A program made the position numbers and the translations under genes. From Bacteroidales bacterium (GTDB lineage: Bacteria > Bacteroidota > Bacteroidia > Bacteroidales > UBA932), in the NCBI GenBank assembly GCA_017428945.1, contig JAFRPW010000046.1:52388-116387 (forward strand): a DNA stretch of 64,000 nucleotides. Reading direction: 5' to 3'. The first letter of the stretch is position 1; each line of letters opens with the position of its first letter. Shown one piece after another: positions 1-64,000 of this stretch. The notes below the pieces were generated by a model that ran no database searches, was not told the DNA's origin, and saw nothing but the letters and a program-made list of their open reading frames with translations.

Positions 1-43
1 TAGTCTTTCCAGTAATCTGCAGGGAATTCTACCGCCATATCTT

Positions 44-73
44 TTGAATTTTGAGCAAAGTTAGCTATTTTTG
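44..73 (+). promoter_or_regulatory. Bacteroidales-type promoter of pgk
   Basis: A TTG at 44-46 is followed after 19 bases by TATTTTTG (66-73), an exact fit to the Bacteroidota TAnnTTTG -7 element. Transcription should begin near 80. This overlaps an in-frame GTG at 73 and so argues for the ATG at 106 as the pgk start. Confidence 0.75.
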
Positions 74-105
74 TGGGTTGGAAAAACAATTTATTCACCA
101 TAACT

Positions 106-1359
106 ATGCAACAGTTCATCGATAAGTACGATTTCACCGGTAAAAGGGCCATCGTACGCGTAGACTTCAACGTTCCCCTGAACGAAAATTTCGAAATCAC
201 TGACGACACCCGTATCCGCAGGGCCATGCCCACCCTCAAGAAAGTTCTTGCAAGCGGCGGCTCCGTGATTATCATGAGCCACCTTGGCCGTCCCAAGAAA
301 GTGGATCCCAAGTTCTCCCTGAAGCACATCGTAGACCATGTGAGCGAATGCCTTGGCGTTCCCGTCCAGTTCGCAGAAGACTGCCAGAAGGCAGATGCAC
401 AGGCTGCAGCCCTCAAGCCCGGTGAGGCTCTCCTCCTTGAAAACCTCCGCTACTATGCAGAGGAAGAAGGCAAACCCCGCGGCCTCGCAGAGGATGCTTC
501 GGACGATGAGAAGAAAGCCGCAAAGGCTGCCGTAAAGGCCTCCCAGAAGGAGTTCGTCAAGAAGCTCGCCTCCTATGCCGACTGCTACATCAACGACGCC
601 TTCGGCACCGCACACCGCGCACACGGCTCAACCGCCCTCATCGCCGACTACTTCCCCAACGACAAGATGTTCGGCTACCTCATGGAAGAAGAGGTCAAGG
701 CCATTGACAACGTTCTCACCAACGCCCAGAGGCCCCTTACCGCCATCATCGGCGGCTCCAAGGTGAGCTCCAAGCTGGCAGTTCTGAAGAACCTTGTGGG
801 TAAGGTTGACAACCTCATCATCGGCGGCGGCATGGGATATACCTTCATCAAGGCCCAGGGCGGCCACATCGGCAATTCCCTGCACGAGGACGAACTCATC
901 CCCGATGCTCTTGAGATCATGAAGGAAGCAAAGGAAAAGGGCGTGAACCTGTCACTGAGCGTAGCCACAGTCTGCGGCCAGTCCTTTGATAACGACACCC
1001 CCCGCCAGATCTTCCCCATCAACCAGATTCCCGACGAGTGGGAAGGCATGGACGCCGCTCCTGCAAGCCTTGAGAACTGGAAGAAGATCATCCTCAGCTC
1101 CAAGACCATCCTCTGGAACGGTCCCGTCGGCGTTTTCGAGCTTCCTAACTTTGCAAAGGGCACCCTGCAGATTGCAGAAGACCTGGCAGAAGCCACCAAG
1201 AACGGCGCCTACACCCTGGTGGGCGGCGGCGACTCCGTAGCAGCAGTTACCCAGATGGGTTATGCAGACAAGGTGAGCTACGTCTCCACCGGCGGCGGCG
1301 CCATGCTGGAAGCCATCGAAGGAAAGATCCTCCCCGGCATCGCAGCAATCCGCGACTAA
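106..1359 (+). CDS. pgk: Phosphoglycerate kinase
   Basis: Cytoplasmic glycolytic enzyme that transfers phosphate from 1,3-bisphosphoglycerate to ADP. From the ATG at 106 the product is 417 residues, the usual family length. The N-terminal substrate motif RVDFNVP, the HLGRP motif, the GGSKVSSK stretch and the C-terminal GGGDS nucleotide-binding loop are all present. A lysine/glutamate-rich insertion between the Arg-rich part and the AHGS motif is typical of Bacteroidales PGK. The reading frame can be extended to a GTG at 73, but that codon lies inside the promoter, so 106 is preferred. The gene stands alone and converges on lgt. Confidence 0.97.
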
Positions 1360-1377
1360 AAGCGTTTACAATAGGTT

Positions 1378-2256
1378 CTACAGGGGCCGCGCGAAATGCG
1401 TGGCCTCTTTCTTTTTGGGTGCGGCTTCAGGGTGGACGGCGCGGGCGGGAAGCTTTTTGGTGTATGCCCAGATGAGGAAGCCTATGCCAAGAAGGACAAA
1501 TGGGATTGAAAGGATCTGACCCATGTTAAGGACCATGTTCTCCTCAAAGGCAACCTGGGGGTTCTTTACGAACTCGATTAGAATACGACTGCCGAAGCAT
1601 ACTATCATGAAGATACCCACGAAGGTGCCGCGGTACATCTTGTCCAGATTCCACTTGTAAAGGGCGTAAAGCACAAGGCCAAGGAGAAGGTATGTGCCGG
1701 CCTCGTAAAGCTGTGTGGGGTGGCAGGGGACCGTTTCCCCGTTGCGCTCGAACACGAAGCCCCAGGGAAGGTCTGTTGGGTTGCCGTAAATCTCGCTGTT
1801 GAACAGGTTTCCAAGGCGGATGAAGCAGGCCGCGAAGGCGATGGGGATTACAAGATGGTCAAAGAGCCACATGAGGTCGAAGTGGTTCTTGGGGCCGTAC
1901 TTCCTGGCGTACCAGATTAGGCCCAGGATAATGGCTATGGTGCCGCCGTGGCTGGCAAGGCCGCCTTTCCAGGGCATAAAGATCTCCCAGAAGCCCTTCC
2001 ATGAGCCAAAGTAGTAGTCCGGCTGGTAGAAGATGCAGTGGCCAAGACGCGCGCCTACGATTGTACAGATGAGAAGTGTATAGAGCAGGGGGTCCAGAAG
2101 GTTGACGTCAATCTTTTCCCTCTGGAAGAAACTTTTCATTATGAACCATCCCAGGATGAACCCGCTCACGAAAAGCAGCGAGTACCACCTTAACTCAAAA
2201 CCGCCGATATGAAGGATGGCGGGGTCAATATTCCAGTGTACTATCAAATACTCCAT
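1378..2256 (-). CDS. lgt: Prolipoprotein diacylglyceryl transferase
   Basis: Inner-membrane enzyme that transfers diacylglyceryl from phosphatidylglycerol to the lipobox cysteine, the first step of lipoprotein maturation. The 292-residue product has about seven hydrophobic segments, RLGNLFNSEIYG (the Lgt signature with the essential Arg, Asn and Glu), and the HPTQLYEA motif near the C-terminus. The chosen start (ATG 2256) begins MEYLIVHWNIDP, the family N-terminus; five upstream in-frame codons are not conserved-looking. The last residues (KKKEATHFARPL) are encoded by the likely pgk terminator. Many lipoproteins in this window would depend on this enzyme. Confidence 0.95.
   Translation of the reverse strand: MEYLIVHWNIDPAILHIGGFELRWYSLLFVSGFILGWFIMKSFFQREKIDVNLLDPLLYTLLICTIVGARLGHCIFYQPDYYFGSWKGFWEIFMPWKGGLASHGGTIAIILGLIWYARKYGPKNHFDLMWLFDHLVIPIAFAACFIRLGNLFNSEIYGNPTDLPWGFVFERNGETVPCHPTQLYEAGTYLLLGLVLYALYKWNLDKMYRGTFVGIFMIVCFGSRILIEFVKNPQVAFEENMVLNMGQILSIPFVLLGIGFLIWAYTKKLPARAVHPEAAPKKKEATHFARPL
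1382..1416 (+). terminator. Probable pgk terminator inside the lgt 3' end
   Basis: An 11-bp stem with two G-T pairs (1382-1392 with about 1397-1407, loop GAAA-like) is followed by TTTCTTTTT on the + strand. It lies 22 bases after the pgk stop and inside the last codons of the convergent lgt gene. Confidence 0.5.
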
Positions 2257-2260
2257 AGTG

Positions 2261-2268
2261 CAAATATA
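2261..2268 (-). promoter_or_regulatory. -7 box of lgt, very close to the start codon
   Basis: On the minus strand TATATTTG ends four bases before the lgt ATG, so transcription would start at or next to the start codon. No TTG is visible at the expected -33 spacing, so the promoter is probable rather than certain. Confidence 0.45.
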
Positions 2269-2347
2269 CACTTTTTTTATGAGTTTGTCTCCCGTCCTCT
2301 TTTATGGGTGCAATTTTTGCAGTAAATTCGCGGCTTATTATATGTAT

Positions 2348-3862
2348 ATGGTTAGAAGATTATTGTTTGCGCTTTTGCTCTGCCTTCCCGTGGCGGCGTT
2401 TGCGCAATATACGGAGGGCGCTCCCGAAGCCGGGGACTCCACACTGGTCCTTTCCCTTGAAGATGCCCTTAAGATAGCACTTTCGGAGAATGTATCCGTA
2501 AAGGTTGCAAACCTGGAGGTAACCCGCTCCGAGTATGCCCAAAAGGGTTCTTACGCGTCCATTTTCCCCCAGGTTAACGGTTCCGGCAGTTTCCAGCACA
2601 CCATCCGCAAGCAGGTTATGTACATGGGTGGCGGCTCGTCGTCGGGAAGCGGTTCCGGCGGTGGTGGCGGCATGGCTTCCATGCTGGCCGGCGCATTCGA
2701 TCCCATCAACTACTATATCGGCGAGTTCATGAAGAGGCATCCGGACATTGCTCCGTATGTACCTCCGGCAACGGACCCCTCTGAAGACACCGGCGGCAAC
2801 GGTGGCATAGAGGTGGGCCGTACCAATACCTTCACGGCCGGCATCAACGCCAGCATGCCCATAGTGAATGTCCAGCTATGGGAAAGCCTTGGCCTGACGG
2901 CAGACCAGGTGGAGCTTGCCGTGGAGCAGGCAAGGGCATCGCGCCTTGGCATGGTGACTTCCGTCAAGCAGGCCTATTTCGCAGTGCTCATGGCCAAAGC
3001 TTCCCACGACGTGTATAACGCCGTATATGAGAACGCCAAAGAGAACTACAAGCTCACGGAAATGCGCTACAATGCCCAGAAGGCATCGGAACTTGATTTC
3101 ACCCGCGCAAAGAGTTCCCTGGCAGCAGCTATCCCCAACCTTTATAATGCGGAGAACTCCATAGAGCTGGCCCTGTGGCAGCTCAAGGCAGTCATGGGCC
3201 TTGACCTTGACCGCCCCATAGACATCCAGGGCAGCCTGGAAGACTACGCGGACCAGATGTTCCGTGACATCCAGGAAGGTGCGGACGCTTCCCTGGACGG
3301 CAATTCCCAGCTGCGCCAGCTGGCCAAGCAGGCAGAGCTCCTGAGCCGCCAGATCCGCATGCAGCAGTATGCATACATACCCACCCTGTCCCTTGCCTTT
3401 GCCTATAATTACAACGCAATGGCAGAGGACTTCGATTTCAAGAACTACCAGTGGACCCCTTACTCCTACCTTGGCATCCAGCTCAGCATCCCCATCTTCT
3501 CAGGCTTCCAGCGCTATCATAACATAAAGCAGACGCGCGTGCAGGCCCAGGAGCTGGCATACCAGAGAACGGAGGCGGAGCGCCAGACGCGGATAGCTAT
3601 CCGCCAGAGCCTGTCCACCATGGACACCGCCATGAAAACTTACGAGGCCGCAAAAGACGCCCTTGAGAGTGCAGAGAAGGCTTTTGACATAGCCCTCAAG
3701 AGCTATCAGGTGGGAAAGAGCACCCTCACGGACCTCAACAACACGGAGCTGGTGCTCACCCAGACCCGCCTTCAGGTTTCACAGGCGGTCTACAGTTTCA
3801 TCCTGGCCAAGGCAGGCCTGGAGCAGACTTTAGGTTACGATTATACGGAAGAAAAACAGTAA
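2348..3862 (+). CDS. TolC-family outer membrane efflux protein
   Basis: Outer membrane channel of a tripartite efflux pump. ATG codons at 2342 and 2348 both fit; 2348 gives MVRRLLF with a clean signal peptide ending in AFAQ. The 504-residue product has the two-fold TolC pattern: long helical stretches such as SLEDALKIALSENVSVKVANLEV near the N-terminus and a matching C-terminal half with the QTRLQVSQAVYSF segment. A Gly/Ser-rich loop (residues about 95-110) followed by a proline-rich segment is an insertion in the extracellular or strand region. The adaptor gene starts 7 bases downstream, so the genes form one operon with the pump. Confidence 0.93.
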   Translation: MVRRLLFALLLCLPVAAFAQYTEGAPEAGDSTLVLSLEDALKIALSENVSVKVANLEVTRSEYAQKGSYASIFPQVNGSGSFQHTIRKQVMYMGGGSSSGSGSGGGGGMASMLAGAFDPINYYIGEFMKRHPDIAPYVPPATDPSEDTGGNGGIEVGRTNTFTAGINASMPIVNVQLWESLGLTADQVELAVEQARASRLGMVTSVKQAYFAVLMAKASHDVYNAVYENAKENYKLTEMRYNAQKASELDFTRAKSSLAAAIPNLYNAENSIELALWQLKAVMGLDLDRPIDIQGSLEDYADQMFRDIQEGADASLDGNSQLRQLAKQAELLSRQIRMQQYAYIPTLSLAFAYNYNAMAEDFDFKNYQWTPYSYLGIQLSIPIFSGFQRYHNIKQTRVQAQELAYQRTEAERQTRIAIRQSLSTMDTAMKTYEAAKDALESAEKAFDIALKSYQVGKSTLTDLNNTELVLTQTRLQVSQAVYSFILAKAGLEQTLGYDYTEEKQ

Positions 3863-3869
3863 AGATCAT

Positions 3870-4892
3870 ATGAGAAGCAGGTTTATTGCAGTGCTGGCTC
3901 TGGCCGCAGCGGTTTCATGTTCCGGAAACGGGAGTAAGAAGCAGGAATCTTCAGGCCCGGGGTTGACCCCCGCTACGCCAAACGTGGAAGTGGCTGTGGC
4001 CCAGTCCAGGGACGTCCCTCAGGAGAGCGTCTATGCCTCTACCGTAGAAGCATATGCCGTCAACAACATCATGCCCCAGACCGGCGGACGCATACGCAAA
4101 ATCAATGCGGAGGTAGGCGACTACGTCTCCAAAGGCCAGGTCCTGGCAGAGATGGACCGCCTCCAGATGGAGCAGCTGGAGCTTCAGATAAAGAACGATG
4201 AGGCCGAGTACGAGCGCCTCAAGACCCTCTACCAGCAGGGCGGCGTGGCACAGAGCGACTTCGAGGCCGCAGAGCTTGGCTACAAGGTACGTAAGTCCAA
4301 CTACCAGAACGTCAAGGAAAACACCATCCTCCGCAGCCCCATCACGGGGTACGTCACAGCCCGCAATTTTGACCAGGGAGACATGTTCTCCATGGCCGCA
4401 CCCATCTTCACCGTACAGCAGGTGACCCCCGTGAAGCTCCTCGTGGGCGTTTCGGAGAGCGAGTACACCAAGGTCAAGAAAGGCGATTCCGTCTCCCTGA
4501 CGGTAGATGCCATCCCCGGCCGTTCTTTCACCGGCAAGGTGGAACGCCTGTACCCGACAGTGGATGCAGCCACCCACACCTTCAAGGTAGAGGTTGTGGT
4601 GGGCAACTCGGACAGGGTGCTGCGTCCGGGCATGTACGCCCGCGTCGTCATCAACTTCGGCAACCGCCGCAGCGTGATAGTTCCGGATACCGCCATCGTC
4701 AAGCAGGAAGGTACCGGCACCCGTTTCATATATGTGCTCAAGGAAGATTCCACAGTGAGCTACATCCCCGTCACCCTTGGCCGCCATATGGGTACGGAGT
4801 ATGAGGTGGTGGCAGGACTTGAGCCCGGAAGCACCATCGTTGTAAAGGGCCAGAGCGCGCTCAGGGACGGCATTAAAGTGAACGTGCTATGA
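3870..4892 (+). CDS. RND efflux periplasmic adaptor (membrane fusion protein), lipoprotein
   Basis: Links the inner-membrane RND pump to the TolC-type channel. The 340-residue product starts with a lipoprotein signal ending at a cysteine (AAAVSC), followed by a Gly/Ser/Lys spacer. The biotinyl-lipoyl-like hairpin is visible as GGRIRKINAEVGDYVSKGQVLAEMD, then an alpha-helical hairpin, then the second lipoyl half with the TILRSPITGYV motif and beta-barrel segments. The stop codon overlaps the ATG of the pump gene (ATGA), indicating translational coupling. HlyD/AcrA family assignment is secure; the substrate is unknown. Confidence 0.94.
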   Translation: MRSRFIAVLALAAAVSCSGNGSKKQESSGPGLTPATPNVEVAVAQSRDVPQESVYASTVEAYAVNNIMPQTGGRIRKINAEVGDYVSKGQVLAEMDRLQMEQLELQIKNDEAEYERLKTLYQQGGVAQSDFEAAELGYKVRKSNYQNVKENTILRSPITGYVTARNFDQGDMFSMAAPIFTVQQVTPVKLLVGVSESEYTKVKKGDSVSLTVDAIPGRSFTGKVERLYPTVDAATHTFKVEVVVGNSDRVLRPGMYARVVINFGNRRSVIVPDTAIVKQEGTGTRFIYVLKEDSTVSYIPVTLGRHMGTEYEVVAGLEPGSTIVVKGQSALRDGIKVNVL

Positions 4893-7800
4893 GCATCTAC
4901 AGGACATCGGTAAACAATCCGGTAACCACCGGCCTGGTCTTCCTGGCCTTCGCCATCCTGGGCATATTCGCCCTCACGCGTCTCCCCGTGGACAACTTCC
5001 CGGACGTGGAGTCCAACGTGATAATGGTCATGAGCTCGTACCCCGGAGCATCGGCGGAAGACGTTGAAAACAACCTTACAAAGCTCCTGGAGAACTCCCT
5101 GAACGGCGTTCCAAACCTCAAGGACCTCTCTTCCAATTCCCGTGAGAACATCTCCATCCTCACGCTTGAATTCGAGTACGGAACAGACATAGACGAGGCC
5201 ACCAACGACGTCCGTGACAAGCTGGACATGATATCCCAGACCCTCCCGGACGGTGCTTCGCTGCCTTTCCTTTTCAAATTCAGCGTGGACGACATGCCGA
5301 TTATGATCATGGCCGCCACCGCCAACCAGAGCGTGAGCGCCCTGGACAAGATTCTGGACGAGAGGGTTGCAACGCCCCTTGCCAGGGTCTCCGGCGTGGG
5401 TCAGATATCGGTTGCAGGTGCTCCAAAGAGGGAAATCCAGGTGTACTGCGACCCCAGCAAGCTGGAGGCCTACAAGCTCTCCATCCCCGCCATCTCCCAG
5501 ATAATTGCCGCGGAGAACCGGAACATCCCCTCCGGCAGCATAGACATCGGTTCTGATACCTATACGCTCCGCATCAAGAAGGAGTTCCAGGACCCGTCGG
5601 AGCTTCTGGACGTAGTCCTGGGCAGCTTCGGCGGCGGTACCATATACCTCAGGGACGTCGCCCGTGTGGTGGACGATGTTGAGGAAAAGTCCCAGGAATC
5701 CTATACCAACGGAGTCCGCGGCGCCCAGATCATTATCCAGAAACAGTCCGGCTACAACACCGTGGAGGTTATCCGCAGGGTCAAGGCGGAGATGAAGAGG
5801 CTGGAGCACAACCTTCCCTCGGACATCAGGATAACCACAGTCGTGGACAACTCGGACAATATCATCCGTACCATCGACTCCCTCAAGGAGACCATCCTCA
5901 TCACCTTCCTGGTGGTCATGCTGGTGGTGTTCCTGTTCCTGGGGAGGTTCAAGGGTACGATGATAGTGGTCCTTTCCATCCCTATCGCCCTTCTGGCATC
6001 CCTGCTGTACCTCTTTGCAACGGGCAATACCCTCAACATCATCTCCATGAGCGCACTGTCCATAGCCATAGGCATGGTGGTGGACGATGCCATCGTGGTG
6101 CTGGAGAACGTATCGTCCCATCTTGAGAGGGGGGAGAAGCCCAAGGAAGCCGCGGTGCACGGAACCGCCGAGGTAGGTATCTCCGTCATAGCTTCAACGC
6201 TCACCATGCTGTGCGTGTTCCTGCCCCTGACCATGATCAAGGGCATGGCAGGCATCATGTTCAAGCAGCTGGGCTGGATAGTGTCCATCATCATGATAGT
6301 CTCTACCACGGCGGCACTTACCCTTGTCCCCATGCTGTGCTCCGTGCTCCTTAACAACAAGCCCAACAACAACAAGATATACAAGGCTATATTCGGCCCC
6401 GTCAACAAGTTCCTTGACGCCGTCTCTGCCGGGTATTCCCGCCTTATAGGCTGGTGCATGAACCACAAGAAGCTCATTCTTGCGGTGGCTGTGGTTATCT
6501 TTGCCGTGGTAATGGCCGTCTACGTGCCCAGGATGAAGACGGAGTACTTCCCCAACTCCGACGCCGGCCGCATGCAGGCAACCATAGAGCTGCCAATCGG
6601 AACAGCCCAGGACGTCACGCGCGATGTCGCCGCCAGGATTTACGCCAAACTGGCCGCCGATATCCCGGAGATCAAGGTCCTGAGCTACCGCTTCGGCCAG
6701 GCCGATTCGGACAACGCCTTCGCCTCCATGCGCCAGAACGGCACATACCTCATAACCATGAACATCAACGTGGGGTCCATGGAGAACCGCGAGCGCTCCG
6801 TCTCGGAGATTGCCGATATCGTCAGGGCCGACCTCCGCCTGTTCCCGGAAATCAACAAATTCAATGTGTCGGAGGGCGGCGGAATGGGCGGCCGCGCATC
6901 GGTCCAGCTTGAAATATACGGTTACGATTTCGGCGAGACTGAGGCTGCCGCGCGCGAGGTCCGTACCCGTATGATGGAAAGCGGCGTCTTTGTGCAGGCC
7001 ATCCTTTCCAGGGACCAGTACACGCCCGAGTACGAGGTGGATTTTGACAGGGAGAAGCTGGCCCTCAACGGCCTTTCCTCCGTTACAGCCGCTGCCGCGG
7101 TGTCGGCGGCGATGTCAGGCTCGGTGGGTTCATACTACCGCGAGGACGGAGAGGAGTACAACATCAGGGTCCGCTATGCGCCGGAGTTCCGCACCAGCAT
7201 AGAAGACATTGAGAACATCACCATCTTCAACACGCAGGGGCGAGGAATCAAGGTCAGGGATCTTGGCCGTATAGTGGAATCCAAGGTTCCGCCAACCATC
7301 CAGCGAAAGAACCGCGACAGGTATATCTCCGTCACCGGCATTCTGGCCCAGGGCAAGTCCCTCAGCGAAGGCGTTGCTTTCGTGAACGAAGCCCTGTCGC
7401 AGAACCCCCTTCCTCATGGTCTCAGCTGGCAGATAGGAGGCGACTATGAAGACCAGCAGGATATGTTCTCGGACATGATTCTCCTTGCCATCCTCATAAT
7501 AGTTCTGGTCTATATGGTAATGGCGTCGCAGTTCGAGTCCTTCCTGGGACCGTTCGTCATCATGTTCTCCATTCCGTTCGCACTTGTGGGCGTGGCGCTT
7601 GGCAACATGACCGCCGGCCTGGCGGTGGGAGTCATGTCCCTCATAGGCATAATCATCCTGCTTGGCATTGTGGTTAAGAACGGTATCGTGCTCATAGACT
7701 ATACCATCCTTTGCCAGGAGAGGGGAATGAGCGTGAGGGAGTCGTCCGTGACCGCAGCCCGGAGCCGTCTGCGTCCTATCCTCATGACCACGCTCACCAC

Positions 7801-8005
7801 CGTTCTGGGCATGCTGCCCATGGCCCTTGGCCGCGGGGAAGGTTCGGAGATGTGGAACGGCCTGGGTACCACTGTGGCCTGGGGTCTGTCCATATCCACC
7901 CTTATCACCCTTATACTTATTCCCGTGCTCTACTGCGGACTCACGGAGCACATGGAAAGGAGAAGGGCAAAAAAGGCCGCCCGGAGTGAAACGAATCAGA
8001 AGTAA
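4889..8005 (+). CDS. RND family efflux transporter permease (AcrB/HAE1 type)
   Basis: Proton-driven inner-membrane pump of 1038 residues, the normal RND length. It begins MSIYRTSVNNPVTTGL, the typical N-terminal amphipathic helix and first membrane segment, and has two copies of the large periplasmic domain with six-helix membrane blocks. The TM4 motif GMVVDDAIVVLEN contains the paired aspartates of the proton relay. The second half contains GIVVKNGIVLIDY, the corresponding TM10 motif. It lies in an operon with the TolC-type channel and adaptor. Hydrophobic-drug or bile-salt export is plausible in a gut Bacteroidales but cannot be read from sequence. Confidence 0.96.
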   Translation: MSIYRTSVNNPVTTGLVFLAFAILGIFALTRLPVDNFPDVESNVIMVMSSYPGASAEDVENNLTKLLENSLNGVPNLKDLSSNSRENISILTLEFEYGTDIDEATNDVRDKLDMISQTLPDGASLPFLFKFSVDDMPIMIMAATANQSVSALDKILDERVATPLARVSGVGQISVAGAPKREIQVYCDPSKLEAYKLSIPAISQIIAAENRNIPSGSIDIGSDTYTLRIKKEFQDPSELLDVVLGSFGGGTIYLRDVARVVDDVEEKSQESYTNGVRGAQIIIQKQSGYNTVEVIRRVKAEMKRLEHNLPSDIRITTVVDNSDNIIRTIDSLKETILITFLVVMLVVFLFLGRFKGTMIVVLSIPIALLASLLYLFATGNTLNIISMSALSIAIGMVVDDAIVVLENVSSHLERGEKPKEAAVHGTAEVGISVIASTLTMLCVFLPLTMIKGMAGIMFKQLGWIVSIIMIVSTTAALTLVPMLCSVLLNNKPNNNKIYKAIFGPVNKFLDAVSAGYSRLIGWCMNHKKLILAVAVVIFAVVMAVYVPRMKTEYFPNSDAGRMQATIELPIGTAQDVTRDVAARIYAKLAADIPEIKVLSYRFGQADSDNAFASMRQNGTYLITMNINVGSMENRERSVSEIADIVRADLRLFPEINKFNVSEGGGMGGRASVQLEIYGYDFGETEAAAREVRTRMMESGVFVQAILSRDQYTPEYEVDFDREKLALNGLSSVTAAAAVSAAMSGSVGSYYREDGEEYNIRVRYAPEFRTSIEDIENITIFNTQGRGIKVRDLGRIVESKVPPTIQRKNRDRYISVTGILAQGKSLSEGVAFVNEALSQNPLPHGLSWQIGGDYEDQQDMFSDMILLAILIIVLVYMVMASQFESFLGPFVIMFSIPFALVGVALGNMTAGLAVGVMSLIGIIILLGIVVKNGIVLIDYTILCQERGMSVRESSVTAARSRLRPILMTTLTTVLGMLPMALGRGEGSEMWNGLGTTVAWGLSISTLITLILIPVLYCGLTEHMERRRAKKAARSETNQK

Positions 8006-8029
8006 AATGCATCTAAAATAATAGTGTGT

Positions 8030-8323
8030 ATGAAAGCATTGTTCGTAGCGTACAATCAGGCCTATAACCAGGATATCGTGAATCTTCTTGAGGAAATGGG
8101 CCAGAGAGGATACACAGTGTGGGAAGAAATAGGCGGCAGGGGCACCCTGGACGGGGAACCACACCTTGGAAACCATGCCTGGCCCACACAGAACCATGCC
8201 CTTCTTTCCGTCATGGAAGACGGCCTTGCAAAGAAGGTTATGGAAAGCCTCCGGGAAGTGGATGCGTCAAATCCCAAGCTTGGGCTCAGGGCGTATATTA
8301 TTCCCGTGGAAGATACGTTATAA
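8030..8323 (+). CDS. PG0541-family transporter-associated small protein
   Basis: A 97-residue soluble protein beginning MKALFVAYNQAYNQDI; an upstream GTG at 8024 is possible but the ATG at 8030 gives the usual start. It resembles small PII-like, ferredoxin-fold proteins found beside RND pumps in Bacteroidales and named after Porphyromonas PG0541. The pattern GRGTLDGEPHLGNHAWP suggests a ligand-binding loop. It follows the pump gene by 24 bases with no terminator, consistent with a regulatory or sensing role for the pump; that role is inferred from position and fold family only. Confidence 0.75.
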   Translation: MKALFVAYNQAYNQDIVNLLEEMGQRGYTVWEEIGGRGTLDGEPHLGNHAWPTQNHALLSVMEDGLAKKVMESLREVDASNPKLGLRAYIIPVEDTL

Positions 8324-8334
8324 GAAAAAATGAT

Positions 8335-8342
8335 TATATTTG
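8335..8342 (+). promoter_or_regulatory. -7 box of trxA
   Basis: TATATTTG fits TAnnTTTG and lies 21 bases before the trxA ATG. No clear TTG lies 19-20 bases upstream. Confidence 0.45.
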
Positions 8343-8363
8343 CATACTTAACTAATTGTTTTT

Positions 8364-8678
8364 ATGGCTAAAGTAGCAACTAACAATAACTTTCAGGAGC
8401 TCATCCAGGACAGCAAACTGGTCGTCGTTGACTTCTGGGCAACCTGGTGCGGCCCCTGCCGCATGCTCTCTCCCGTCCTTGACGAGGTCGAGGAAGAAAT
8501 GTCAGACAAAATCTCCGTCGTCAAGGTGAATGTGGACGATGCAGACCAGATAGCTATGCAGTACCGCATCATGAGCATCCCCACCCTCCTGTTCTTCAAG
8601 AACGGCCAGGTAGTGGACAAGACCGTGGGCGCCATGGCAAAGAACGTATTAATTGAAAAAATCAACTCAAATATCTAA
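8364..8678 (+). CDS. trxA: Thioredoxin
   Basis: Cytoplasmic thiol-disulfide reductase of 104 residues. The WCGPC active site (Cys29 and Cys32) follows the strand VVVDFWAT, and the cis-proline segment is seen as MSIPTLLFF. The length and lack of signal peptide fit classical TrxA. It has its own -7 box and is followed 6 bases later by an outer membrane protein gene, so the two may be cotranscribed. Confidence 0.96.
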   Translation: MAKVATNNNFQELIQDSKLVVVDFWATWCGPCRMLSPVLDEVEEEMSDKISVVKVNVDDADQIAMQYRIMSIPTLLFFKNGQVVDKTVGAMAKNVLIEKINSNI

Positions 8679-8684
8679 CCTGTT

Positions 8685-9350
8685 ATGAAGAAATTACTTG
8701 CTATCATCGCAGTCGCAATGGCTTCCGTTATGGTTGCCAATGCCCAGATCGGTATTGTCGCCGGTATCGGCTCCAGCACTACCACCATCAATGAGGAAGA
8801 CCTCCTCGCCAACCTTAACGGTGTCAATGACTATCACGTCGGTATTGCATTCAAGCTTCCCCTTCCCTTCGGTTTCGCAATCCAGCCGGAACTCACCTAT
8901 CAGATCAAGGGTGCAGACCTCGGCCAGGTTGTAAATGGTGAAAAAGAGGCAGAAGCCGCAGCAGAGGAGTTCAAGTTCAATGCCGGCTTCGCAGAGCTGA
9001 ACGTCGGAGTCCAGTGGGGTCTTGACCTCGTAGCATTCCGTCCTTTCGTTTTCGCAAAGCCTTTCATCGGCTACCAGCTCAATGAGGAAGAGGTGAAACA
9101 GTTCAGCGAAGATACTGAAAAGGCTCTTGACGGCGCAAAGAACAAACTTGAGTACGGCTTCTCCGTCGGTGCAGGTATTGACCTTCTCGAGCACTTCCAG
9201 CTCTCCGTTGAGTTCTTCAAGAACCTCGGTGACCTTTACAATGCAAACGGTGAGGTAAACGCCTCCAAGGAAGACATTCCTGACACTTCCAAGCTCACGG
9301 ACCTCTCCAACTACGGCGGTATCAAGGTCTCCCTCGGCTTCTTCTTCTAG
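8685..9350 (+). CDS. Outer membrane beta-barrel protein (PorT/OMP_b-brl family)
   Basis: A 221-residue protein with a signal peptide (MKKLLAIIAVAMASVMVANA, cleavage before QIG). The rest shows alternating hydrophobic strands and ends with VSLGFFF, a terminal aromatic typical of outer-membrane barrels. Length and layout fit the eight-stranded PorT-like family common in Bacteroidota. Acidic loops rich in Glu and Asp lie between strands. Its function is unknown. It starts 6 bases after trxA and ends 3 bases before a prenyl synthase gene. Confidence 0.8.
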   Translation: MKKLLAIIAVAMASVMVANAQIGIVAGIGSSTTTINEEDLLANLNGVNDYHVGIAFKLPLPFGFAIQPELTYQIKGADLGQVVNGEKEAEAAAEEFKFNAGFAELNVGVQWGLDLVAFRPFVFAKPFIGYQLNEEEVKQFSEDTEKALDGAKNKLEYGFSVGAGIDLLEHFQLSVEFFKNLGDLYNANGEVNASKEDIPDTSKLTDLSNYGGIKVSLGFFF

Positions 9351-9353
9351 CAG

Positions 9354-10346
9354 ATGAACTCCAGGACGAAAGTCTCGGAAATCAAAGAGTCGCTCCATCC
9401 GTATTTAGAACGGGTGGAGCGCCTCATTGTAGACTATCTTCAGAGCGACATAGAGCTGCTGAACCAGACAAACCAGTCTCTGCGGCAAAGGCCGGGCAAG
9501 ATGCTCAGACCCATGCTGGGACTGCTCTCGGCCGGAGCGGCCGGGGGAATCAATGAAGACTCCGTACGCTTTGCCGCCGCGTCGGAACTCCTTCACAATG
9601 CCACCCTCCTGCACGACGACGTCGTGGACGGCGCCAAGCAGAGAAGGGGCGCTCCCACGGTGGCATCCATCCTGAGCAGCCAGGCGTCGGTCCTAATCGG
9701 GGACTACTGGCTGGTAAAATGCATGCAGGTGGTGCTGTCTTCATCGGCAAAGGCTGACAGGGTGATACGCATCTTCGCAAAAACGCTTTCAGACCTTGCC
9801 GAGGGCGAGATCCTGCAGCTTCAGAAGGCAGGCGACGCCACTACCACTGAAGAGGACTACCTCAGAATCATCTATTGCAAGACGGCCTCCCTGTTCGAGG
9901 CCTCTGCGCTGGCGGCGGCAGTATCGGCCGGAGCTCCGGAAAGGGTGGAAAACGCCCTTGGCAGCTATGCCCGGAACCTTGGTCTTGCGTTCCAGATTAA
10001 GGACGATATCTTCGACTATTCGGCTCCGGAGGCCGAAGTGGGGAAACCGGTTGGTATAGACCTTCTGGAGCAGAAGATTACCCAGCCGCTTCTCTGCGCG
10101 CTGGAAAAGGCAACTCCTCCGGAGGCGGCGGATATACGCGGGAAGGTCCGTTCCATAATGGACAATCCCGCCCTGGCCGATGAGATCCGGGCCTTCGTGC
10201 TTGAGAAAGACGGCGTTGCCCTGGCCTCCATCAAACAGGACTATTACATAGAAAAAGCCATTTCTTGCCTTGAAACCCTTTCAGATTCGCCGGAAAAATC
10301 GTATCTTGCAGAACTTGCCCGATATGTGGGCAGCCGCACTGTCTGA
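9354..10346 (+). CDS. Polyprenyl (probably octaprenyl-type) diphosphate synthase
   Basis: Elongates farnesyl diphosphate with isopentenyl units to make the isoprenoid tail of menaquinone. Both aspartate-rich motifs are present: DDVVD at residues 88-92 and DDIFD at 217-221. GKMLRPML matches the conserved G-K-x-x-R-P motif before the first Asp-rich region. At 330 residues it fits long-chain trans-prenyl synthases of the IspB type; exact chain length cannot be read from sequence. Its stop shares one base with the holB start. Confidence 0.93.
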   Translation: MNSRTKVSEIKESLHPYLERVERLIVDYLQSDIELLNQTNQSLRQRPGKMLRPMLGLLSAGAAGGINEDSVRFAAASELLHNATLLHDDVVDGAKQRRGAPTVASILSSQASVLIGDYWLVKCMQVVLSSSAKADRVIRIFAKTLSDLAEGEILQLQKAGDATTTEEDYLRIIYCKTASLFEASALAAAVSAGAPERVENALGSYARNLGLAFQIKDDIFDYSAPEAEVGKPVGIDLLEQKITQPLLCALEKATPPEAADIRGKVRSIMDNPALADEIRAFVLEKDGVALASIKQDYYIEKAISCLETLSDSPEKSYLAELARYVGSRTV

Positions 10347-11335
10347 TGCAGAAAGTTTTCGGGAATACGGAGGTGGTTTCCGCTCTTCACTCCATGGTGG
10401 AAAGCGGGCGCGTTCCGCATGCCATCCTTTTCCATGAAGATGACGGCGCAGGGGCTTTCCCCATCGTCCTGAATTTCCTGGAAGAGTTGTACGGAGGGTC
10501 ACCCAGGGTGCAGAAACTCATACATCCGGACATACATTTCGTGTTCCCCGTGGCAGGGGAGAAAAACCCGGTTTCACTGCAGTTTGCCGCCCCTTTCCGG
10601 GAGCTTGCGCTGGCAAATCCGTACTTCAAGGAGAACGAGCTTTATCAGGCAATAGGCATTGAGGGAAAGCAGGGGAATATTTCCGTCGTGGAGGCCAGGT
10701 CCATTCTTGACAGGCTGTCACTGTCAGCCGTAGAGGGCGGGTACCGGACGGTGGTGATGTACCTGCCGGAAAAGATGAACGCCGCGGCCGCGAATGCGCT
10801 TCTGAAAATGGTGGAGGAACCGCCGCAGAATACGCTTTTCGCCATGATTACGCATGCTCCGGAGAAGGTTCTCACCACCATATCGTCCAGGTGCCTGCAC
10901 CTTAGGGTCATGCCCCTCACGGCAGAAGCGCAGAGGGAGGTGCACGCGGAGGAATCGGCCGCAAACACCGTCCTCCTGGACCTTTTTTACGACCTCATGC
11001 AGGCAGTGCTGAATCACAACCTTCTTGCCGCCCTGGAAACTGGGGAGGCCATTGCGGAACTCAAGGTCAGGGAGCAGCAGAAGGCATTCTGCCGCCTTGC
11101 GTCGCAGGAACTCCGCACCATCTTCCTGCTTCAGCAGAAAATGCCCCGCCTTGCGTCAGTGCCGCCCGAAAGGGAGGAACTGCTTGCAAGGATTGCAGGC
11201 TCGGTAAAGCCGGCCTTTCCCCGCTTTGCCATGGGAAGCCTGGACCGCGCCCAGCAGCTCATAGAGCGCAATGTGAACCAGAAAATTATCTTTACCGATT
11301 TGGTAAGTCAATTATATACCTATGGATTACGATAG
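10346..11335 (+). CDS. holB: DNA polymerase III subunit delta' (clamp loader)
   Basis: A 329-residue protein with the clamp-loader AAA+ layout. The N-terminus (VPHAILFHEDDGAGAFPIV) corresponds to the P-loop but lacks the catalytic Gly-Lys-Thr, as usual for Bacteroidales delta' subunits. NALLKMVEEPP and ISSRCLHL match the sensor and SRC regions of delta'/gamma proteins. The gene is followed by ricT with a 14-base overlap; holB-ricT adjacency is common in Bacteroidota and supports the call. It acts in the cytoplasm at the replication fork. Confidence 0.88.
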   Translation: MQKVFGNTEVVSALHSMVESGRVPHAILFHEDDGAGAFPIVLNFLEELYGGSPRVQKLIHPDIHFVFPVAGEKNPVSLQFAAPFRELALANPYFKENELYQAIGIEGKQGNISVVEARSILDRLSLSAVEGGYRTVVMYLPEKMNAAAANALLKMVEEPPQNTLFAMITHAPEKVLTTISSRCLHLRVMPLTAEAQREVHAEESAANTVLLDLFYDLMQAVLNHNLLAALETGEAIAELKVREQQKAFCRLASQELRTIFLLQQKMPRLASVPPEREELLARIAGSVKPAFPRFAMGSLDRAQQLIERNVNQKIIFTDLVSQLYTYGLR

Positions 11336-12464
11336 AGAGAGTACCCATTTCGACTGTTTTCGCGGATGCAGCGTCACTGTAGACGAGGAAACCCTTGAAA
11401 AACAGATAAAATACAGGCCCGGCTGCTGCAAGCTGGAGGTCTACGATGTGCTTAAAGGCATATCCCAGGAGCAGTGGGACAATTACTTCGAGGTGCGGTT
11501 CAAGAATACCAGGAAGGGCATTTACGTGAATGCATCGGGCCAGAGCATCAAGATGGGAGACCTTGTGGTGGTAGAGGCCGCCACTGGCCACGACCTTGGA
11601 ATAGTCACCCTTGACGGCCCCATCGTTGGCCGCCAGATGAAGTGCCGCGGCATTGATCCCGAGACTCAGGAACTCAAGAAGATTTACCGCAAGGCCCGTC
11701 CGTTCGATATCCAGCGCTGGCAGGACGCCATTGCCCGCGAGCAGGAAACCATGATCCGCGCCCGTGTGCTGGCAAACAACCTTGGCCTGGAGATGAAAAT
11801 AGGCGATGTGGAGTTCCAGGGAGACGGCACCAAGGCCATCTTCTACTATATCGCCGATGGCCGGGTAGACTTCCGCCAGCTCATCAAGGACTTCGCGGAA
11901 GAGTTTCATATCCGCGTGGAAATGAAGCAGATAGGTGCGCGTCAGGAGGCCGGTCTCATTGGCGGAATTGGTGTCTGCGGCAGGGAACTCTGCTGTGCCA
12001 ACTACATCACCGAGTTCAAGAGCATAGCAACATCGGCCGCCCGTGTCCAGGACCTTTCCCTGAACCCTCAGAAGCTTGCCGGCCAGTGCGGAAAGCTCAA
12101 GTGCTGCCTCAATTACGAGGTTGAGGCATACCTGGACGCCCAGTCCAAGCTGCCCAAGGTTGTGGAGCCGCTGGAGCTGGAAGACGGCCAGGCTTTCCTG
12201 GTGAAGACGGACATCCTTGCCCAGAAGCTTTACTTCTCCTACGAGAAGGGTTCCCTGGTGAACATCCACTGTCTCACTGCCGATGAAGTCCGTGAGATCC
12301 AGGCTATGAACCGCCGCGGGGAAAAGCCCGCCACACTGCGTCAGGAGGCCGTTTCCTCGCCGGAATTCGTCACCGCGGTTGGGGACGATGCCATTAACCG
12401 CTTCGACCCGGAGAAAAAGAAAAAGCACCGCAAGAACAAGAACCGCCGCAATGGGTCACGGTAA
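11322..12464 (+). CDS. ricT: RicT/YaaT-like PSP1 domain protein
   Basis: A 380-residue protein with a PSP1 C-terminal domain. The metal-ligand cysteines lie in VCGRELCCANY and in QCGKLKCCLNYE, matching iron-sulfur binding RicT proteins. In Bacillus, RicT forms the Y-complex with RicA and RicF and controls RNase Y maturation; partner genes are not visible here. The C-terminal tail is very basic (EKKKKHRKNKNRRNGSR). Its start overlaps holB by 14 bases and its end overlaps trmB by 14 bases, so the three are likely cotranslated. Confidence 0.88.
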   Translation: MDYDRESTHFDCFRGCSVTVDEETLEKQIKYRPGCCKLEVYDVLKGISQEQWDNYFEVRFKNTRKGIYVNASGQSIKMGDLVVVEAATGHDLGIVTLDGPIVGRQMKCRGIDPETQELKKIYRKARPFDIQRWQDAIAREQETMIRARVLANNLGLEMKIGDVEFQGDGTKAIFYYIADGRVDFRQLIKDFAEEFHIRVEMKQIGARQEAGLIGGIGVCGRELCCANYITEFKSIATSAARVQDLSLNPQKLAGQCGKLKCCLNYEVEAYLDAQSKLPKVVEPLELEDGQAFLVKTDILAQKLYFSYEKGSLVNIHCLTADEVREIQAMNRRGEKPATLRQEAVSSPEFVTAVGDDAINRFDPEKKKKHRKNKNRRNGSR

Positions 12465-13287
12465 GCTAAAAAAGTTTGCAGAGAACGAGACCTTCCGCTG
12501 CCTGCTCCAGCCGGCGGCGGATGATGTACTTGTAAAGGGCTCCAGGGAGTTGGTGCTGAAAGACCATCCCATAAAGGGTAACTGGGGCCGGGAGATGTTC
12601 GGGAACGGCAATCCAATAGTCCTTGAACTTGGCTGCGGCGGGGGAGAATACACCATTGCCTTGGCTCAAAGGCATCCGGAAATCAATTACATTGGCGTGG
12701 ATATCAAGGGGGCAAGGCTCTGGAAGGGGGCAAAGTTTGCTACTCTTAACAACTTGCCCAATGTGGCGTTTTTACGCACCCGCATAGAGTTCATAACGGC
12801 TTTCTTCGGCCCCGGCGAGGTCTCTGAAATCTGGCTCACCTTCTCCGATCCCCAGCTCTCCGGCAGCCAGAATTCCCGCCTGTCTTCCCCCATGTTCCTT
12901 AACCGCTACAGGTCTTTCATGGTCCCCGGCGGCATAGTCCACCTTAAGACCGATTCCCGGTTCCTATATGAATACACAATGTCTGTGGTCAAGGCTAATA
13001 ATCTTGACATACTTGCCTGTAGCACAGATGTTTACGGAAACAATAGTCATTCCGGCCCCATTTTTAGTCATTGCCGGCCCCGACCGGCAATCTTATACGA
13101 AGAAGTCACCGGCGTCCAGACCTTCTACGAAAAGATGTTCCTGGACATGGGGCTGCCAATCACGTATATGGCGTTTGTGATAGACCATTCCGGAGATTAC
13201 GTTTATCCAGAGTTTGATGCGGAGTACTGGCGCTCCGTTGAAGGCCCGCGCCGCAGCTTCTCTCACCAGCCAGCCTCCAAGCATTAG
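12451..13287 (+). CDS. trmB: tRNA (guanine-N7-)-methyltransferase, chimeric 3' part
   Basis: SAM-dependent enzyme that makes m7G46 in tRNA. The 278-residue product has the SAM-binding motif VLELGCGGGEYT, the GVDIKG strand, and TFSDPQ in place of the usual T-F-P-D-P. The ATG at 12451 (MGHGKLKKF) is preferred over upstream in-frame codons, which are shadows of ricT. Residues about 199-213 are encoded by palindromic repeat DNA inserted between ATDVY-like sequence and the conserved QTFYEK segment. A second, divergent copy of everything after this insertion lies at 15.97-16.17 kb. The enzyme is probably functional because the frame is intact. Confidence 0.88.
   Translation: MGHGKLKKFAENETFRCLLQPAADDVLVKGSRELVLKDHPIKGNWGREMFGNGNPIVLELGCGGGEYTIALAQRHPEINYIGVDIKGARLWKGAKFATLNNLPNVAFLRTRIEFITAFFGPGEVSEIWLTFSDPQLSGSQNSRLSSPMFLNRYRSFMVPGGIVHLKTDSRFLYEYTMSVVKANNLDILACSTDVYGNNSHSGPIFSHCRPRPAILYEEVTGVQTFYEKMFLDMGLPITYMAFVIDHSGDYVYPEFDAEYWRSVEGPRRSFSHQPASKH
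13046..13092. repeat. REP-like palindrome inserted in frame within trmB
   Basis: A partial copy GTCATTCCGGCCCC (13046-13059) is followed by a full palindrome at 13070-13091 with arms ATTGCCGG and CCGGCAAT. The same kind of element occurs at 17454-17477 and 63534-63559. It adds about 15-18 codons to trmB without a stop. Confidence 0.7.
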
Positions 13288-13534
13288 CCCATCCATTCTA
13301 TGCGTCATTCTCGGACTTGTTCCGGGGTTTTTGCCACCTTGACAAATATACTAAAGATAACGGCATTTTTGTATCAAGGTGACTTCTTCCCCGGGCTCAA
13401 GATGGGGAGGTCGTTCTGAGCCATTGAGGACCCGTCCTTGAAAATGCCCCCAAAACAAGGATGACCCCGGTCAAAAGGCCTCCTCGTCCTTAAAAAATGG
13501 CCTTTTTTGAGGACGAGGTCTGGCCATTAACCTT
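13288..13534. other. Intergenic stretch with several inverted repeats
   Basis: No gene is seen. A degenerate REP-like copy (GTCATTCTCGG and TTCCGGGG) lies at 13306-13330. An imperfect inverted repeat CACCTTGACAAA / TTTGTATCAAGGTG lies at about 13336-13384. A strong hairpin has 16-bp arms (13482-13497 and 13503-13518, one mismatch) around the loop TGGCC, with runs of six A and six T at its tip. This is the left edge of the accessory island. Confidence 0.6.
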
Positions 13535-13563
13535 GTGAATCTTCCTTATATTTGCTATATTTG
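13533..13563 (+). promoter_or_regulatory. Promoter of the Fic gene with two tandem -7 boxes
   Basis: TATATTTG occurs twice (13547-13554 and 13556-13563). TTG at 13533-13535 is 20 bases from the second box, the standard spacing. The second box ends four bases before the ATG, so the transcript may be leaderless. Confidence 0.6.
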
Positions 13564-13567
13564 TGAT

Positions 13568-14617
13568 ATGGGTGAATTTGGCGAATATATCCGGCTAGGT
13601 GAACTTGGACCAAAGCAAAAGGCTGAAGCCTGGCAGACCGCAATCGGCCTGCAGGATGTGGATGGCTTGAAGCCATCACCATATTTGCTGGATACCGCCA
13701 AACGCCATATCGAGGGCGACATCACCATCGAGGAGGTTAAGGAACTCATCGATACTTACTACAAGTCTAGGGATAGTCGGTTGTCTTCCGAAGACGATAG
13801 GACGGAAGAGGCCGATAAGGTGTCGGCAAGAATCACGGAACTCCTACAAGAAGAGACGTTTTCGTTTACACCAGCCGAATACAAGCGGATTCATCGCCGC
13901 CTATTTCAGGGTATTTTTAAGTTTGCGGGCAAGTATAGGACATACAATATTTCTAAAAAGGAATGGGTGCTGGATGGCGCTTCCGTATTGTACAATCCGT
14001 TCGAGAATCTGTCTGAGACACTTGATTACGATTTTGCCCAGGAACGGAAGTTCGACTATTCTGCCTGCTCTACAGAAGAATCGATAGCCCATATTGCCGC
14101 CTTTACCGCTGGACTATGGCAGATTCATCCGTTTGGAGAAGGGAATACTCGCACGACAGCTTTATTCCTAATCAAATATTTGAGGTCCTTTGGTTTCTCT
14201 ATTTCCAATGACCTGTTTGCCGCTCACTCATGGTATTTCCGCAATGCGCTAGTACGTGCAAACTATTTCAACCGGGAGAGGAGGATTGTTCCAGACCTGT
14301 CCTATCTGGAAAGGTTCCTGCGTAATCTGGTATTGGGTGAGCAGAATGAGTTGAAGAACCGTTATCTGCATATTAGTGCTCAAAGTTTCAACCCGACCAC
14401 GTCAAAGGGCCAAATTGGCACTTTGAATGTCACTTTGGAAGAAAGGGCCGTCTTGAACTGCATATTGGCAGATGCTAAGATTACCCAGCAAGAGATAGCT
14501 GAAAGAATCAGAAAATCCCCTCGTACTGTAAAGCGAATTATGGCCTCCCTTTCTGAGAGACAAATCATTGTCCGTAAGAACGGAAAGCGTGACGGCTGGT
14601 GGGAGGTGCTGGTATAA
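13568..14617 (+). CDS. Fic family protein with fused N-terminal inhibitory-type helix and winged helix
   Basis: Fic enzymes transfer AMP or another nucleotide part to target hydroxyls. The active-site motif HPFGEGNTRT lies at residues 187-196, with the catalytic His187. Residues 40-66 (TAKRHIEGDITIEEVKELID and the following YY) resemble the VbhA-like antitoxin helix fused in class II Fic proteins, though the exact S/T-x-x-x-E-G inhibitory motif is not perfect. Residues 292-349 form a winged-helix segment (TQQEIAERIRKSPRTVKRIM), suggesting DNA-linked autoregulation. The start at 13568 lies just after the tandem promoter. It sits in the accessory island; transfer is likely. Confidence 0.9.
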   Translation: MGEFGEYIRLGELGPKQKAEAWQTAIGLQDVDGLKPSPYLLDTAKRHIEGDITIEEVKELIDTYYKSRDSRLSSEDDRTEEADKVSARITELLQEETFSFTPAEYKRIHRRLFQGIFKFAGKYRTYNISKKEWVLDGASVLYNPFENLSETLDYDFAQERKFDYSACSTEESIAHIAAFTAGLWQIHPFGEGNTRTTALFLIKYLRSFGFSISNDLFAAHSWYFRNALVRANYFNRERRIVPDLSYLERFLRNLVLGEQNELKNRYLHISAQSFNPTTSKGQIGTLNVTLEERAVLNCILADAKITQQEIAERIRKSPRTVKRIMASLSERQIIVRKNGKRDGWWEVLV

Positions 14618-14692
14618 ACGTTCGGGGCAGTTTATGCATCTTTATGATGCAAGGTTTTGAATTGCGCGTCATTTATATAGAAACACAGCAAA

Positions 14693-15139
14693 ATGAAGAA
14701 GTTACTGATTGCGATATGTGGATTTCTTGTGCTATCCGCTTGTACCAGGGATGGTGAAGAGAGAATCTCATGGTGCTTGAGGATTGTCAACAACACGGAC
14801 TGCACGCTAAACTTTTCCAATATTGATTGCGAAGGGCCTAACAAGGGTTATGGGGACTATACTTTCTATCCGGAGAAGAGTTTTACCATTGAACCCCAGG
14901 GCGAGTACAGGCAACAGGTGGATGACGAATGGGAGTATCAAGGCCATTTGATATCTCCATACTCAATGGATTTGGAATGCAACGGGAAAACCAGGCATTT
15001 TGACAGCGAGGACAGAAGCATCTTCCAGAATCCATGCAACCCCGATAATTGGCATCGTCAAAGTGCCTACAAGCGGGAACCGGCAATGACAATTTACATC
15101 GTTACCTACGAGCACTTGGAAAAGTGGTTCGGAGAGTAG
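14693..15139 (+). CDS. Small lipoprotein of unknown function
   Basis: I do not recognise the family. The 148-residue product has a clear lipoprotein signal (MKKLLIAICGFLVLSAC) and then a compact, Cys-containing domain with four further cysteines (in WCLRIV, DCTLNF, IDCEG and LECNG) plus one near NPCNP. The even spacing of aromatic and acidic residues suggests a small secreted beta domain. It lies in the island between the Fic gene and a truncated gene. No enzyme motif is visible. Confidence 0.7.
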   Translation: MKKLLIAICGFLVLSACTRDGEERISWCLRIVNNTDCTLNFSNIDCEGPNKGYGDYTFYPEKSFTIEPQGEYRQQVDDEWEYQGHLISPYSMDLECNGKTRHFDSEDRSIFQNPCNPDNWHRQSAYKREPAMTIYIVTYEHLEKWFGE

Positions 15140-15150
15140 TTTCAGCTAGA

Positions 15151-15309
15151 ATGAAAAGAGTAGCCCTCATTGCAATCGCCGTATTGATAGCGACCTCAGC
15201 CCATGGGCAGGTTGTGGACAAATTGGCGGCCGGTTTGTCCACTGAAATGCCGTGTTTTGGTGGACAGGTTGGGGCGCGAAGCAAGGTTTTGCGGGAATTG
15301 ATAATTTAA
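15151..15309 (+). pseudogene. Truncated secreted-protein gene fused to repeat DNA
   Basis: The frame starts with a convincing signal peptide (MKRVALIAIAVLIATSAHGQ) but after about 20 residues runs into a dispersed repeat (15214-15274) and ends after 52 codons. The original gene body is gone. The same repeat occurs at 16.2 kb, so the truncation was probably caused by repeat-associated deletion. The coding capacity beyond the signal peptide is likely meaningless. Confidence 0.55.
15214..15274. repeat. Dispersed TTTGTCCAC/GGTGGACA hairpin repeat
   Basis: Shares TTTGTCCAC, GAAATG and GTGTTTTGGTGGA, in this order and spacing, with the two tandem units at 16214-16315. Arms GTCCAC and GTGGAC can pair. 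Confidence 0.65.
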
Positions 15310-15328
15310 TAATTATTACATATTTTTG
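15298..15328 (+). promoter_or_regulatory. Promoter of the 15364 lipoprotein gene
   Basis: TTG at 15298-15300, a 20-base spacer, then TATTTTTG at 15321-15328, an exact TAnnTTTG match. The surrounding sequence is AT-rich. Confidence 0.65.
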
Positions 15329-15363
15329 TCACAAGCAATTAGTTAACAATAGAAAAATAGTAT

Positions 15364-15972
15364 ATGACATACACTAGAGTAATATATATGGCTTTTTTGT
15401 TCTTTTGCATTTCCTGTAGAGTAAACAATGTCGAAAGAGAAGGCGATGGCGTGACTGTGGTTCTTGAACATAGGAAATGCGAGACAATTGACATCGTCCA
15501 GAATTATCATTATCCTCCTTTATCGTTTACGATAAGGACCGGCGGTTCAATGATGGAACACGACGAGTATATGGAGCGTCAGATGCGCAGTACTTTTAAA
15601 GAGTATCAAAATGGCGGATCCGTTCTGGACAGGGTAGTCTATCATACTGAACGGTGTTATGATATGACCATAACGGCCGACAGAGAGTTGTTCAATACTG
15701 AGGCGGGATCGTCTCTCAATGAACATTTTCGGATTCAGGGGAATTGTTATGCCTATGTCTTCAACTCAGACAGAGATCTTGTATTTACGATTCCAGATGA
15801 TTCTGGAATTACAATAGAGGAGTACCTTTCGCACAGTCCCTTGATGATGTCATATTTTTCTTTGAAGATGTTATCAATTCCGGCCGAGGCCCCATGTGAA
15901 GCCACGTTTATATTATCTGTTAAACTCGAAGACGGAGAATTGCACAAATCAATAGATGTGAGTGTATTTTGA
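15364..15972 (+). CDS. Lipoprotein of unknown function, island gene
   Basis: Family not recognised. The 202-residue product has a short hydrophobic start ending at a cysteine (FLFFCISC), consistent with a lipoprotein, followed by a soluble domain rich in beta-type segments. The coding DNA is clearly more AT-rich than its surroundings, which supports horizontal acquisition. It has its own well-formed promoter. Its stop codon coincides with the point where similarity to the end of trmB begins. Confidence 0.7.
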   Translation: MTYTRVIYMAFLFFCISCRVNNVEREGDGVTVVLEHRKCETIDIVQNYHYPPLSFTIRTGGSMMEHDEYMERQMRSTFKEYQNGGSVLDRVVYHTERCYDMTITADRELFNTEAGSSLNEHFRIQGNCYAYVFNSDRDLVFTIPDDSGITIEEYLSHSPLMMSYFSLKMLSIPAEAPCEATFILSVKLEDGELHKSIDVSVF

Positions 15973-16173
15973 TGAAAATGTGGATTCAGAAGTTTGTGGC
16001 AAACATTCTATAAGAAGAAGTCTCTGGATATGGGGTTGCCCATTACTTATCTGGCCTTTGTGATAGACCACGAAGGTGATTACGCATACCCCACGGACTT
16101 TGATGCGGACTATTGGCGTGGCGTTGAAGGCCCCCGCCGCTCCTTCTCCCACCAGCCCTCCTCCAAGCACTGA
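15971..16173 (+). pseudogene. Displaced, divergent 3' remnant of trmB
   Basis: From 16000 to the TGA at 16171-16173 the frame reads QTFYKKKSLDMGLPITYLAF, then VIDHEGDY and ends SFSHQPSSKH. This parallels residues 223-278 of TrmB (QTFYEKMFLDMGLPITYMAF, VIDHSGDY, SFSHQPASKH). The DNA differs at many third positions, so it is a homologous rather than a recently copied end. Upstream (15971-15999) DENVDSEVCG can be aligned to YEEVTG with a short deletion that breaks the frame. It marks the right boundary of the island. Confidence 0.85.
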
Positions 16174-16325
16174 TCCATCCACCGATTTGGCGTTTTTGGT
16201 GGACAAAGTGCCATTTTGGCGGGTTTGTCCACGGAAATGGGGTGTTTTGGTGGATAAGTTGGGGTTTTGGCGGGTTTGTCCACGGAAATGTGGTGTTTTG
16301 GTGGATAAGTTGGGGTTTGGGGTGG
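16174..16325. repeat. Dispersed hairpin repeat plus 51-bp tandem duplication
   Basis: A 28-base segment (CATCCACCGATTTGGCG and on to GGTGGA, 16176-16203) is repeated exactly near 63559. It is followed by two 51-bp units (16214-16264 and 16265-16315) differing at one base. Each unit contains TTTGTCCAC and GTGGATAAG arms. There is no credible gene in 16174-16359. Confidence 0.75.
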
Positions 16326-16345
16326 ATGGGTAAGGGATTTTTTGT

Positions 16346-16353
16346 TATCTTTG
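16346..16353 (+). promoter_or_regulatory. -7 box of the merR-type gene
   Basis: TATCTTTG fits TAnnTTTG and ends six bases before the ATG at 16360, again suggesting a nearly leaderless transcript. No clear TTG lies at the usual distance. Confidence 0.45.
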
Positions 16354-16359
16354 CTATCT

Positions 16360-16677
16360 ATGGCAAAGATGATATATACAATGGGGGAAGTCGCCGGAAT
16401 TCTTGGCGAAAATGTCTCCGCAGTAAGGTATTGGAGCAATTACTTCGAGCGTTTCGTGAAGCCGGAGCGCAATGGTAAGGGAAACCGTCTGTTCCATCCT
16501 GAAGACATAGATGTCCTGAAGCAGATCCAGTATCTCCTCAAGACAAAGGGAATGACGCTGGAGGGCGCCATGGCCGTTCTCAAGGAAGAACGTCGCGGAG
16601 TGGAGTCCAAGGTCAAGGCCCTTGAGATTCTGAAGGGCATAAAGGCCGATCTGGAGGCGGTCCGCAAGGTCTTATGA
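16360..16677 (+). CDS. MerR family transcriptional regulator
   Basis: A 105-residue regulator. The winged helix-turn-helix reads YTMGEVAGILGENVSAVRYW, with FHPEDIDVLKQIQYLLKTKG forming the second part. The C-terminal helix is short and lacks an obvious metal or drug pocket, as in the small MerR proteins that sit beside nif3-like genes in Bacteroidales. The ATG at 16360 gives MAKMIYTMGE; a more upstream codon overlaps the promoter. It overlaps the next gene by ATGA, so both are in one operon. Confidence 0.88.
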   Translation: MAKMIYTMGEVAGILGENVSAVRYWSNYFERFVKPERNGKGNRLFHPEDIDVLKQIQYLLKTKGMTLEGAMAVLKEERRGVESKVKALEILKGIKADLEAVRKVL

Positions 16678-17492
16678 GAGTAAAGGACATTACCGCAGTT
16701 CTGGAGGAGTTTGCGCCCCTTTCCGTGCAGGAGAGCTGGGACAACAGCGGCCTTATCATAGGGTCGCAGGAAGATGACGTCACCGGCGTGCTGGTTGGTT
16801 TTGACTGCACCCCGGAGCTGGTGGACGAGGCCGTGGATAAGGGCTGCAACATGGTTGTGACGCACCATCCGCTCATCTTCAAGGGCGTTCGCCGCATCAA
16901 TTCCCAGGACCCCGTGGGAGCTGCCATAGTGAAGGCCGTGAAGGCTGGGGTGGCGGTTTATGCCGCGCACACCACGGCAGATAAGGTGATTGGCGGCGTG
17001 AGCTATGACATGGCTGCAAAACTGGAGCTTGAGAATGTTCAGATAATGATGCCGGACTGTGAAGGCACAGGCCTTGGCTGCGTAGGAGAATTCCCTGTCC
17101 CCATGACAGCAAAAGATGCCCTGGAACACGTCAGGAAGGCCTTCGGCCTTGCTGTCATCAAGCACTCAAAACCCGTTTCCGGGCTCATCTCCCGCGTGGC
17201 GGTGATGGGCGGAAGCGGTGGCGGAGAGATAGCCGCCGCAGTGTCCGCCGGCGCCCAGCTGTACATCACCGGGGACATATCGTACCACAATTTCTTCCAG
17301 CCGGAGGGCTTTATGGTGATGGATATCGGCCATTTTGAGAGCGAAGTTGGGATTGTGGACATTTTCTTATCGAAGATAAGGAAAATTTTTCCTAACTTTG
17401 CAGTCCTTAAATCCGAAGTGCTGGATGGGGGCAATCCTGTCCGGTACTACGGGATTGCCGGTCAAGCCGGCAATGACGCTGGAAAAAAGTAA
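16674..17492 (+). CDS. Nif3-like dinuclear metal centre protein
   Basis: A 272-residue member of the NIF3/DUF34 family, annotated elsewhere as GTP cyclohydrolase 1 type 2-like; the true substrate is uncertain. The metal ligands are visible in VVTHHPLIFKG and AAHTTAD near the N-terminus and in the C-terminal DIGHFESE. At 272 residues it is the short form without the inserted PII-like domain. The usual C-terminus NPVRYY is extended by 13 residues (GIAGQAGNDAGKK) encoded by a palindromic repeat. Coupled by overlap to the merR gene and followed by a zinc-ribbon gene, a common Bacteroidota arrangement. Confidence 0.9.
   Translation: MRVKDITAVLEEFAPLSVQESWDNSGLIIGSQEDDVTGVLVGFDCTPELVDEAVDKGCNMVVTHHPLIFKGVRRINSQDPVGAAIVKAVKAGVAVYAAHTTADKVIGGVSYDMAAKLELENVQIMMPDCEGTGLGCVGEFPVPMTAKDALEHVRKAFGLAVIKHSKPVSGLISRVAVMGGSGGGEIAAAVSAGAQLYITGDISYHNFFQPEGFMVMDIGHFESEVGIVDIFLSKIRKIFPNFAVLKSEVLDGGNPVRYYGIAGQAGNDAGKK
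17454..17477. repeat. REP-like palindrome at the 3' end of the nif3-like gene
   Basis: ATTGCCGGTC and AAGCCGGCAAT form near-perfect arms, followed by GAC. It is in the opposite orientation to the trmB copy and supplies most of the last 13 codons of the gene. Confidence 0.7.
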
Positions 17493-17513
17493 ATAAATCG
17501 ATTTATACATTTT

Positions 17514-18341
17514 ATGGCAACCACCAAGAAACCCGCCGCCGCAAAGAAAGTGGAGGCACCCATCGACCAGAGGGAAACCTTCGTCTCCCTCCAGAAAACT
17601 TTTGCCGATTCCGAGATTTCCGTAGAAGAGAAGCTCAAGACCCTGTATGAGCTCCAGGCAGCAGATTCAGAGATAGACAAGATAGTCCAGCTCCGCGGAG
17701 AACTCCCCGCAGAGGTTGCAGCCCTCGAGGAAGAGATTGCATCCCTGAAGGAGCGCAGCGCCGCCATCGCCGCCATCGTCGACCAGTTCAACCGTAACAT
17801 CGCCGATGCAAAGCTCTCCATCGCAGAGCACGAAAGCATCATAGAGAAGTACCAGCGCCAGCTTGAGACCATCCAGAACTCCCGCGAGTACGACTCCCTG
17901 AACAAGGAAATCGAGAACCAGGACCTCCTCCGCCAGATCGATGAAAAGACCATCGCGGACACCCGCATGGAGATTGCAGAGAAGAAGGCCGCCCTGGACG
18001 AGATCAAGGACCGCCTCACCGTACGCGGGGAAGACCTCGCAGCCAAGAAGCAGGAACTGGACACCATCGTGGAGTCCACCGCAAAGGAAGAGGCCGTGCT
18101 CCAGGCACGCCGTGACGAGTGCGCCGCCAAGATCGACGCCCGTACCATGAGCGCTTACGAGCGCATCCGCGCCAGCGTTCACAACCACCTGGCCGTGGTT
18201 GGCATCTACAACGGAGACTCCTGCGGAGGATGCTTCAACACCATCACTCCCCAGCGCCGCGTGGAAATTGCCTCCAACCGCAAGCTCATCATCTGCGAGC
18301 ACTGCGGCCGCATCATCATCAACCCGGATTTCGAAAAGTAA
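17514..18341 (+). CDS. C4-type zinc ribbon coiled-coil protein
   Basis: A 275-residue protein. It has an Ala/Lys-rich N-terminus, a long helical coiled coil (about residues 30-215, many Glu, Lys and Ile heptads), and a C-terminal zinc ribbon with SCGGCF and CEHCGR cysteine pairs. This is the family often described as zf-RING_7 or nucleic acid-binding zinc ribbon. Function is unknown. It is next to the nif3-like gene, a recurring neighbour pair. A TAACTTTG box inside the nif3-like gene (17393-17400) could serve as an internal promoter. Confidence 0.88.
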   Translation: MATTKKPAAAKKVEAPIDQRETFVSLQKTFADSEISVEEKLKTLYELQAADSEIDKIVQLRGELPAEVAALEEEIASLKERSAAIAAIVDQFNRNIADAKLSIAEHESIIEKYQRQLETIQNSREYDSLNKEIENQDLLRQIDEKTIADTRMEIAEKKAALDEIKDRLTVRGEDLAAKKQELDTIVESTAKEEAVLQARRDECAAKIDARTMSAYERIRASVHNHLAVVGIYNGDSCGGCFNTITPQRRVEIASNRKLIICEHCGRIIINPDFEK

Positions 18342-18347
18342 ACCGTA

Positions 18348-19826
18348 ATGGCGGAACGCAGGAATTCCCGAAAGGTGGACGAAGTCCAGAACCTCGAGGC
18401 CCTGATGGGGAACAAACCCCCTCAGGCCCTTGACGTCGAGGAAGCCGTCCTTGGAGCAATGCTGGTGGAACCCTCCACCATTGACGAGGCCATGGAGGAA
18501 CTCACGGCTCCGTGCTTCTACGATCAGCACCACCGCATGATCTTCGAGGCAATGTCGGAGCTGGTGAACGACCACGTCTCCATAGACCTTATCACCGTAA
18601 GCGACAAGCTCCGTTCCAAGGGAAATCTTGAAATTGTGGGCGGACCCGTGGCCCTTGCGCGCCTGTCGCAGAACATAGGCGCCGCGGCCCACATGGAGTA
18701 TTACATCAAGATACTCAAGCAAAAGACCATCCAGAGGGACCTCATAACCGCCTCGTACGATATCCTCAAGCAGAGTTTCGACGAGTCCACAAACGTTGAC
18801 GACCTCATAGACAACGCCCAGAGCAAGGTCTTCGCCGCCATCCAGAACAACGTCAAGAGGGATGTCCAGGACATTGGTTCCATAATCAATTCCGTACTGG
18901 ACAATCTGCAGGAACTCCAGGGCATGACAGGCCCTTCCGGCGTTCCTTCCGGTTTCCCCAGCATTGACAGGGTCACCCAGGGCTGGCAGAAGAGCGACCT
19001 CATTATCCTTGCCGCCCGTCCGTCCGTGGGTAAGACCGCCTTTGCCCTGAACATAGCCCGCAACGCCGCGGTAGAGTCCAACATGCCCGTTGCGGTGTTC
19101 TCACTGGAAATGAGCGCAGACCAGCTTGGAAAGCGCCTCATCACCACGGAATCCGGACTTTCCGGAGAAAAGATCAAGGGTGGCGTGAAACTTGAACAGT
19201 ACGAGTGGGTCCAGCTTGAAGAAACGCTCAAGCGCCTTGCCAAGGCGCCTCTGTACATAGACGACACCCCTGGCATTCCAATCATGGAATTCCGCACCAA
19301 GGCCAAGAGGCTTGTAAAGCAGAAGGGCGTGCGCCTCATAGTGGTGGACTACCTGCAGCTGATGCAGGGCCCTGCGGAACTCCGCGGGCTGCGTGAGCAG
19401 GAGGTTGCGGCCATTTCCCGCACCCTCAAGGCAACGGCAAAGGAGCTTAACGTTCCCATCATCGCCCTCTCGCAGCTTTCCAGAAACGCCGTCCAGAGAA
19501 CCGGCGGCACCGGAAAGCCCCAGCTCAGCGACCTCCGCGAATCCGGCTCCATAGAGCAGGACGCAGATATGGTAATCTTCATCCACAGGCCGGACTTTGT
19601 GGGAATGTCGGACAACCCGGAAGACAAGGAGAAAGCCATCCTTGTCATTGCCAAGCACCGCAACGGCGAAGTCTGCGACATTGAGATGAAGTACAAGGCC
19701 TCCCAGGTGAAGTTTGTGGAACCGGACCAGAGCCTTGATGTATACGCCTCAAGAGGCCCGGTGGCAAGTGCCGTCAACGATCCGGGACCCTCGGACTACA
19801 ATTTTGACGACCAGCAGAACTTTTAA
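18348..19826 (+). CDS. dnaB: Replicative DNA helicase DnaB
   Basis: Hexameric fork helicase of 492 residues. The N-terminal DnaB domain begins PPQALDVEEAVLGAMLVEP; the RecA-like domain has Walker A (ARPSVGKTAFALN), Walker B (LIVVDYLQLM), the LSQLSRNAVQR sensor motif and SDLRESGSIEQDAD. The length is standard and there is no intein. The gene starts 6 bases after the zinc-ribbon gene and ends 12 bases before a DUF3108 gene, so it is probably cotranscribed. Confidence 0.97.
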   Translation: MAERRNSRKVDEVQNLEALMGNKPPQALDVEEAVLGAMLVEPSTIDEAMEELTAPCFYDQHHRMIFEAMSELVNDHVSIDLITVSDKLRSKGNLEIVGGPVALARLSQNIGAAAHMEYYIKILKQKTIQRDLITASYDILKQSFDESTNVDDLIDNAQSKVFAAIQNNVKRDVQDIGSIINSVLDNLQELQGMTGPSGVPSGFPSIDRVTQGWQKSDLIILAARPSVGKTAFALNIARNAAVESNMPVAVFSLEMSADQLGKRLITTESGLSGEKIKGGVKLEQYEWVQLEETLKRLAKAPLYIDDTPGIPIMEFRTKAKRLVKQKGVRLIVVDYLQLMQGPAELRGLREQEVAAISRTLKATAKELNVPIIALSQLSRNAVQRTGGTGKPQLSDLRESGSIEQDADMVIFIHRPDFVGMSDNPEDKEKAILVIAKHRNGEVCDIEMKYKASQVKFVEPDQSLDVYASRGPVASAVNDPGPSDYNFDDQQNF

Positions 19827-19838
19827 AACAGGCCAGAA

Positions 19839-20660
19839 ATGAAAAAAGCAGCAGTCCTGGTACTAAGCCTGATCCTGTCGGCGGCGTTTTCCCTGCCGGC
19901 CCAGAACTGCCTTCCACTGGGAAAGAACCGTGCGTTCAACTCCGGGGAAAAACTCTCTTTCTCCCTTATGTTCAAATGGGGTGCGGTAAACACGGAAGTG
20001 GGTCAGGCGGAGCTCTCCATAGACTCCACCTCCTTCAACGGAAAGTCCGCATATCACTCTGCCCTCCACGTCAAGTCCATGCCGTTTTTCGACGTGTTCT
20101 TCAAGATGAGGGAGCATTTCCAGGGCTGGATGTCCCTTGACGATATCCGCCCCCTCAAGTTCATCCGCGACACCCACGAGGGCAATTACGACGCCACCAA
20201 CCTCTATTACTACGACTGGGACAGGATGATTATCAATGCCGATGTGAACTTCAACCGCAAGGGCCCCCAGACCCTCCGGATTCCTCTGAAGGAATGCGTC
20301 TACGACATTGGATCAATCCTCTATTATGCCCGTTGCATGGACACCTCCCGGCTCAAGGTTGGCGGGAAGTACCCCATGAGCTTTGCAATTGACGATTCCG
20401 TCTTTGACGTCATGCTCACTTACCGCGGAAAGGAAGAGGTCAAGGCCAGGAAACTTGGCAAGGTACGCTGCATGCGTTTCTCCTGCACGGTGGTTTCCGG
20501 CGCCATGTTCACCGGCGAGGAAGAGTTCGTGCTCTGGATTTCGGACGATGGCAACCGCCTTCCCGTGGGCTTCATGGCTCCGCTCCGCGTGGGCGCCGTG
20601 AGGGGCTGGCTCAAAGATTACAATAACCTGAAATACCCGTTCTCATCCCTTCTCAAATGA
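19839..20660 (+). CDS. DUF3108 domain-containing secreted protein
   Basis: A 273-residue periplasmic protein with a signal peptide (MKKAAVLVLSLILSAAFSLP, then AQN). The body begins NSGEKLSFSLMFKWGAVNTE, the entry of DUF3108, a beta-rich family of unknown function that is common in Bacteroidota. The stop overlaps the ATG of the rseC-like gene by four bases. The context links it to the cell envelope, but not to a known pathway. Confidence 0.85.
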   Translation: MKKAAVLVLSLILSAAFSLPAQNCLPLGKNRAFNSGEKLSFSLMFKWGAVNTEVGQAELSIDSTSFNGKSAYHSALHVKSMPFFDVFFKMREHFQGWMSLDDIRPLKFIRDTHEGNYDATNLYYYDWDRMIINADVNFNRKGPQTLRIPLKECVYDIGSILYYARCMDTSRLKVGGKYPMSFAIDDSVFDVMLTYRGKEEVKARKLGKVRCMRFSCTVVSGAMFTGEEEFVLWISDDGNRLPVGFMAPLRVGAVRGWLKDYNNLKYPFSSLLK

Positions 20661-21070
20661 AAGGAGACATAAGCCATAAAGGCCGCATAGTACGAATTAC
20701 GCCGCAGGTGACAACTGTGGCCATAGAGCAGCACGGAGCCTGCAGCGCCTGCCATGCGGCGGGCCTCTGCGGAATGGCCGATGTGGCAGAGAAGGCGGTG
20801 GAACTGGCCACCAGTCCTTATGCTTCATATAAAGTAGGCGACGAGGTTGACCTGGTACTGAAGGCGTCAATGGGCATGAAGGCCGTATGGCTTGCTTATT
20901 TTATTCCGCTGCTGGTACTGCTTGCGGTAATACTGGGGCTGATTGCCCTTGGTGTGGGGGAGGTTGCAGCCGGACTGTCAGGTATTGGCGCAACGGGAGT
21001 CTACTATTTCCTGCTGTGGCTTTTCCGCGACAAACTTAGAAACGAATACGTATTTACTATTAAACAATAA
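20657..21070 (+). CDS. rseC: RseC/MucC-type SoxR-reducing-system protein
   Basis: A 137-residue membrane protein. The N-terminal half carries the Cys cluster ACSACHAAGLC, typical of the RseC family, followed by two hydrophobic segments (LAYFIPLLVLLAVILGLIAL and GIGATGVYYFLLWLF). In many bacteria RseC is linked to Rnf and assists electron flow to SoxR; in Bacteroidales it regularly precedes rnfB, as here (3-base gap). Confidence 0.9.
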   Translation: MKGDISHKGRIVRITPQVTTVAIEQHGACSACHAAGLCGMADVAEKAVELATSPYASYKVGDEVDLVLKASMGMKAVWLAYFIPLLVLLAVILGLIALGVGEVAAGLSGIGATGVYYFLLWLFRDKLRNEYVFTIKQ

Positions 21071-21073
21071 CCA

Positions 21074-21970
21074 ATGCTTAAAATCATCATCTGGACAATC
21101 GCAGTTGTGACCGTCCTTGGCCTTGTGCTGGCACTGGTTCTCTTCCTTGTTGCAAAGCGCTTCAAGGTAGAGGAAGATCCCCGCATTGATGAGGTAGAGA
21201 AGGCCATGCCCGGCGCCAACTGCGGCGGATGCGGCTTTGCCGGCTGCCGCGCCTTTGCAGAGGCCGCTGTCAAGGCTCCCAACCTGGACAACAACTACTG
21301 CCCTGTAGGCGGCAATGAAACCATGGCAAAGGTGGCTGCAATCCTTGGCTACGAGGTCAAGGAAAAGGCCCCTATGGTAGCTGTGGTACGTTGTAACGGC
21401 ACCTGCGAGGCCCGCCCCCGTACAAACAACTATGACGGTTTTGCCTCCTGTAAGGTGAAGGCCGCCCTTTACAGCGGAGACACTGGCTGCTCCTACGGCT
21501 GTCTTGGATGCGGAGACTGCGTGAATGCCTGCCAGTTCGGAGCCCTCTCCATGGATCCGGAAACCGGACTTCCCGTTGTGGATCAGGAGAAGTGCACCGC
21601 CTGCGGCGCCTGCGTCAAGGCCTGCCCCAAGCACATTATCGAGGTTCGTCCCAAAGGTCCCCGCGGAATGCGCGAGTTCGTGAGCTGCGTGAACAGGGAC
21701 AAGGGTCCGGTTGCAAAGAAGGCTTGCGCCAATGCCTGCATAGGCTGCGGCATCTGCGCCAAGACCTGTACGCACGAAGCCATCGTGATAGAAGGCAACG
21801 TGGCATACATAGACCCTGCAAAGTGCAAACTCTGCCGTGAGTGCGAGGCCATGTGCCCCACCGGAGCCATACACGGAGTCAACTTCCCCAAGCCGCTTGA
21901 CAAAGAGGCCATAAAGGAAAGGATCAAGGCAAGGCAGCAGAAAGCAAAGGAGGAAAAGAAAGATGAGTAA
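21074..21970 (+). CDS. rnfB: Electron transport complex subunit RnfB
   Basis: Iron-sulfur subunit of the Rnf complex, which couples ferredoxin oxidation and NAD+ reduction to Na+ or H+ export. The 298-residue protein starts with a membrane anchor (IIIWTIAVVTVLGLVLALVL) followed by the CGGCGFAGCRAFAEA cluster-binding motif. Several CxxCxxCxxxCP ferredoxin motifs follow (GCGDCVNACQ, CTACGACVKACP, CIGCGICAKTC, CKLCRECEAMCP). The Glu/Lys-rich C-terminus contains an AGGAGG sequence that serves as the ribosome site of the overlapping rnfC. Confidence 0.96.
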   Translation: MLKIIIWTIAVVTVLGLVLALVLFLVAKRFKVEEDPRIDEVEKAMPGANCGGCGFAGCRAFAEAAVKAPNLDNNYCPVGGNETMAKVAAILGYEVKEKAPMVAVVRCNGTCEARPRTNNYDGFASCKVKAALYSGDTGCSYGCLGCGDCVNACQFGALSMDPETGLPVVDQEKCTACGACVKACPKHIIEVRPKGPRGMREFVSCVNRDKGPVAKKACANACIGCGICAKTCTHEAIVIEGNVAYIDPAKCKLCRECEAMCPTGAIHGVNFPKPLDKEAIKERIKARQQKAKEEKKDE

Positions 21971-23330
21971 GAATACATTCTCCATAGGTGGCGTACACCC
22001 GCACGACAGCAAGATTTCCCGCGGATGTGCAATTGAGCAGCTGCCGCTTGCTCCCACCGTGTACCTGCAGCTGTCCCAGCATATCGGGGCTCCCGCAAAG
22101 CCCATTGTGGCGGTTGGAGACAAGGTGAAAGTTGGCCAGCCCATAGCGGAACCCGGCGGCTTTGTAAGTGCCTTCATCCATTCCTCCGTGAGCGGTACGG
22201 TAAAGTCCATCGCTCCCAGGCCGGACCTTGCCGGCATCCCCCAGATGTGCATAGAGATTGCCGTGGAGGGCGACGAGTGGGCCCCCGGAATAGACCTTTC
22301 GGACACCCTGGTAACCGCCATCCCGGAAGACAACAAGGCCATTGTCGAGAAGATCCGCCTTGCCGGTGTAGTTGGCCTTGGCGGTGCAACCTTCCCCACG
22401 CACGTGAAACTCTCGCCGCCTCCCGGCTCCAAGTGCGAGATGATCATAATCAACGGCTGCGAATGCGAGCCGTACCTCACATCGGACTTCCGTGTTCTCA
22501 TGGAAAAAGGAGAGCAGGTGGTGGTTGGTGCCGCCATCCTGAGCCAGGTCATGGGAGGTGTTCCCTGCACCATCGCAATAGAGGTGAACAAGCCGGAGGC
22601 CATCGCCCATATGGAAGAAGTGATTGGCAAACTGGGCTATAAAGGCATTTCCGTGATGCCCATGAAGATGAGGTATCCTCAAGGCAGTGAAAAGCAGCTT
22701 ATAGACGCCGTGATGCACCGTCAGGTGGGTTCCGGCGCCCTGCCCATCAGCGTTGGCGCCGTGGTCCAGAACGTTGGTACAGCGCTGGCCGTGTACGATG
22801 CCGTCCAGAAAAACAAGCCCCTGGTGGACAACACCCTCAGCGTTACGGGCGAGTGCTTCCCCCGTCAGGCAAACCTCCTTGTCAGGGTAGGTACACCTAT
22901 AAAATATATTATAGATTATCTTGGAGGTGTTCCGGAAGATGCCGTGAAGGTGATAAGCGGCGGCCCCATGATGGGCAAGGCCATTGCCAACCTGGAGGCA
23001 AGCACCCTGAAGGGAACGTCGGCAATACTCTTCCTTACTGCAAAGCAGACGCTCCGTGCCCCGGAGTCCGGCTGCATCCGCTGCGGTAAGTGTGCCGATG
23101 CCTGCCCTATGGGCCTGGAGCCGTTCCTCCTGCAGCGCCTTGCCAGGGCTAACGACATGGAGGCCCTGGAGCAGAACGCCGCCCAGGACTGCATAGAGTG
23201 CGGCTGCTGCCTGTACTCCTGCCCTGCACATATTCCACTTCTTGACATTATCCGCCAGGCCAAGGGAGCCGTGCTGGGCGCCATACGCGCCCGCGCCGCT
23301 GCCGCAAAGGCTGCCGCTGAAGCTAAATAA
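21963..23330 (+). CDS. rnfC: Electron transport complex subunit RnfC
   Basis: Peripheral NADH-binding and Fe-S subunit of 455 residues. It begins GVHPHDSKI, has the glycine-rich FMN/NADH segment GVVGLGGATFPTHVKL, and carries two ferredoxin motifs near the C-terminus (CIRCGKCADACP and CIECGCCLYSCP). Its start lies within rnfB and has a full AGGAGG site (21948-21953) nine bases upstream, unusual for this phylum. The alanine-rich C-terminal tail is short compared with proteobacterial RnfC. Confidence 0.97.
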   Translation: MSKNTFSIGGVHPHDSKISRGCAIEQLPLAPTVYLQLSQHIGAPAKPIVAVGDKVKVGQPIAEPGGFVSAFIHSSVSGTVKSIAPRPDLAGIPQMCIEIAVEGDEWAPGIDLSDTLVTAIPEDNKAIVEKIRLAGVVGLGGATFPTHVKLSPPPGSKCEMIIINGCECEPYLTSDFRVLMEKGEQVVVGAAILSQVMGGVPCTIAIEVNKPEAIAHMEEVIGKLGYKGISVMPMKMRYPQGSEKQLIDAVMHRQVGSGALPISVGAVVQNVGTALAVYDAVQKNKPLVDNTLSVTGECFPRQANLLVRVGTPIKYIIDYLGGVPEDAVKVISGGPMMGKAIANLEASTLKGTSAILFLTAKQTLRAPESGCIRCGKCADACPMGLEPFLLQRLARANDMEALEQNAAQDCIECGCCLYSCPAHIPLLDIIRQAKGAVLGAIRARAAAAKAAAEAK

Positions 23331-23339
23331 CAAGTGATT

Positions 23340-24317
23340 ATGAGTCAGTTAACTATATCTCCTTCACCCCACATCCACTCCAAGGACTCTACAACGTCCC
23401 TGATGCGTGACGTGGTAATTGCGCTGCTTCCGGCGGTAATCTGTTCTTTCATCTTCTACGGATGGAGGGAAATACTGGTCATGGGCGTAAGCGTCGCATC
23501 CTGCGTCCTGCTGGAATGGGTAATTACAAAGTACCTGCTCAAAAAGCCCTCCACCATAGCCGATCTCTCGGCCGTGGTAACAGGCGTTCTGCTGGGGCTT
23601 AACCTTCCTTACACCACCCCCTGGTGGGTTGTGTTCATAGGCGCCGTGGTCGCAATCGGCGTTGCCAAGATGACCTTCGGCGGAATAGGCCAGAATATCT
23701 GGAACCCGGCCCTGGTGGGACGAGTCTTCCTTCTGGTTTCCTTCCCTACGTACATGACAACCTGGAAGCAGCCCCAGGGCCTGTTCGGCCTTGATGCCGT
23801 TTCCGGTCCCACCCCTCTGGGAGCAATCCAGGAGGGCCTGCTTTCCGGGGCATCGGTCCAGGACCTTACCGCTGCATACAATTACAGGGACCTGCTGTTT
23901 GCAAATCTTGGCGGCAGCGCCGGTGAGGTATGCGCCCTTGCGCTTCTGGCCGGCTTTGTGTACCTGTGCATCCGCAAGGTTATCAAGCCATGGATCACCC
24001 TCAGCATCTTCGCCACCGTTGCTCTCACCGCCCTCATTTTCTGGGGTGTGAACCCGGCCCGCTTCACCGGTCCCGTGTTCAACCTCCTCACAGGCGGTCT
24101 CATCCTTGGTGCCTGCTTCATGGCAACGGACTATGTTACCAGCCCTATGAGCCTCTGGGGCGGAGTAATCTTTGGTGTGGGCATAGGCTTCCTTACCATG
24201 ATGATCCGCTACTTCGGGTCCTATCCGGAAGGCGTGAGCTTCGCCATCCTTATCATGAACTCCGTGGTGCCTCTGCTTAACAGGTGGTTCCACCAGAAAA
24301 AATTCGGGAGGAAATAG
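23340..24317 (+). CDS. rnfD: Electron transport complex subunit RnfD
   Basis: Integral membrane, FMN-carrying subunit of 325 residues, starting at the ATG 23340 (MSQLTISPSPHIHS); a GTG six bases upstream is less likely. About ten hydrophobic segments are visible. The covalent FMN threonine is expected in the DAVSGPTPLG region, which fits the S-G-A/P-T consensus. It is closely followed by rnfG. Confidence 0.95.
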   Translation: MSQLTISPSPHIHSKDSTTSLMRDVVIALLPAVICSFIFYGWREILVMGVSVASCVLLEWVITKYLLKKPSTIADLSAVVTGVLLGLNLPYTTPWWVVFIGAVVAIGVAKMTFGGIGQNIWNPALVGRVFLLVSFPTYMTTWKQPQGLFGLDAVSGPTPLGAIQEGLLSGASVQDLTAAYNYRDLLFANLGGSAGEVCALALLAGFVYLCIRKVIKPWITLSIFATVALTALIFWGVNPARFTGPVFNLLTGGLILGACFMATDYVTSPMSLWGGVIFGVGIGFLTMMIRYFGSYPEGVSFAILIMNSVVPLLNRWFHQKKFGRK

Positions 24318-24319
24318 CC

Positions 24320-24871
24320 ATGGCAGTCAAATCCAATCTTACTAACATGGTTCTGGTGCTGGGCCTCACGTGCCTTTTCTGCAGCGCCATCTTGGGCGGA
24401 GCTTATGTGCTCACCAAAGATCCAATCGAGGCTGCAGCGGTCCAGAAGACCAATAACGCCATTGCACAGGTGCTTCCTCATTTTGAGACCACCGAGTACG
24501 ATGAAGACCACAACTACTTTACCGCTTATGACGGAGACAGGGTGGTAGGATATGCAATTGTATCCTCTTCCATGGGATTTGGCGGAGCGCTTACCCTCAT
24601 GGTGGGCGTCACCCCGGACGGCGTGGTGTACAACACCTCCGTCCTGGAGCACAGCGAAACTCCGGGCCTTGGCGCCAAGTGCACCACCGATGCCAGGTTC
24701 ATGGGCCAGTGGAAAGGCTTTGACCCATCCGTGAAGAAGCTCAGCGTTACCAAGGACGGCGGCGATGTAGACGCCATTACCGCTTCCACAATCACTTCCC
24801 GCGCTTACGCGCAGGCCGTAGCCAACGCGCTGCTGATGTTTGAAGAAATAGGAGGACAGGACAATGAGTAA
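24320..24871 (+). CDS. rnfG: Electron transport complex subunit RnfG
   Basis: FMN-binding periplasmic subunit with one N-terminal membrane anchor. The ATG at 24320 follows a GGGAGG site by eight bases; upstream in-frame codons belong to rnfD. The 183-residue product contains the FMN-binding domain with ETPGLGA and the flavinylation region DAITASTITSRA, where the attachment threonine is expected. It overlaps rnfE by eight bases. Confidence 0.95.
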   Translation: MAVKSNLTNMVLVLGLTCLFCSAILGGAYVLTKDPIEAAAVQKTNNAIAQVLPHFETTEYDEDHNYFTAYDGDRVVGYAIVSSSMGFGGALTLMVGVTPDGVVYNTSVLEHSETPGLGAKCTTDARFMGQWKGFDPSVKKLSVTKDGGDVDAITASTITSRAYAQAVANALLMFEEIGGQDNE

Positions 24872-25451
24872 ACTGAAACTTATTGGCGACGGGCTTGTAA
24901 AGAACAACCCCACCTTTGTGCTGCTGTTGGGCATGTGCCCCACGCTGGCAACCACCACATCGGCCATAAACGGTATGTCCATGGGACTTGCCACCCTGTT
25001 TGTGCTGGTGCTGTCAAATATGGCAATATCGGCCCTGGCGCCGGTGGTGCCGGACAAGGTGCACATTCCTGTGTATATTGTGGTGATAGCCACCTTTGTG
25101 ACCCTTCTGCAGCTCCTGATGCAGGCATATACTCCCGCCATGTATGAGACCCTGGGCCTGTTTATCCCGCTCATCGTAGTCAACTGCATAGTGCTTGGAC
25201 GTGCCGAGGCCTTTGCAAACAAGCACGGCGTGCTGGAGAGCGCATGTGACGGCCTGGGCGTGGGCCTTGGCTTCACTGTCTCGCTCACGGTCCTTGGCCT
25301 GGTACGTGAGATACTGGGCTCCGGAAGCGTCTTCGGCTGGAACTTCATCGGCGGAAACGACGGCATGCTGGCCTTTGTCATGGCTCCCGGCGCTTTCCTC
25401 TGCCTTGGTTACCTTATGGTTCTGTTCAACAAACTCTTCAAAAAGAACTAG
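24864..25451 (+). CDS. rnfE: Electron transport complex subunit RnfE
   Basis: Six-helix membrane subunit of 195 residues. It has the family motif NPTFVLLLGMCPTLA near the N-terminus and VNCIVLGRAEAFA in the middle. Together with RnfA it forms the inverted-topology pair holding the intramembrane Fe-S cluster; cysteines in GMCP and VNC fit that role. An AGGAGG site (24850-24855) lies eight bases before the ATG inside rnfG. Confidence 0.96.
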   Translation: MSKLKLIGDGLVKNNPTFVLLLGMCPTLATTTSAINGMSMGLATLFVLVLSNMAISALAPVVPDKVHIPVYIVVIATFVTLLQLLMQAYTPAMYETLGLFIPLIVVNCIVLGRAEAFANKHGVLESACDGLGVGLGFTVSLTVLGLVREILGSGSVFGWNFIGGNDGMLAFVMAPGAFLCLGYLMVLFNKLFKKN

Positions 25452-25454
25452 GCT

Positions 25455-26054
25455 ATGGAATACTTCCTTATTATAATATCGGCGATTTTCGTAAACAATA
25501 TCGTCCTTGCCCAGTTCCTGGGTATATGCCCTTACCTTGGCGTATCCAACAAGCTCTCTACGGCAACGGGAATGTCCATGGCTGTGTGCTTCGTGATTAC
25601 GCTTGCCACACTGGTTACCTTCCTGGTTAACAAGTATCTGCTTGTGCCGTTCCAGATAGAGTTCCTGCAGACCATTGCATTCATCCTGGTAATCGCCGCC
25701 CTGGTGCAGATGGTGGAGATTGTGCTCAAGAAGGTTTCGCCCTCGCTGTATCAGGCCCTGGGCATATTCCTTCCCCTGATCACCACGAACTGCGCCGTGC
25801 TTGGCGTCGCCATCAACGTTGTCACCAAGGAGTTCTCCTTCGTTCCCGGAGGCATGCTTAACCTTGGCCAGGCGCTGGTGTATGCCTTTGCCACATCCCT
25901 TGGCTACGGCCTTGCAATGGTAATCTTTGCCGGCATCCGTGAGCATCTTGCCCTGAACGACGTTCCAAAAGCCTTTAAGGGCGTGCCAATCGCCATAGTG
26001 AGCGTTGGTATCCTGGCCCTTGCCTTCATGGGCTTCAGCGGAATGGTGAAATAG
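25455..26054 (+). CDS. rnfA: Electron transport complex subunit RnfA
   Basis: Six-helix membrane partner of RnfE, 199 residues. [18 protein letters not shown] and [13 protein letters not shown] are the conserved motifs with cluster cysteines. It is last in the order B-C-D-G-E-A, the arrangement usual in Bacteroidales, and is followed by a strong terminator. Confidence 0.96.
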
Positions 26055-26060
26055 AAACGG

Positions 26061-26092
26061 AAAAAGCCGCCCTCGCAAAAGGGCGGCTTTTT
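26061..26092 (+). terminator. Terminator of the Rnf operon
   Basis: A perfect GC-rich stem (AAAAAGCCGCCCT with AGGGCGGCTTTTT) around a six-base loop, ending in a T run, seven bases after the rnfA stop. Confidence 0.92.
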
Positions 26093-26109
26093 ATTGCTTG
26101 AAGAATTAA

Positions 26110-26265
26110 TTACTTCACGCTGACCTTACGATATTCCTTTGCAGCCTTCTCGAGAAGGAGGGTGGCCTTGCGGACACGTGCCTTTGCGGCCTTGTTGTCT
26201 ACCTTGTCGATGTCTGCCAGGATAGCGTTTACCTGGGCCTTGATTTCAGCAATGAGCTTTTCCAT
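26110..26265 (-). CDS. Histone H1-like (Hc1-type) small basic protein
   Basis: A 51-residue protein, MEKLIAEIKAQVNAILADID followed by a Lys/Ala/Arg-rich helix (NKAAKARVRKATLLLEKAAK). It matches the short Bacteroidota histone-H1-like family, thought to bind and compact DNA. The ATG at 26265 is chosen because the upstream in-frame part is AT-rich leader. It is monocistronic and converges on the Rnf terminator. Confidence 0.82.
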   Translation of the reverse strand: MEKLIAEIKAQVNAILADIDKVDNKAAKARVRKATLLLEKAAKEYRKVSVK

Positions 26266-26399
26266 AATGCTTAGGTTTTTTAAAGTTATAAATGTTGTGT
26301 TAATCTTTAATTCTGGTGCCAATTTAGATATTTTCCTTGGAAAAACAAAATAAATGTTTGATTTCTGCGACGTTAGAGGAACTTTTTGGGCAGATTCTC

Positions 26400-26441
26400 A
26401 AAAAAAACACTTAAGGCAGCCGGTAAAAGGCTGCCTTAAGT
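26400..26441 (-). terminator. Terminator of tRNA-Arg
   Basis: On the minus strand a 14-bp stem (arms 26428-26441 and 26407-26420) with a seven-base loop is followed by seven T. The stem overlaps the last two bases of the tRNA, so it can form only as an alternative to, or after, the mature 3' end. Confidence 0.85.
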
Positions 26442-26513
26442 GATTCCGTTGGGACTCGAACCCAAGACCCACAGCTTAGAAGGCTGTTGCTCTATCCAGC
26501 TGAGCTACGGAAC
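26440..26513 (-). tRNA. tRNA-Arg (anticodon TCT)
   Basis: Read on the minus strand, GGTTCCG pairs with CGGAATC (one G-T pair), with D arm GCTCAGCTGGATAGAGC, anticodon stem ACAGC/GCTGT and loop CTTCTAA, and T arm with GGTTCGAGTCC. The loop gives anticodon TCT, reading AGA/AGG. Discriminator base is A; CCA is not encoded. Confidence 0.95.
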
Positions 26514-26553
26514 CGTTATCCCGAAAGGGGATGCAAAGATAATAAAAAAAACT

Positions 26554-27534
26554 TTATCTTGGGCTTGCGCTCATCAGAAGCTGGAGCTGCTGGTTGAGGG
26601 CGGAGGTGAAGTCTTCGGGGCCTTCGGGGAAGGAATCGGCAATGATGGGGGTGCCTTCGGAGTCTATGCTGAAGGAGGATATACCCACGGTTGCCAGACG
26701 GAAGATCTCTTCAGGGGAAGGGTAGACGTATACGAAGTTGGTGTCCTCGCGTGCGTTGGGGAGGGCGATAAGGCTGCCGTCACGCAGGTTGAAGCGGACG
26801 GTGGCATCGTACGGTATCTGATACTTGTTTTCCGTGCCGATGACAAATGCCAGGTCAAAGTCTTCCCCGCCGGTGTTCTTGTAATAGATATTGCTGAGGA
26901 TGACGTTGTAGATGAAGTGCTCTCCCTTGCCAACGACGGGATTGGAAGAAATCATGACGCTGCTCTTGTTCTCGTCGTAGGCGCCAAGGGTGGCGGTGAG
27001 GTCAACGGTGCTTTCCGATGCCTTGAGAATGGCCTCGCAGTGGCGCTCAAGAAGGCTTGCGAACTCGTCCTCCGGGAACTTGGCCTGGATGTAGTCGTCC
27101 GGGTTCCAGCCGGTGACGATGTCCACGGCGGTCACTCCCTTGAGCATTTTCTCCATGTCCTTTGTCTCTACAGCATATTTGAGGCGGTTGCGCACGAGGC
27201 CGTTGTCAAAGCGGCGGGGCGTTGCTGAACTCTGGCCTATCTGCTCCAGGCGGACGAACTTTCCGTTGCGCAGGGTCACGGCCATCTTCACTCCTTTAGG
27301 TGCGGAAACGGCCTCCTTCTGGTCCATGTTTATGTAGAGGAGGTACATCTTGGTGGCGTCGGGGAAGCCGACGAACTCTACGCGCACAAGGCTTGGGATG
27401 CCGCCTATCTTAAGCTCTTCGTAGTCTGTAGATATGTGCGTGAGCTTTCCGGAACGGTAATTCGTGCGGATTTGCTGTGCGGAAAGGCCCAGTGTAATAA
27501 GCGCCGCGAGGGCTGCCATGAGTAATCTTTTCAT
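26554..27534 (-). CDS. Secreted protein of unknown function with internal duplication
   Basis: Family not recognised. A 326-residue product with a signal peptide (MKRLLMAALAALITLGLSA, then QQIR). Two halves look alike: each has a beta-rich stretch with an aromatic-rich strand (KMYLLYINMD; HFIYNVILSN), a later strand (KMAVTLRNGKFV; TVRFNLRDGSLI) and an acidic helical end (NPDDYIQAKFPEDEF; ADSFPEGPEDF). The frame remains open far upstream through the antisense of the transporter gene, but only the part from 27534 has a signal peptide and promoter. It is divergently transcribed from dcuB. Confidence 0.72.
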   Translation of the reverse strand: MKRLLMAALAALITLGLSAQQIRTNYRSGKLTHISTDYEELKIGGIPSLVRVEFVGFPDATKMYLLYINMDQKEAVSAPKGVKMAVTLRNGKFVRLEQIGQSSATPRRFDNGLVRNRLKYAVETKDMEKMLKGVTAVDIVTGWNPDDYIQAKFPEDEFASLLERHCEAILKASESTVDLTATLGAYDENKSSVMISSNPVVGKGEHFIYNVILSNIYYKNTGGEDFDLAFVIGTENKYQIPYDATVRFNLRDGSLIALPNAREDTNFVYVYPSPEEIFRLATVGISSFSIDSEGTPIIADSFPEGPEDFTSALNQQLQLLMSASPR

Positions 27535-27556
27535 CCGTTTTATGTATTTCAAGATA

Positions 27557-27564
27557 CAAAGATA
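27557..27564 (-). promoter_or_regulatory. -7 box of the 27534 gene
   Basis: TATCTTTG on the minus strand, 22 bases before the start codon. It lies 23 bases from the oppositely oriented dcuB box. Confidence 0.45.
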
Positions 27565-27587
27565 CACTTTCTGTGCCAAAAAATCAC

Positions 27588-27595
27588 TATCTTTG
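27588..27595 (+). promoter_or_regulatory. -7 box of dcuB
   Basis: TATCTTTG on the + strand, 20 bases before the ATG at 27616; it forms a divergent promoter pair with 27557-27564. The -33 match is weak. Confidence 0.45.
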
Positions 27596-27615
27596 ACAGC
27601 ACTAAACATAATTTT

Positions 27616-28989
27616 ATGAGCTTTGTCATGATAATAGAGCTGCTTATTGTCCTTGCGGCTCTTTATGTGGGCTCCCGTTACGGTTCCCTTGCACTTGGCG
27701 CCATTTCCGGAATAGGTCTGGCAATACTGGTCTTCGGCTTCGGGCTCAAGCCCGGAACGCCTCCCACGGATGTCATCTATATAATAATTGCGGCCGTCAC
27801 TTGCGCCGGCACCCTGCAGGCGTCGGGCGGTATGGACTGGATGATCCAGATAGCGGAGAAGCTCCTGCGCAAGCACCCGGACCATATCACCTTCCTGGGG
27901 CCGCTGGTAACATTCTTCCTTACCGTGATGGTGGGAACCGGCCATGTGGTATATACTATCATGCCCATTATCTGTGACATCGCCCTCAAGAAAAACATTC
28001 GCCCGGAAAGGCCTTGCGGCGTATCGTCCATCGCCTCCCAGGTGGGTATTACCTGCAGCCCCATAGCCGCCGCCGTGGTTGCTTTCGTGACCATCTCCAA
28101 TGCCAACGGATACATGGTGAGCATCCCCCAGGTGCTTATGGTCACCATCCCGGCATGTGTCATCGGCCTCATGTGCGCCGCTGCGGCATCGTACAAGAGG
28201 GGTAAGGACCTGGACGACGACCCCGAGTTCCAGGCCCGCAAGGCAGACCCCAAGATCTACGAGTACATGTATGTGAACAAGACCACCACCCTGGACAAGG
28301 TTATTACCAAGGAGGCCAAGCTCTCCGTGTTTGTCTTCCTGGGAGCACTCCTTGTCATAGTGGGTTTTGCATTCTGCCAGATGATTCACGTAGGGGACCA
28401 GACTCTGGCCCAGGCCATCAACCTGCCCAAGATGAATATCTGCATCCAGATTATTATGCTTGTGGCCGCTGCGCTTAATATAATGCTGTGCAAGGTGGAT
28501 CTCAAGAACTGCGTGTCCGGCTCCGTCTGGCAGTCCGGAATGGTGGCGGTAATTGCCATCTACGGCATTGCCTGGCTGGCAGACACCTACTTCGGCAATT
28601 ACATGGAGCAGATGAAAGCCATGCTCACGGACCTTGTCACACGCGCCCCCTGGAGCATTGCTCTTGTATTCTTCATGGTGTCGGTTCTCATCAACTCCCA
28701 GGGCGCGGTGGTGGTGGCCATGCTGCCGCTTGCATATGAGCTTGGAATTGCAGGTCCCGTGCTTCTTGGCGTACTGCCCAGCGTTTACGGATACTTCTTC
28801 ATCCCCAACTATCCGTCGGACATTGCAACCGTAAACTTCGACCGAAGCGGAACCACGGTCATCGGCAAGTACCTCCTGAACCATAGTTTCATGATGCCCG
28901 GCCTCATTTCCGTGACTGTATCCACAATAGTCGGATACCTTATCACGAATGTGTTCTTTGCCGGTTATTTCGCCAGTTTTGTACAATGA
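27616..28989 (+). CDS. dcuB: Anaerobic C4-dicarboxylate antiporter (Dcu family)
   Basis: Inner-membrane exchanger of fumarate, malate or aspartate for succinate. The 457-residue protein has about ten to twelve membrane segments and the Dcu signature GTGHVVYTIMPIICDIA followed by RPERPCGVSSIASQVGIT. Such exchange supports fumarate respiration, the main route by which gut Bacteroidales excrete succinate. DcuA and DcuB cannot be told apart here. Its stop overlaps the next start (ATGA). Confidence 0.92.
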   Translation: MSFVMIIELLIVLAALYVGSRYGSLALGAISGIGLAILVFGFGLKPGTPPTDVIYIIIAAVTCAGTLQASGGMDWMIQIAEKLLRKHPDHITFLGPLVTFFLTVMVGTGHVVYTIMPIICDIALKKNIRPERPCGVSSIASQVGITCSPIAAAVVAFVTISNANGYMVSIPQVLMVTIPACVIGLMCAAAASYKRGKDLDDDPEFQARKADPKIYEYMYVNKTTTLDKVITKEAKLSVFVFLGALLVIVGFAFCQMIHVGDQTLAQAINLPKMNICIQIIMLVAAALNIMLCKVDLKNCVSGSVWQSGMVAVIAIYGIAWLADTYFGNYMEQMKAMLTDLVTRAPWSIALVFFMVSVLINSQGAVVVAMLPLAYELGIAGPVLLGVLPSVYGYFFIPNYPSDIATVNFDRSGTTVIGKYLLNHSFMMPGLISVTVSTIVGYLITNVFFAGYFASFVQ

Positions 28990-29867
28990 GAAATACCTTT
29001 ATCATATTAGCAGCCGCTCTGCTGTCGGCCGCGTGCTCAAAGCTTGTGATGGACCCTCTGCGTCTTGATATCACCGGTACGTACTGGTCATACTCGGTAG
29101 GGGATCAGACTGCACGTGTGGTTTTTCCGGACAATGAACACGCGTCTGTGCTGCAGTGGGATTTTAATTCAAATGCATGCCAGGCAGAGCACGGCACATA
29201 TTCCCTGGACGGTCACAGGGTGCTGCTCTCAGGCGAGAACTGGCCCAGCGATATCAAGTTTGTCCGTACCTTCACCCATCTCAAGAACAACAGCACCAAC
29301 AGGAATCTCACTCCGCTTGCTCCCGCAGCGCACGAGAGCCTGGCCGGGTCTGTATGGACAACCATGGTGAACGACAACCTGAACATTGTCTTCTTTGACC
29401 ATGACGGCACCTGTCTGGATGCCACGTTCAAGAATGCAAACCACAAGGAGGGAACTCCGTACGGCTGGCAGTGGGCAAGGAAGGATTATTCCCTGAACGG
29501 GAAGCAGCTCACGGTGGGATCCGGAATCAAGGCTACCATGTATGAAGATTTCATGCAGGTCGATACCCTTTCCGTCCTGAGGACGGCCCCGGCAGTGGAG
29601 AATCAGGGGACATCGGCCCTTGCAGGCACTGTCTGGACATATGAGACTTCCGGCTATCCCGGCCTCATTGTCTTTACCTCCGCCAGTACCTTTACCCGTG
29701 TCCTGGTATCCAGCCGCATCACGTACTCTTTCATGAACGGAACCTACCAGATAAGCGGTACGTCCCTTGCCATGACGGACGGGGCCGATATAAAAGAAAC
29801 CTGCCAGCTTTCCGCCGACAGGTTCACTTTTCTGGAGAAAAACTACGTGAAAGTTACTCTTCCGTAG
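28986..29867 (+). CDS. Lipoprotein with three copies of a lipocalin-like repeat
   Basis: Family not recognised. A 293-residue product with lipobox SAAC. Three modules of about 85-95 residues are visible, starting ITGTYWSYSVG, LAGSVWTTMVN and LAGTVWTYETS, each followed by a strand such as RVVF, IVFF or LIVF and later by GTYSLDGHRVLL, KDYSLNGKQLTV or GTYQISGTSLAM. This suggests tandem small beta-barrels. It is translationally coupled to the dicarboxylate antiporter. Its 3' end overlaps the convergent wzz-like gene by 14 bases. Confidence 0.72.
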   Translation: MRNTFIILAAALLSAACSKLVMDPLRLDITGTYWSYSVGDQTARVVFPDNEHASVLQWDFNSNACQAEHGTYSLDGHRVLLSGENWPSDIKFVRTFTHLKNNSTNRNLTPLAPAAHESLAGSVWTTMVNDNLNIVFFDHDGTCLDATFKNANHKEGTPYGWQWARKDYSLNGKQLTVGSGIKATMYEDFMQVDTLSVLRTAPAVENQGTSALAGTVWTYETSGYPGLIVFTSASTFTRVLVSSRITYSFMNGTYQISGTSLAMTDGADIKETCQLSADRFTFLEKNYVKVTLP

Positions 29868-31002
29868 TCTGCTCCTCTTCTTTCTTGAAAGACGCCATAA
29901 GCTTGGGAAGGTAGCTCTTTCCAAGTACTATTCCGCATCCCAGTATGCCGCCCAGGAAGGTCCATACTATGAGAGTCTTTGCGCGGCTGTTGGCCGGCTT
30001 TGCAGGGACGGTTACGGGCTGGATGACGGTAAGGACGGGGGTATCCCTCTTAACCTGCATCTTCGCGGTTTCCAGCTGCTTGGCCATTTCTCCATAGATG
30101 GCGTTGGCAACGTTGTACTTGCTCTGGAGACGCTCCTGCTCAATCCTTGAGCGGGTGGTAGCCATGCTCTGGGAACGGTCCCTTACGGATGCAAGCTGGG
30201 CCTGATAGGACTCGGCTTCTTTCTTTATCTCATTGTAACGGGCCTGGATGTAGTCCAGATTGTCCTGGGCCTTCTCCGTGCGGAAGCGTGTGACCTCGCT
30301 CTGAAGGAGCTGCTGTGCCTTGAGGGCAAGCTCTGCGGTCTGGATGGGTTCCGAGCCGGTGACGCTGAGTGTGAGGTAGCCTTCCTTCTTGTCTACGGCA
30401 AGGCTCACGTTCTGGGCGAGTACCTTCATGATCTTTTCCTCGTCCTTTGTGAGGAGGATGGGCTTGGGCTCACCACTGCCATCTCCCTCTCCGCCGGGAA
30501 GAACCATGTCCGGTTTTTCTCCGCGGATTGCTCCAAGGATTACTCCCGGCAGGCCGATGGTATACTTGAGCACATAGCTCATTACCGAAGGCTTCACATA
30601 CTCTTTGGCATAAGTTAGCATGCACACTGCAGTATCTGCCTTCTGATAGTGGAGCGGGGTGTATATCAGTTCCTTGCGGAACGGAACGCTGTTCACTATC
30701 TGAGGATAGATAAGGGGAGAAAGGTCTCCTCCGGAATTGGTCATGGAACTGAGATCCAGTCCGGCCAGGGATGCCAGGCTGCTCAGGGAGGAATTGGAAC
30801 GGGAGTTCATCTGGGGCACCATGGTGGTTGTCACGTTGTAGGTGCGCTTCATGGTGAGGGCTGCCACCAGTCCCAGCACGATGAATATGGCTGTGACAAT
30901 TATGATGGTCTTCCTGCCGTCCCAGAGTTGTCTGACAAGGGCCATTATGTCTATGCCCTCATCTTCTTCCTGAGGAGTGTTGTAGTTGTTGTTCTGGTCC
31001 AT
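29854..31002 (-). CDS. Wzz/chain-length determinant-like protein
   Basis: Inner-membrane polysaccharide co-polymerase of 382 residues. It has an N-terminal cytoplasmic segment (DEGIDIMALVRQLWDGRKT), a first membrane helix (IIIVTAIFIVLGLVAAL), a large periplasmic coiled coil (residues about 230-320), and a second membrane helix (TLIVWTFLGGILGCGIVLG) preceded by a proline-rich motif. No cytoplasmic tyrosine-kinase domain is fused. It lies 9 bases downstream of the Wza-like gene, forming an export pair. No polymerase or glycosyltransferase genes follow, so the polymer is made elsewhere. Confidence 0.9.
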   Translation of the reverse strand: MDQNNNYNTPQEEDEGIDIMALVRQLWDGRKTIIIVTAIFIVLGLVAALTMKRTYNVTTTMVPQMNSRSNSSLSSLASLAGLDLSSMTNSGGDLSPLIYPQIVNSVPFRKELIYTPLHYQKADTAVCMLTYAKEYVKPSVMSYVLKYTIGLPGVILGAIRGEKPDMVLPGGEGDGSGEPKPILLTKDEEKIMKVLAQNVSLAVDKKEGYLTLSVTGSEPIQTAELALKAQQLLQSEVTRFRTEKAQDNLDYIQARYNEIKKEAESYQAQLASVRDRSQSMATTRSRIEQERLQSKYNVANAIYGEMAKQLETAKMQVKRDTPVLTVIQPVTVPAKPANSRAKTLIVWTFLGGILGCGIVLGKSYLPKLMASFKKEEEQTTEE

Positions 31003-31011
31003 GGTACACTG

Positions 31012-33717
31012 CTAGTTGAGACGTTCGATGAGGAGGATCATGGAGGTTATGGAGGTGAGTGAGGACAGCGTCGATGATGCCAGTCTCTCCCAGTCCACCT
31101 TCTCCTTTGGCTTGTCTATCTTCTCCTTCTTCTGCTGGTCGATGGTGACGGTAACCGTGCTGCCGGGTTCAACCTTTGGATAGATGCGGATGCCCAGGAA
31201 GCGCTTTGTCCCCACCGTCTGGTAGTTGGGAAGGGTGACTGTGAGGCTCCTGCGGTCTGCAGTCCTGACAAGGCCGCCGGCATAGTTGTCGATGTACCAT
31301 TTTGCAGAGCGTCCTCCCTGGTAGACGAGGGTCTTCTGGGTAGAGGAGAAGTCTGCGGGGACGTACTGTGCCATGCGGGTACCAAGTTCACGGATGGTAA
31401 CGGTGTTCTCCATGCGGAGGACGTTCACGACGTCTCCGTCCATGACGATGGGGTCGAACGCATTGTTGCCCAGGTGTTTTTTCACGTCTTTGAGGTTGAC
31501 GGAAATATTGCCGCGGCCATTGAAGGTACGGAACAGAGTGCTGTACGGGCTTGCATCGTCAAGAAGGCCGCCGGCCATCTTGAGGACGTCGGAAAGGAGC
31601 GTGCGGTTGTCTTCGATGACATAGACACCGGGGAACTTGACCCTGCCGTTGATCTCTACGGTGCGGCCGTGGGTGAAGTTGGGGGTCATGCGGACTACGA
31701 CGTGGTCGTACGGCTGGAGCTTGAAGCTGGGATCTACGGGGTTGTAGTCTTCGTCGACAGGGACCACGACGGTGTCGAAGCGGACTTCGTCCTTCTGGGA
31801 GATGTTCATGCGGAACACCTGAACCATCTCATAGGAGGCGCCTACCGTGAAGCCGCCGGCCATTGTGAGGAGGTCGTGCAGGGAAACGGAGGGATCGTAG
31901 GAGATATTGACCGTGTTCTTTACGGCACCGCTTACGCGGAGTTCGCCGATGTTGGTGTAGGTGGAGTTGTCGTAGACGCGGAGCTCGTCACCGGGCTGCA
32001 GCAGGGTCTCGCCGTCCTTTTCAAGGGAAATGGGAATGTACTCCTTCTTGACGGGGTTTGTCAGATCCGTGCGGAAGATGTAGGCCACGGGATAGACGGT
32101 GGGCTTGAGGCCCCCGGCATATTCGATAGCCTGGCCGACGGTCATGCGGTCGTTGAGGCCGAAGTCCCTTGAGAACGGGCTGCGGACCTGTCCGCTTACG
32201 GAGATGGTGCCGGTGTCGCGGTAGGAAGCCTGCTCAAGAACGCGGACTGCATCCCTCTCCTGGAGCTGGAAGTCCGGGTTGCCGTTTACTCCCGGGAAGG
32301 GAACGGTGAGGACCTCGACGGTCTCGTCCGGACGGGTGCGCTCTACAAAGACATAGTCCATCCTGGCGGTGTAGCGGGGAGTTGCCTGCTCTATGAGTGC
32401 CTTGAGGCTCTTGTTGTTCTGGAAGTCAAACCTGCCGCCGTAGTAGACGTCTCCGCTTATGGATACGTAGTTTTCCATGGGGCGGTCTGCAGTCTTGATG
32501 CGTACGATATCGCCTGCGGCAAGGGCTACTTTCTCTCTGCCGGCAACAACTTTGCCAAGGTCGAATTCAATGATGCGGAGCTCGCCGTTTTCCCTGCGCT
32601 CTATCTGGGCGTACTCCGTGTAGGCGTTGTCCTGAAGGCCGCCTGCATATTCGATGAGGTCCTTGAGGGTTTCTCCTTCAACGAGCTCGTAACGCATGGC
32701 GCGCCTTACTGCTCCCTCGATGCTCACTATCTTCTGGGCTACGGGAACGAAGAGGACATCGTTGTTCTGAAGGTCGTACTGGACGTCCTTGATTTCTCCC
32801 TTCATGTACTTGTAAAGGTCCAGGGTAGATGTCTTTCCGGCGCGGGAACGCTGGATGTTACGGATGGAGCCCATTGCTGTGGGGCCGCCTGCTGCCGCAA
32901 GGGCATTGAAGGCGGTGTTGAGTGCACTGAGGGTGAAGCCGCCCTGTACGCCCACCTCACCGTAGATGCTTACGGAAAGGGTGCGGGCTGTGGTGATGGT
33001 TACGGCAATCTGGTCCTGGCGGAAGGAGTAGTGCTGGGCCAGCTTGGAAATGATGGCCTTGCGTGCCTGGCCGAGAGGCATTCCCTTGAGGAAAATCTTG
33101 GTGGAGCCGGCGGGCTGGATGGAGCCGTCTGCGCCTATGCGCTGGTGGATCTCTGTCTGGGAGCCGCCGAAGATAGAGATGTGCACTTCGTCACCTTCTC
33201 CAAGGACGTAGGTTTCGGGGGCCTGGGCACCGTCTGTTGTGCGGAAAACATCCATGGACTTGCCCGTGAACAGGGAGTGGCCGTAGATGTCGCTTCCGGC
33301 GGTGGGGGAGACGTTGTTCTCCTCCAGGGTGCGTTCAAGGGCTTCCTCCGCCGCGGCTTCCCCGAGAGTGGTCTGGGGGAACTCGTTGGGGGTCATTGCC
33401 TCGCTTGCTGCTGCGGCGATGATTTCCGTTCCGGCAGCTGCAGACGGGGTAGCCTGTGTAACTGCGGCCGTGGTTGCGGCCTTTTCTGCCTGCATTTTGT
33501 TGATGACGTCCATGACGCGGCTCTGGTATGCTGCGTATTCGGTAGGAGGGATGGAATCCACGTCAATGCCTTCTTCCATGAGACGGGCGCGGACTTCATT
33601 CTCTTCCAGGCCGCGCTTGGAAAGCTCTGCGCGGGCCATGGAAAGCATGTTTGCGGACTGTGCAAGGGCTGTAAGGGACAGCAGGATGCATGCGATAGCC
33701 GTTAAGATTTTCTTCAT
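31012..33717 (-). CDS. Wza-like polysaccharide export protein with multiple SLBB domains
   Basis: A 901-residue outer-envelope protein, larger than classical Wza (about 380). Signal peptide MKKILTAIACILLSLTALAQ; an Ala/Glu-rich N-terminal region (about residues 20-150); the polysaccharide export domain beginning YVLGEGDEVHISIFGG; then about six SLBB modules, recognisable by repeats such as VSIEGAVRRAMRYELVEGET and SVSGQVRSPFSRDFGLND. The C-terminus has a basic tail and a final hydrophobic stretch. Probably forms the export channel for capsule or exopolysaccharide with the adjacent Wzz-like protein. Confidence 0.93.
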   Translation of the reverse strand: MKKILTAIACILLSLTALAQSANMLSMARAELSKRGLEENEVRARLMEEGIDVDSIPPTEYAAYQSRVMDVINKMQAEKAATTAAVTQATPSAAAGTEIIAAAASEAMTPNEFPQTTLGEAAAEEALERTLEENNVSPTAGSDIYGHSLFTGKSMDVFRTTDGAQAPETYVLGEGDEVHISIFGGSQTEIHQRIGADGSIQPAGSTKIFLKGMPLGQARKAIISKLAQHYSFRQDQIAVTITTARTLSVSIYGEVGVQGGFTLSALNTAFNALAAAGGPTAMGSIRNIQRSRAGKTSTLDLYKYMKGEIKDVQYDLQNNDVLFVPVAQKIVSIEGAVRRAMRYELVEGETLKDLIEYAGGLQDNAYTEYAQIERRENGELRIIEFDLGKVVAGREKVALAAGDIVRIKTADRPMENYVSISGDVYYGGRFDFQNNKSLKALIEQATPRYTARMDYVFVERTRPDETVEVLTVPFPGVNGNPDFQLQERDAVRVLEQASYRDTGTISVSGQVRSPFSRDFGLNDRMTVGQAIEYAGGLKPTVYPVAYIFRTDLTNPVKKEYIPISLEKDGETLLQPGDELRVYDNSTYTNIGELRVSGAVKNTVNISYDPSVSLHDLLTMAGGFTVGASYEMVQVFRMNISQKDEVRFDTVVVPVDEDYNPVDPSFKLQPYDHVVVRMTPNFTHGRTVEINGRVKFPGVYVIEDNRTLLSDVLKMAGGLLDDASPYSTLFRTFNGRGNISVNLKDVKKHLGNNAFDPIVMDGDVVNVLRMENTVTIRELGTRMAQYVPADFSSTQKTLVYQGGRSAKWYIDNYAGGLVRTADRRSLTVTLPNYQTVGTKRFLGIRIYPKVEPGSTVTVTIDQQKKEKIDKPKEKVDWERLASSTLSSLTSITSMILLIERLN

Positions 33718-33747
33718 ATCCTGGTTTATTTATTGTCAATAAGCCTA

Positions 33748-33755
33748 CAAAGATA
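33748..33755 (-). promoter_or_regulatory. -7 box of the Wza/Wzz operon
   Basis: TATCTTTG on the minus strand, 30 bases before the start at 33717. No good TTG is seen at -33. Confidence 0.45.
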
Positions 33756-33767
33756 CTACTTTTTCAT

Positions 33768-33805
33768 TAAAAATGAAACCGGGACGCCCCAAAGGGGCAT
33801 CCCGG
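33768..33805 (-). terminator. Terminator of the GH109/kinase operon
   Basis: A 12-bp stem (CCGGGACGCCCC with GGGGCATCCCGG, one mismatch) with a three-base loop; on the minus strand it runs into TTTCATTTTT. It lies between the GH109 stop and the Wza promoter. Confidence 0.8.
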
Positions 33806-33829
33806 CTAAATCAGGCATGTGTAAAAGGC

Positions 33830-35203
33830 TTACTTTGCAAATGCATAGCTGAAGCCATCAATCTTGTCCCATGCGCCGCGGGTGAAGTCCGGAACCTCCA
33901 CGGGAGCGCCGCCGTTCTCCAGGGAAATCCTGGAAAGCTCTGTTACGCAGCACCACTCTGCAAGGTCATAGACATCCATGTCCATGGGAAGGCCGTTGTT
34001 GAGGCAGTACACAAGGCGGTAGTCCATGATGAAGTCCATTCCGCCGTGGCCGCCCACGGTCTTTGCGGTTTCTTCAAGTTCCGGGGTAAGGATGGGGCTG
34101 CGGTACTTTGCCATGAGGGCGTCAAGCTCTTCTCCCTCGTAGACTTTCTCGAACTCGAGGTCTTCGTAATCGACGTTCTGTGCGGGCTCTGTACGCAGGC
34201 AAATCTGGCCCACGGGATACTTGCCGGCATAGCCGTCAGTGCCTACCAGCTGGTACATGCGGTTGTACGGGCGGGGGGTCATTACGTCGTGCTCGATGAG
34301 GATGGTCTTACCCTTGGCGGTGCGGAGCATTGTCATGGTTACGTCTCCGTTCTGGAAGTCCGTGCAGGGCTTTCCGGTGCGCTTCTCAACAAGCTTGGGG
34401 CCGTTGAAAGGATCCGTGTCCATTGCGGTGAGGGTGGTGAGGCGGTCTCCGCGGTGGATGTTGAGGGCCTGGCATACGGGGCCGAATCCGTGGGTGGGAT
34501 AGAGGTCTCCGCGGTGCTTCTGGTTGAAATCCAGACGCCAGTTGTGCCAGTACTTGTCCCAGTAGGGATCCAGGTTGTGGTGATATGCGCCTTCTGCGTG
34601 GATAATTTCTCCGAATACTCCCTGCTTTGCCATCTCAAGGGCGGTGAGCTCAAAGAAGTCGTAGCAGCAGTTCTCCAGGATGATGCAGTGCTGGCGGGTG
34701 CGCTCGGAGGTGTTCACGAGGTCCCAGCATGCCTGCAGGGTCTCTGCGGAGGGAACTTCCAGGGCAACGTGTTTACCGTGCTCCATGGCATAGAGAGCCA
34801 CGGGAACGTGATGGATCCAGTCCGTGCAGATATACACCAGGTCTACATCCGGGTCTTCGCACATCTGCTTGTATACTTCCTCGTCACCGGCGTAGATCTT
34901 GGTGGTCATGCCGCGCTGCTCCTGGAGGAACTTGAGGTTCTTTTCCGCCCTGTCCTGCTCTACGTCGCATATTGCGGCAATATGGCTGCCGGGCACATAG
35001 GAAAGGCGGCGGACAGCGCCGGAACCGCGGTCTCCAAGGCCGACGATGCCGATTCCAACATCCTCAATGGGCTCGGCTGCAAACTGCAGCATGTCCTGCT
35101 GGCCTGCAGGACGCGGGGGAACCTTGGTCTTGATTACGGCCTGCTTGGGGCAGCAGGCAAAAAGAACGGCCGCGAAGGCCAGTACGGTCAGGATCTTTTT
35201 CAT
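33830..35203 (-). CDS. GH109 family alpha-N-acetylgalactosaminidase (Gfo/Idh/MocA fold)
   Basis: NAD-dependent glycosidase that removes terminal alpha-GalNAc, as from blood group A or mucin cores. The 457-residue product has an N-terminal lipoprotein-like signal (MKKILTVLAFAAVLFACC) and the Rossmann motif GIGIVGLGDRGSG (residues 50-62). The family-specific segments EVPSAETLQACWDLV, CYDFFELTALEMAKQG and THGFGPVCQALNIHRGDR are present. The signal means surface or periplasmic location. Its start overlaps the stop of the upstream kinase gene by four bases, supporting joint amino-sugar use. Plain oxidoreductase activity is the alternative but less likely. Confidence 0.87.
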   Translation of the reverse strand: MKKILTVLAFAAVLFACCPKQAVIKTKVPPRPAGQQDMLQFAAEPIEDVGIGIVGLGDRGSGAVRRLSYVPGSHIAAICDVEQDRAEKNLKFLQEQRGMTTKIYAGDEEVYKQMCEDPDVDLVYICTDWIHHVPVALYAMEHGKHVALEVPSAETLQACWDLVNTSERTRQHCIILENCCYDFFELTALEMAKQGVFGEIIHAEGAYHHNLDPYWDKYWHNWRLDFNQKHRGDLYPTHGFGPVCQALNIHRGDRLTTLTAMDTDPFNGPKLVEKRTGKPCTDFQNGDVTMTMLRTAKGKTILIEHDVMTPRPYNRMYQLVGTDGYAGKYPVGQICLRTEPAQNVDYEDLEFEKVYEGEELDALMAKYRSPILTPELEETAKTVGGHGGMDFIMDYRLVYCLNNGLPMDMDVYDLAEWCCVTELSRISLENGGAPVEVPDFTRGAWDKIDGFSYAFAK

Positions 35204-36285
35204 AACGATGCAATATACTTTTTCATGTAGTCCATGTTGGCAAGCACGCTGTGGAACAGGGCCATCTGGTTGCGGGTGCGAACCAGGTTGTGCTCCGGGT
35301 ACTTGATCTTGTAATAGGTGTCTCCGTTGAGGTAGTCTGCAAAGAAGCGGACGGCCTGCATGAAGGGGAACAGGAGGGTGCCGTAGGGGAGGTTTTCCTT
35401 CTCCAGCGGAGTGAGGAAGGCCGATGCCTCCTTAACGTAACCCTTTGCAAAGGCCTCGAAGATATCCTTGCGGAAGGCAACCTTTTCAATTGCGGGATCG
35501 TCCTCGGCAACGGCATTGGCGGCGGTGCGGAGGAAGTCTCCGAAGTCGGAGAAGACGAAGCTGGGCATCACGGTGTCAAGGTCTATGACGCAGAGTACGC
35601 GGCCTTCGGCGTCGAACATCATGTTGTTCACCTTGGTGTCGCAGTGGCAGATGCGCTTGGGGAGCTTTCCTTCCCTGTGAAGGCGCTCTGCAAGGCACAT
35701 TTCCTCCATGTGCTCACGCATCTGGGCAAGGATGGACTGGACCTCAGGGTCTGCAAGGCGGCCGGCCTTGTTGGCGGCCACGGCCTCTTCCAGCTGACGG
35801 GCGCGGAGCTCCATGTTGTGGAAGTCCGGGATGGTTTCTCCAAGCTGGTCCGGAATATCGGCAAGCTGGGCCTCAAAACGGCCGAAGGCCTCTCCGGCAA
35901 AGCAGGAGTACTTGGGGTCTACGGTGTCGTACGTGAAGGCGTCAGGGATGAATACCGATACCCTCCAGTACTTGCCGTCTTCAAGATAATAAGTTTTAGG
36001 AGAGTCCTTGAGGGGGACGAAGCGGAGAACCTTGCGGTCCAGGTCCTTTTCCCCTGCGGCTTCCAGCTTTTTGCGTATGTGCCTGGTGACGCAGTCTATG
36101 TTGTGCTGCAGCAGGTCTACGTCCTGGAAGATGGCGTTGTTGATTCTCTGGAGGACATAGTCCGGGGCGGAGCCCTCGGTTACTGCTTTGTAGGTGTCGT
36201 TGATGAGGCCATTGCCCAGGGGCTTCACTTCCTTAACTGTGCCTTCTATGGCAAAATGGCCAAGGATGGATTCAAGGTTTCCCAT
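35200..36285 (-). CDS. N-acetylhexosamine 1-kinase-like phosphotransferase
   Basis: A 361-residue APH-fold kinase. The catalytic loop is HCDTKVNN (His214, Asp216, Asn220) and the metal loop is VIDLDTV (Asp235). The N-terminal PLGNGLINDTYKA and VLQRIN segments match the NahK type, which phosphorylates GalNAc or GlcNAc at C1. Placement just upstream of a GH109 alpha-N-acetylgalactosaminidase strengthens that assignment: hydrolysis outside, trapping inside. A choline or aminoglycoside kinase is less likely. It begins the operon, after a -7 box at 36313-36320. Confidence 0.8.
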   Translation of the reverse strand: MGNLESILGHFAIEGTVKEVKPLGNGLINDTYKAVTEGSAPDYVLQRINNAIFQDVDLLQHNIDCVTRHIRKKLEAAGEKDLDRKVLRFVPLKDSPKTYYLEDGKYWRVSVFIPDAFTYDTVDPKYSCFAGEAFGRFEAQLADIPDQLGETIPDFHNMELRARQLEEAVAANKAGRLADPEVQSILAQMREHMEEMCLAERLHREGKLPKRICHCDTKVNNMMFDAEGRVLCVIDLDTVMPSFVFSDFGDFLRTAANAVAEDDPAIEKVAFRKDIFEAFAKGYVKEASAFLTPLEKENLPYGTLLFPFMQAVRFFADYLNGDTYYKIKYPEHNLVRTRNQMALFHSVLANMDYMKKYIASL

Positions 36286-36312
36286 TGTTGTCTATCTAGT
36301 TATAGTTTCCTA

Positions 36313-36320
36313 CAAATATA
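36313..36320 (-). promoter_or_regulatory. -7 box of the kinase/GH109 operon
   Basis: TATATTTG on the minus strand, 27 bases before the kinase ATG and directly after the T run of the upstream terminator. The -33 region would fall inside that hairpin. Confidence 0.5.
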
Positions 36321-36322
36321 AT

Positions 36323-36365
36323 AAAAAAACAGACAGATATGCTCCAAGCCGGAGGCATATCCGTC
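36323..36365 (-). terminator. Terminator of the COG0523 operon
   Basis: On the minus strand a 14-bp stem with one mismatch and one bulge (36351-36365 with 36332-36345) is followed by CTGTTTTTTT-type sequence with seven T (36329-36323). Confidence 0.8.
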
Positions 36366-36392
36366 CATTTTGTTGTTGCGGTGTGTTTCGGC

Positions 36393-37541
36393 TTACTGCT
36401 CCAGGCAGCTGTCCATGAGCTTTGCAATAGCCTCCTTGTCCAGGTTCTGGCCTATGAAAACTATCTTCTGCATGCGGTCTCCGTACTCCGGATCCCAGTC
36501 CCGGCGGAGGTTTTTGTCACGCATCATCATGTCCTGGAGCTCATCCTCCGGCATGGTGGCGAACCACAGGCCGGCCTCGCGTATGGACTTCTGGCGGCCC
36601 GCCTGTTCAAACAGGTAGCACTGGTCCCTCTTGTCCGTGAAATAGCACAGGCCCTTGGCCCTGATTATGTTGGAAGGCCATTTTGTGGCCACCATGTGGT
36701 CGAACTTGTTGAGGTCCATGGCCGGGCGGCGGTACCAGACAAAGGTGTCGATGCCGTATTCCAGGGCTTCTCCCTCGGCCTCGTGGTCCTCGTCTTCCTC
36801 TCCCTCGATGGCGGCAATCCAGGCGGCCGACGTTGCAACCTGGTCAAAATTGAACATGCCGGTGTAGACAAGTTCCGAAAGGTCCACGTCGCCGTAGTTG
36901 CATTCCAGTACGCGGGCGCCGGGGTTGATGGTCTTCACAATGCCCCGGAGCTTTCCAAGGTCATCGGCGGACACCTCTGCGGCCTTGTTCAGGAGGACGA
37001 TGTTGCAGAACTCTATCTGCTCTATGACCAGGCGCTCAAGGTCGTCCTCGCCGATGTCTTCCTTCTGGAGGGCGGCGCCGCCGGCGAACTCGTCCTTCAT
37101 GCGGAGGGCGTCCACCACGGTGCAGATGCAGTCTACGTACGGGAGGGTCCCAAGCATATACTGGGGCCCCAGGGCGGGGATGGTGCTTATGGTCTGGGCG
37201 ATGGGCGCGGGCTCGCAGATGCCGGAGGCCTCGATCACGATGTAGTCGAACTTCCGGGCTTGTGTGAGCTCCGCAATCTGCTGGACCAGGTCCATTTTGA
37301 GGGTGCAGCAGATGCACCCGTTCTGCAGGGCCACCAGGGAGCTGTCCGTCTGGCCCACTACGCCGCCCTGCTCAATGAGGCTGGCGTCGATGTTGACTTC
37401 GCCGATATCGTTCACGATGACGGCGAACTTGATTCCTTTCTCGTTTGCAAGAATGCGGTTCAGCAGCGTTGTCTTGCCGCTGCCCAGATAGCCGGTGAGA
37501 AGTAGCACCGGGATTTCCTTTTTGTCCAGATTGATAGTCAT
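36393..37541 (-). CDS. COG0523/CobW-family GTPase (putative metallochaperone)
   Basis: A G3E-family GTPase of 382 residues. The P-loop is GYLGSGKTT (residues 17-25), the metal-binding GCICCTL motif lies at 75-81, and the switch segment VNDIGEVNIDASL follows the P-loop. A short acidic/His stretch (GEEDEDHEAEGE) in the middle could bind metal. The CobW C-terminal domain is complete. Family members deliver zinc, cobalt or iron to client enzymes; the metal cannot be decided here, and no zinc-uptake regulator site is visible. It follows the PorV-like gene by six bases. Confidence 0.9.
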   Translation of the reverse strand: MTINLDKKEIPVLLLTGYLGSGKTTLLNRILANEKGIKFAVIVNDIGEVNIDASLIEQGGVVGQTDSSLVALQNGCICCTLKMDLVQQIAELTQARKFDYIVIEASGICEPAPIAQTISTIPALGPQYMLGTLPYVDCICTVVDALRMKDEFAGGAALQKEDIGEDDLERLVIEQIEFCNIVLLNKAAEVSADDLGKLRGIVKTINPGARVLECNYGDVDLSELVYTGMFNFDQVATSAAWIAAIEGEEDEDHEAEGEALEYGIDTFVWYRRPAMDLNKFDHMVATKWPSNIIRAKGLCYFTDKRDQCYLFEQAGRQKSIREAGLWFATMPEDELQDMMMRDKNLRRDWDPEYGDRMQKIVFIGQNLDKEAIAKLMDSCLEQ

Positions 37542-37547
37542 AATACT

Positions 37548-38432
37548 TTAAAAACTGAATCCTGCGCCAAAACACGCAACGTAGGCCGCCGGCATCATGG
37601 CAAGGCTTGCATTTACGGAGAAGCTGCCGAATCTTCCTTCAAGGCCGGCCGCAAAGTGTGATGGCAGAACGCACCACTCGCTTGCAAAGCGGTATCCTGC
37701 CCTGGCTGTAACCATGCCGTCGTATGTGAAAGAAGCGCCGATAGCCGCTCCGAAATTCCCCGAGAAATAATACTCCGCCATTGCGTCCACGGCCAGTTTG
37801 TTGCTGTCCAGGCCATAGACATATTCCGCTCCTGCATAGACATTTGCGGGCTGCGCATAAGCCGTCCCTGAAGCGGATTCAACCTTGTTGCCCAGGGCAG
37901 AGAGTCCAAAGGTTGCCGTAACGGAATAACCAATCTTTGCCAGGGCGTTTATGTCCAGGCTGGCTCCGCTGTATGAAACGGATTCCATGAGGTTCTGCCT
38001 GGCAAAACGAAGGTTGGCCCCAAGGGAAAAACTGTCTGTAATGCTGTATGCAAATGCTGTAGAAAGCAGGAAATTGTTTGTTCTGTAGCTGGCAATCTTG
38101 TCTCCGCCAAGGTACGACAGGCCAAATCCAAGGCCCATTTTTCCGGCCAGCTTTGCCATGGCGGCGCCGCTGAATCCGGCATTGCCGTCGGTTAAGCGGA
38201 ACTCTCCGGCTACGCCCTGCAGGCTGCCCGGAAAAGCCATGGCCGCCGCCCCGCGGAAAGCGCTCCACGGCCCGGCCTCTGCGCTTGCCACCGCGGCGCC
38301 TGCCGTTCCGGTGAGAGTCGGGCCAAAGTCTGTTCTGACAAATGGAAGTGCGTCTGTGCCTCCCTGGGCTTTTGCCGTAAGGCATGCCAGAATGGACGCT
38401 GCCGCTATAACGATTGTACTCAATCTCTTCAT
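37548..38432 (-). CDS. PorV/PorQ-like outer membrane protein (first paralog)
   Basis: A 294-residue beta-barrel candidate with signal peptide MKRLSTIVIAAASILACLTA, then KAQ. The Gly/Ala-rich start (TLTGTAGAAVASAEAGPWSAF) and repeated amphipathic strands ending in FGAGFSF resemble the FadL-like PorV/PorQ family. PorV shuttles T9SS substrates to the surface; PorQ-like members have other roles. A second paralog lies at 57.8 kb behind a T9SS-tailed protease. This copy is paired with a COG0523 GTPase instead, so a T9SS role is unproven. Confidence 0.7.
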   Translation of the reverse strand: MKRLSTIVIAAASILACLTAKAQGGTDALPFVRTDFGPTLTGTAGAAVASAEAGPWSAFRGAAAMAFPGSLQGVAGEFRLTDGNAGFSGAAMAKLAGKMGLGFGLSYLGGDKIASYRTNNFLLSTAFAYSITDSFSLGANLRFARQNLMESVSYSGASLDINALAKIGYSVTATFGLSALGNKVESASGTAYAQPANVYAGAEYVYGLDSNKLAVDAMAEYYFSGNFGAAIGASFTYDGMVTARAGYRFASEWCVLPSHFAAGLEGRFGSFSVNASLAMMPAAYVACFGAGFSF

Positions 38433-38439
38433 AGGAATG

Positions 38440-38470
38440 CAAAGATGGCAAATATCTCCGTCAATTCCAA
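38440..38470 (-). promoter_or_regulatory. Promoter of the PorV-like/COG0523 operon
   Basis: On the minus strand TTG (38470-38468), 20 bases, then CATCTTTG (38447-38440), seven of eight to the TAnnTTTG pattern, seven bases before the start codon. It is divergent from the tRNA-Ser promoter. Confidence 0.5.
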
Positions 38471-38478
38471 TTCTATCA

Positions 38479-38509
38479 TTTGCAAAATAAGAAATTGTTT
38501 GTATCTTTG
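38479..38509 (+). promoter_or_regulatory. Promoter of tRNA-Ser
   Basis: TTTG (38479-38482), a 19-base spacer and TATCTTTG (38502-38509), exact on both elements. The following bases GCAGTCCCGTT are the same as in the rRNA promoter at 63.7 kb. Confidence 0.8.
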
Positions 38510-38535
38510 CAGTCCCGTTTTTTGCAACGGTCCAT

Positions 38536-38624
38536 TGGAGAGATGCTCGAGTGGCTTAAGAGGCACGCCTGGAAAGCGTGTATACGCCAAAAGCGTATCC
38601 CGAGTTCGAATCTCGGTCTCTCCG
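38536..38624 (+). tRNA. tRNA-Ser (anticodon GGA)
   Basis: Acceptor GGAGAGA pairs with TCTCTCC; the anticodon arm CACGC-CTGGAAA-GCGTG gives GGA, reading TCC/TCT. A long variable arm (TATACGC...GCGTATC) confirms a class II serine tRNA. T arm is CGAGTTCGAATCTCG. Discriminator G; CCA is not encoded. Length 89. Confidence 0.97.
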
Positions 38625-38630
38625 CCCCTA

Positions 38631-38656
38631 AAAGCCCGCCTTTTCGGCGGGTTTTT
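38631..38656 (+). terminator. Terminator of tRNA-Ser
   Basis: Stem AAAGCCCGCC / GGCGGGTTT with a short TTTTC loop and a following T run, six bases after the tRNA. Confidence 0.9.
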
Positions 38657-38674
38657 GTGTATCTGTATTCATCC

Positions 38675-38934
38675 GCGGCCACGTTTTCCCGTGTTTTCGT
38701 GGCCTGGCGTGACACCCCTGTCACCTGCGGCCACGCTTTCCCGCATTTTCGTGCCCTGGCGTGACGCCCCTGTCACCTGCGGCCACGCTTTCCCGCATTT
38801 TCGTGCCCTGGCGTGACATGCCTGTCACCTGCGGCCACGTTTTTCCGTGTTTTTGTGTCCTGGCGTGACGCTCTTGTCATCCGCGGCCATAACCTCGTGG
38901 CCATCAAGGCCACCGAGGGGACAAGGCGCGCACT
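38675..38934. repeat. 52-bp tandem repeat array (four units plus a partial fifth)
   Basis: Units start at 38675, 38727, 38779 and 38831 with a decayed fifth from 38883. Each contains GCGGCCACG, a middle CCCG segment and GGCGTGAC then GTCACCTGC. Units 2 and 3 are nearly identical; 1 and 4 diverge in a paired way (GTG for GCA). GTGAC/GTCAC arms and, in unit 1, GGCCACG/CGTGGCC arms allow hairpins. There are no unique spacers and no coding signal. It fills the gap between tRNA-Ser and the convergent zinc-motif gene. Confidence 0.85.
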
Positions 38935-38950
38935 CCAGGAAAGGGATGCG

Positions 38951-40735
38951 TTAAAAAATCAGGTTCCAGAGCCAAAGGACAACTTTCCAAAGCCATTTGA
39001 AGATGGATATGAGAAGGAATATACCCATCACAAGCACTATGAGCGCAAGCCTTATCAACTGCCATGAGAGGTATCCTACCCAGCCTGTGAGAACTGAAAG
39101 GCCTAAGTAATTGGCAGCCATCAGGACTGCAAGGACTCCGAGGGCGATCAGAAGGTACTTGCCCATCCCGAACAGGACGTATGTGAATACCGACCCATGG
39201 CGTTTCCGGCTATGGTCTTCATTATTTATCAGGACCTTGATGAACCAGAGGGCGATCAGGAACACGACACACTGCATGGCGGGCAGCCAGCCGTACGGAG
39301 GCCAGGTGGGGTCGTTGGTGAAGAAGACGTACCTGGCAACCGGGTTGAGGTCGCTGTAGAAGTTGTACAGGAACGGGGTCACGAAAAGGGCTATGAGCCA
39401 GAACGTGAGGTCCGTTCCAAGGTTGTACAGGGTATTAAGGTGCTTGTTCACCATCATGCGGAGGCTGTTTATGCGCGCTCCGCTGCCGTAGACGTTGAGG
39501 TCTTCGGCCTGGTCCAGGAGTTCCCTGGCCTTGATGGTGCCAAGACCGCCAAGTTTCCTGTCGGCCTCCTTGAGTATCTTGTCGGCGTACTCGGTGATGG
39601 GGGAGACGCCGGCCATGAACTTGTCCTCATAGATGACGCCGTTGTAGCGCTTACCCTTGTAAGTGTACTCTACCCACCAGGTCTCGCAGCGAAGGATATC
39701 GGCAAGCTGGAAGAGGATGTGGCAGGTGTCGTTGACCCTTCCTGCGTGCGTCACTATCATCGAGTCCAGCTTTGCGGCCATCTCACTCTCTCCCGAGAAG
39801 ATACCCTTGCCAATCGAGGGGGCCTGGAACTCGAACAAGCGCTCTCCCGTGTAGTGGCCCCTCTTGTCCATAATCTCTGCCACGCCGGCTACCTTCTCGT
39901 CGTGGAAGTAGGCGGTGAGGAGGTTGTCCTTGAGTTCCTGGTCTATGGAAAAGCAGTGGACGTTACGTCCCTTGCCCTCGCAAACCTTGCAGGTAATGCT
40001 TCCGCGCCCGTGACACTGGGAACAGGTCTTTGTTCCCTTTCCGCCGCAGGAGGAGCAAGTCTTCTGCCCTCTGCCGCTGCATGAGTAACAGGTGTGTTTG
40101 CCCGAACCTCCGCAGGAGCCGCAGGAGACATACCTGTAGGCTATGCGGGTGGAATAGATAGGCGTGTAGCCTTCGTATCCGGATATGTAGCGCTCGGAAT
40201 ACGATTCCTGCTTCTTGCCGCTTCCGCCGCAGGACGAACATGAAGAATAACCGCGTCCGCCGCAGGAACTGCAGGTGAGGTGACCGCTTCCGCCGCAGTT
40301 GGAGCAGGTAACGTCGCCGCTGCCCTGACAGGTGGGGCAGGTGACAGAGCCCTGACCGCGGCACGGCTCGCAGGTCTCCACATGGTGTGAGCCAGTTACC
40401 TCGAACGACTTGCCGTTGTGGACGAACTTCTCCGTAGTGAGGAGGCTATACGACCAGGGGTTGATGTCCGATGCCTTGTAGATACTTCTGGCTCCGTAAG
40501 ACGCATTGTTGTAGGGATATTGCTTTGAGCTGATGGGACGGTTGTCAAACTGGGTGTGAAGCTCCACGACGTAGATGGGGCAGAGTTCATACTTCTCCAG
40601 TTTGATCTGGTCTCCATAGTTGCCGAAGGGATGTCCCTTGGACGAGGCGGCATACTGGTTCACCAGGTCTTTCACCCTGTCGCGGGCAGCCTGGTCAATG
40701 GCAAGGATTCTGTTTCTCAGGTATCTGTCTTCCAT
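38951..40735 (-). CDS. Membrane protein with ten DnaJ-type CxxCxGxG zinc motifs
   Basis: Not a known DnaJ: there is no J domain. The 594-residue product has an N-terminal domain (1-120), then CxxCxGxG motifs whose first cysteines fall at 122, 133, 144, 155, 166 and, after a 28-residue insertion rich in Tyr and Ser, at 205, 216, 227, 238 and 249. The spacing is exactly 11 residues within each block of five. A soluble domain follows (about 258-430) and then about four membrane helices to the C-terminus (starting LGTDLTFWLIALFVTPFLY). The motifs should bind about five zinc ions. It is coupled to an upstream lipoprotein gene (2-base gap). Function unknown; a thiol chaperone or scaffold role is inference. 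Confidence 0.85.
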   Translation of the reverse strand: MEDRYLRNRILAIDQAARDRVKDLVNQYAASSKGHPFGNYGDQIKLEKYELCPIYVVELHTQFDNRPISSKQYPYNNASYGARSIYKASDINPWSYSLLTTEKFVHNGKSFEVTGSHHVETCEPCRGQGSVTCPTCQGSGDVTCSNCGGSGHLTCSSCGGRGYSSCSSCGGSGKKQESYSERYISGYEGYTPIYSTRIAYRYVSCGSCGGSGKHTCYSCSGRGQKTCSSCGGKGTKTCSQCHGRGSITCKVCEGKGRNVHCFSIDQELKDNLLTAYFHDEKVAGVAEIMDKRGHYTGERLFEFQAPSIGKGIFSGESEMAAKLDSMIVTHAGRVNDTCHILFQLADILRCETWWVEYTYKGKRYNGVIYEDKFMAGVSPITEYADKILKEADRKLGGLGTIKARELLDQAEDLNVYGSGARINSLRMMVNKHLNTLYNLGTDLTFWLIALFVTPFLYNFYSDLNPVARYVFFTNDPTWPPYGWLPAMQCVVFLIALWFIKVLINNEDHSRKRHGSVFTYVLFGMGKYLLIALGVLAVLMAANYLGLSVLTGWVGYLSWQLIRLALIVLVMGIFLLISIFKWLWKVVLWLWNLIF

Positions 40736-40737
40736 GG

Positions 40738-41262
40738 CTACTGCTTTTTAGGTGAAACGAAGAAAGCCTTTACCACCCTTATCGTGAAGATGATCACAAA
40801 GAGCAGAAGTACTATCATGAAATAGATTGTGAGAGAAGGACTGTAACCTTCTCCCGGAAGGCTCTGACCGGTTATCACTATGCGCTCCATAAGGTTGGGG
40901 CGGGAGTCTGCGAGAGCCGTGGAATCCGCCTTGGCGGCTTTCTTCTCGGCCTTCTCCTTGTCCAGTTTCTCTTCTTTACGGAGCTTGTCCGCATATTTCT
41001 GCCGGGCTCCTTTGTCGGATGACTCCTTGTATGCGGCGCTGGATTCCGTGAACAGTTTGCCGAAGGATATCCTCTCGAACGGGGATGCCACCTTCGCTGC
41101 CGCGGACTTTGTAAAAAGGGAATCGACCGGAACCGCCTGGTCACGGGTCCTCAGGGCCTCCTGCTGCAAGGGATCCGTGATCTTCTCCCTCTTGTGCTTG
41201 GAGCAGGATACGACACCCAGGGCAGTCAGGGCAATAATTAACAATAAGCGTAACCTTTTCAT
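40738..41262 (-). CDS. Lipoprotein-like protein with coiled coil and C-terminal membrane helix
   Basis: Family not recognised. The 174-residue product has a lipobox (ALGVVSC), a charged region with a Lys/Glu-rich coiled coil (YADKLRKEEKLDKEKAEKKA), and a C-terminal membrane helix (LTIYFMIVLLLFVIIFTIRV) with a basic tail. A lipid anchor at one end and a helix at the other is unusual and suggests it spans or tethers membrane space. It is the first gene of the operon with the zinc-motif protein, so the two likely act together. Confidence 0.75.
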   Translation of the reverse strand: MKRLRLLLIIALTALGVVSCSKHKREKITDPLQQEALRTRDQAVPVDSLFTKSAAAKVASPFERISFGKLFTESSAAYKESSDKGARQKYADKLRKEEKLDKEKAEKKAAKADSTALADSRPNLMERIVITGQSLPGEGYSPSLTIYFMIVLLLFVIIFTIRVVKAFFVSPKKQ

Positions 41263-41287
41263 CTATGGGACGTAATAATGATTTCTG

Positions 41288-41295
41288 CAAATATA
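41288..41295 (-). promoter_or_regulatory. -7 box of the lipoprotein/zinc-motif operon
   Basis: TATATTTG on the minus strand, 25 bases before the start at 41262; no clear -33 TTG. Confidence 0.45.
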
Positions 41296-41331
41296 TGAAT
41301 AATTAAGTTTACTTCACGGGGGGAAAATAGT

Positions 41332-41339
41332 TATCTTTG
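41332..41339 (+). promoter_or_regulatory. -7 box of the CpsB-like gene
   Basis: TATCTTTG on the + strand, 13 bases before the ATG at 41353; divergent from 41288-41295. Confidence 0.45.
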
Positions 41340-41352
41340 TAAAAAAGAAACC

Positions 41353-42003
41353 ATGGACCGGCACGTAGACTGCCATTGCCACATACTTCCGGGGCTGGAC
41401 GACGGCGCCCGGAGCATGGAGGAATCCGTTAGCCTTGCCAGAAAGCAGGCAGGCTGGGGGTTCCGAAAGGTTGTGTGCACTTCCCACAGGGTGGGAAAGT
41501 ATCCCAACCAGCCGCAGCAGGTCATAGAAACCTGCGGGCGGCTGCAGGAGCAGCTGGACAGGGAAGGAATTCCTCTTGAGCTTACTCCGTCAATGGAGTA
41601 CCGGCTTATTCCTGAAACTTGGCCTGAGACCTTGGAGAAGGGGTGGCTGCTGCCATGGGAGGGAAATCACATACTTATAGAACTGCCAATCCACAAGGCA
41701 AGCAGGATAGGGGACATCGTACCGGAAGATGAGATTCGGCGGCTGCTGGACATGGGTTACCAGCCGGTTCTTGCCCATCCGGAGAGGTATCTGTATCTGG
41801 ATAAGGAGCGATATTTGAGCCTCAAGGAGGCAGGCGCCCTGTTCCAGAGGAATCTGGGCTCATTGGAGGGCCTGTACGGAGAAGCCGTAAGTGTAAGGGC
41901 TGAGGCTCTTCTCTCAGAAGGCCTTTACGACCTTCTGGGCACAGACCTCCACAACATGCAGTATGCTGAATTCTTCGATTCTATTTTCCCCTGGTCCTGG
42001 TGA
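41353..42003 (+). CDS. CpsB/YwqE-type PHP-fold tyrosine-protein phosphatase
   Basis: Metal-dependent phosphatase of 216 residues, cytoplasmic. The N-terminal metal motif is DCHCHILPGLDDGARS (residues 6-21), and LAHPERY and GTDLHNMQY provide further histidine and aspartate ligands. In Gram-positive bacteria CpsB dephosphorylates the kinase that controls capsule length. The window has a Wza/Wzz pair at 30-34 kb that it could serve, although no tyrosine kinase is seen. It stands alone and faces a beta-barrel gene. Confidence 0.88.
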   Translation: MDRHVDCHCHILPGLDDGARSMEESVSLARKQAGWGFRKVVCTSHRVGKYPNQPQQVIETCGRLQEQLDREGIPLELTPSMEYRLIPETWPETLEKGWLLPWEGNHILIELPIHKASRIGDIVPEDEIRRLLDMGYQPVLAHPERYLYLDKERYLSLKEAGALFQRNLGSLEGLYGEAVSVRAEALLSEGLYDLLGTDLHNMQYAEFFDSIFPWSW

Positions 42004-42015
42004 CCGGATTTCATG

Positions 42016-42696
42016 TCAGAAAAGCCAGCTAATCCCGGCAGAGAAGGACATGATGCTCCGCGAGGGAATTCCGTCTGTGGTGTAATTATCCAGGAAAGAA
42101 TAATGGAAGGTGGGGGAGAGGTTGAGGGAGAACCTCCAGATTGGGATGGAGAGCACGGCTCCGGCATCGGCCCAGAGGGAAAAACGCCCAAAGGTGCTCA
42201 CTCCTTCATTCCTTGACGTAGCGCCGAGGTATAGCCCCGGTGTTACCCCGATGTAGAACTCCCATCGGCGGAACAGGAAGAAAAAGAGATTGGCGATGAG
42301 GTCGTTCCAGATCTGGTCGCCGTAGCCGAAGAGCCCGTCCCATACGGCATCGCTGACGGCCCCTGTGAGAGCATACGCTGCTGCGTCCTCGAAGGAGACC
42401 GTCCCTGTTTTATAGGATATTCCAAGAGGAATACCTGCAAGATACTCGTACCCGCCGGGCTCCGGAGCCGCCATGATGCCCGTCCTGAAAGCGAAATGCC
42501 TCCGGAAAAGACGGGAGTAGGTCATCTGTAGGAAGATGGTATCCATATTGCCATCATCCACGGATGTGAGCACGCCGAACTCTGCCGAGATATCCTGTAT
42601 GGAGTAGTTGGGGTTGAACTTCCCCGTCTGTGCCTGCAGGGATGCCGTCCCGGCAAGGAAAAGGACAATGGATATGATGGCAATCTTGGCTTTCAT
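42016..42696 (-). CDS. Predicted outer membrane beta-barrel protein
   Basis: Family not recognised. A 226-residue protein with signal peptide MKAKIAIISIVLFLAGTASL, then QAQ. Later strands are aromatic-rich (FYIGVTPGLYLG, FSLNLSPTFHYSFLD) and the C-terminus ends SAGISWLF, fitting an outer-membrane barrel. A long hydrophobic loop around LIANLFFFLFRRW is atypical. It is upstream of no other gene in the same direction and faces the CpsB gene. Confidence 0.7.
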   Translation of the reverse strand: MKAKIAIISIVLFLAGTASLQAQTGKFNPNYSIQDISAEFGVLTSVDDGNMDTIFLQMTYSRLFRRHFAFRTGIMAAPEPGGYEYLAGIPLGISYKTGTVSFEDAAAYALTGAVSDAVWDGLFGYGDQIWNDLIANLFFFLFRRWEFYIGVTPGLYLGATSRNEGVSTFGRFSLWADAGAVLSIPIWRFSLNLSPTFHYSFLDNYTTDGIPSRSIMSFSAGISWLF

Positions 42697-42711
42697 GGTG
42701 CAAGATAGGAT

Positions 42712-42792
42712 CTACCTGATTTCAGTCAATTCACCCGTAACTGAGTCAATGATAAAACCGCGGACGATGACATCCTTCGGGACGAGGGGACT
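42712..42792 (-). pseudogene. C-terminal remnant of a beta-class carbonic anhydrase
   Basis: On the minus strand, starting at the stop codon of the DUF2147 gene, the frame reads SPLVPKDVIVRGFIIDSVTG and then ELTEIR before a TAG. Beta-carbonic anhydrases commonly end in a similar pattern (P-L-I-P-K-D-x-x-V-H-G-x-x-I-D-x-x-T-G). There is no start codon or active-site part, so only the last 26 codons survive. Confidence 0.55.
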
Positions 42793-43237
42793 ATTTCTCC
42801 TTGATCCAGGTGACGGACTCGCCGATGCCAAGGACGGTGCCGCGGACGACGAGCTTGCCGGGGCCCTCGAACTTGGCGGTCATCTTGACGCGGATGCCGC
42901 GGCCGGGGTCGTAGATCTTGGCGCCGGTCCAGTGCTGCTTTTCGGCATCGTACTTGAGCCCGGTGAAAATAACCACCTTGTCCATGGGGACGTTGCGGAG
43001 GGCTTTGTCAGGGTTCTTGGTGTCTGTCTTTATCTTGCCGTTTTCATCGTACAGGTCCGCCGTCCAGCATACGGTTCCTTTATAGGTTCCGTCCGACTGT
43101 TCTGTAATCTTTACCTTGTATGCGTCGATGCCGGTGCCGCAGTCGTATGTGCCCACGATGTTGCCGGCCTTGTTGTTCTGGGCGGAGAGACCAATGGTGA
43201 GAAGGAGCGCGGAAACCGCGAGTAAAAGCTTTTTCAT
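42791..43237 (-). CDS. DUF2147 domain-containing secreted protein
   Basis: A 148-residue periplasmic protein. The ATG at 43237 gives the signal peptide MKKLLLAVSALLLTIGLSAQ; ten upstream in-frame codons overlap the promoter. The mature part has the DUF2147 pattern GTYDCGTG..., YKGTVCW and an ending GTVLGIGESVTW. Function is unknown; the fold is a small beta domain. Its stop codon overlaps a carbonic anhydrase remnant. Confidence 0.88.
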   Translation of the reverse strand: MKKLLLAVSALLLTIGLSAQNNKAGNIVGTYDCGTGIDAYKVKITEQSDGTYKGTVCWTADLYDENGKIKTDTKNPDKALRNVPMDKVVIFTGLKYDAEKQHWTGAKIYDPGRGIRVKMTAKFEGPGKLVVRGTVLGIGESVTWIKEK

Positions 43238-43264
43238 AGTGTTCTGTTTAGGTTTTTTGTTACG

Positions 43265-43294
43265 CAAATATAGTGAAAACTACCCAAAAAGCAA
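43265..43294 (-). promoter_or_regulatory. Promoter of the DUF2147 gene
   Basis: On the minus strand TTG (43294-43292), 19 bases, TATATTTG (43272-43265): both elements exact. The TTG sits at the base of the neighbouring terminator stem. Confidence 0.7.
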
Positions 43295-43326
43295 GCGCCG
43301 CGTGCCTCCCGGCAAGCGGCGCTTTT
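43286..43326 (-). terminator. Terminator of the cyclophilin gene (bidirectional-looking)
   Basis: Arms AAGCGCCGC (43293-43301) and GCGGCGCTT (43316-43324), with A runs at the left and T at the right, so it could act on either strand; on the minus strand it follows the cyclophilin gene. Confidence 0.7.
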
Positions 43327-43365
43327 CATCTAACCTAAAAACTTAACCTATTAAAACTATTCGAG

Positions 43366-44076
43366 TTAATTAACTGCAAATTCTGTGCCTTGGGCCTGCA
43401 ATTCGTTAAGTTCTTTATCTGGTTTTATGGAAATTATGCGAACGTCGTTCACGGGACGGTCCATCCGGTCCGTTTTTACTCCTGCAATCTTGTCTATTAC
43501 GTTGAATCCGGCAACGGTTTCTCCAAAAACGGTGTACTCTCCGTCAAGGTGTACGCAATGGTCAGGATCCTGTACGATGTAGAACTGGGAACCGGACGAC
43601 TCCTTGAACGGATTGGCCATGTCTCCGCGGCGGGCGGCGGCAAGCGCTCCCTTGGAATGGCGGTGAAGCGGCGCTCCGTCGGCATCTCTCATCTCTGCGG
43701 GGATGGTGTAGTCCGGGCCGCCCTGTCCGTACAGGGCCACTTTGGCGGTGTCCCTGGTGTAGGGGTCTCCGCCCTGAATCATGAATCCGTTAATCACGCG
43801 GTGGAACAGCAGGCTGTCGTAGTAGCCCGCCAGGGCCAGCTTTTCAAAATTGTCCCTGTGGCGCGGAGTGTCGCTGAAAAGGCGCACCTTGATGGTTCCC
43901 ATGTTTGTGACGATGTCAAACACCGGAGTGGGAGGGAGGGTCTTTGCTATTGCTGCGGCGGCTACGGTGTCCAGGACCTCCGCTGCAGGCTCTTCCCCGG
44001 CGGGCTTCTGTGCCCCTTTTCCCTTGCAGGCGGCAATGGCGCCCATGGCAAGGATTATATACAATAACTTCTTCAT
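43366..44076 (-). CDS. Cyclophilin-type peptidyl-prolyl cis-trans isomerase, lipoprotein
   Basis: A 236-residue envelope isomerase. The ATG at 44076 gives a lipobox signal (MKKLLYIILAMGAIAAC); the longer frame upstream is noise. The cyclophilin core is seen as IVTNMGTIKVRLF, YDSLLFHRVINGFMIQGGDP (the active-site Arg region), SGSQFYIV and YTVFGETVAGFNVIDKI. An 'AAAIAKTLPPTP' linker separates anchor and domain. Probably assists folding of outer-membrane or lipoproteins. It is divergent from the flippase gene with interleaved promoters. Confidence 0.92.
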   Translation of the reverse strand: MKKLLYIILAMGAIAACKGKGAQKPAGEEPAAEVLDTVAAAAIAKTLPPTPVFDIVTNMGTIKVRLFSDTPRHRDNFEKLALAGYYDSLLFHRVINGFMIQGGDPYTRDTAKVALYGQGGPDYTIPAEMRDADGAPLHRHSKGALAAARRGDMANPFKESSGSQFYIVQDPDHCVHLDGEYTVFGETVAGFNVIDKIAGVKTDRMDRPVNDVRIISIKPDKELNELQAQGTEFAVN

Positions 44077-44085
44077 GGCATTGAG

Positions 44086-44116
44086 TTGAACTTTTATGCA
44101 AAAATAACTAATTTTG
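44086..44116 (+). promoter_or_regulatory. Promoter of the flippase/chromate transporter operon, overlapping the cyclophilin promoter
   Basis: TTG (44086-44088), 20 bases, TAATTTTG (44109-44116) on the + strand. On the minus strand TATTTTTG (44106-44099) for the cyclophilin gene lies inside the same 31 bases, so the two promoters compete for the same DNA. Confidence 0.6.
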
Positions 44117-44124
44117 TACTTAAT

Positions 44125-45561
44125 ATGGCAAATCCTCTGAAACAATTGGCCGGCGAAACCGCCATCTACGGGCTCAGCTCCATCCTGGCCAGGGTGCTCA
44201 ACTTCCTGTTTGTCCCCATCTACACCCGCATGCTCACCCAGGTGCAGTACGGCGTGGTGACGGAGTTCATGGCCTATATCGCCATCCTTCAGGTGGTGCT
44301 GGTGCTGGGGCTGGAGACGGGCTGTTTCCGTTTTGCCAACAAAGAGGGGGAGGATCCCCGCAAGGTCTACTCCGGAGCCCTGCTTGCCGTAACGGGCCTC
44401 AACCTGGCCTTCCTGGCGTGCATGGTTGCCTTCTCCGGTTCCATATCGGCCGCCCTGGGGTATGAAGGCTACAGGTCGCTCATCATTTACGTGGCCTCCA
44501 TTCTGTTCTGCGACAGCGTGACGGCAATCCTCTTTGCGAAACTCCGTCAGGAGCACAAGGCCGTAAAGTTCGCCGTCCTCAAGACCGTAAAGATACTTAC
44601 GGAGACAGGAGCAAACATTGTCCTTTTCTTCGTGTGGCCGGCAAAGCCGGATTTCACCTATCCAATTCTGGCAATCTTCATCAGCTGCGTTCTGTGCCTG
44701 GTACTGTTTATACCGGATATCATGAAACTCCGTCTGGTGTGGGACAGCGGCGTGGTAAAGCGCATGCTGGTGTATTCGCTTCCTCTTATGGTGGCGGCAC
44801 TTCCGGGCGTTGCCAACGACTTCCTGGACAGGATACTCTTCCGTTTCTTCGACACATCGTCAGAGGCCTGGAGGGCGTCCCTGGGCGTTTATCAGGCCGC
44901 CGTGAAGCTGGCCGTGATAATGAACCTCTTTATCCAGATGTTCCGTTATGCCGCCGAGCCGTTTTTCTTCCAGAGGACAAAGGACAAGGGGTCCAAGGAA
45001 CTCTATGCCGTTGTCATGGAGTACTTTACGGCATTCTGCGGGCTTGTGTTCCTTGGGGTTATCGGATACATCGACATAATTTCCTACCTGCTTGGAAAGG
45101 ATTTCAGGGTAGGAATAGGGGTCGTCCCAATCATGCTCCTGAGCTACATGCTGCTGGGGATGCTGTTCAACGTTTCCATGTGGTACAAGCTGTCCGGAAA
45201 GACTAAGATGGCCATCTGGATTACCCTGGCGGGTCTCATTGTGACAACGGTTGTGAACATAGTGTTCATGCCCCGCTTCTCCTACTGGGCATCGGCCTTC
45301 GGGCATCTGGCTAGCTATCTTGTCATGTTTATCCTCAGCGCCGCCCTTGGGGCAAAGTACTATCCCATCCCGTACAGCTGGAAGCGCATAGGTGCGTTCT
45401 TCCTCCTTATGGGAGCGGCATACGCCGTGATGTTCTTTACCGCACCTTCCGGGAGCGGCGTGCACTGGCTTAACATCGGCCTCAATACCGTCCTTATCCT
45501 TGCGTATGCTGGAGCATCGTGGATGATTCTCCGCAGGCGCCCCGTCCAAACTGCCGCGTAA
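44125..45561 (+). CDS. MOP-superfamily oligosaccharide flippase (Wzx-like)
   Basis: Inner-membrane flippase of 478 residues with about 12-14 hydrophobic helices. It starts GETAIYGLSSILARVLNFLF, the typical first helix of the polysaccharide transport family, followed by PIYTRMLTQVQYGVV. The ATG at 44125 lies eight bases after the -7 box; the upstream in-frame ATG at 44086 would precede it. It probably moves lipid-linked sugars for a surface polysaccharide. One base separates its stop from the chromate transporter gene. Confidence 0.9.
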   Translation: MANPLKQLAGETAIYGLSSILARVLNFLFVPIYTRMLTQVQYGVVTEFMAYIAILQVVLVLGLETGCFRFANKEGEDPRKVYSGALLAVTGLNLAFLACMVAFSGSISAALGYEGYRSLIIYVASILFCDSVTAILFAKLRQEHKAVKFAVLKTVKILTETGANIVLFFVWPAKPDFTYPILAIFISCVLCLVLFIPDIMKLRLVWDSGVVKRMLVYSLPLMVAALPGVANDFLDRILFRFFDTSSEAWRASLGVYQAAVKLAVIMNLFIQMFRYAAEPFFFQRTKDKGSKELYAVVMEYFTAFCGLVFLGVIGYIDIISYLLGKDFRVGIGVVPIMLLSYMLLGMLFNVSMWYKLSGKTKMAIWITLAGLIVTTVVNIVFMPRFSYWASAFGHLASYLVMFILSAALGAKYYPIPYSWKRIGAFFLLMGAAYAVMFFTAPSGSGVHWLNIGLNTVLILAYAGASWMILRRRPVQTAA

Positions 45562-45562
45562 T

Positions 45563-46102
45563 ATGGAGAAGAAGGTGTCACTGTGGGAGATTTTCGCAGT
45601 CTTTGCAAAGATTGGCGCCTTCACCATAGGCGGTGGTTATGCCATGATTCCCCTTATCCAGGCGGAAATGTCCAAAAGGGGATGGATAAGTGACGACGAG
45701 CTCCCTGACATAGTGGCCCTCTCGCAGAGCGCGCCAGGGGTGATGGCCGTGAACATCTCCATTTTTGCAGGGCACAAGCTCCGCGGGGTAAAAGGCAGCA
45801 TAGTGGCCACGCTGGGAAGCATCCTGCCGTCTTTCCTGGCAATACTTGCAATAGCAATGTTCTTCACCGCTTTCAAGGACAATCCGTGGGTGGAGAAGGC
45901 CTTCAAGGGCATCCGTCCGGTGGTGGTTTCACTCATTGCGGTTCCTATGATCAACATGGCCAAAAAGGCCTGCAAGAGCTGGTTGGCGTGGCTTCTGGCC
46001 ATTGCATCGCTTGTTCTGGTGGCATTTTTGAATGTGTCGCCGATATATATAATTATCTGTGTATTGGTGATTGGTTTTTCGGTGACTAAATGGAAGCGCT
46101 GA
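45563..46102 (+). CDS. Chromate transporter (CHR) subunit, first half
   Basis: Short-chain CHR protein of 179 residues. The signature FAKIGAFTIGGGYAMIPLI begins the first helix; SAPGVMAVNISIFAG is the second conserved piece. Short CHR proteins work as heterodimers, and a second one follows with a 13-base overlap. The substrate may be chromate, but many gut homologs have unknown anion substrates. Confidence 0.92.
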   Translation: MEKKVSLWEIFAVFAKIGAFTIGGGYAMIPLIQAEMSKRGWISDDELPDIVALSQSAPGVMAVNISIFAGHKLRGVKGSIVATLGSILPSFLAILAIAMFFTAFKDNPWVEKAFKGIRPVVVSLIAVPMINMAKKACKSWLAWLLAIASLVLVAFLNVSPIYIIICVLVIGFSVTKWKR

Positions 46103-46650
46103 GTCTCATACTGCAGCTGGCGTGGACGTTCTTTGTGATAGGGGCGTTCACCATCGGGGGAGGGTATGCCATGCTGTCCCTTATCCAGAACCAGGTGGTG
46201 GTGGAGCATCCGTGGATAAGCGAGAGCACTTTCACGGACATAGTGGCCGTGAGCCAGATGACGCCGGGGCCAATTGGTATTAACAGCGCCACGTACGTTG
46301 GCTATGAAGTGCTTTACAATGCCACGGGGAGCCATCTGCTGGGCGTCTGCGGGTCCTTCACGGCAAGCCTCGCGCTCATCCTGCCGTCGTTCCTCATCAT
46401 GCTGCTTATAGTGCGGTTCTACATGAAATTCCGCACCAGCAAGCTTTATGCGGGAACCATGGACTGGTTAAAGCCCTGCGTGGTGGGACTCATCGGCGCG
46501 GCTGCGGTAATTCTCATGGTACCTTCCAATTTCCCGGACTGGAAAAGCTGGTGCCTTCTGGGCGGAGCTTTTGTTGCCGGGTACTGGGGTAAGGTGAACC
46601 CCATCTACGTGATTCTGGCCGGAGCCGTGCTGGGATTAATTCTCTATTAG
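46090..46650 (+). CDS. Chromate transporter (CHR) subunit, second half
   Basis: A 186-residue partner of the preceding protein. FFVIGAFTIGGGYAMLSLI and SQMTPGPIGINSATYVG are the CHR motifs, with five to six membrane helices. The start lies inside the first gene, indicating coupled translation. The pair equals one full-length bidomain CHR transporter. Confidence 0.92.
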   Translation: MEALSLILQLAWTFFVIGAFTIGGGYAMLSLIQNQVVVEHPWISESTFTDIVAVSQMTPGPIGINSATYVGYEVLYNATGSHLLGVCGSFTASLALILPSFLIMLLIVRFYMKFRTSKLYAGTMDWLKPCVVGLIGAAAVILMVPSNFPDWKSWCLLGGAFVAGYWGKVNPIYVILAGAVLGLILY

Positions 46651-46660
46651 TGGCTGATAA

Positions 46661-46692
46661 TTTGTTTTTTACAGAATCTATAATTACCTTTG
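46661..46692 (+). promoter_or_regulatory. Promoter of the SusC/SusD operon
   Basis: TTTG (46661-46664), 20 bases, TACCTTTG (46685-46692). The predicted start near 46699 coincides with the 5' edge of a stable hairpin. Confidence 0.7.
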
Positions 46693-46698
46693 TAATTA

Positions 46699-46723
46699 CG
46701 CGCGTTACGCGCGGCGTTTTTTT
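46699..46723 (+). promoter_or_regulatory. 5'-terminal stem-loop in the susC leader
   Basis: CGCGCG (46699-46704), loop TTA, CGCGCG (46708-46713), then GCG and seven T. It would sit at the very 5' end of the transcript, more like an mRNA-protecting stem than a terminator. Confidence 0.5.
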
Positions 46724-46754
46724 ACGCAGTAGTGTTATTAATTTTTATGTGCTT

Positions 46755-49736
46755 ATGAAAAGATTGAAACTGGTTCTTGTGGCCTTTTTCGCACTCGTCG
46801 GATCCATGGTCCTGAGCGCGCAGAATGTCACGGTATCAGGTGTAGTAGTGGACGAAGCCGGCGTCCCCGTTCCGGGTGCGGCGGTCTTTGTGTCGGGAAC
46901 CACCCACGGCACCATGACGGGCTCTGAAGGAGAGTTCTCCCTGCAGATTCCCGCCTCCACCAAAGTGCTCAAGTGCTCATGCGTGGGATATGAAGAGACA
47001 GAGGTTCCCGTAGAAAAAGGGAAAATGCGTATCGTCCTTGCAGATGCCGTGACCTTCCTTGAAGAGGCCGTGGCAATAGGCTACGGTTCGCCCAAGAAGA
47101 TTGAGTCCCTGGTGGGATCCGTCACCACGGTTAATTCCTCCACCATCAAGAACGCTCCCTCATCATCGGCTCTGGATATGCTTCAGGGTCAGGTGGCGGG
47201 ACTAGCCGTTCTTACTTCCGGCGGTGTAGCCGGTGACAACTCCGTGTCAATGACCCTGCACGGTGTGGGCTCACTCACTTCTTCGTCACAGCCACTGTAT
47301 ATAGTGGACGGCGTACCGGCCAGCGCCCGTACAATCATGGCCCTCAACCCTAACGACATAGAGTCGATATCCATCCTCAAAGATGCATCGGCAACCTCCA
47401 TCTACGGTTCCCGTGCTGCAAACGGTGTTGTACACATCATCACCAAGGCAGGTGCCTACAACAACGATGCTACGGTCACCGTGCGTTCCCAGTGGGGTAT
47501 TTCAACCATCACGGACAAGTCCCTCTATGAGAACATGATGTCCTCCGGAGAACTCGCCCACTTCTGGAACATAGCCGGTGTCCATTCGGAGCAGTACGTG
47601 AAGGAAACCTTCTACGACAACGGCTACAACGCTGATACAAAGTGGTACAACTATGTCCAGCAGTTCAACAACCCCCAGTACCAGAACGATGTATCCGTAG
47701 AGGGCGGCGGACAGCGCGTGGCATATATGATCGGCGCATCCCAGTTCCATCAGAGGGGCCAGGCAATCGGCAACGTGTATGACCGTTATACCCTGCGTTC
47801 CAATATCCAGGGCCGTCCCAAGAACTGGCTCAAACTGGGTATGAACACCAACATTTCCTACGACAACAATACCCAGAACCCCAACTGGTCCAATTCTGGC
47901 GACAACAGGAACTATACCTCCGGCGCCCTGAGTTATCTCACCCTTCCGTTCTATCCGGCAATTGACCCGGAAACAGGGAAGGAGTATGAGAACGAATACC
48001 CTGGCGGCATGATCAACCATCATACTTATATGGCCAACCGTGTCACGCCCAGCGAGCGTCTGAGTATCAACGGTTCCGTTTTTGCCACCATAGACTTCAC
48101 CAGGAACCTCCGTTTCAGCTCCCGCGCAGGCGTTGACGGGTATATCTCCCGTTACACCGGCGTGATGAAGCCGGACTATTACCTTATGGGCGGCAGCGGC
48201 TGGAGAAGCCGTTCCACTGCGTACAGCTACAGCTCCTCGCTGTCCAATACCCTTGAGTATTCATTTAATTTCGGAGAGAACCATAAGTTCACAGCACTCG
48301 CAGGTCACGAGGAACTTTTCAACGATTATGACTACTGGTCCGGATCTTCCGAAGAAATCACCACTCCCGGAATTACGCTCATCCAGTCCGGAAACCCGGA
48401 GACATTCGATATTTCGGAGTCCCAGTCCCGCAGTGCCTTCCGCTCATTCTTCGGCCACGTGGACTATACGATGTATGAAAAATACATCCTGGACTTTGCC
48501 CTCCGTTACGATGCTTCTTCCCGGTTCGGTTCGCATAACCGCTGGGCTCCATTCTGGAGTGCAGGCGCACTGTGGAAGCTCAAGAAAGAGGCCTTCCTCC
48601 GCAGCGTTGTCTGGGTCAACGACCTTAACTTCAAGGTAAGCTACGGTACCCAGGGTAACGCCAGCATCGGCAACTACGACCACCTTGGCCTCATCGGCGG
48701 CACATCGTCCTATGGCGGACGTACCATCCAGTACTTCGCCCAGCCCATGAGCCCGGACCTGAAGTGGGAACAGCAGGCCCTCCTGACCGTTGCCGTAACG
48801 GGAAAGGTCTTTGACAAGTTCGACTTCGACCTGTCGTGGTACAACCGTAAGACCACGGACATGCTCATGGATGTTCCCATCCCTACAACCGTGGGCTTCT
48901 CTTCACAGACCCGCAACGTGGGTGCCCTCCTGAACAGGGGCGTAGACCTTACGCTGGGCTATGACATAGTCCGTGCCCGCGACCGTTTCCTCCGTGTCCA
49001 GGCCACCTTCAACTACAACCAGGAGAAGGTTCTGGAACTCTTTGACGGCCGTGACCGCTGGGAGATCACCAACACCGGCGTAGCCTTCGTCGTAGGACAT
49101 CCAGTGATGTACTACTATCCTATTTATGCCGGCGTAAACCGTGACAACGGTATGCCCACATGGTATGTCCCCGGAGAGAATATCGACGAGCCCACCATGG
49201 ACACCGTCACGGAAGAGTTCGAAGAAGTCACCCTCACCCAGAACACCGGTCTCAGGCGCCACGCACCCATCTACGGCGGCTTCAGCCTGCAGGGTGGATG
49301 GAAGAAGCTCAGCATAGTGGCAGACTTCTCCTATGTCCTTGGCAAGTACATGATCAACAACGATGCATTCTTCTACGCCAACCCCAACCAGTTCACTACG
49401 GATAACCAGCACAAGACAATATCCGACTTCTGGACGGAGAACAACAAGGATGCCGCCTGGCCGGATTGGCGCAAAGGCACCAAGATGCAGTTCGACACCC
49501 ACCTGGTGGAAGATGCATCCTTCATGCGTCTTAAGAACCTGCAGATAGGTTATGCCCTGCCTATGAGCCAGAAGATGGCCAAGGTGTTCCGTGAGCTCAA
49601 GGTTACCTTCACGGGACGAAACCTGCTCACCTTCACCAAGTATTCCGGCATAGATCCGGAAGACGACACCAACGTCTCCCTGGGTCTTCCCGCCAACTCA
49701 AAGCAGTACCTCTTGGGTATGGAATTCACCTTCTAA
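46755..49736 (+). CDS. SusC/RagA-family TonB-dependent outer membrane transporter
   Basis: A 993-residue nutrient importer. The ATG at 46755 gives signal peptide MKRLKLVLVAFFALVGSMVL, then SAQN. A CarboxypepD-regulatory-like domain (about residues 28-100) precedes the plug, which carries VDGVPASARTIMALNPNDIE and SILKDASATSIYGSRAANGV, hallmarks of SusC. The barrel ends in GMEFTF. It pairs with the SusD protein behind it. No sigma/anti-sigma or hybrid two-component regulator is adjacent. The later protease suggests peptides rather than glycans as cargo, by analogy with RagAB; this is inference. Confidence 0.96.
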   Translation: MKRLKLVLVAFFALVGSMVLSAQNVTVSGVVVDEAGVPVPGAAVFVSGTTHGTMTGSEGEFSLQIPASTKVLKCSCVGYEETEVPVEKGKMRIVLADAVTFLEEAVAIGYGSPKKIESLVGSVTTVNSSTIKNAPSSSALDMLQGQVAGLAVLTSGGVAGDNSVSMTLHGVGSLTSSSQPLYIVDGVPASARTIMALNPNDIESISILKDASATSIYGSRAANGVVHIITKAGAYNNDATVTVRSQWGISTITDKSLYENMMSSGELAHFWNIAGVHSEQYVKETFYDNGYNADTKWYNYVQQFNNPQYQNDVSVEGGGQRVAYMIGASQFHQRGQAIGNVYDRYTLRSNIQGRPKNWLKLGMNTNISYDNNTQNPNWSNSGDNRNYTSGALSYLTLPFYPAIDPETGKEYENEYPGGMINHHTYMANRVTPSERLSINGSVFATIDFTRNLRFSSRAGVDGYISRYTGVMKPDYYLMGGSGWRSRSTAYSYSSSLSNTLEYSFNFGENHKFTALAGHEELFNDYDYWSGSSEEITTPGITLIQSGNPETFDISESQSRSAFRSFFGHVDYTMYEKYILDFALRYDASSRFGSHNRWAPFWSAGALWKLKKEAFLRSVVWVNDLNFKVSYGTQGNASIGNYDHLGLIGGTSSYGGRTIQYFAQPMSPDLKWEQQALLTVAVTGKVFDKFDFDLSWYNRKTTDMLMDVPIPTTVGFSSQTRNVGALLNRGVDLTLGYDIVRARDRFLRVQATFNYNQEKVLELFDGRDRWEITNTGVAFVVGHPVMYYYPIYAGVNRDNGMPTWYVPGENIDEPTMDTVTEEFEEVTLTQNTGLRRHAPIYGGFSLQGGWKKLSIVADFSYVLGKYMINNDAFFYANPNQFTTDNQHKTISDFWTENNKDAAWPDWRKGTKMQFDTHLVEDASFMRLKNLQIGYALPMSQKMAKVFRELKVTFTGRNLLTFTKYSGIDPEDDTNVSLGLPANSKQYLLGMEFTF

Positions 49737-49748
49737 AGAAACTGCCCT

Positions 49749-51248
49749 ATGAAAAAGACACTTGGATATATTATTACACTTCTGGTTGCCGTATCATGCA
49801 ACCTGGAACAGTTCCCCACCAATGCGGTGGTTTATGAAGAAGGGTCCAGGATCATCGCTACAAGGGATGACCTCCTGGCATTCGAGGCCGGCATCATGAA
49901 TTTCTACCGTGCCGTACACGGCGGCGGGATGAATGTCGCCGAGGATGTGATGTTTGACGCCTTCAACGCCAGCTCCGGCTTCGGAAACAACTATGGTTCC
50001 GTCCACCGTCTTGACGACAGCTTTACAACCAGCGACAGCTATGTGGAAAGCTACTGGAGCAATCACTACATCGTAATAAAGAATTACAACGTCCTCATCG
50101 ACGCCCTTGACCAGGAGCAGAACGTTCCTTCAGGGAGCGAAGACCTGGCAAAACTGGTTCAGGGAGAAGCTTATTTCTATCGCGCCGAGGCCTACCTTAA
50201 CCTTGTCCGCCACTTCTCTCCGGATTATGACCCGGATGTGGACAGCGAGTACGGCGTTCCCGTCGTCCTTCACTACTCCCTTGACGAGCGCCCCGCCCGA
50301 AAGTCCGTCCACGAGGTCTACACCCAGATCAAGGAAGACCTTGACTCTGCCGCCGTCCGCCTGGCAAAAGTGGAGGGACAGCTTCAGTCTGACTATCCCA
50401 CCATCGACGCAGTGAACGCCCTCTATGCAAGGTATTATCTTGATATAGAGGACTTTGACAACGCAGCAGCAAGTGCCGATGCCGTTATCTCAACCAATAC
50501 ATACGCTCTTTCAAAGGATGCAACCGCATTCAAGGCAGAGTTTGTTGACGATTCCGGCTCCGAGGCCATCATGCAGCTTTACGGCAGCAAGGCGGAGCTC
50601 CCCAACTCCATCACGGCCTATACCGGATTGTACAGCTCCCTGGACCACGGTGTAGCCGCAAGGCCGCTGTTCATCCCCACAAAGAAGCTGGTCGATGCCT
50701 ATGGCTCCACAGACCTCCGCAAGGCATGGCTTTCCACCACGGATTACTATTGCGACATAAACGGTAACTACTACCGCGGAGACTTCTCCATCTTTGTCAA
50801 GTATCTTGGAAACCCCGCTCTGTACAGCAACATACCCAACGGCGCCCAAATGGAAAAGCCGTACATGATTGCAGAGATGTACCTGATCAAGGCGGAGGCC
50901 CAGGCGCGCAGCAATAAGATTCCCGCAGCAAAGACAACCCTGAACGTACTCCAGGCCCTCCGCGGTGCCACAACGACAACCGGTACCCTGAAGAACATCC
51001 AGAACGAATGGTTCCGTGAGACCGTCGGTGACGGAATGCGCCTGAGCTGCCTCAAGCGCTGGCATATCGGCCACGATGCCCGTGAGGGCCAGCCCGGTGC
51101 ACTCAGCGTGAACGCAATCATGACCGGAGAGCCATATAACCTGCGTTCCATGGCAGAGGATGACTATCATCTTATCTGGCCGGCTCCGGCAAGCCAGATT
51201 CGTCTCAACAGTAACCTTACGCAGTATCCTGCATACACGAATGAATAA
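49749..51248 (+). CDS. SusD/RagB-family nutrient-binding lipoprotein
   Basis: Surface lipoprotein lid of the SusC transporter, 499 residues. Lipobox LLVAVSC; then an all-helical SusD fold with YFYRAEAYLNLVRHFS and AEMYLIKAEAQARSN TPR-like segments and the C-terminal LIWPAPASQIRLNSNLTQ pattern. It starts 12 bases after susC and is clearly in the same operon. Confidence 0.96.
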   Translation: MKKTLGYIITLLVAVSCNLEQFPTNAVVYEEGSRIIATRDDLLAFEAGIMNFYRAVHGGGMNVAEDVMFDAFNASSGFGNNYGSVHRLDDSFTTSDSYVESYWSNHYIVIKNYNVLIDALDQEQNVPSGSEDLAKLVQGEAYFYRAEAYLNLVRHFSPDYDPDVDSEYGVPVVLHYSLDERPARKSVHEVYTQIKEDLDSAAVRLAKVEGQLQSDYPTIDAVNALYARYYLDIEDFDNAAASADAVISTNTYALSKDATAFKAEFVDDSGSEAIMQLYGSKAELPNSITAYTGLYSSLDHGVAARPLFIPTKKLVDAYGSTDLRKAWLSTTDYYCDINGNYYRGDFSIFVKYLGNPALYSNIPNGAQMEKPYMIAEMYLIKAEAQARSNKIPAAKTTLNVLQALRGATTTTGTLKNIQNEWFRETVGDGMRLSCLKRWHIGHDAREGQPGALSVNAIMTGEPYNLRSMAEDDYHLIWPAPASQIRLNSNLTQYPAYTNE

Positions 51249-51251
51249 GAT

Positions 51252-52139
51252 ATGAAGAAGATAGCTTACATAATCATTGTAGTTGCGGCACTCGCATCCT
51301 GCAGCAGGAAAGTGGAATTCACCAGGCTCCAGTTCGTGTATTTCTCAACTCCTGCAGTTTCCGTTTATGAAGACGCCGCGCTTGTGAAAATCCCAGTCAA
51401 GGCTGTTTCCGATGTGGATTTCACCGTCACATTCGAAACCATTGACGGCGAAAAACTGGACGCAACCACAGGTCAGACAGTTCCTAACGGAAAGAAGGGA
51501 GAGGACTACAGCATAGTAGACAACGAAGCGGCCATCCTCCGTTTCAAGGCAGGCCAGCAGAGCGACACCATCCAGGTAAAGATCACCGACTTCCCCGGAG
51601 TCCTGACAGGCAACAAGGAGTTCTCTGTCAAGCTTCTGGGTGTAAGCGGCGGTGAGGTCTCCCTTGGCGGATTCTCCACCTGCAAGGTCACCATCATCGA
51701 CAACGACCACCCGCTGAAGGAAATCTTCGGCGAGTATGCAGCAACCGACGGAGACAGCAATGCCTGGACCGTAACGCTGGCAGAAGATCCAACCAGCTAT
51801 ACCAATGTGCTGTTTGACGGTATCGTTCCTTTCTTTGCAGGAACCATTGCAGCAGGCACCCGCTACTATGTAGTTGCCCCTGTATCCGAAGACCTCAGCA
51901 CCATAAGCATTCCTCTTGGATACAAACTTGCAGACCAGTGGGACGGATATGACATCCTCATATTCGGCTATGACGGACAATACATCTACAATTCCGGCAT
52001 GCTCAGTTTCATGAAGACAGACACCGGATACAAACTCGAAGGCAGCCAGGGCTTCGCAGCCATTTACGAAAACGGCGGATATTACATCCCCGGCAGTGAT
52101 GCACTGGCCACTTCGCCGATTACCCTTGTCAAGAAGTAA
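51252..52139 (+). CDS. Calx-beta-like surface lipoprotein in the SusE position
   Basis: A 295-residue lipoprotein (lipobox ALASC). After about 30 residues comes a Calx-beta-type domain with an acidic loop (GEDYSIVDNEAAILRF, TIQVKITDFPG and a closing CKVTIIDNDHP). The second half (about 155-295) is beta-rich and starts IFGEYAATDGDSNAW. The position after SusD is where SusE/SusF-like binding proteins lie, so a ligand-capturing surface role is likely. It begins 3 bases after the SusD stop. Confidence 0.8.
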   Translation: MKKIAYIIIVVAALASCSRKVEFTRLQFVYFSTPAVSVYEDAALVKIPVKAVSDVDFTVTFETIDGEKLDATTGQTVPNGKKGEDYSIVDNEAAILRFKAGQQSDTIQVKITDFPGVLTGNKEFSVKLLGVSGGEVSLGGFSTCKVTIIDNDHPLKEIFGEYAATDGDSNAWTVTLAEDPTSYTNVLFDGIVPFFAGTIAAGTRYYVVAPVSEDLSTISIPLGYKLADQWDGYDILIFGYDGQYIYNSGMLSFMKTDTGYKLEGSQGFAAIYENGGYYIPGSDALATSPITLVKK

Positions 52140-52159
52140 CAATCTTAACATTATACTAT

Positions 52160-54376
52160 ATGAAAAAGAAGAACCTAATAAAGATTGCGGCCGTGCTCAT
52201 GGCTTCTGCCGCATTGTTTGCGGGGTGCGAAGAAATTGAGAAGTTGGGTAATAGCCCCTCTGCCACCATCACTGCACTCAGTGATACCTTTGACGCTCAG
52301 GGTGAAGCCGTGGTCCAGGTGGCCTTGTCTTCTTATGCTCTTGAAGATGTAACAGTGGTGCTGTCCGCTTCAGGCGATGTTGCCGCCGCCGTTACCATGG
52401 AAAAGGCGGTAAAGATTCCCATCGGTACCAAGACCGGGAATGTAACCGTGAAGATAGACCTCTCCCAGGTCCATTCCGATTCCAGCGTCAAGGTTGCCAT
52501 CACTTCCGCTACAGGAGCGACCGTAGGCTCTCCCAGCGAGGCTACCATCGCCGTCAAGGCTAGCGCACAACAGGAAGATCCCGCCGTCCTCAGCATCGAA
52601 GCCGATGAGGAATTTGCCGAAGACGCTACTGCAACCGTTACCCTCAAGCTTAACAAGGCTGTCAAGGAAGATGTTGCAGTGGAACTGGCTGTTCTTTCTT
52701 CCGAGGATTATGCCACTGTCGACGCGCAGGCTCTCTCTTTCCAGAATCCTGTTACCATCACTGCCGGTCAGACTTCCGCAGCCGTTAAAGTAACCCTGAA
52801 TCCGGAGCTTCTGCCCACTGGCGACAACTATGCCCTTATCGGCATAAAGAGCGTTTCCGGTAATGCAAATCCCGCCAAGACTGCAGAGGTGCTTATCATC
52901 TACACCAAGCAGATTGTCGCCAACCTCCGTCAGGATTGGAGCATCTCTTACGATGGTTACAACCCCGAGGGCTACGATGAAGTTGGCATCAATGTGGCTT
53001 CGGAAACCCAGACTTATTATCTGTCCATCTACTACGGCGGTACAATCGCAGAGAACTTCAAGTCCGTTACAGAGTACCTCCAGTGGTTCGAGAGCACCCA
53101 GATTGCTCCATATATCGGAACGGAAGACGCGGAGGCTATCAGCGTAGGCAGCAAGACGGCTAGATACAATCGTCTTGACCCCGAAACCTACGAAGTCTTT
53201 ATCATCGGCTGCACGGAAGAAGGACATGTCACCGGCGACTATGCGACTGCCACCTTTACCGTAGAGCCCACCTCGGATATGCTTGCTGCAGTTGAGGCAT
53301 TCCTTGGCAAGTGGGTCGTGAACCACCACACATGGACCATCGAGTCTGCCGGCAGCGTGTATTTCACCATCACCGGCATAGAGGGCGAGGATGACCTTCC
53401 CGTTGAGGCATTTATCAACTGGGACGGCAACCTCGAGATTCAGAACCAGCCGTACATTTACGAGGACGAGAACCAGACGGTAGGTCTGTATGGCCTGGCC
53501 GATAACAGCCTCTGGTCCTCCTCCGGATTCACTATCGTGGAAGCCATTCTTGCCGAAGGCGGAGAATCCGCAGTATTGACACCTGCCATCGCTCCCAACG
53601 GTTCTCCGTTCGGATCCATGGCATTCCTCCAGTACAGTGTCAGCGACCAGAAGTACTATCTTTACAGCGACCAGATTGCCCTGCCTGCAGAGATGAAACG
53701 TCCTCAGGAGGCCGTTACAGAGACAACGCCTGTCAAGGCTGGTGCTTATGAAGACTTCCTTGGCACCTGGAGATATGGCGATTTCGATATCCTTGTGGAA
53801 GCCATGGAAGGCGATTCTCTCTACTTTGTTTCCGGATTCCCCGGCCAAAGCCAGTATGACAAACCGGTTGCAACCTTCTCCGACGGCACTCTGGTTCTCA
53901 CAGAGCAGTCTCTGGGCACATGGGACAATACCAACTATGGCAAGTGCGTAGACCTCTTCAATGCGGTATTCTCTTATTCTGATAAAGAATACAGGGCATA
54001 TGCCTGGAACACTGACACGCCCGCAGTTGTCTTCACTGCTCAGCTCCACGAGAGCGGCAACCTCACCTTTGCTCCTGGAACCGTTACCTTGAAGTTCAAT
54101 GACGGATCATCTCAGGATACTCCTGTAATAGGTTTGGTCTACTCATGGATGATTATCGAGGACGGCAGTGAATACTATGGCAGGGGCAATTATGCCAGCA
54201 CCATGTATCTTGACGGTTCAATTGCAGTTACTCCGGTTGAGGCAGCACCTTCAGTTGTTGCCAAGGCTGCCGGGAAGCCTTCCTTCCAGACAGAAGGCCT
54301 TTCTGTCAACACCGTAAGTGCAAGGCAGATTGCCAGGACCGCAAAGGTTTCACTCAAAGACAGACTTATCCGTTAA
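52160..54376 (+). CDS. Large Calx-beta-like lipoprotein in the SusF position
   Basis: A 738-residue lipoprotein (lipobox ALFAGC). Two N-terminal Calx-beta-like modules (about 30-140 and 142-250, the second with EFAEDATATVTLKLNKAV) are followed by a domain about 255-375 and two related modules beginning FLGKWVVNHHTWTIESAG and FLGTWRYGDFDILVEAM. The C-terminal 60 residues are low-complexity and basic. Not a known enzyme; probably a cell-surface binding protein for the SusC/D cargo. It is last before a terminator. Confidence 0.78.
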   Translation: MKKKNLIKIAAVLMASAALFAGCEEIEKLGNSPSATITALSDTFDAQGEAVVQVALSSYALEDVTVVLSASGDVAAAVTMEKAVKIPIGTKTGNVTVKIDLSQVHSDSSVKVAITSATGATVGSPSEATIAVKASAQQEDPAVLSIEADEEFAEDATATVTLKLNKAVKEDVAVELAVLSSEDYATVDAQALSFQNPVTITAGQTSAAVKVTLNPELLPTGDNYALIGIKSVSGNANPAKTAEVLIIYTKQIVANLRQDWSISYDGYNPEGYDEVGINVASETQTYYLSIYYGGTIAENFKSVTEYLQWFESTQIAPYIGTEDAEAISVGSKTARYNRLDPETYEVFIIGCTEEGHVTGDYATATFTVEPTSDMLAAVEAFLGKWVVNHHTWTIESAGSVYFTITGIEGEDDLPVEAFINWDGNLEIQNQPYIYEDENQTVGLYGLADNSLWSSSGFTIVEAILAEGGESAVLTPAIAPNGSPFGSMAFLQYSVSDQKYYLYSDQIALPAEMKRPQEAVTETTPVKAGAYEDFLGTWRYGDFDILVEAMEGDSLYFVSGFPGQSQYDKPVATFSDGTLVLTEQSLGTWDNTNYGKCVDLFNAVFSYSDKEYRAYAWNTDTPAVVFTAQLHESGNLTFAPGTVTLKFNDGSSQDTPVIGLVYSWMIIEDGSEYYGRGNYASTMYLDGSIAVTPVEAAPSVVAKAAGKPSFQTEGLSVNTVSARQIARTAKVSLKDRLIR

Positions 54377-54392
54377 GTCCGGTAATTAACAC

Positions 54393-54432
54393 AACCAGGC
54401 CGGTACCAAACATGGCTCCGGCCTGGTTTTAA
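54393..54432 (+). terminator. Terminator after the SusC/D operon
   Basis: Arms AACCAGGCCGG and CCGGCCTGGTT with a 14-base loop, then TTTTAAT. It separates the Sus operon from the protease operon. Confidence 0.88.
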
Positions 54433-54445
54433 TCATATTCGGAAT

Positions 54446-55135
54446 ATGAAATACCGTATGATTCTGGCCGTTTCGCTGTTATTCTCCTGGCTGTTTCTTG
54501 GCGCGCAGGAATACCATCCCCGTGAGGGCTGGCCTTATCTTCTGGAAGAGTTCACCGGCGGGGTCGTGACCAACTACGGAGGAGAAACGTCGGCGGAAGG
54601 TTTTTTCAACGTTTCGGTAGTGGACGGCAAACTGCACTATGTCAGTGATGGCACCATCATGGTTGCCAACATGAACAACCTGCAGGCTGTCCGGATAGGA
54701 GAGTCGGTTTTTATAAACCGGATGGGCTGGCTCAAGGAGGTTGTCGCAGAGGAACTGGGCGGCTTCTTTGTGCTTAGGGAAGTGAGCGTGGATATGGAAG
54801 AGCTTGCCAAAACTGACATTGGTTTTGGAGCCCGTTCCGCAGTGGCTTCTACCCAGAAGCTGAGCGGCCTTGGCGTAGCAGGAGGAACCACGGTGAATCT
54901 TGCACTTGAAACGGCCATAGCTGCCGCAAAGGACGGGGTGGAACTCCCCGTCAAGGAACAGTATGTTTTCCTTATCGGGTCCAGGGAATACCCTGCAGAC
55001 AAATCTACCTTCTTGTCTTTGGAAGGGATAGACAAGGCTTCTGCGAAAACCTTCCTCAAAAACGAGAAAATCAGATGGCACAAAGCCGAATCCCTTGGCA
55101 AGGTGCTTAAATATATAGCAGAAAACAGCAAGTAG
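54446..55135 (+). CDS. Secreted protein of unknown function upstream of the protease
   Basis: Family not recognised. A 229-residue product with a signal peptide (MKYRMILAVSLLFSWLFLGA, then QEY). The first half is beta-rich and Gly/Val-rich (EEFTGGVVTNYGG, DGKLHYVSDGTIM); the C-terminal third is helical and lysine-rich (ASAKTFLKNEKIRWHKAES). It starts 13 bases after the terminator and ends 3 bases before the protease gene, so it is the first gene of a three-gene operon. It could be an inhibitor or chaperone of the protease, but nothing in the sequence proves it. Confidence 0.72.
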   Translation: MKYRMILAVSLLFSWLFLGAQEYHPREGWPYLLEEFTGGVVTNYGGETSAEGFFNVSVVDGKLHYVSDGTIMVANMNNLQAVRIGESVFINRMGWLKEVVAEELGGFFVLREVSVDMEELAKTDIGFGARSAVASTQKLSGLGVAGGTTVNLALETAIAAAKDGVELPVKEQYVFLIGSREYPADKSTFLSLEGIDKASAKTFLKNEKIRWHKAESLGKVLKYIAENSK

Positions 55136-55138
55136 CGT

Positions 55139-57778
55139 ATGAAAAAATGGCTTTTGCCCCTTGCCGCGCTTCTGGCGGTTGCATGTGTAAAGGAAGTGGA
55201 AACACCCGCTCCCGTGCAGCCAGTAAAGGAAACCGCAGCCCAGCCCGGTGAAGTAACGATCCCTGGCGTGGCGGAAGTCCGCTTTGAGGACTCCCTCCTT
55301 GAACTTATCGAAGAGGACCTTCTGAGCGGCTCTGTGGAGACCAAGTCTTCCGCCTTCAACGGTATCCTTGCAGACCTTGGTATCGTCTCCTGTGAAAGAA
55401 TCTTTGCCGTAGATCCGGAGAACGAGGCGGAGCACCGGGCCTTTGGCCTGCACCGGTGGTACAGGGTAACCTTTGACACCTCTGTCCCGCGAACCAAGGC
55501 ATCGGCGGACATGCTTTCAATAAAAGGTATCTCCAACGTAAACCCGGTTTATCGGAAGGTGACTCCGGCCGCCCAGTTTGACGACCCTCTCCTCCCGCGC
55601 CAGTGGCACTATGAGAACAGCAGTACCAAGTGGGCAGACATTAACGTCGTGCCCGTGTGGAAGGATTATACCACCGGTAGCTCCAGTGTCATAGTCTCCG
55701 TCGTCGATGGCGGAATAGACCCTGCGCACGAAGACCTCAAGGCCAATCTCCTTTCCGTGGCTGATGGCAGCAAGAACTTCATGAGCGGTGGCAGCGGCAA
55801 AATAGTGGCTCATTCTCACGGCACCCACGTTGGCGGTACCATTGCTGCGGTGAACAACAATGGCAAAGGCGTTTCGGGAATAGCCGGCGGAGATGCCGCC
55901 AAGGGTATTCAGGGTGTCAAGCTCATGTCCTGCCAGGTGTTCCAGGAAAACGCCGGCAGCGGCAACTTCGAGAGTGCCATGGTTTGGGGCGCTGACCACG
56001 GCGCCGTCATCTCCAACAACAGTTGGGGCCATGACCACAAAGACGCCAAAGGCAACTATAACAAGGACGCAGCAAAGGCCGACCACGACTTCTGCGTAAA
56101 ACCCAATACCGGTAATTACAGGTCGGCATTCAAGGATGCCGTGGATTATTTCAACAGCCACGCCGGAATGAAGGGCGGCTCTCAGGTTGGTCCTATGGCC
56201 GGTGGAATCATGTTCTTTGCCGCCGGTAACGACGGCCAGCCTTATGGTGCCCCCGGATGCTATCCTGAATGCATGAATGTCGGTGCAATCACCAGCTACG
56301 GAACCCGAACAACATTCTCCAACTACGGAGACTGGGTTGACATCTGCGCGCCCGGCCTGGGAATCATTAGCACTTATCCCGGAAACGAGTACGGAGAAAT
56401 GAGCGGAACCTCCATGGCCTGCCCGCATGTGACCGGCGTCGCAGCTCTTGTCATATCCTACTGCGGCGGCAAGGGTTTCACCCGCGAGGCCCTCTGGGAC
56501 AAGATGATAGGCGGAGCAAACAATGCCGATATTCCATCGTCCTACAGGATAGGACCCCTTGTGGATGCCCTTGGAGCCATTACCTTCGGAACCGGTGATC
56601 CTCCGGCACCTATCGCAGATTTCACTATAGACAGCGTCGTCTCCAATAATGTCTTTGTGACCGCTCCAGTTACGGCGGACAAGGACGGGCACCCTGCCTA
56701 TGGAATATGTATCCTTGCGTCTGAAAGCCAGTCGGCCCTCCTCGCCTGCGACCCTGCCAAGCCAGGAGCCGGTATTATTACTGGCAGTTTCCTGGTCCGT
56801 GACGCCGGGATAGGGGACAACGTGAGCGGAACCATAGGCGACCTTGGTTTCAGCAAGCACTACTATGTAGCCGTGAGCGCCTTTGACTATGGCCGCAACT
56901 TCTCCGCAATAAGCGCTGTACATGAGGTCAATACAGGTGTCAACCACGACCCCGTGATAGCCACTACCTATACCGGCGACTATAAGTTCCATGTCCACGA
57001 CCGTTTCATCATTCCTTTCACCATTACGGACGAAGATCTCCATGTCATTAACGTGGAATTCGAGAAGGATGCCGATGACGAAGGCGGCGCCCTGCGCCTC
57101 CTGGAGAGTGTCAAGGCCGGGGAGTATCAGCTTCAGGTTACCGGAAACGTCTCTCCCGAGGGCACCTACCACGCAGTTCTCAAGGCATGGGACAACTACG
57201 GCCCCGTAATCAGCTATCCAATAGAGTACGTGATTCTTCCAAATGCCGCACCGGTGAAGGTAAAGGATCTGGACAACATCATAATGGAAGCCGCCGGAGA
57301 CGTTGCAAAAGTAAATATGCACGACTATGTGCAGGATCCCGACGGCGAGCAGCTTACCTGGAAGATAGACATCTCTGACCGCAGTGTAGTACATGTGACC
57401 CAGGCATCGGGCAGCGAAGTCCTGACCGTCACCGCCCTGGCCGACTCCGGAGTTGCCACCGTGAGCCTTTCGGCTACCGATGCCGGCGGTAAAAGCATGA
57501 GCGTACAATTCACGGTACTTGTGCGCTCCGCATCCACCAGCATGCAGGCATATCCCAATCCGGTAGTGAATACCCTTTATGTCAGTACCGGCCAGGTGCC
57601 GCAGGATGCAGACATCTCGCTTATTTCCGCTTCCGGAGCCGTTGTGCTCCATACTGTGGCCACCTGCAGTGCCTTTGACCCAGCCCAGATTGACGTACAC
57701 AAGGCGGCACCGGGCGTATACACGCTCAGAGTCGTAACCGGAGGAGAAACCTATAAAACCACTGTCGTAAAGCAATGA
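55139..57778 (+). CDS. S8 subtilisin-like serine protease with T9SS C-terminal sorting domain
   Basis: An 879-residue exported protease. Relaxed lipobox AVAC at the end of the signal; an inhibitor-like propeptide region (about 40-140); and the S8 domain with Asp190 (SVVDGGIDPAHEDL), His227 (HSHGTHVGGT), Asn364 (FAAGNDGQ) and Ser425 (GTSMACPHVTG). Beta-domains follow at about 500-790. The last about 80 residues match the T9SS type A tail: AYPNPVVNTLYVS and PGVYTLRVVTGGETYKTTVV. A lipid-type signal together with a T9SS tail is unusual. It overlaps the next PorV-like gene by four bases. Confidence 0.92.
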   Translation: MKKWLLPLAALLAVACVKEVETPAPVQPVKETAAQPGEVTIPGVAEVRFEDSLLELIEEDLLSGSVETKSSAFNGILADLGIVSCERIFAVDPENEAEHRAFGLHRWYRVTFDTSVPRTKASADMLSIKGISNVNPVYRKVTPAAQFDDPLLPRQWHYENSSTKWADINVVPVWKDYTTGSSSVIVSVVDGGIDPAHEDLKANLLSVADGSKNFMSGGSGKIVAHSHGTHVGGTIAAVNNNGKGVSGIAGGDAAKGIQGVKLMSCQVFQENAGSGNFESAMVWGADHGAVISNNSWGHDHKDAKGNYNKDAAKADHDFCVKPNTGNYRSAFKDAVDYFNSHAGMKGGSQVGPMAGGIMFFAAGNDGQPYGAPGCYPECMNVGAITSYGTRTTFSNYGDWVDICAPGLGIISTYPGNEYGEMSGTSMACPHVTGVAALVISYCGGKGFTREALWDKMIGGANNADIPSSYRIGPLVDALGAITFGTGDPPAPIADFTIDSVVSNNVFVTAPVTADKDGHPAYGICILASESQSALLACDPAKPGAGIITGSFLVRDAGIGDNVSGTIGDLGFSKHYYVAVSAFDYGRNFSAISAVHEVNTGVNHDPVIATTYTGDYKFHVHDRFIIPFTITDEDLHVINVEFEKDADDEGGALRLLESVKAGEYQLQVTGNVSPEGTYHAVLKAWDNYGPVISYPIEYVILPNAAPVKVKDLDNIIMEAAGDVAKVNMHDYVQDPDGEQLTWKIDISDRSVVHVTQASGSEVLTVTALADSGVATVSLSATDAGGKSMSVQFTVLVRSASTSMQAYPNPVVNTLYVSTGQVPQDADISLISASGAVVLHTVATCSAFDPAQIDVHKAAPGVYTLRVVTGGETYKTTVVKQ

Positions 57779-58701
57779 GAAAGATTATTACCATAATTGC
57801 AGCGATGTCTCTTGCAATTGTTGCAAGTGCACAGGGAACTGCTTTCGAGTGGCTTAGGATAAGCCGTAATCCGGCCGCTGCCGGCATGGCCGGGGCCGGC
57901 TATGCTTCACTTGTCCACGGATCGGCATACTCGGTGAACGGCAATCCGGCCGTAGCCCCTCTGGTAGACAGCAAGCTCTCTGCCGGAGCCTCCTTCTCCC
58001 TTGTTCCTTCCGGAGAAAACACCCGCGGCGTCACTTCTGCCGGCGCTTCCTGGCGGTCTGGCAGTTTCAGCGTTTCAGCAGCCTATATCGGCGGAAAATA
58101 TCCCGAGGTTGCGTTTGCTTCCGACGGTGGCGGAGAGGCCGGCAGTTTTGCTCCCTCAGACCTTATGGCCGGCCTGGGCCTTGGTTTTGCCGTTGGGGAG
58201 AACCTGTCCTTCGGCGCAAACGTCCGTTACGCTCTGAGTCTCCTCACTGCCAAGAAGTCCATAAATACGGTTAACGGGGACATCGCGGCGATGTGGAAGA
58301 GCGGCAGCCTGGGCGTGTCAGCCGGTGTTTACTGCCTTGGGCCCAAGGTAAAGTCCGGGAACACCAAGTACCCGGCTCCGGCGTCGGCCAAACTGTCCGG
58401 AAACTACGCCTTGACGTTTGGAGACTTTGCTCTTGACCTCAGTGCCGATGCCGATTATTTCTTTAACGGAACAATCGGCTTTGCCCTGGGCGGAAACTTT
58501 GAATGGAACAGTATTGCTTATCTCAGGGCCGGTTATTGTTACGGAACACCTGCCGGGCCGGACTTTAAGGCAGCACCGGTCCCCAGTCACTTTGCACTGG
58601 GAGCCGGCGCCAAATATTTTGGTGTAGGGCTGGATTTGGCCGTCATGATTGTTCCTGCTGCAGGAACCACCATCTGTGCAGGCCTCTCCTACGGTTTCTG
58701 A
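57775..58701 (+). CDS. PorV/PorQ-like outer membrane protein (second paralog)
   Basis: A 308-residue protein with signal peptide MRKIITIIAAMSLAIVASA, then QGTA. The family entry RNPAAAGMAGAGYASLVHGS and SVNGNPAVAP are clear, followed by repeated amphipathic strands and a terminal GLSYGF. PorV shuttles T9SS cargo to the attachment machinery. The four-base overlap with a T9SS-tailed protease makes a dedicated cargo-handling role plausible. It is a paralog of the protein at 37.5 kb. It overlaps the convergent GH20 gene by 13 bases. Confidence 0.82.
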   Translation: MRKIITIIAAMSLAIVASAQGTAFEWLRISRNPAAAGMAGAGYASLVHGSAYSVNGNPAVAPLVDSKLSAGASFSLVPSGENTRGVTSAGASWRSGSFSVSAAYIGGKYPEVAFASDGGGEAGSFAPSDLMAGLGLGFAVGENLSFGANVRYALSLLTAKKSINTVNGDIAAMWKSGSLGVSAGVYCLGPKVKSGNTKYPAPASAKLSGNYALTFGDFALDLSADADYFFNGTIGFALGGNFEWNSIAYLRAGYCYGTPAGPDFKAAPVPSHFALGAGAKYFGVGLDLAVMIVPAAGTTICAGLSYGF

Positions 58702-60380
58702 TTTGCCTTCAGCTCTTCAGGACTGCGGGGCGGGACCCTGTCCAGGCCTATAAGTCCTTTATGATCAAGGCTGTAGGCCATTCCCATGGCGTCCAGTATC
58801 TGGAAAGTATGCTCCAGGGAGTTTGTGAACCTCTGGTAGTCCTTTGCATCGGCGGCGCACCACTGTACTTCCGACAGCGCGCACATACGGGGCAGGAGCA
58901 TGTATTCAAGATGCTCGGGAGTGGCTATGTACTCTGTCCAGAGGTTGGCCTGGACGCCTGTTATATGGCTTTCAGACCCCGGCGCGATGCCGTCCAGGGG
59001 CTCGTAGGAGTACACCTGTTCCAGCGGAAGATAACCGCCTATTCCAAGAGGTTCATTGTCACGGTCGCGGCTCTGATAGTAATCGAAATACATGTAGCTT
59101 GTGGGCGTCATTATGGCGTCGAATCCCTTTGCGGCGGCCTCTATGCCGCCCTGGGTGCCGCGCCAGGACATTACCGTTGCCCCGGGCGCCAGGTTGCCCT
59201 GGAGAATCTCGTCCCAGCCGATTACCTTTCGGCCCATCTTGCCCAGCATCTCCTGTACGCGTGCCGTCACATAGTTCTGGAGGTAATGCTTTGCCTCCGG
59301 GCCTTTCTTTATTCCCAGCTGCTTCATCCTTGCGGCGCATTTGGGACAGACATCCCAGGGATCCGGCCTGCCGGGTTCCGCATCGCCGCCGAAGCACTCG
59401 TCACCGCCTATGTGGATGTACTCCGAGGGGAATATTTCCACAACCTCCTTGAAGACGTTCTCCAGGAAGGTGAATACCTCATCGTTGCCGGCGCAGAGGA
59501 TGTCCTTGGCAACGCCCCAGCGGGTCCAGACCTCGTAGGGGCCGCCGGTGCAGCCAAGCTGGGGATATGCGGCCAGCGCAGCCACCATGTGGCCGGGAAG
59601 GTCTACCTCCGGAATCACGGTTATACCGCGCTCTGCGGCATATTCCACAATCTCCTTCATCTGCTCCTGCGTATAGAAGCCGCCGTAGCGGATGCCGTCG
59701 TTGGAGCCCCATTCTTTCTTTATCATGGTCCCGTTACGCCAGGCGCCAACCTCCGTGAGCCTTGGATAGGCCTTTATCTCCATCCTCCATCCCTGGTCTT
59801 CGGTGAGATGCCAGTGGAAGCGGTTCAGCTTGTATGCCGTCATTACGTCCAGGTAGCGTTTGGTCTCCTCAATGCTCCAGAAGTGGCGGCAGGGGTCAAG
59901 GTGCATGCCGCGGTACGCAAAACGGGGGGAGTCGAAGATGCTGGCGTAGGGGAGAACCCAGTCTGCCGATGCCTTCTTGTTGCCGTAAATTGCGGCGGGG
60001 AGCATCTGCTTCAGTGTCTCGCAGGCATACACAAAGCCGTTCAGGGCAGCCGCCTCCACCACGGCGCCATCCTTGCCGATATTTATTGCGTATTCCTCGG
60101 CCCCCATATTGGGGTTGAGCATGAAGCTGAACCCGCCCTTTCCCTCACGGCATTTCTTTCCGGTGGCCGTTTCCAGGGCTGCCACAAACCTGCCCACGGC
60201 CTTTTGGGACAGCTGGTCCAGATTCTGGTCGATGCTTACCGGGGCACCCTTTACACAAAACGCTCCGTCAGTGACGGTTACACTTTCCGGCATGGGAATA
60301 ACGTGGAATTCCTGGGGTTCGGGTTTTGCGCAGGCGGCTGCGATGACTGCCGTTGCAACGAGTACACAGAGATGTTTCAT
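58689..60380 (-). CDS. GH20 beta-N-acetylhexosaminidase, lipoprotein
   Basis: Removes terminal beta-GlcNAc or beta-GalNAc from glycans. The 563-residue enzyme has lipobox AAAC, an N-terminal GH20b domain (about 25-150) and the TIM barrel beginning FAYRGMHLDPCRHF. The catalytic pair is Asp327-Glu328 in HIGGDECFGG, with the NAG-binding tryptophans around WHLTEDQGWRMEIK and MSWRG. The cysteine pair DVCPKCAARM in a loop is typical of bacterial members. Together with GH2 and GH109 it fits mucin glycan breakdown. Confidence 0.94.
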   Translation of the reverse strand: MKHLCVLVATAVIAAACAKPEPQEFHVIPMPESVTVTDGAFCVKGAPVSIDQNLDQLSQKAVGRFVAALETATGKKCREGKGGFSFMLNPNMGAEEYAINIGKDGAVVEAAALNGFVYACETLKQMLPAAIYGNKKASADWVLPYASIFDSPRFAYRGMHLDPCRHFWSIEETKRYLDVMTAYKLNRFHWHLTEDQGWRMEIKAYPRLTEVGAWRNGTMIKKEWGSNDGIRYGGFYTQEQMKEIVEYAAERGITVIPEVDLPGHMVAALAAYPQLGCTGGPYEVWTRWGVAKDILCAGNDEVFTFLENVFKEVVEIFPSEYIHIGGDECFGGDAEPGRPDPWDVCPKCAARMKQLGIKKGPEAKHYLQNYVTARVQEMLGKMGRKVIGWDEILQGNLAPGATVMSWRGTQGGIEAAAKGFDAIMTPTSYMYFDYYQSRDRDNEPLGIGGYLPLEQVYSYEPLDGIAPGSESHITGVQANLWTEYIATPEHLEYMLLPRMCALSEVQWCAADAKDYQRFTNSLEHTFQILDAMGMAYSLDHKGLIGLDRVPPRSPEELKANQKP

Positions 60381-60439
60381 ATTATGTGATGTTTCCGCTA
60401 AGTTAGTTATTTTTTATAAATGGATACGGGGAAAATTGT

Positions 60440-60447
60440 TATATTTG
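60440..60447 (+). promoter_or_regulatory. -7 box of the GH2 gene
   Basis: TATATTTG, 29 bases before the ATG at 60477; the -33 match is poor. It is divergent from GH20, whose own -7 candidate (TAACTTAG, minus strand, 60405-60398) is weak. Confidence 0.45.
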
Positions 60448-60458
60448 AACAATATTAG

Positions 60459-63506
<3,048 letters not shown>

Positions 63507-63640
63507 GTTCCCGCTATCCCCGACTCTTTTTTGTCATCCCCGACCTGATCGGGGATCCCATCCACCGATTTGGCGTTTTTGGTGGATAGGTTGGCGGATT
63601 TGCCAGATGTATCTGCAAAATGAAAAAAAGTGAAATAAAA
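63507..63640. repeat. Spacer with REP-like palindrome and dispersed hairpin repeat
   Basis: No gene. A palindrome (GTCATCCCCGACC... with ATCGGGGAT) lies at 63534-63559. It runs into the 28-base segment CATCCACCGATTTGGCG to GGTGGA (63559-63586), also present at 16176-16203. Together these are the two repeat families of the trmB island. The rest of 63591-63640 is AT-rich and featureless. Confidence 0.75.
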
Positions 63641-63671
63641 TTTGTCAGTTCAAAAATTATTTCTACCTTTG
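63641..63671 (+). promoter_or_regulatory. rRNA operon promoter
   Basis: TTTG (63641-63644), a 19-base spacer, TACCTTTG (63664-63671). The downstream GCAGTCCCGTT is shared with the tRNA-Ser promoter and lies around the predicted start at about 63678. Confidence 0.8.
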
Positions 63672-63675
63672 CAGT

Positions 63676-63701
63676 CCCGTTCGGTGAGAACGGGATTTTT
63701 T
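63676..63701 (+). promoter_or_regulatory. Leader hairpin of the rRNA transcript
   Basis: CCCGTTC (63676-63682), loop GGTGA, GAACGGG (63688-63694), then A and six T. It looks like a terminator but begins at the predicted transcription start, so it is more likely an early leader structure. Confidence 0.5.
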
Positions 63702-63838
63702 ACGAGTTTTTTGACAATACTGAAAGACTAAAAGTACAAGCAAGTACCGGAAGTTGTAACAACAATTTCAAACTTTAACGAGCGTCAGTTTCTTAGGAAA
63801 CTAGAGTGCCTGGACAAGCTTAGATTTATAAAGAATAT

Positions 63839-64000
63839 ACAATGAAGAGTTTGATCCGGGCTCAGGATGAACGCTAGCGGCAGGCTTAACACATGCAAGT
63901 CGAGGGGCAGCGGGTTGTAGCAATACAATGCCGGCGACCGGCGAAAGGGTGAGTAACGCGTGAGCAACATGCCCGTAGGTGGAGGATAGTCGATGGAAAC
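63839..64000 (+). rRNA. 16S ribosomal RNA (5' part, cut by the window edge)
   Basis: Starts at AATGAAGAGTTTGATCC and continues GGATGAACGCTAGCGGCAGG, then CACATGCAAGTCGAGGGG, a pattern typical of Bacteroidales. The first base is placed by matching the E. coli 5' end. Base 63858 is G where the universal bacterial sequence has T. Confidence 0.97.

Follow-up and report, generated by a model that had tools for sequence, protein, structure and literature searches.

We identified in uncultured gut bacteria of the Bacteroidales a conserved pair of genes, one of which encodes a membrane-tethered protein that carries a DnaJ-type zinc domain and lacks a J domain, and the other a lipoprotein. The cysteine motifs of the larger protein lie in two equal blocks, a pattern that suggests the two arms of one long hairpin. 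In many relatives the pair is associated with an island of kinase, PP2C, FHA and AAA genes. From these features we infer a zinc-bearing fold, a membrane topology and a possible role of the pair in signaling.

The window (the whole stretch of DNA that was analyzed, 64,000 nucleotides) comes from a Bacteroidales genome assembly that is 97% complete. The pair and its parts are located in the window as follows.

38951..40735, minus strand: gene for the 594-residue putative zinc-hairpin protein with ten CxxCxGxG motifs (open reading frame and orthologues)
40373..40735, minus strand: N-terminal domain (residues 1-121), without a credible match to any known family
40217..40372, minus strand: cysteine block 1 (residues 122-173), with five motifs spaced 11 residues apart
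40124..40216, minus strand: Tyr/Ser-rich insert between the blocks, residues 174-204; proposed hairpin tip, at its presumed position
39968..40123, minus strand: cysteine block 2 (residues 205-256), likewise with five motifs spaced 11 residues apart
39419..39967, minus strand: C-terminal soluble domain (residues 257-439), without a credible match to any known family
38954..39418, minus strand: membrane part, residues 440-594, probably four helices (hydropathy and charge; the first helix by eye)
40738..41262, minus strand: 174-residue lipoprotein partner (lipobox Cys20 by eye; C-terminal hydrophobic segment)

Cysteine motifs of the 594-residue protein

The first cysteines of the CxxCxGxG motifs stand at residues 122, 133, 144, 155 and 166 in block 1 and at residues 205, 216, 227, 238 and 249 in block 2, as the preliminary description of this DNA had read them. 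The motifs hold 20 of the 25 cysteines of the protein, the remaining ones being at positions 52, 261, 338, 350 and 489. Such an arrangement is not expected by chance, as 10,000 shuffles of the protein gave at most one CxxCxGxG motif (mean 0.008).

Searches of Pfam and NCBIfam found no J domain, in agreement with the preliminary description. All matches were below the cut-offs of these libraries, and those to DnaJ fall on its cysteine-rich part. The match to PF00684, the four-motif cysteine-rich domain, reached 12.3 bits against a cut-off of 32.7. No family in Pfam, NCBIfam or the PDB spans the whole layout of the protein.

Motif number and block symmetry

The ten motifs stressed in the preliminary description are not a constant of the family. 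Among 31 family sequences, 14 have three motifs in each block (3+3), 11 have 5+5, five have 6+6 and one has 5+4, so the motif number is equal in both blocks in 30 of the 31. These sequences include 28 different ones; further carriers (L040, L045 and L060, for example) were omitted as near copies or overlaps. The count kept CxxC starts between residues 60 and 320, and the eleventh, overlapping CxxC of L048 was dropped. The one unequal sequence (L034) shows CPNRC, a Cx3C, at the place expected for the fifth motif. The 21 loci on named contigs all belong to the 3+3 or the 5+5 class, with one additional, overlapping CxxC in L066. When the cysteine region was excluded from the tree, five changes of count state were counted, L034 accounting for one of them.

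Regularly spaced patterns are uninformative on mirroring. Mirrored steps were found in L050 (11,11,11,10 / 10,11,11,11; permutation fraction 0.016) and L059 (11,19 / 19,11; 0.069), and also in two other cysteine proteins, L103, which is near-palindromic (0.0016 with one outer motif left out), and L010, with a step of 13 at both ends, these fractions being those of several patterns tried without correction. In L051, L053-L058 and L126 the mirroring is not exact, and odd numbers of CxxC motifs occur in L102 (13) and in the full L103 (15). Covariation of mirrored motifs is not significant, its level being reached by 2 of 6 pairings and by 13 of 120 pairings.

The four motifs of DnaJ pair 1-4 and 2-3 around two zincs, and among solved structures our motif region matches the DnaJ zinc domain 1exk best (E 0.002 and 0.0008). 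Because it is the symmetry of the blocks and not the count of ten that is conserved, and because of the mirrored steps, the DnaJ pairing and the match to 1exk, we suggest that the two blocks form a single antiparallel hairpin, one arm each, with 3, 5 or 6 rungs of zinc. The domain would then be a DnaJ-type cysteine-rich one that has been extended to this number of rungs. A pair of equal blocks with a loop between them is better read as one long hairpin than as a stack of independent motifs. If this reading is true, the DnaJ zinc domain can be extended by matched pairs into an arm of variable length that works on membranes, away from Hsp70. The relation of rung number to metal load, reach and function would be directly testable in the lengths that occur in nature (3+3, 5+5 and 6+6).

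Several other cysteine-repeat proteins were observed. A short protein of G028 (L010:1201-1680, plus strand), with a similar open reading frame in L007 (G005), has a signal-peptide-like stretch and ten CxxC motifs with palindromic steps (13,11,11,11,10,11,11,11,13), and is possibly an exported zinc hairpin. The L102 protein (L102:8139-9896, minus strand) is fused to a C-terminal TerB domain (E 7e-8), and the L103 protein (L103:7493-8986, minus strand) passes the BSD2_CRD cut-off.

Flanking domains and membrane part

The profile searches of the N- and C-terminal domains that the preliminary description had proposed returned no credible match to a named family. In Pfam there was nothing credible for the N-terminal domain with 18 members (best E 0.026, in one member of the 18) or for the C-terminal domain with 13 members (best E 0.075, in one of the 13). 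In the PDB the N-terminal domain had no match and the C-terminal domain nothing credible, the best (E 0.53) being a designed protein. Both domains contain invariant residues in the family alignment. Among 18 aligned sequences the residues that lead into the first motif include an invariant S116 and an almost invariant G115, and the exit from the last motif is conserved among the closer members only.

Compared with DnaJ, the profile of the N-terminal domain gave a probability of 0.6% and that of the C-terminal domain 0.1%, so the client-binding C-terminal domains of DnaJ are not detectable here. We rejected the reading of the protein as a DnaJ paralogue, given that both flanking domains are without DnaJ similarity. 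The full profile matched DnaJ with a probability of 97.7%, on which we did not rely, the displayed alignment consisting of 25 columns outside the cysteine part.

The C-terminal membrane helices noted earlier correspond to hydrophobic stretches at residues 481-505, 516-553 and 552-590. A probable further stretch, at about residues 440-460, was recognized by eye in the alignment. No signal peptide is visible by eye in the translation, and the loop at residues 506-515 has three K/R and two D/E. Together these weakly favor a cytoplasmic location for the cysteine domain.

The lipoprotein partner

The lipoprotein open reading frame ends 2 nt upstream of the gene for the 594-residue protein. It has the lipobox VVSC20 (by eye) and a strongly hydrophobic C-terminal segment. 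With an N-terminal lipid and a C-terminal helix, the lipoprotein would be anchored twice, once at either end.

The partner was sought at 31 loci (the window, 21 named and nine unnamed, a different set from the 31 sequences of the motif count) by a script that accepted an upstream open reading frame if it had an EALRTR-type stretch and its C-terminal part was hydrophobic. It is present at 29 of the 31, of which 28 were found by the script and one, L081, was missed by the regular expression. At L078 the expression matched at the wrong place, yet the open reading frame there is the partner by blastp. The L096 partner has no lipobox cysteine. The 141-residue open reading frame upstream at L095 was not counted as a partner, and at L126 the script found no partner open reading frame upstream. 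The partner lipoproteins have a conserved KREKITDP..EALRTR..PVDSLF stretch, and 12 aligned partners keep the KREKITDP-EALRTR region and a YSPxLTxYF membrane segment. The pairing with a lipoprotein that bears a C-terminal helix, first noticed in the window, is therefore conserved.

Both genes are under purifying selection. For the gene of the 594-residue protein dN is 0.17 and dS 1.5-1.7 against four loci, which give two distinct sets of values and are therefore in effect two relatives; for the lipoprotein gene dN is 0.20-0.21 and dS 2.3 or saturated against two loci. A scan for promoters and terminators gave site counts within one standard deviation of shuffles.

The gene upstream of the pair is divergent (41353-42003, plus strand) and by eye resembles a CpsB-type PHP phosphatase. 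On the other side, a 52-bp unit repeated 4.1 times in tandem (38675-38889) is situated between a tRNA-Ser gene (38536-38627) and the 3' end of the gene for the 594-residue protein.

Association with a kinase/PP2C/FHA/AAA island

The two genes had been described as a two-gene system. The pair is indeed conserved, but it often does not stand alone, as a PP2C gene adjoins it in 11 of the 21 named loci, and at most of these 11 FHA, AAA or kinase genes are visible as well. In G009 (L082) the order is TerB, two small proteins, a zinc ribbon, a kinase, a triple AAA protein, a zinc-ribbon-FHA protein, PP2C and the pair. The small proteins (122 and 195 residues) are without a Pfam match, the kinase is a Ser/Thr kinase with a peptidoglycan-binding domain, and the AAA, FHA and PP2C proteins were named from the copies in L076. 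The 6+6 genes of G585 and G598 also adjoin an island of this kind, which is oriented the opposite way. PP2C is on a different contig from the pair in six carriers (G698, G623, G006, G761, G692 and G757).

When 20 carriers were searched, 14 had a PP2C-type match and 13 an FHA match. Taking two draws of 400 genomes of the genus as the same set, we found a PP2C-type match (E <= 1e-10) in 19 of the 28 genomes that carry the pair versus 43 of the 372 others (Fisher p 7e-11, uncorrected for kinship), and at E < 1e-40 in 17 of 28 versus 30 of 372. Nine of the 28 carriers, including the window's genome and its closest carriers G448 and G643, are thus without a PP2C-type match, and 43 genomes have one without the pair.

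Seven islands were read in genomes without the pair (L112-L118), and they differ in what follows PP2C, so this slot is variable. It is occupied by DUF4062, RCK-like and DUF1963 (YwqG) genes in three of them (L113, L115 and L116), by a gene for an M48 peptidase-TerB protein in one (L112:10572-11774) and by other genes in the remaining three.

The island was not found in the window's genome. Searches of that genome gave no match for the island PP2C, for FHA or for Pkinase, and only weak matches for the triple AAA protein (best E 1e-6, 31% identity). In G448 and G643, which are near it on the tree, FHA and PP2C are likewise absent, and G448 has one kinase match. In the window's genome the pair thus works alone or with other partners. 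The only TerB match there is a 246-residue protein (L131:1321-2061, plus strand) with a C-terminal J domain by eye, which we take to resemble DjlA.

Distribution of the family

The family of the 594-residue protein is patchy and, in these samples, centered on one large genus. A profile of the N-terminal domain found it in 28 of 400 genomes of the same genus. In the order, a C-terminal domain profile (three sequences) found it in two of 393 genomes, G194 and that of the window, and in the class a wider N-terminal domain profile found it in two of 345, G1055 and again that of the window. Among named bacterial contigs there were 21 loci, all titled Bacteroidales or Bacteroidia and many from ruminants, in a scan that required one of two C-terminal domain peptides and therefore misses divergent members. 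Plasmids were rejected as carriers, the sole match being a weak one in Halobaculum to the cysteine region only.

Possible function of the pair

We tentatively prefer the reading that the pair, with its putative zinc hairpin, is a membrane-bound sensor or adaptor that passes a signal to cytoplasmic phospho-signaling machinery. The two proteins would form a unit in the membrane, with the cysteine domain probably in the cytoplasm, although the charges of loop 506-515 lend this topology slight support. Motif i of block 1 would face motif 2n+1-i of block 2, with one zinc for each facing pair, giving five rungs in the 594-residue protein and three or six in relatives. The Tyr/Ser insert would lie at the tip of the hairpin, and the N- and C-terminal domains would come together at its base, anchored by the C-terminal helices. 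The lipoprotein would be held by its lipid and its helix, with the remainder in the periplasm. An envelope, metal or thiol-redox signal could then be passed to the cytoplasm, where in many relatives the receiver may be the Ter-like Ser/Thr-kinase/PP2C/FHA/AAA island, whether beside the pair or elsewhere in the genome. The TerB and kinase/PP2C genes of the island hint at a role in stress or conflict of the Ter type. It is rather unlikely that the pair is a new kind of transmembrane device altogether, in which a modular zinc ladder that grows by matched rung pairs (3, 5, 6) sits on the inner membrane, is linked to the periplasm by the doubly anchored lipoprotein and is read by a Ter-like kinase/phosphatase/FHA/AAA complex through zinc release or thiol oxidation.

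The main rival to the sensor or adaptor is a J-less membrane holdase or thiol chaperone, the zinc arm of which would bind unfolded or oxidized membrane clients and hand them to an AAA machine. This is possible, if somewhat doubtful. Excerpts of one paper describe plastid FIP as a membrane-anchored, J-less protein that has CxxCxGxG repeats and binds FtsH5, an AAA protease, and say that J-less CxxCxGxG proteins stabilize clients without Hsp70 (PMC5915565). In excerpts of another, ZnJ2, which has no J domain, prevented aggregation but was also seen to cooperate with DnaK (PMC5818400). The triple AAA protein of the island would suit such a hand-over, but it has no close match in the window's genome, and the domains with which DnaJ binds its clients are not detectable in our protein. 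The variation of motif number among 3, 5 and 6 per block, which capacity would follow, and the recurrence of zinc ribbons in the island could also be accounted for by a zinc store or metal buffer, an arm that only holds zinc and whose length tunes the capacity. We consider this very improbable, as it does not explain the invariant residues in both flanking domains, the presence of a lipoprotein partner or the genomic surroundings. The variable slot after PP2C could mean that the pair is an interchangeable module of a conflict or defense island, its place being filled otherwise elsewhere, and the island kinase and AAA proteins do match the kinase and IetA models of PADLOC. These matches may be at the domain level only, however, the pair also occurs without the island, and within the pair PADLOC gave the lipoprotein no match and the 594-residue protein a single weak one (PDC-M01B, E 3.5e-4, residues 46-176); a role as such a module seems improbable.

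Comparison with known systems

DnaJ (type I Hsp40, 1exk), whose zinc domain is known with two zinc centers, shares the CxxCxGxG zinc motifs with the 594-residue protein. The DnaJ of L006 has four motifs at 17/26/14, whereas our protein has ten, 11 residues apart, lacks the J domain and any detectable counterpart of the DnaJ C-terminal domains, and carries membrane helices.

The preliminary description knew of no described protein with this layout. In the family libraries searched this stands for the layout as a whole, but in general terms plastid FIP, as far as the excerpts describe it, is similar: CxxCxGxG motifs, no J domain and a membrane segment are found in both. FIP, ORANGE (DnaJE1) and BSD2/ZnJ2 of plastids are J-less CxxCxGxG proteins like ours. 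FIP has two motifs and ZnJ2 four, as against ten here, and a lipoprotein partner is unmentioned for the plastid proteins in the text consulted. In titles and abstract openings of the open-licence literature there was no description of the pair, and the only such entry joining CXXCXGXG and Bacteroid- concerned a Sinorhizobium DnaJ.

The islands of the relatives resemble the TerY-P triad and Ter islands in that a single run of genes includes a Ser/Thr kinase and PP2C together with TerB and zinc ribbons. The triad consists of TerY, a kinase and PP2C, according to excerpts of PMC4978471. The islands differ from it in the presence of FHA and triple AAA genes, which are situated between the kinase and PP2C in L082, L083 and L085. 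We found no TerY-type vWA among five L082 proteins and the AAA, FHA and PP2C proteins of L076, a scan that covered the best 25 of 56 families for the L076 AAA protein and in which two of the five L082 proteins had no match of any kind. A kinase-kinase-phosphatase module with antiphage activity has been described, in excerpts that leave these cysteine proteins unmentioned (PMC11341870). The pair was rejected as a known defense system, the weak match given above being the only one in PADLOC.

The pair ties two uncharacterized domains and a lipoprotein family to a kinase/phosphatase island of rumen and gut bacteria. The pair is real and conserved and is absent as a unit from the family libraries, and its cysteine domain is a lengthened form of a known kind.
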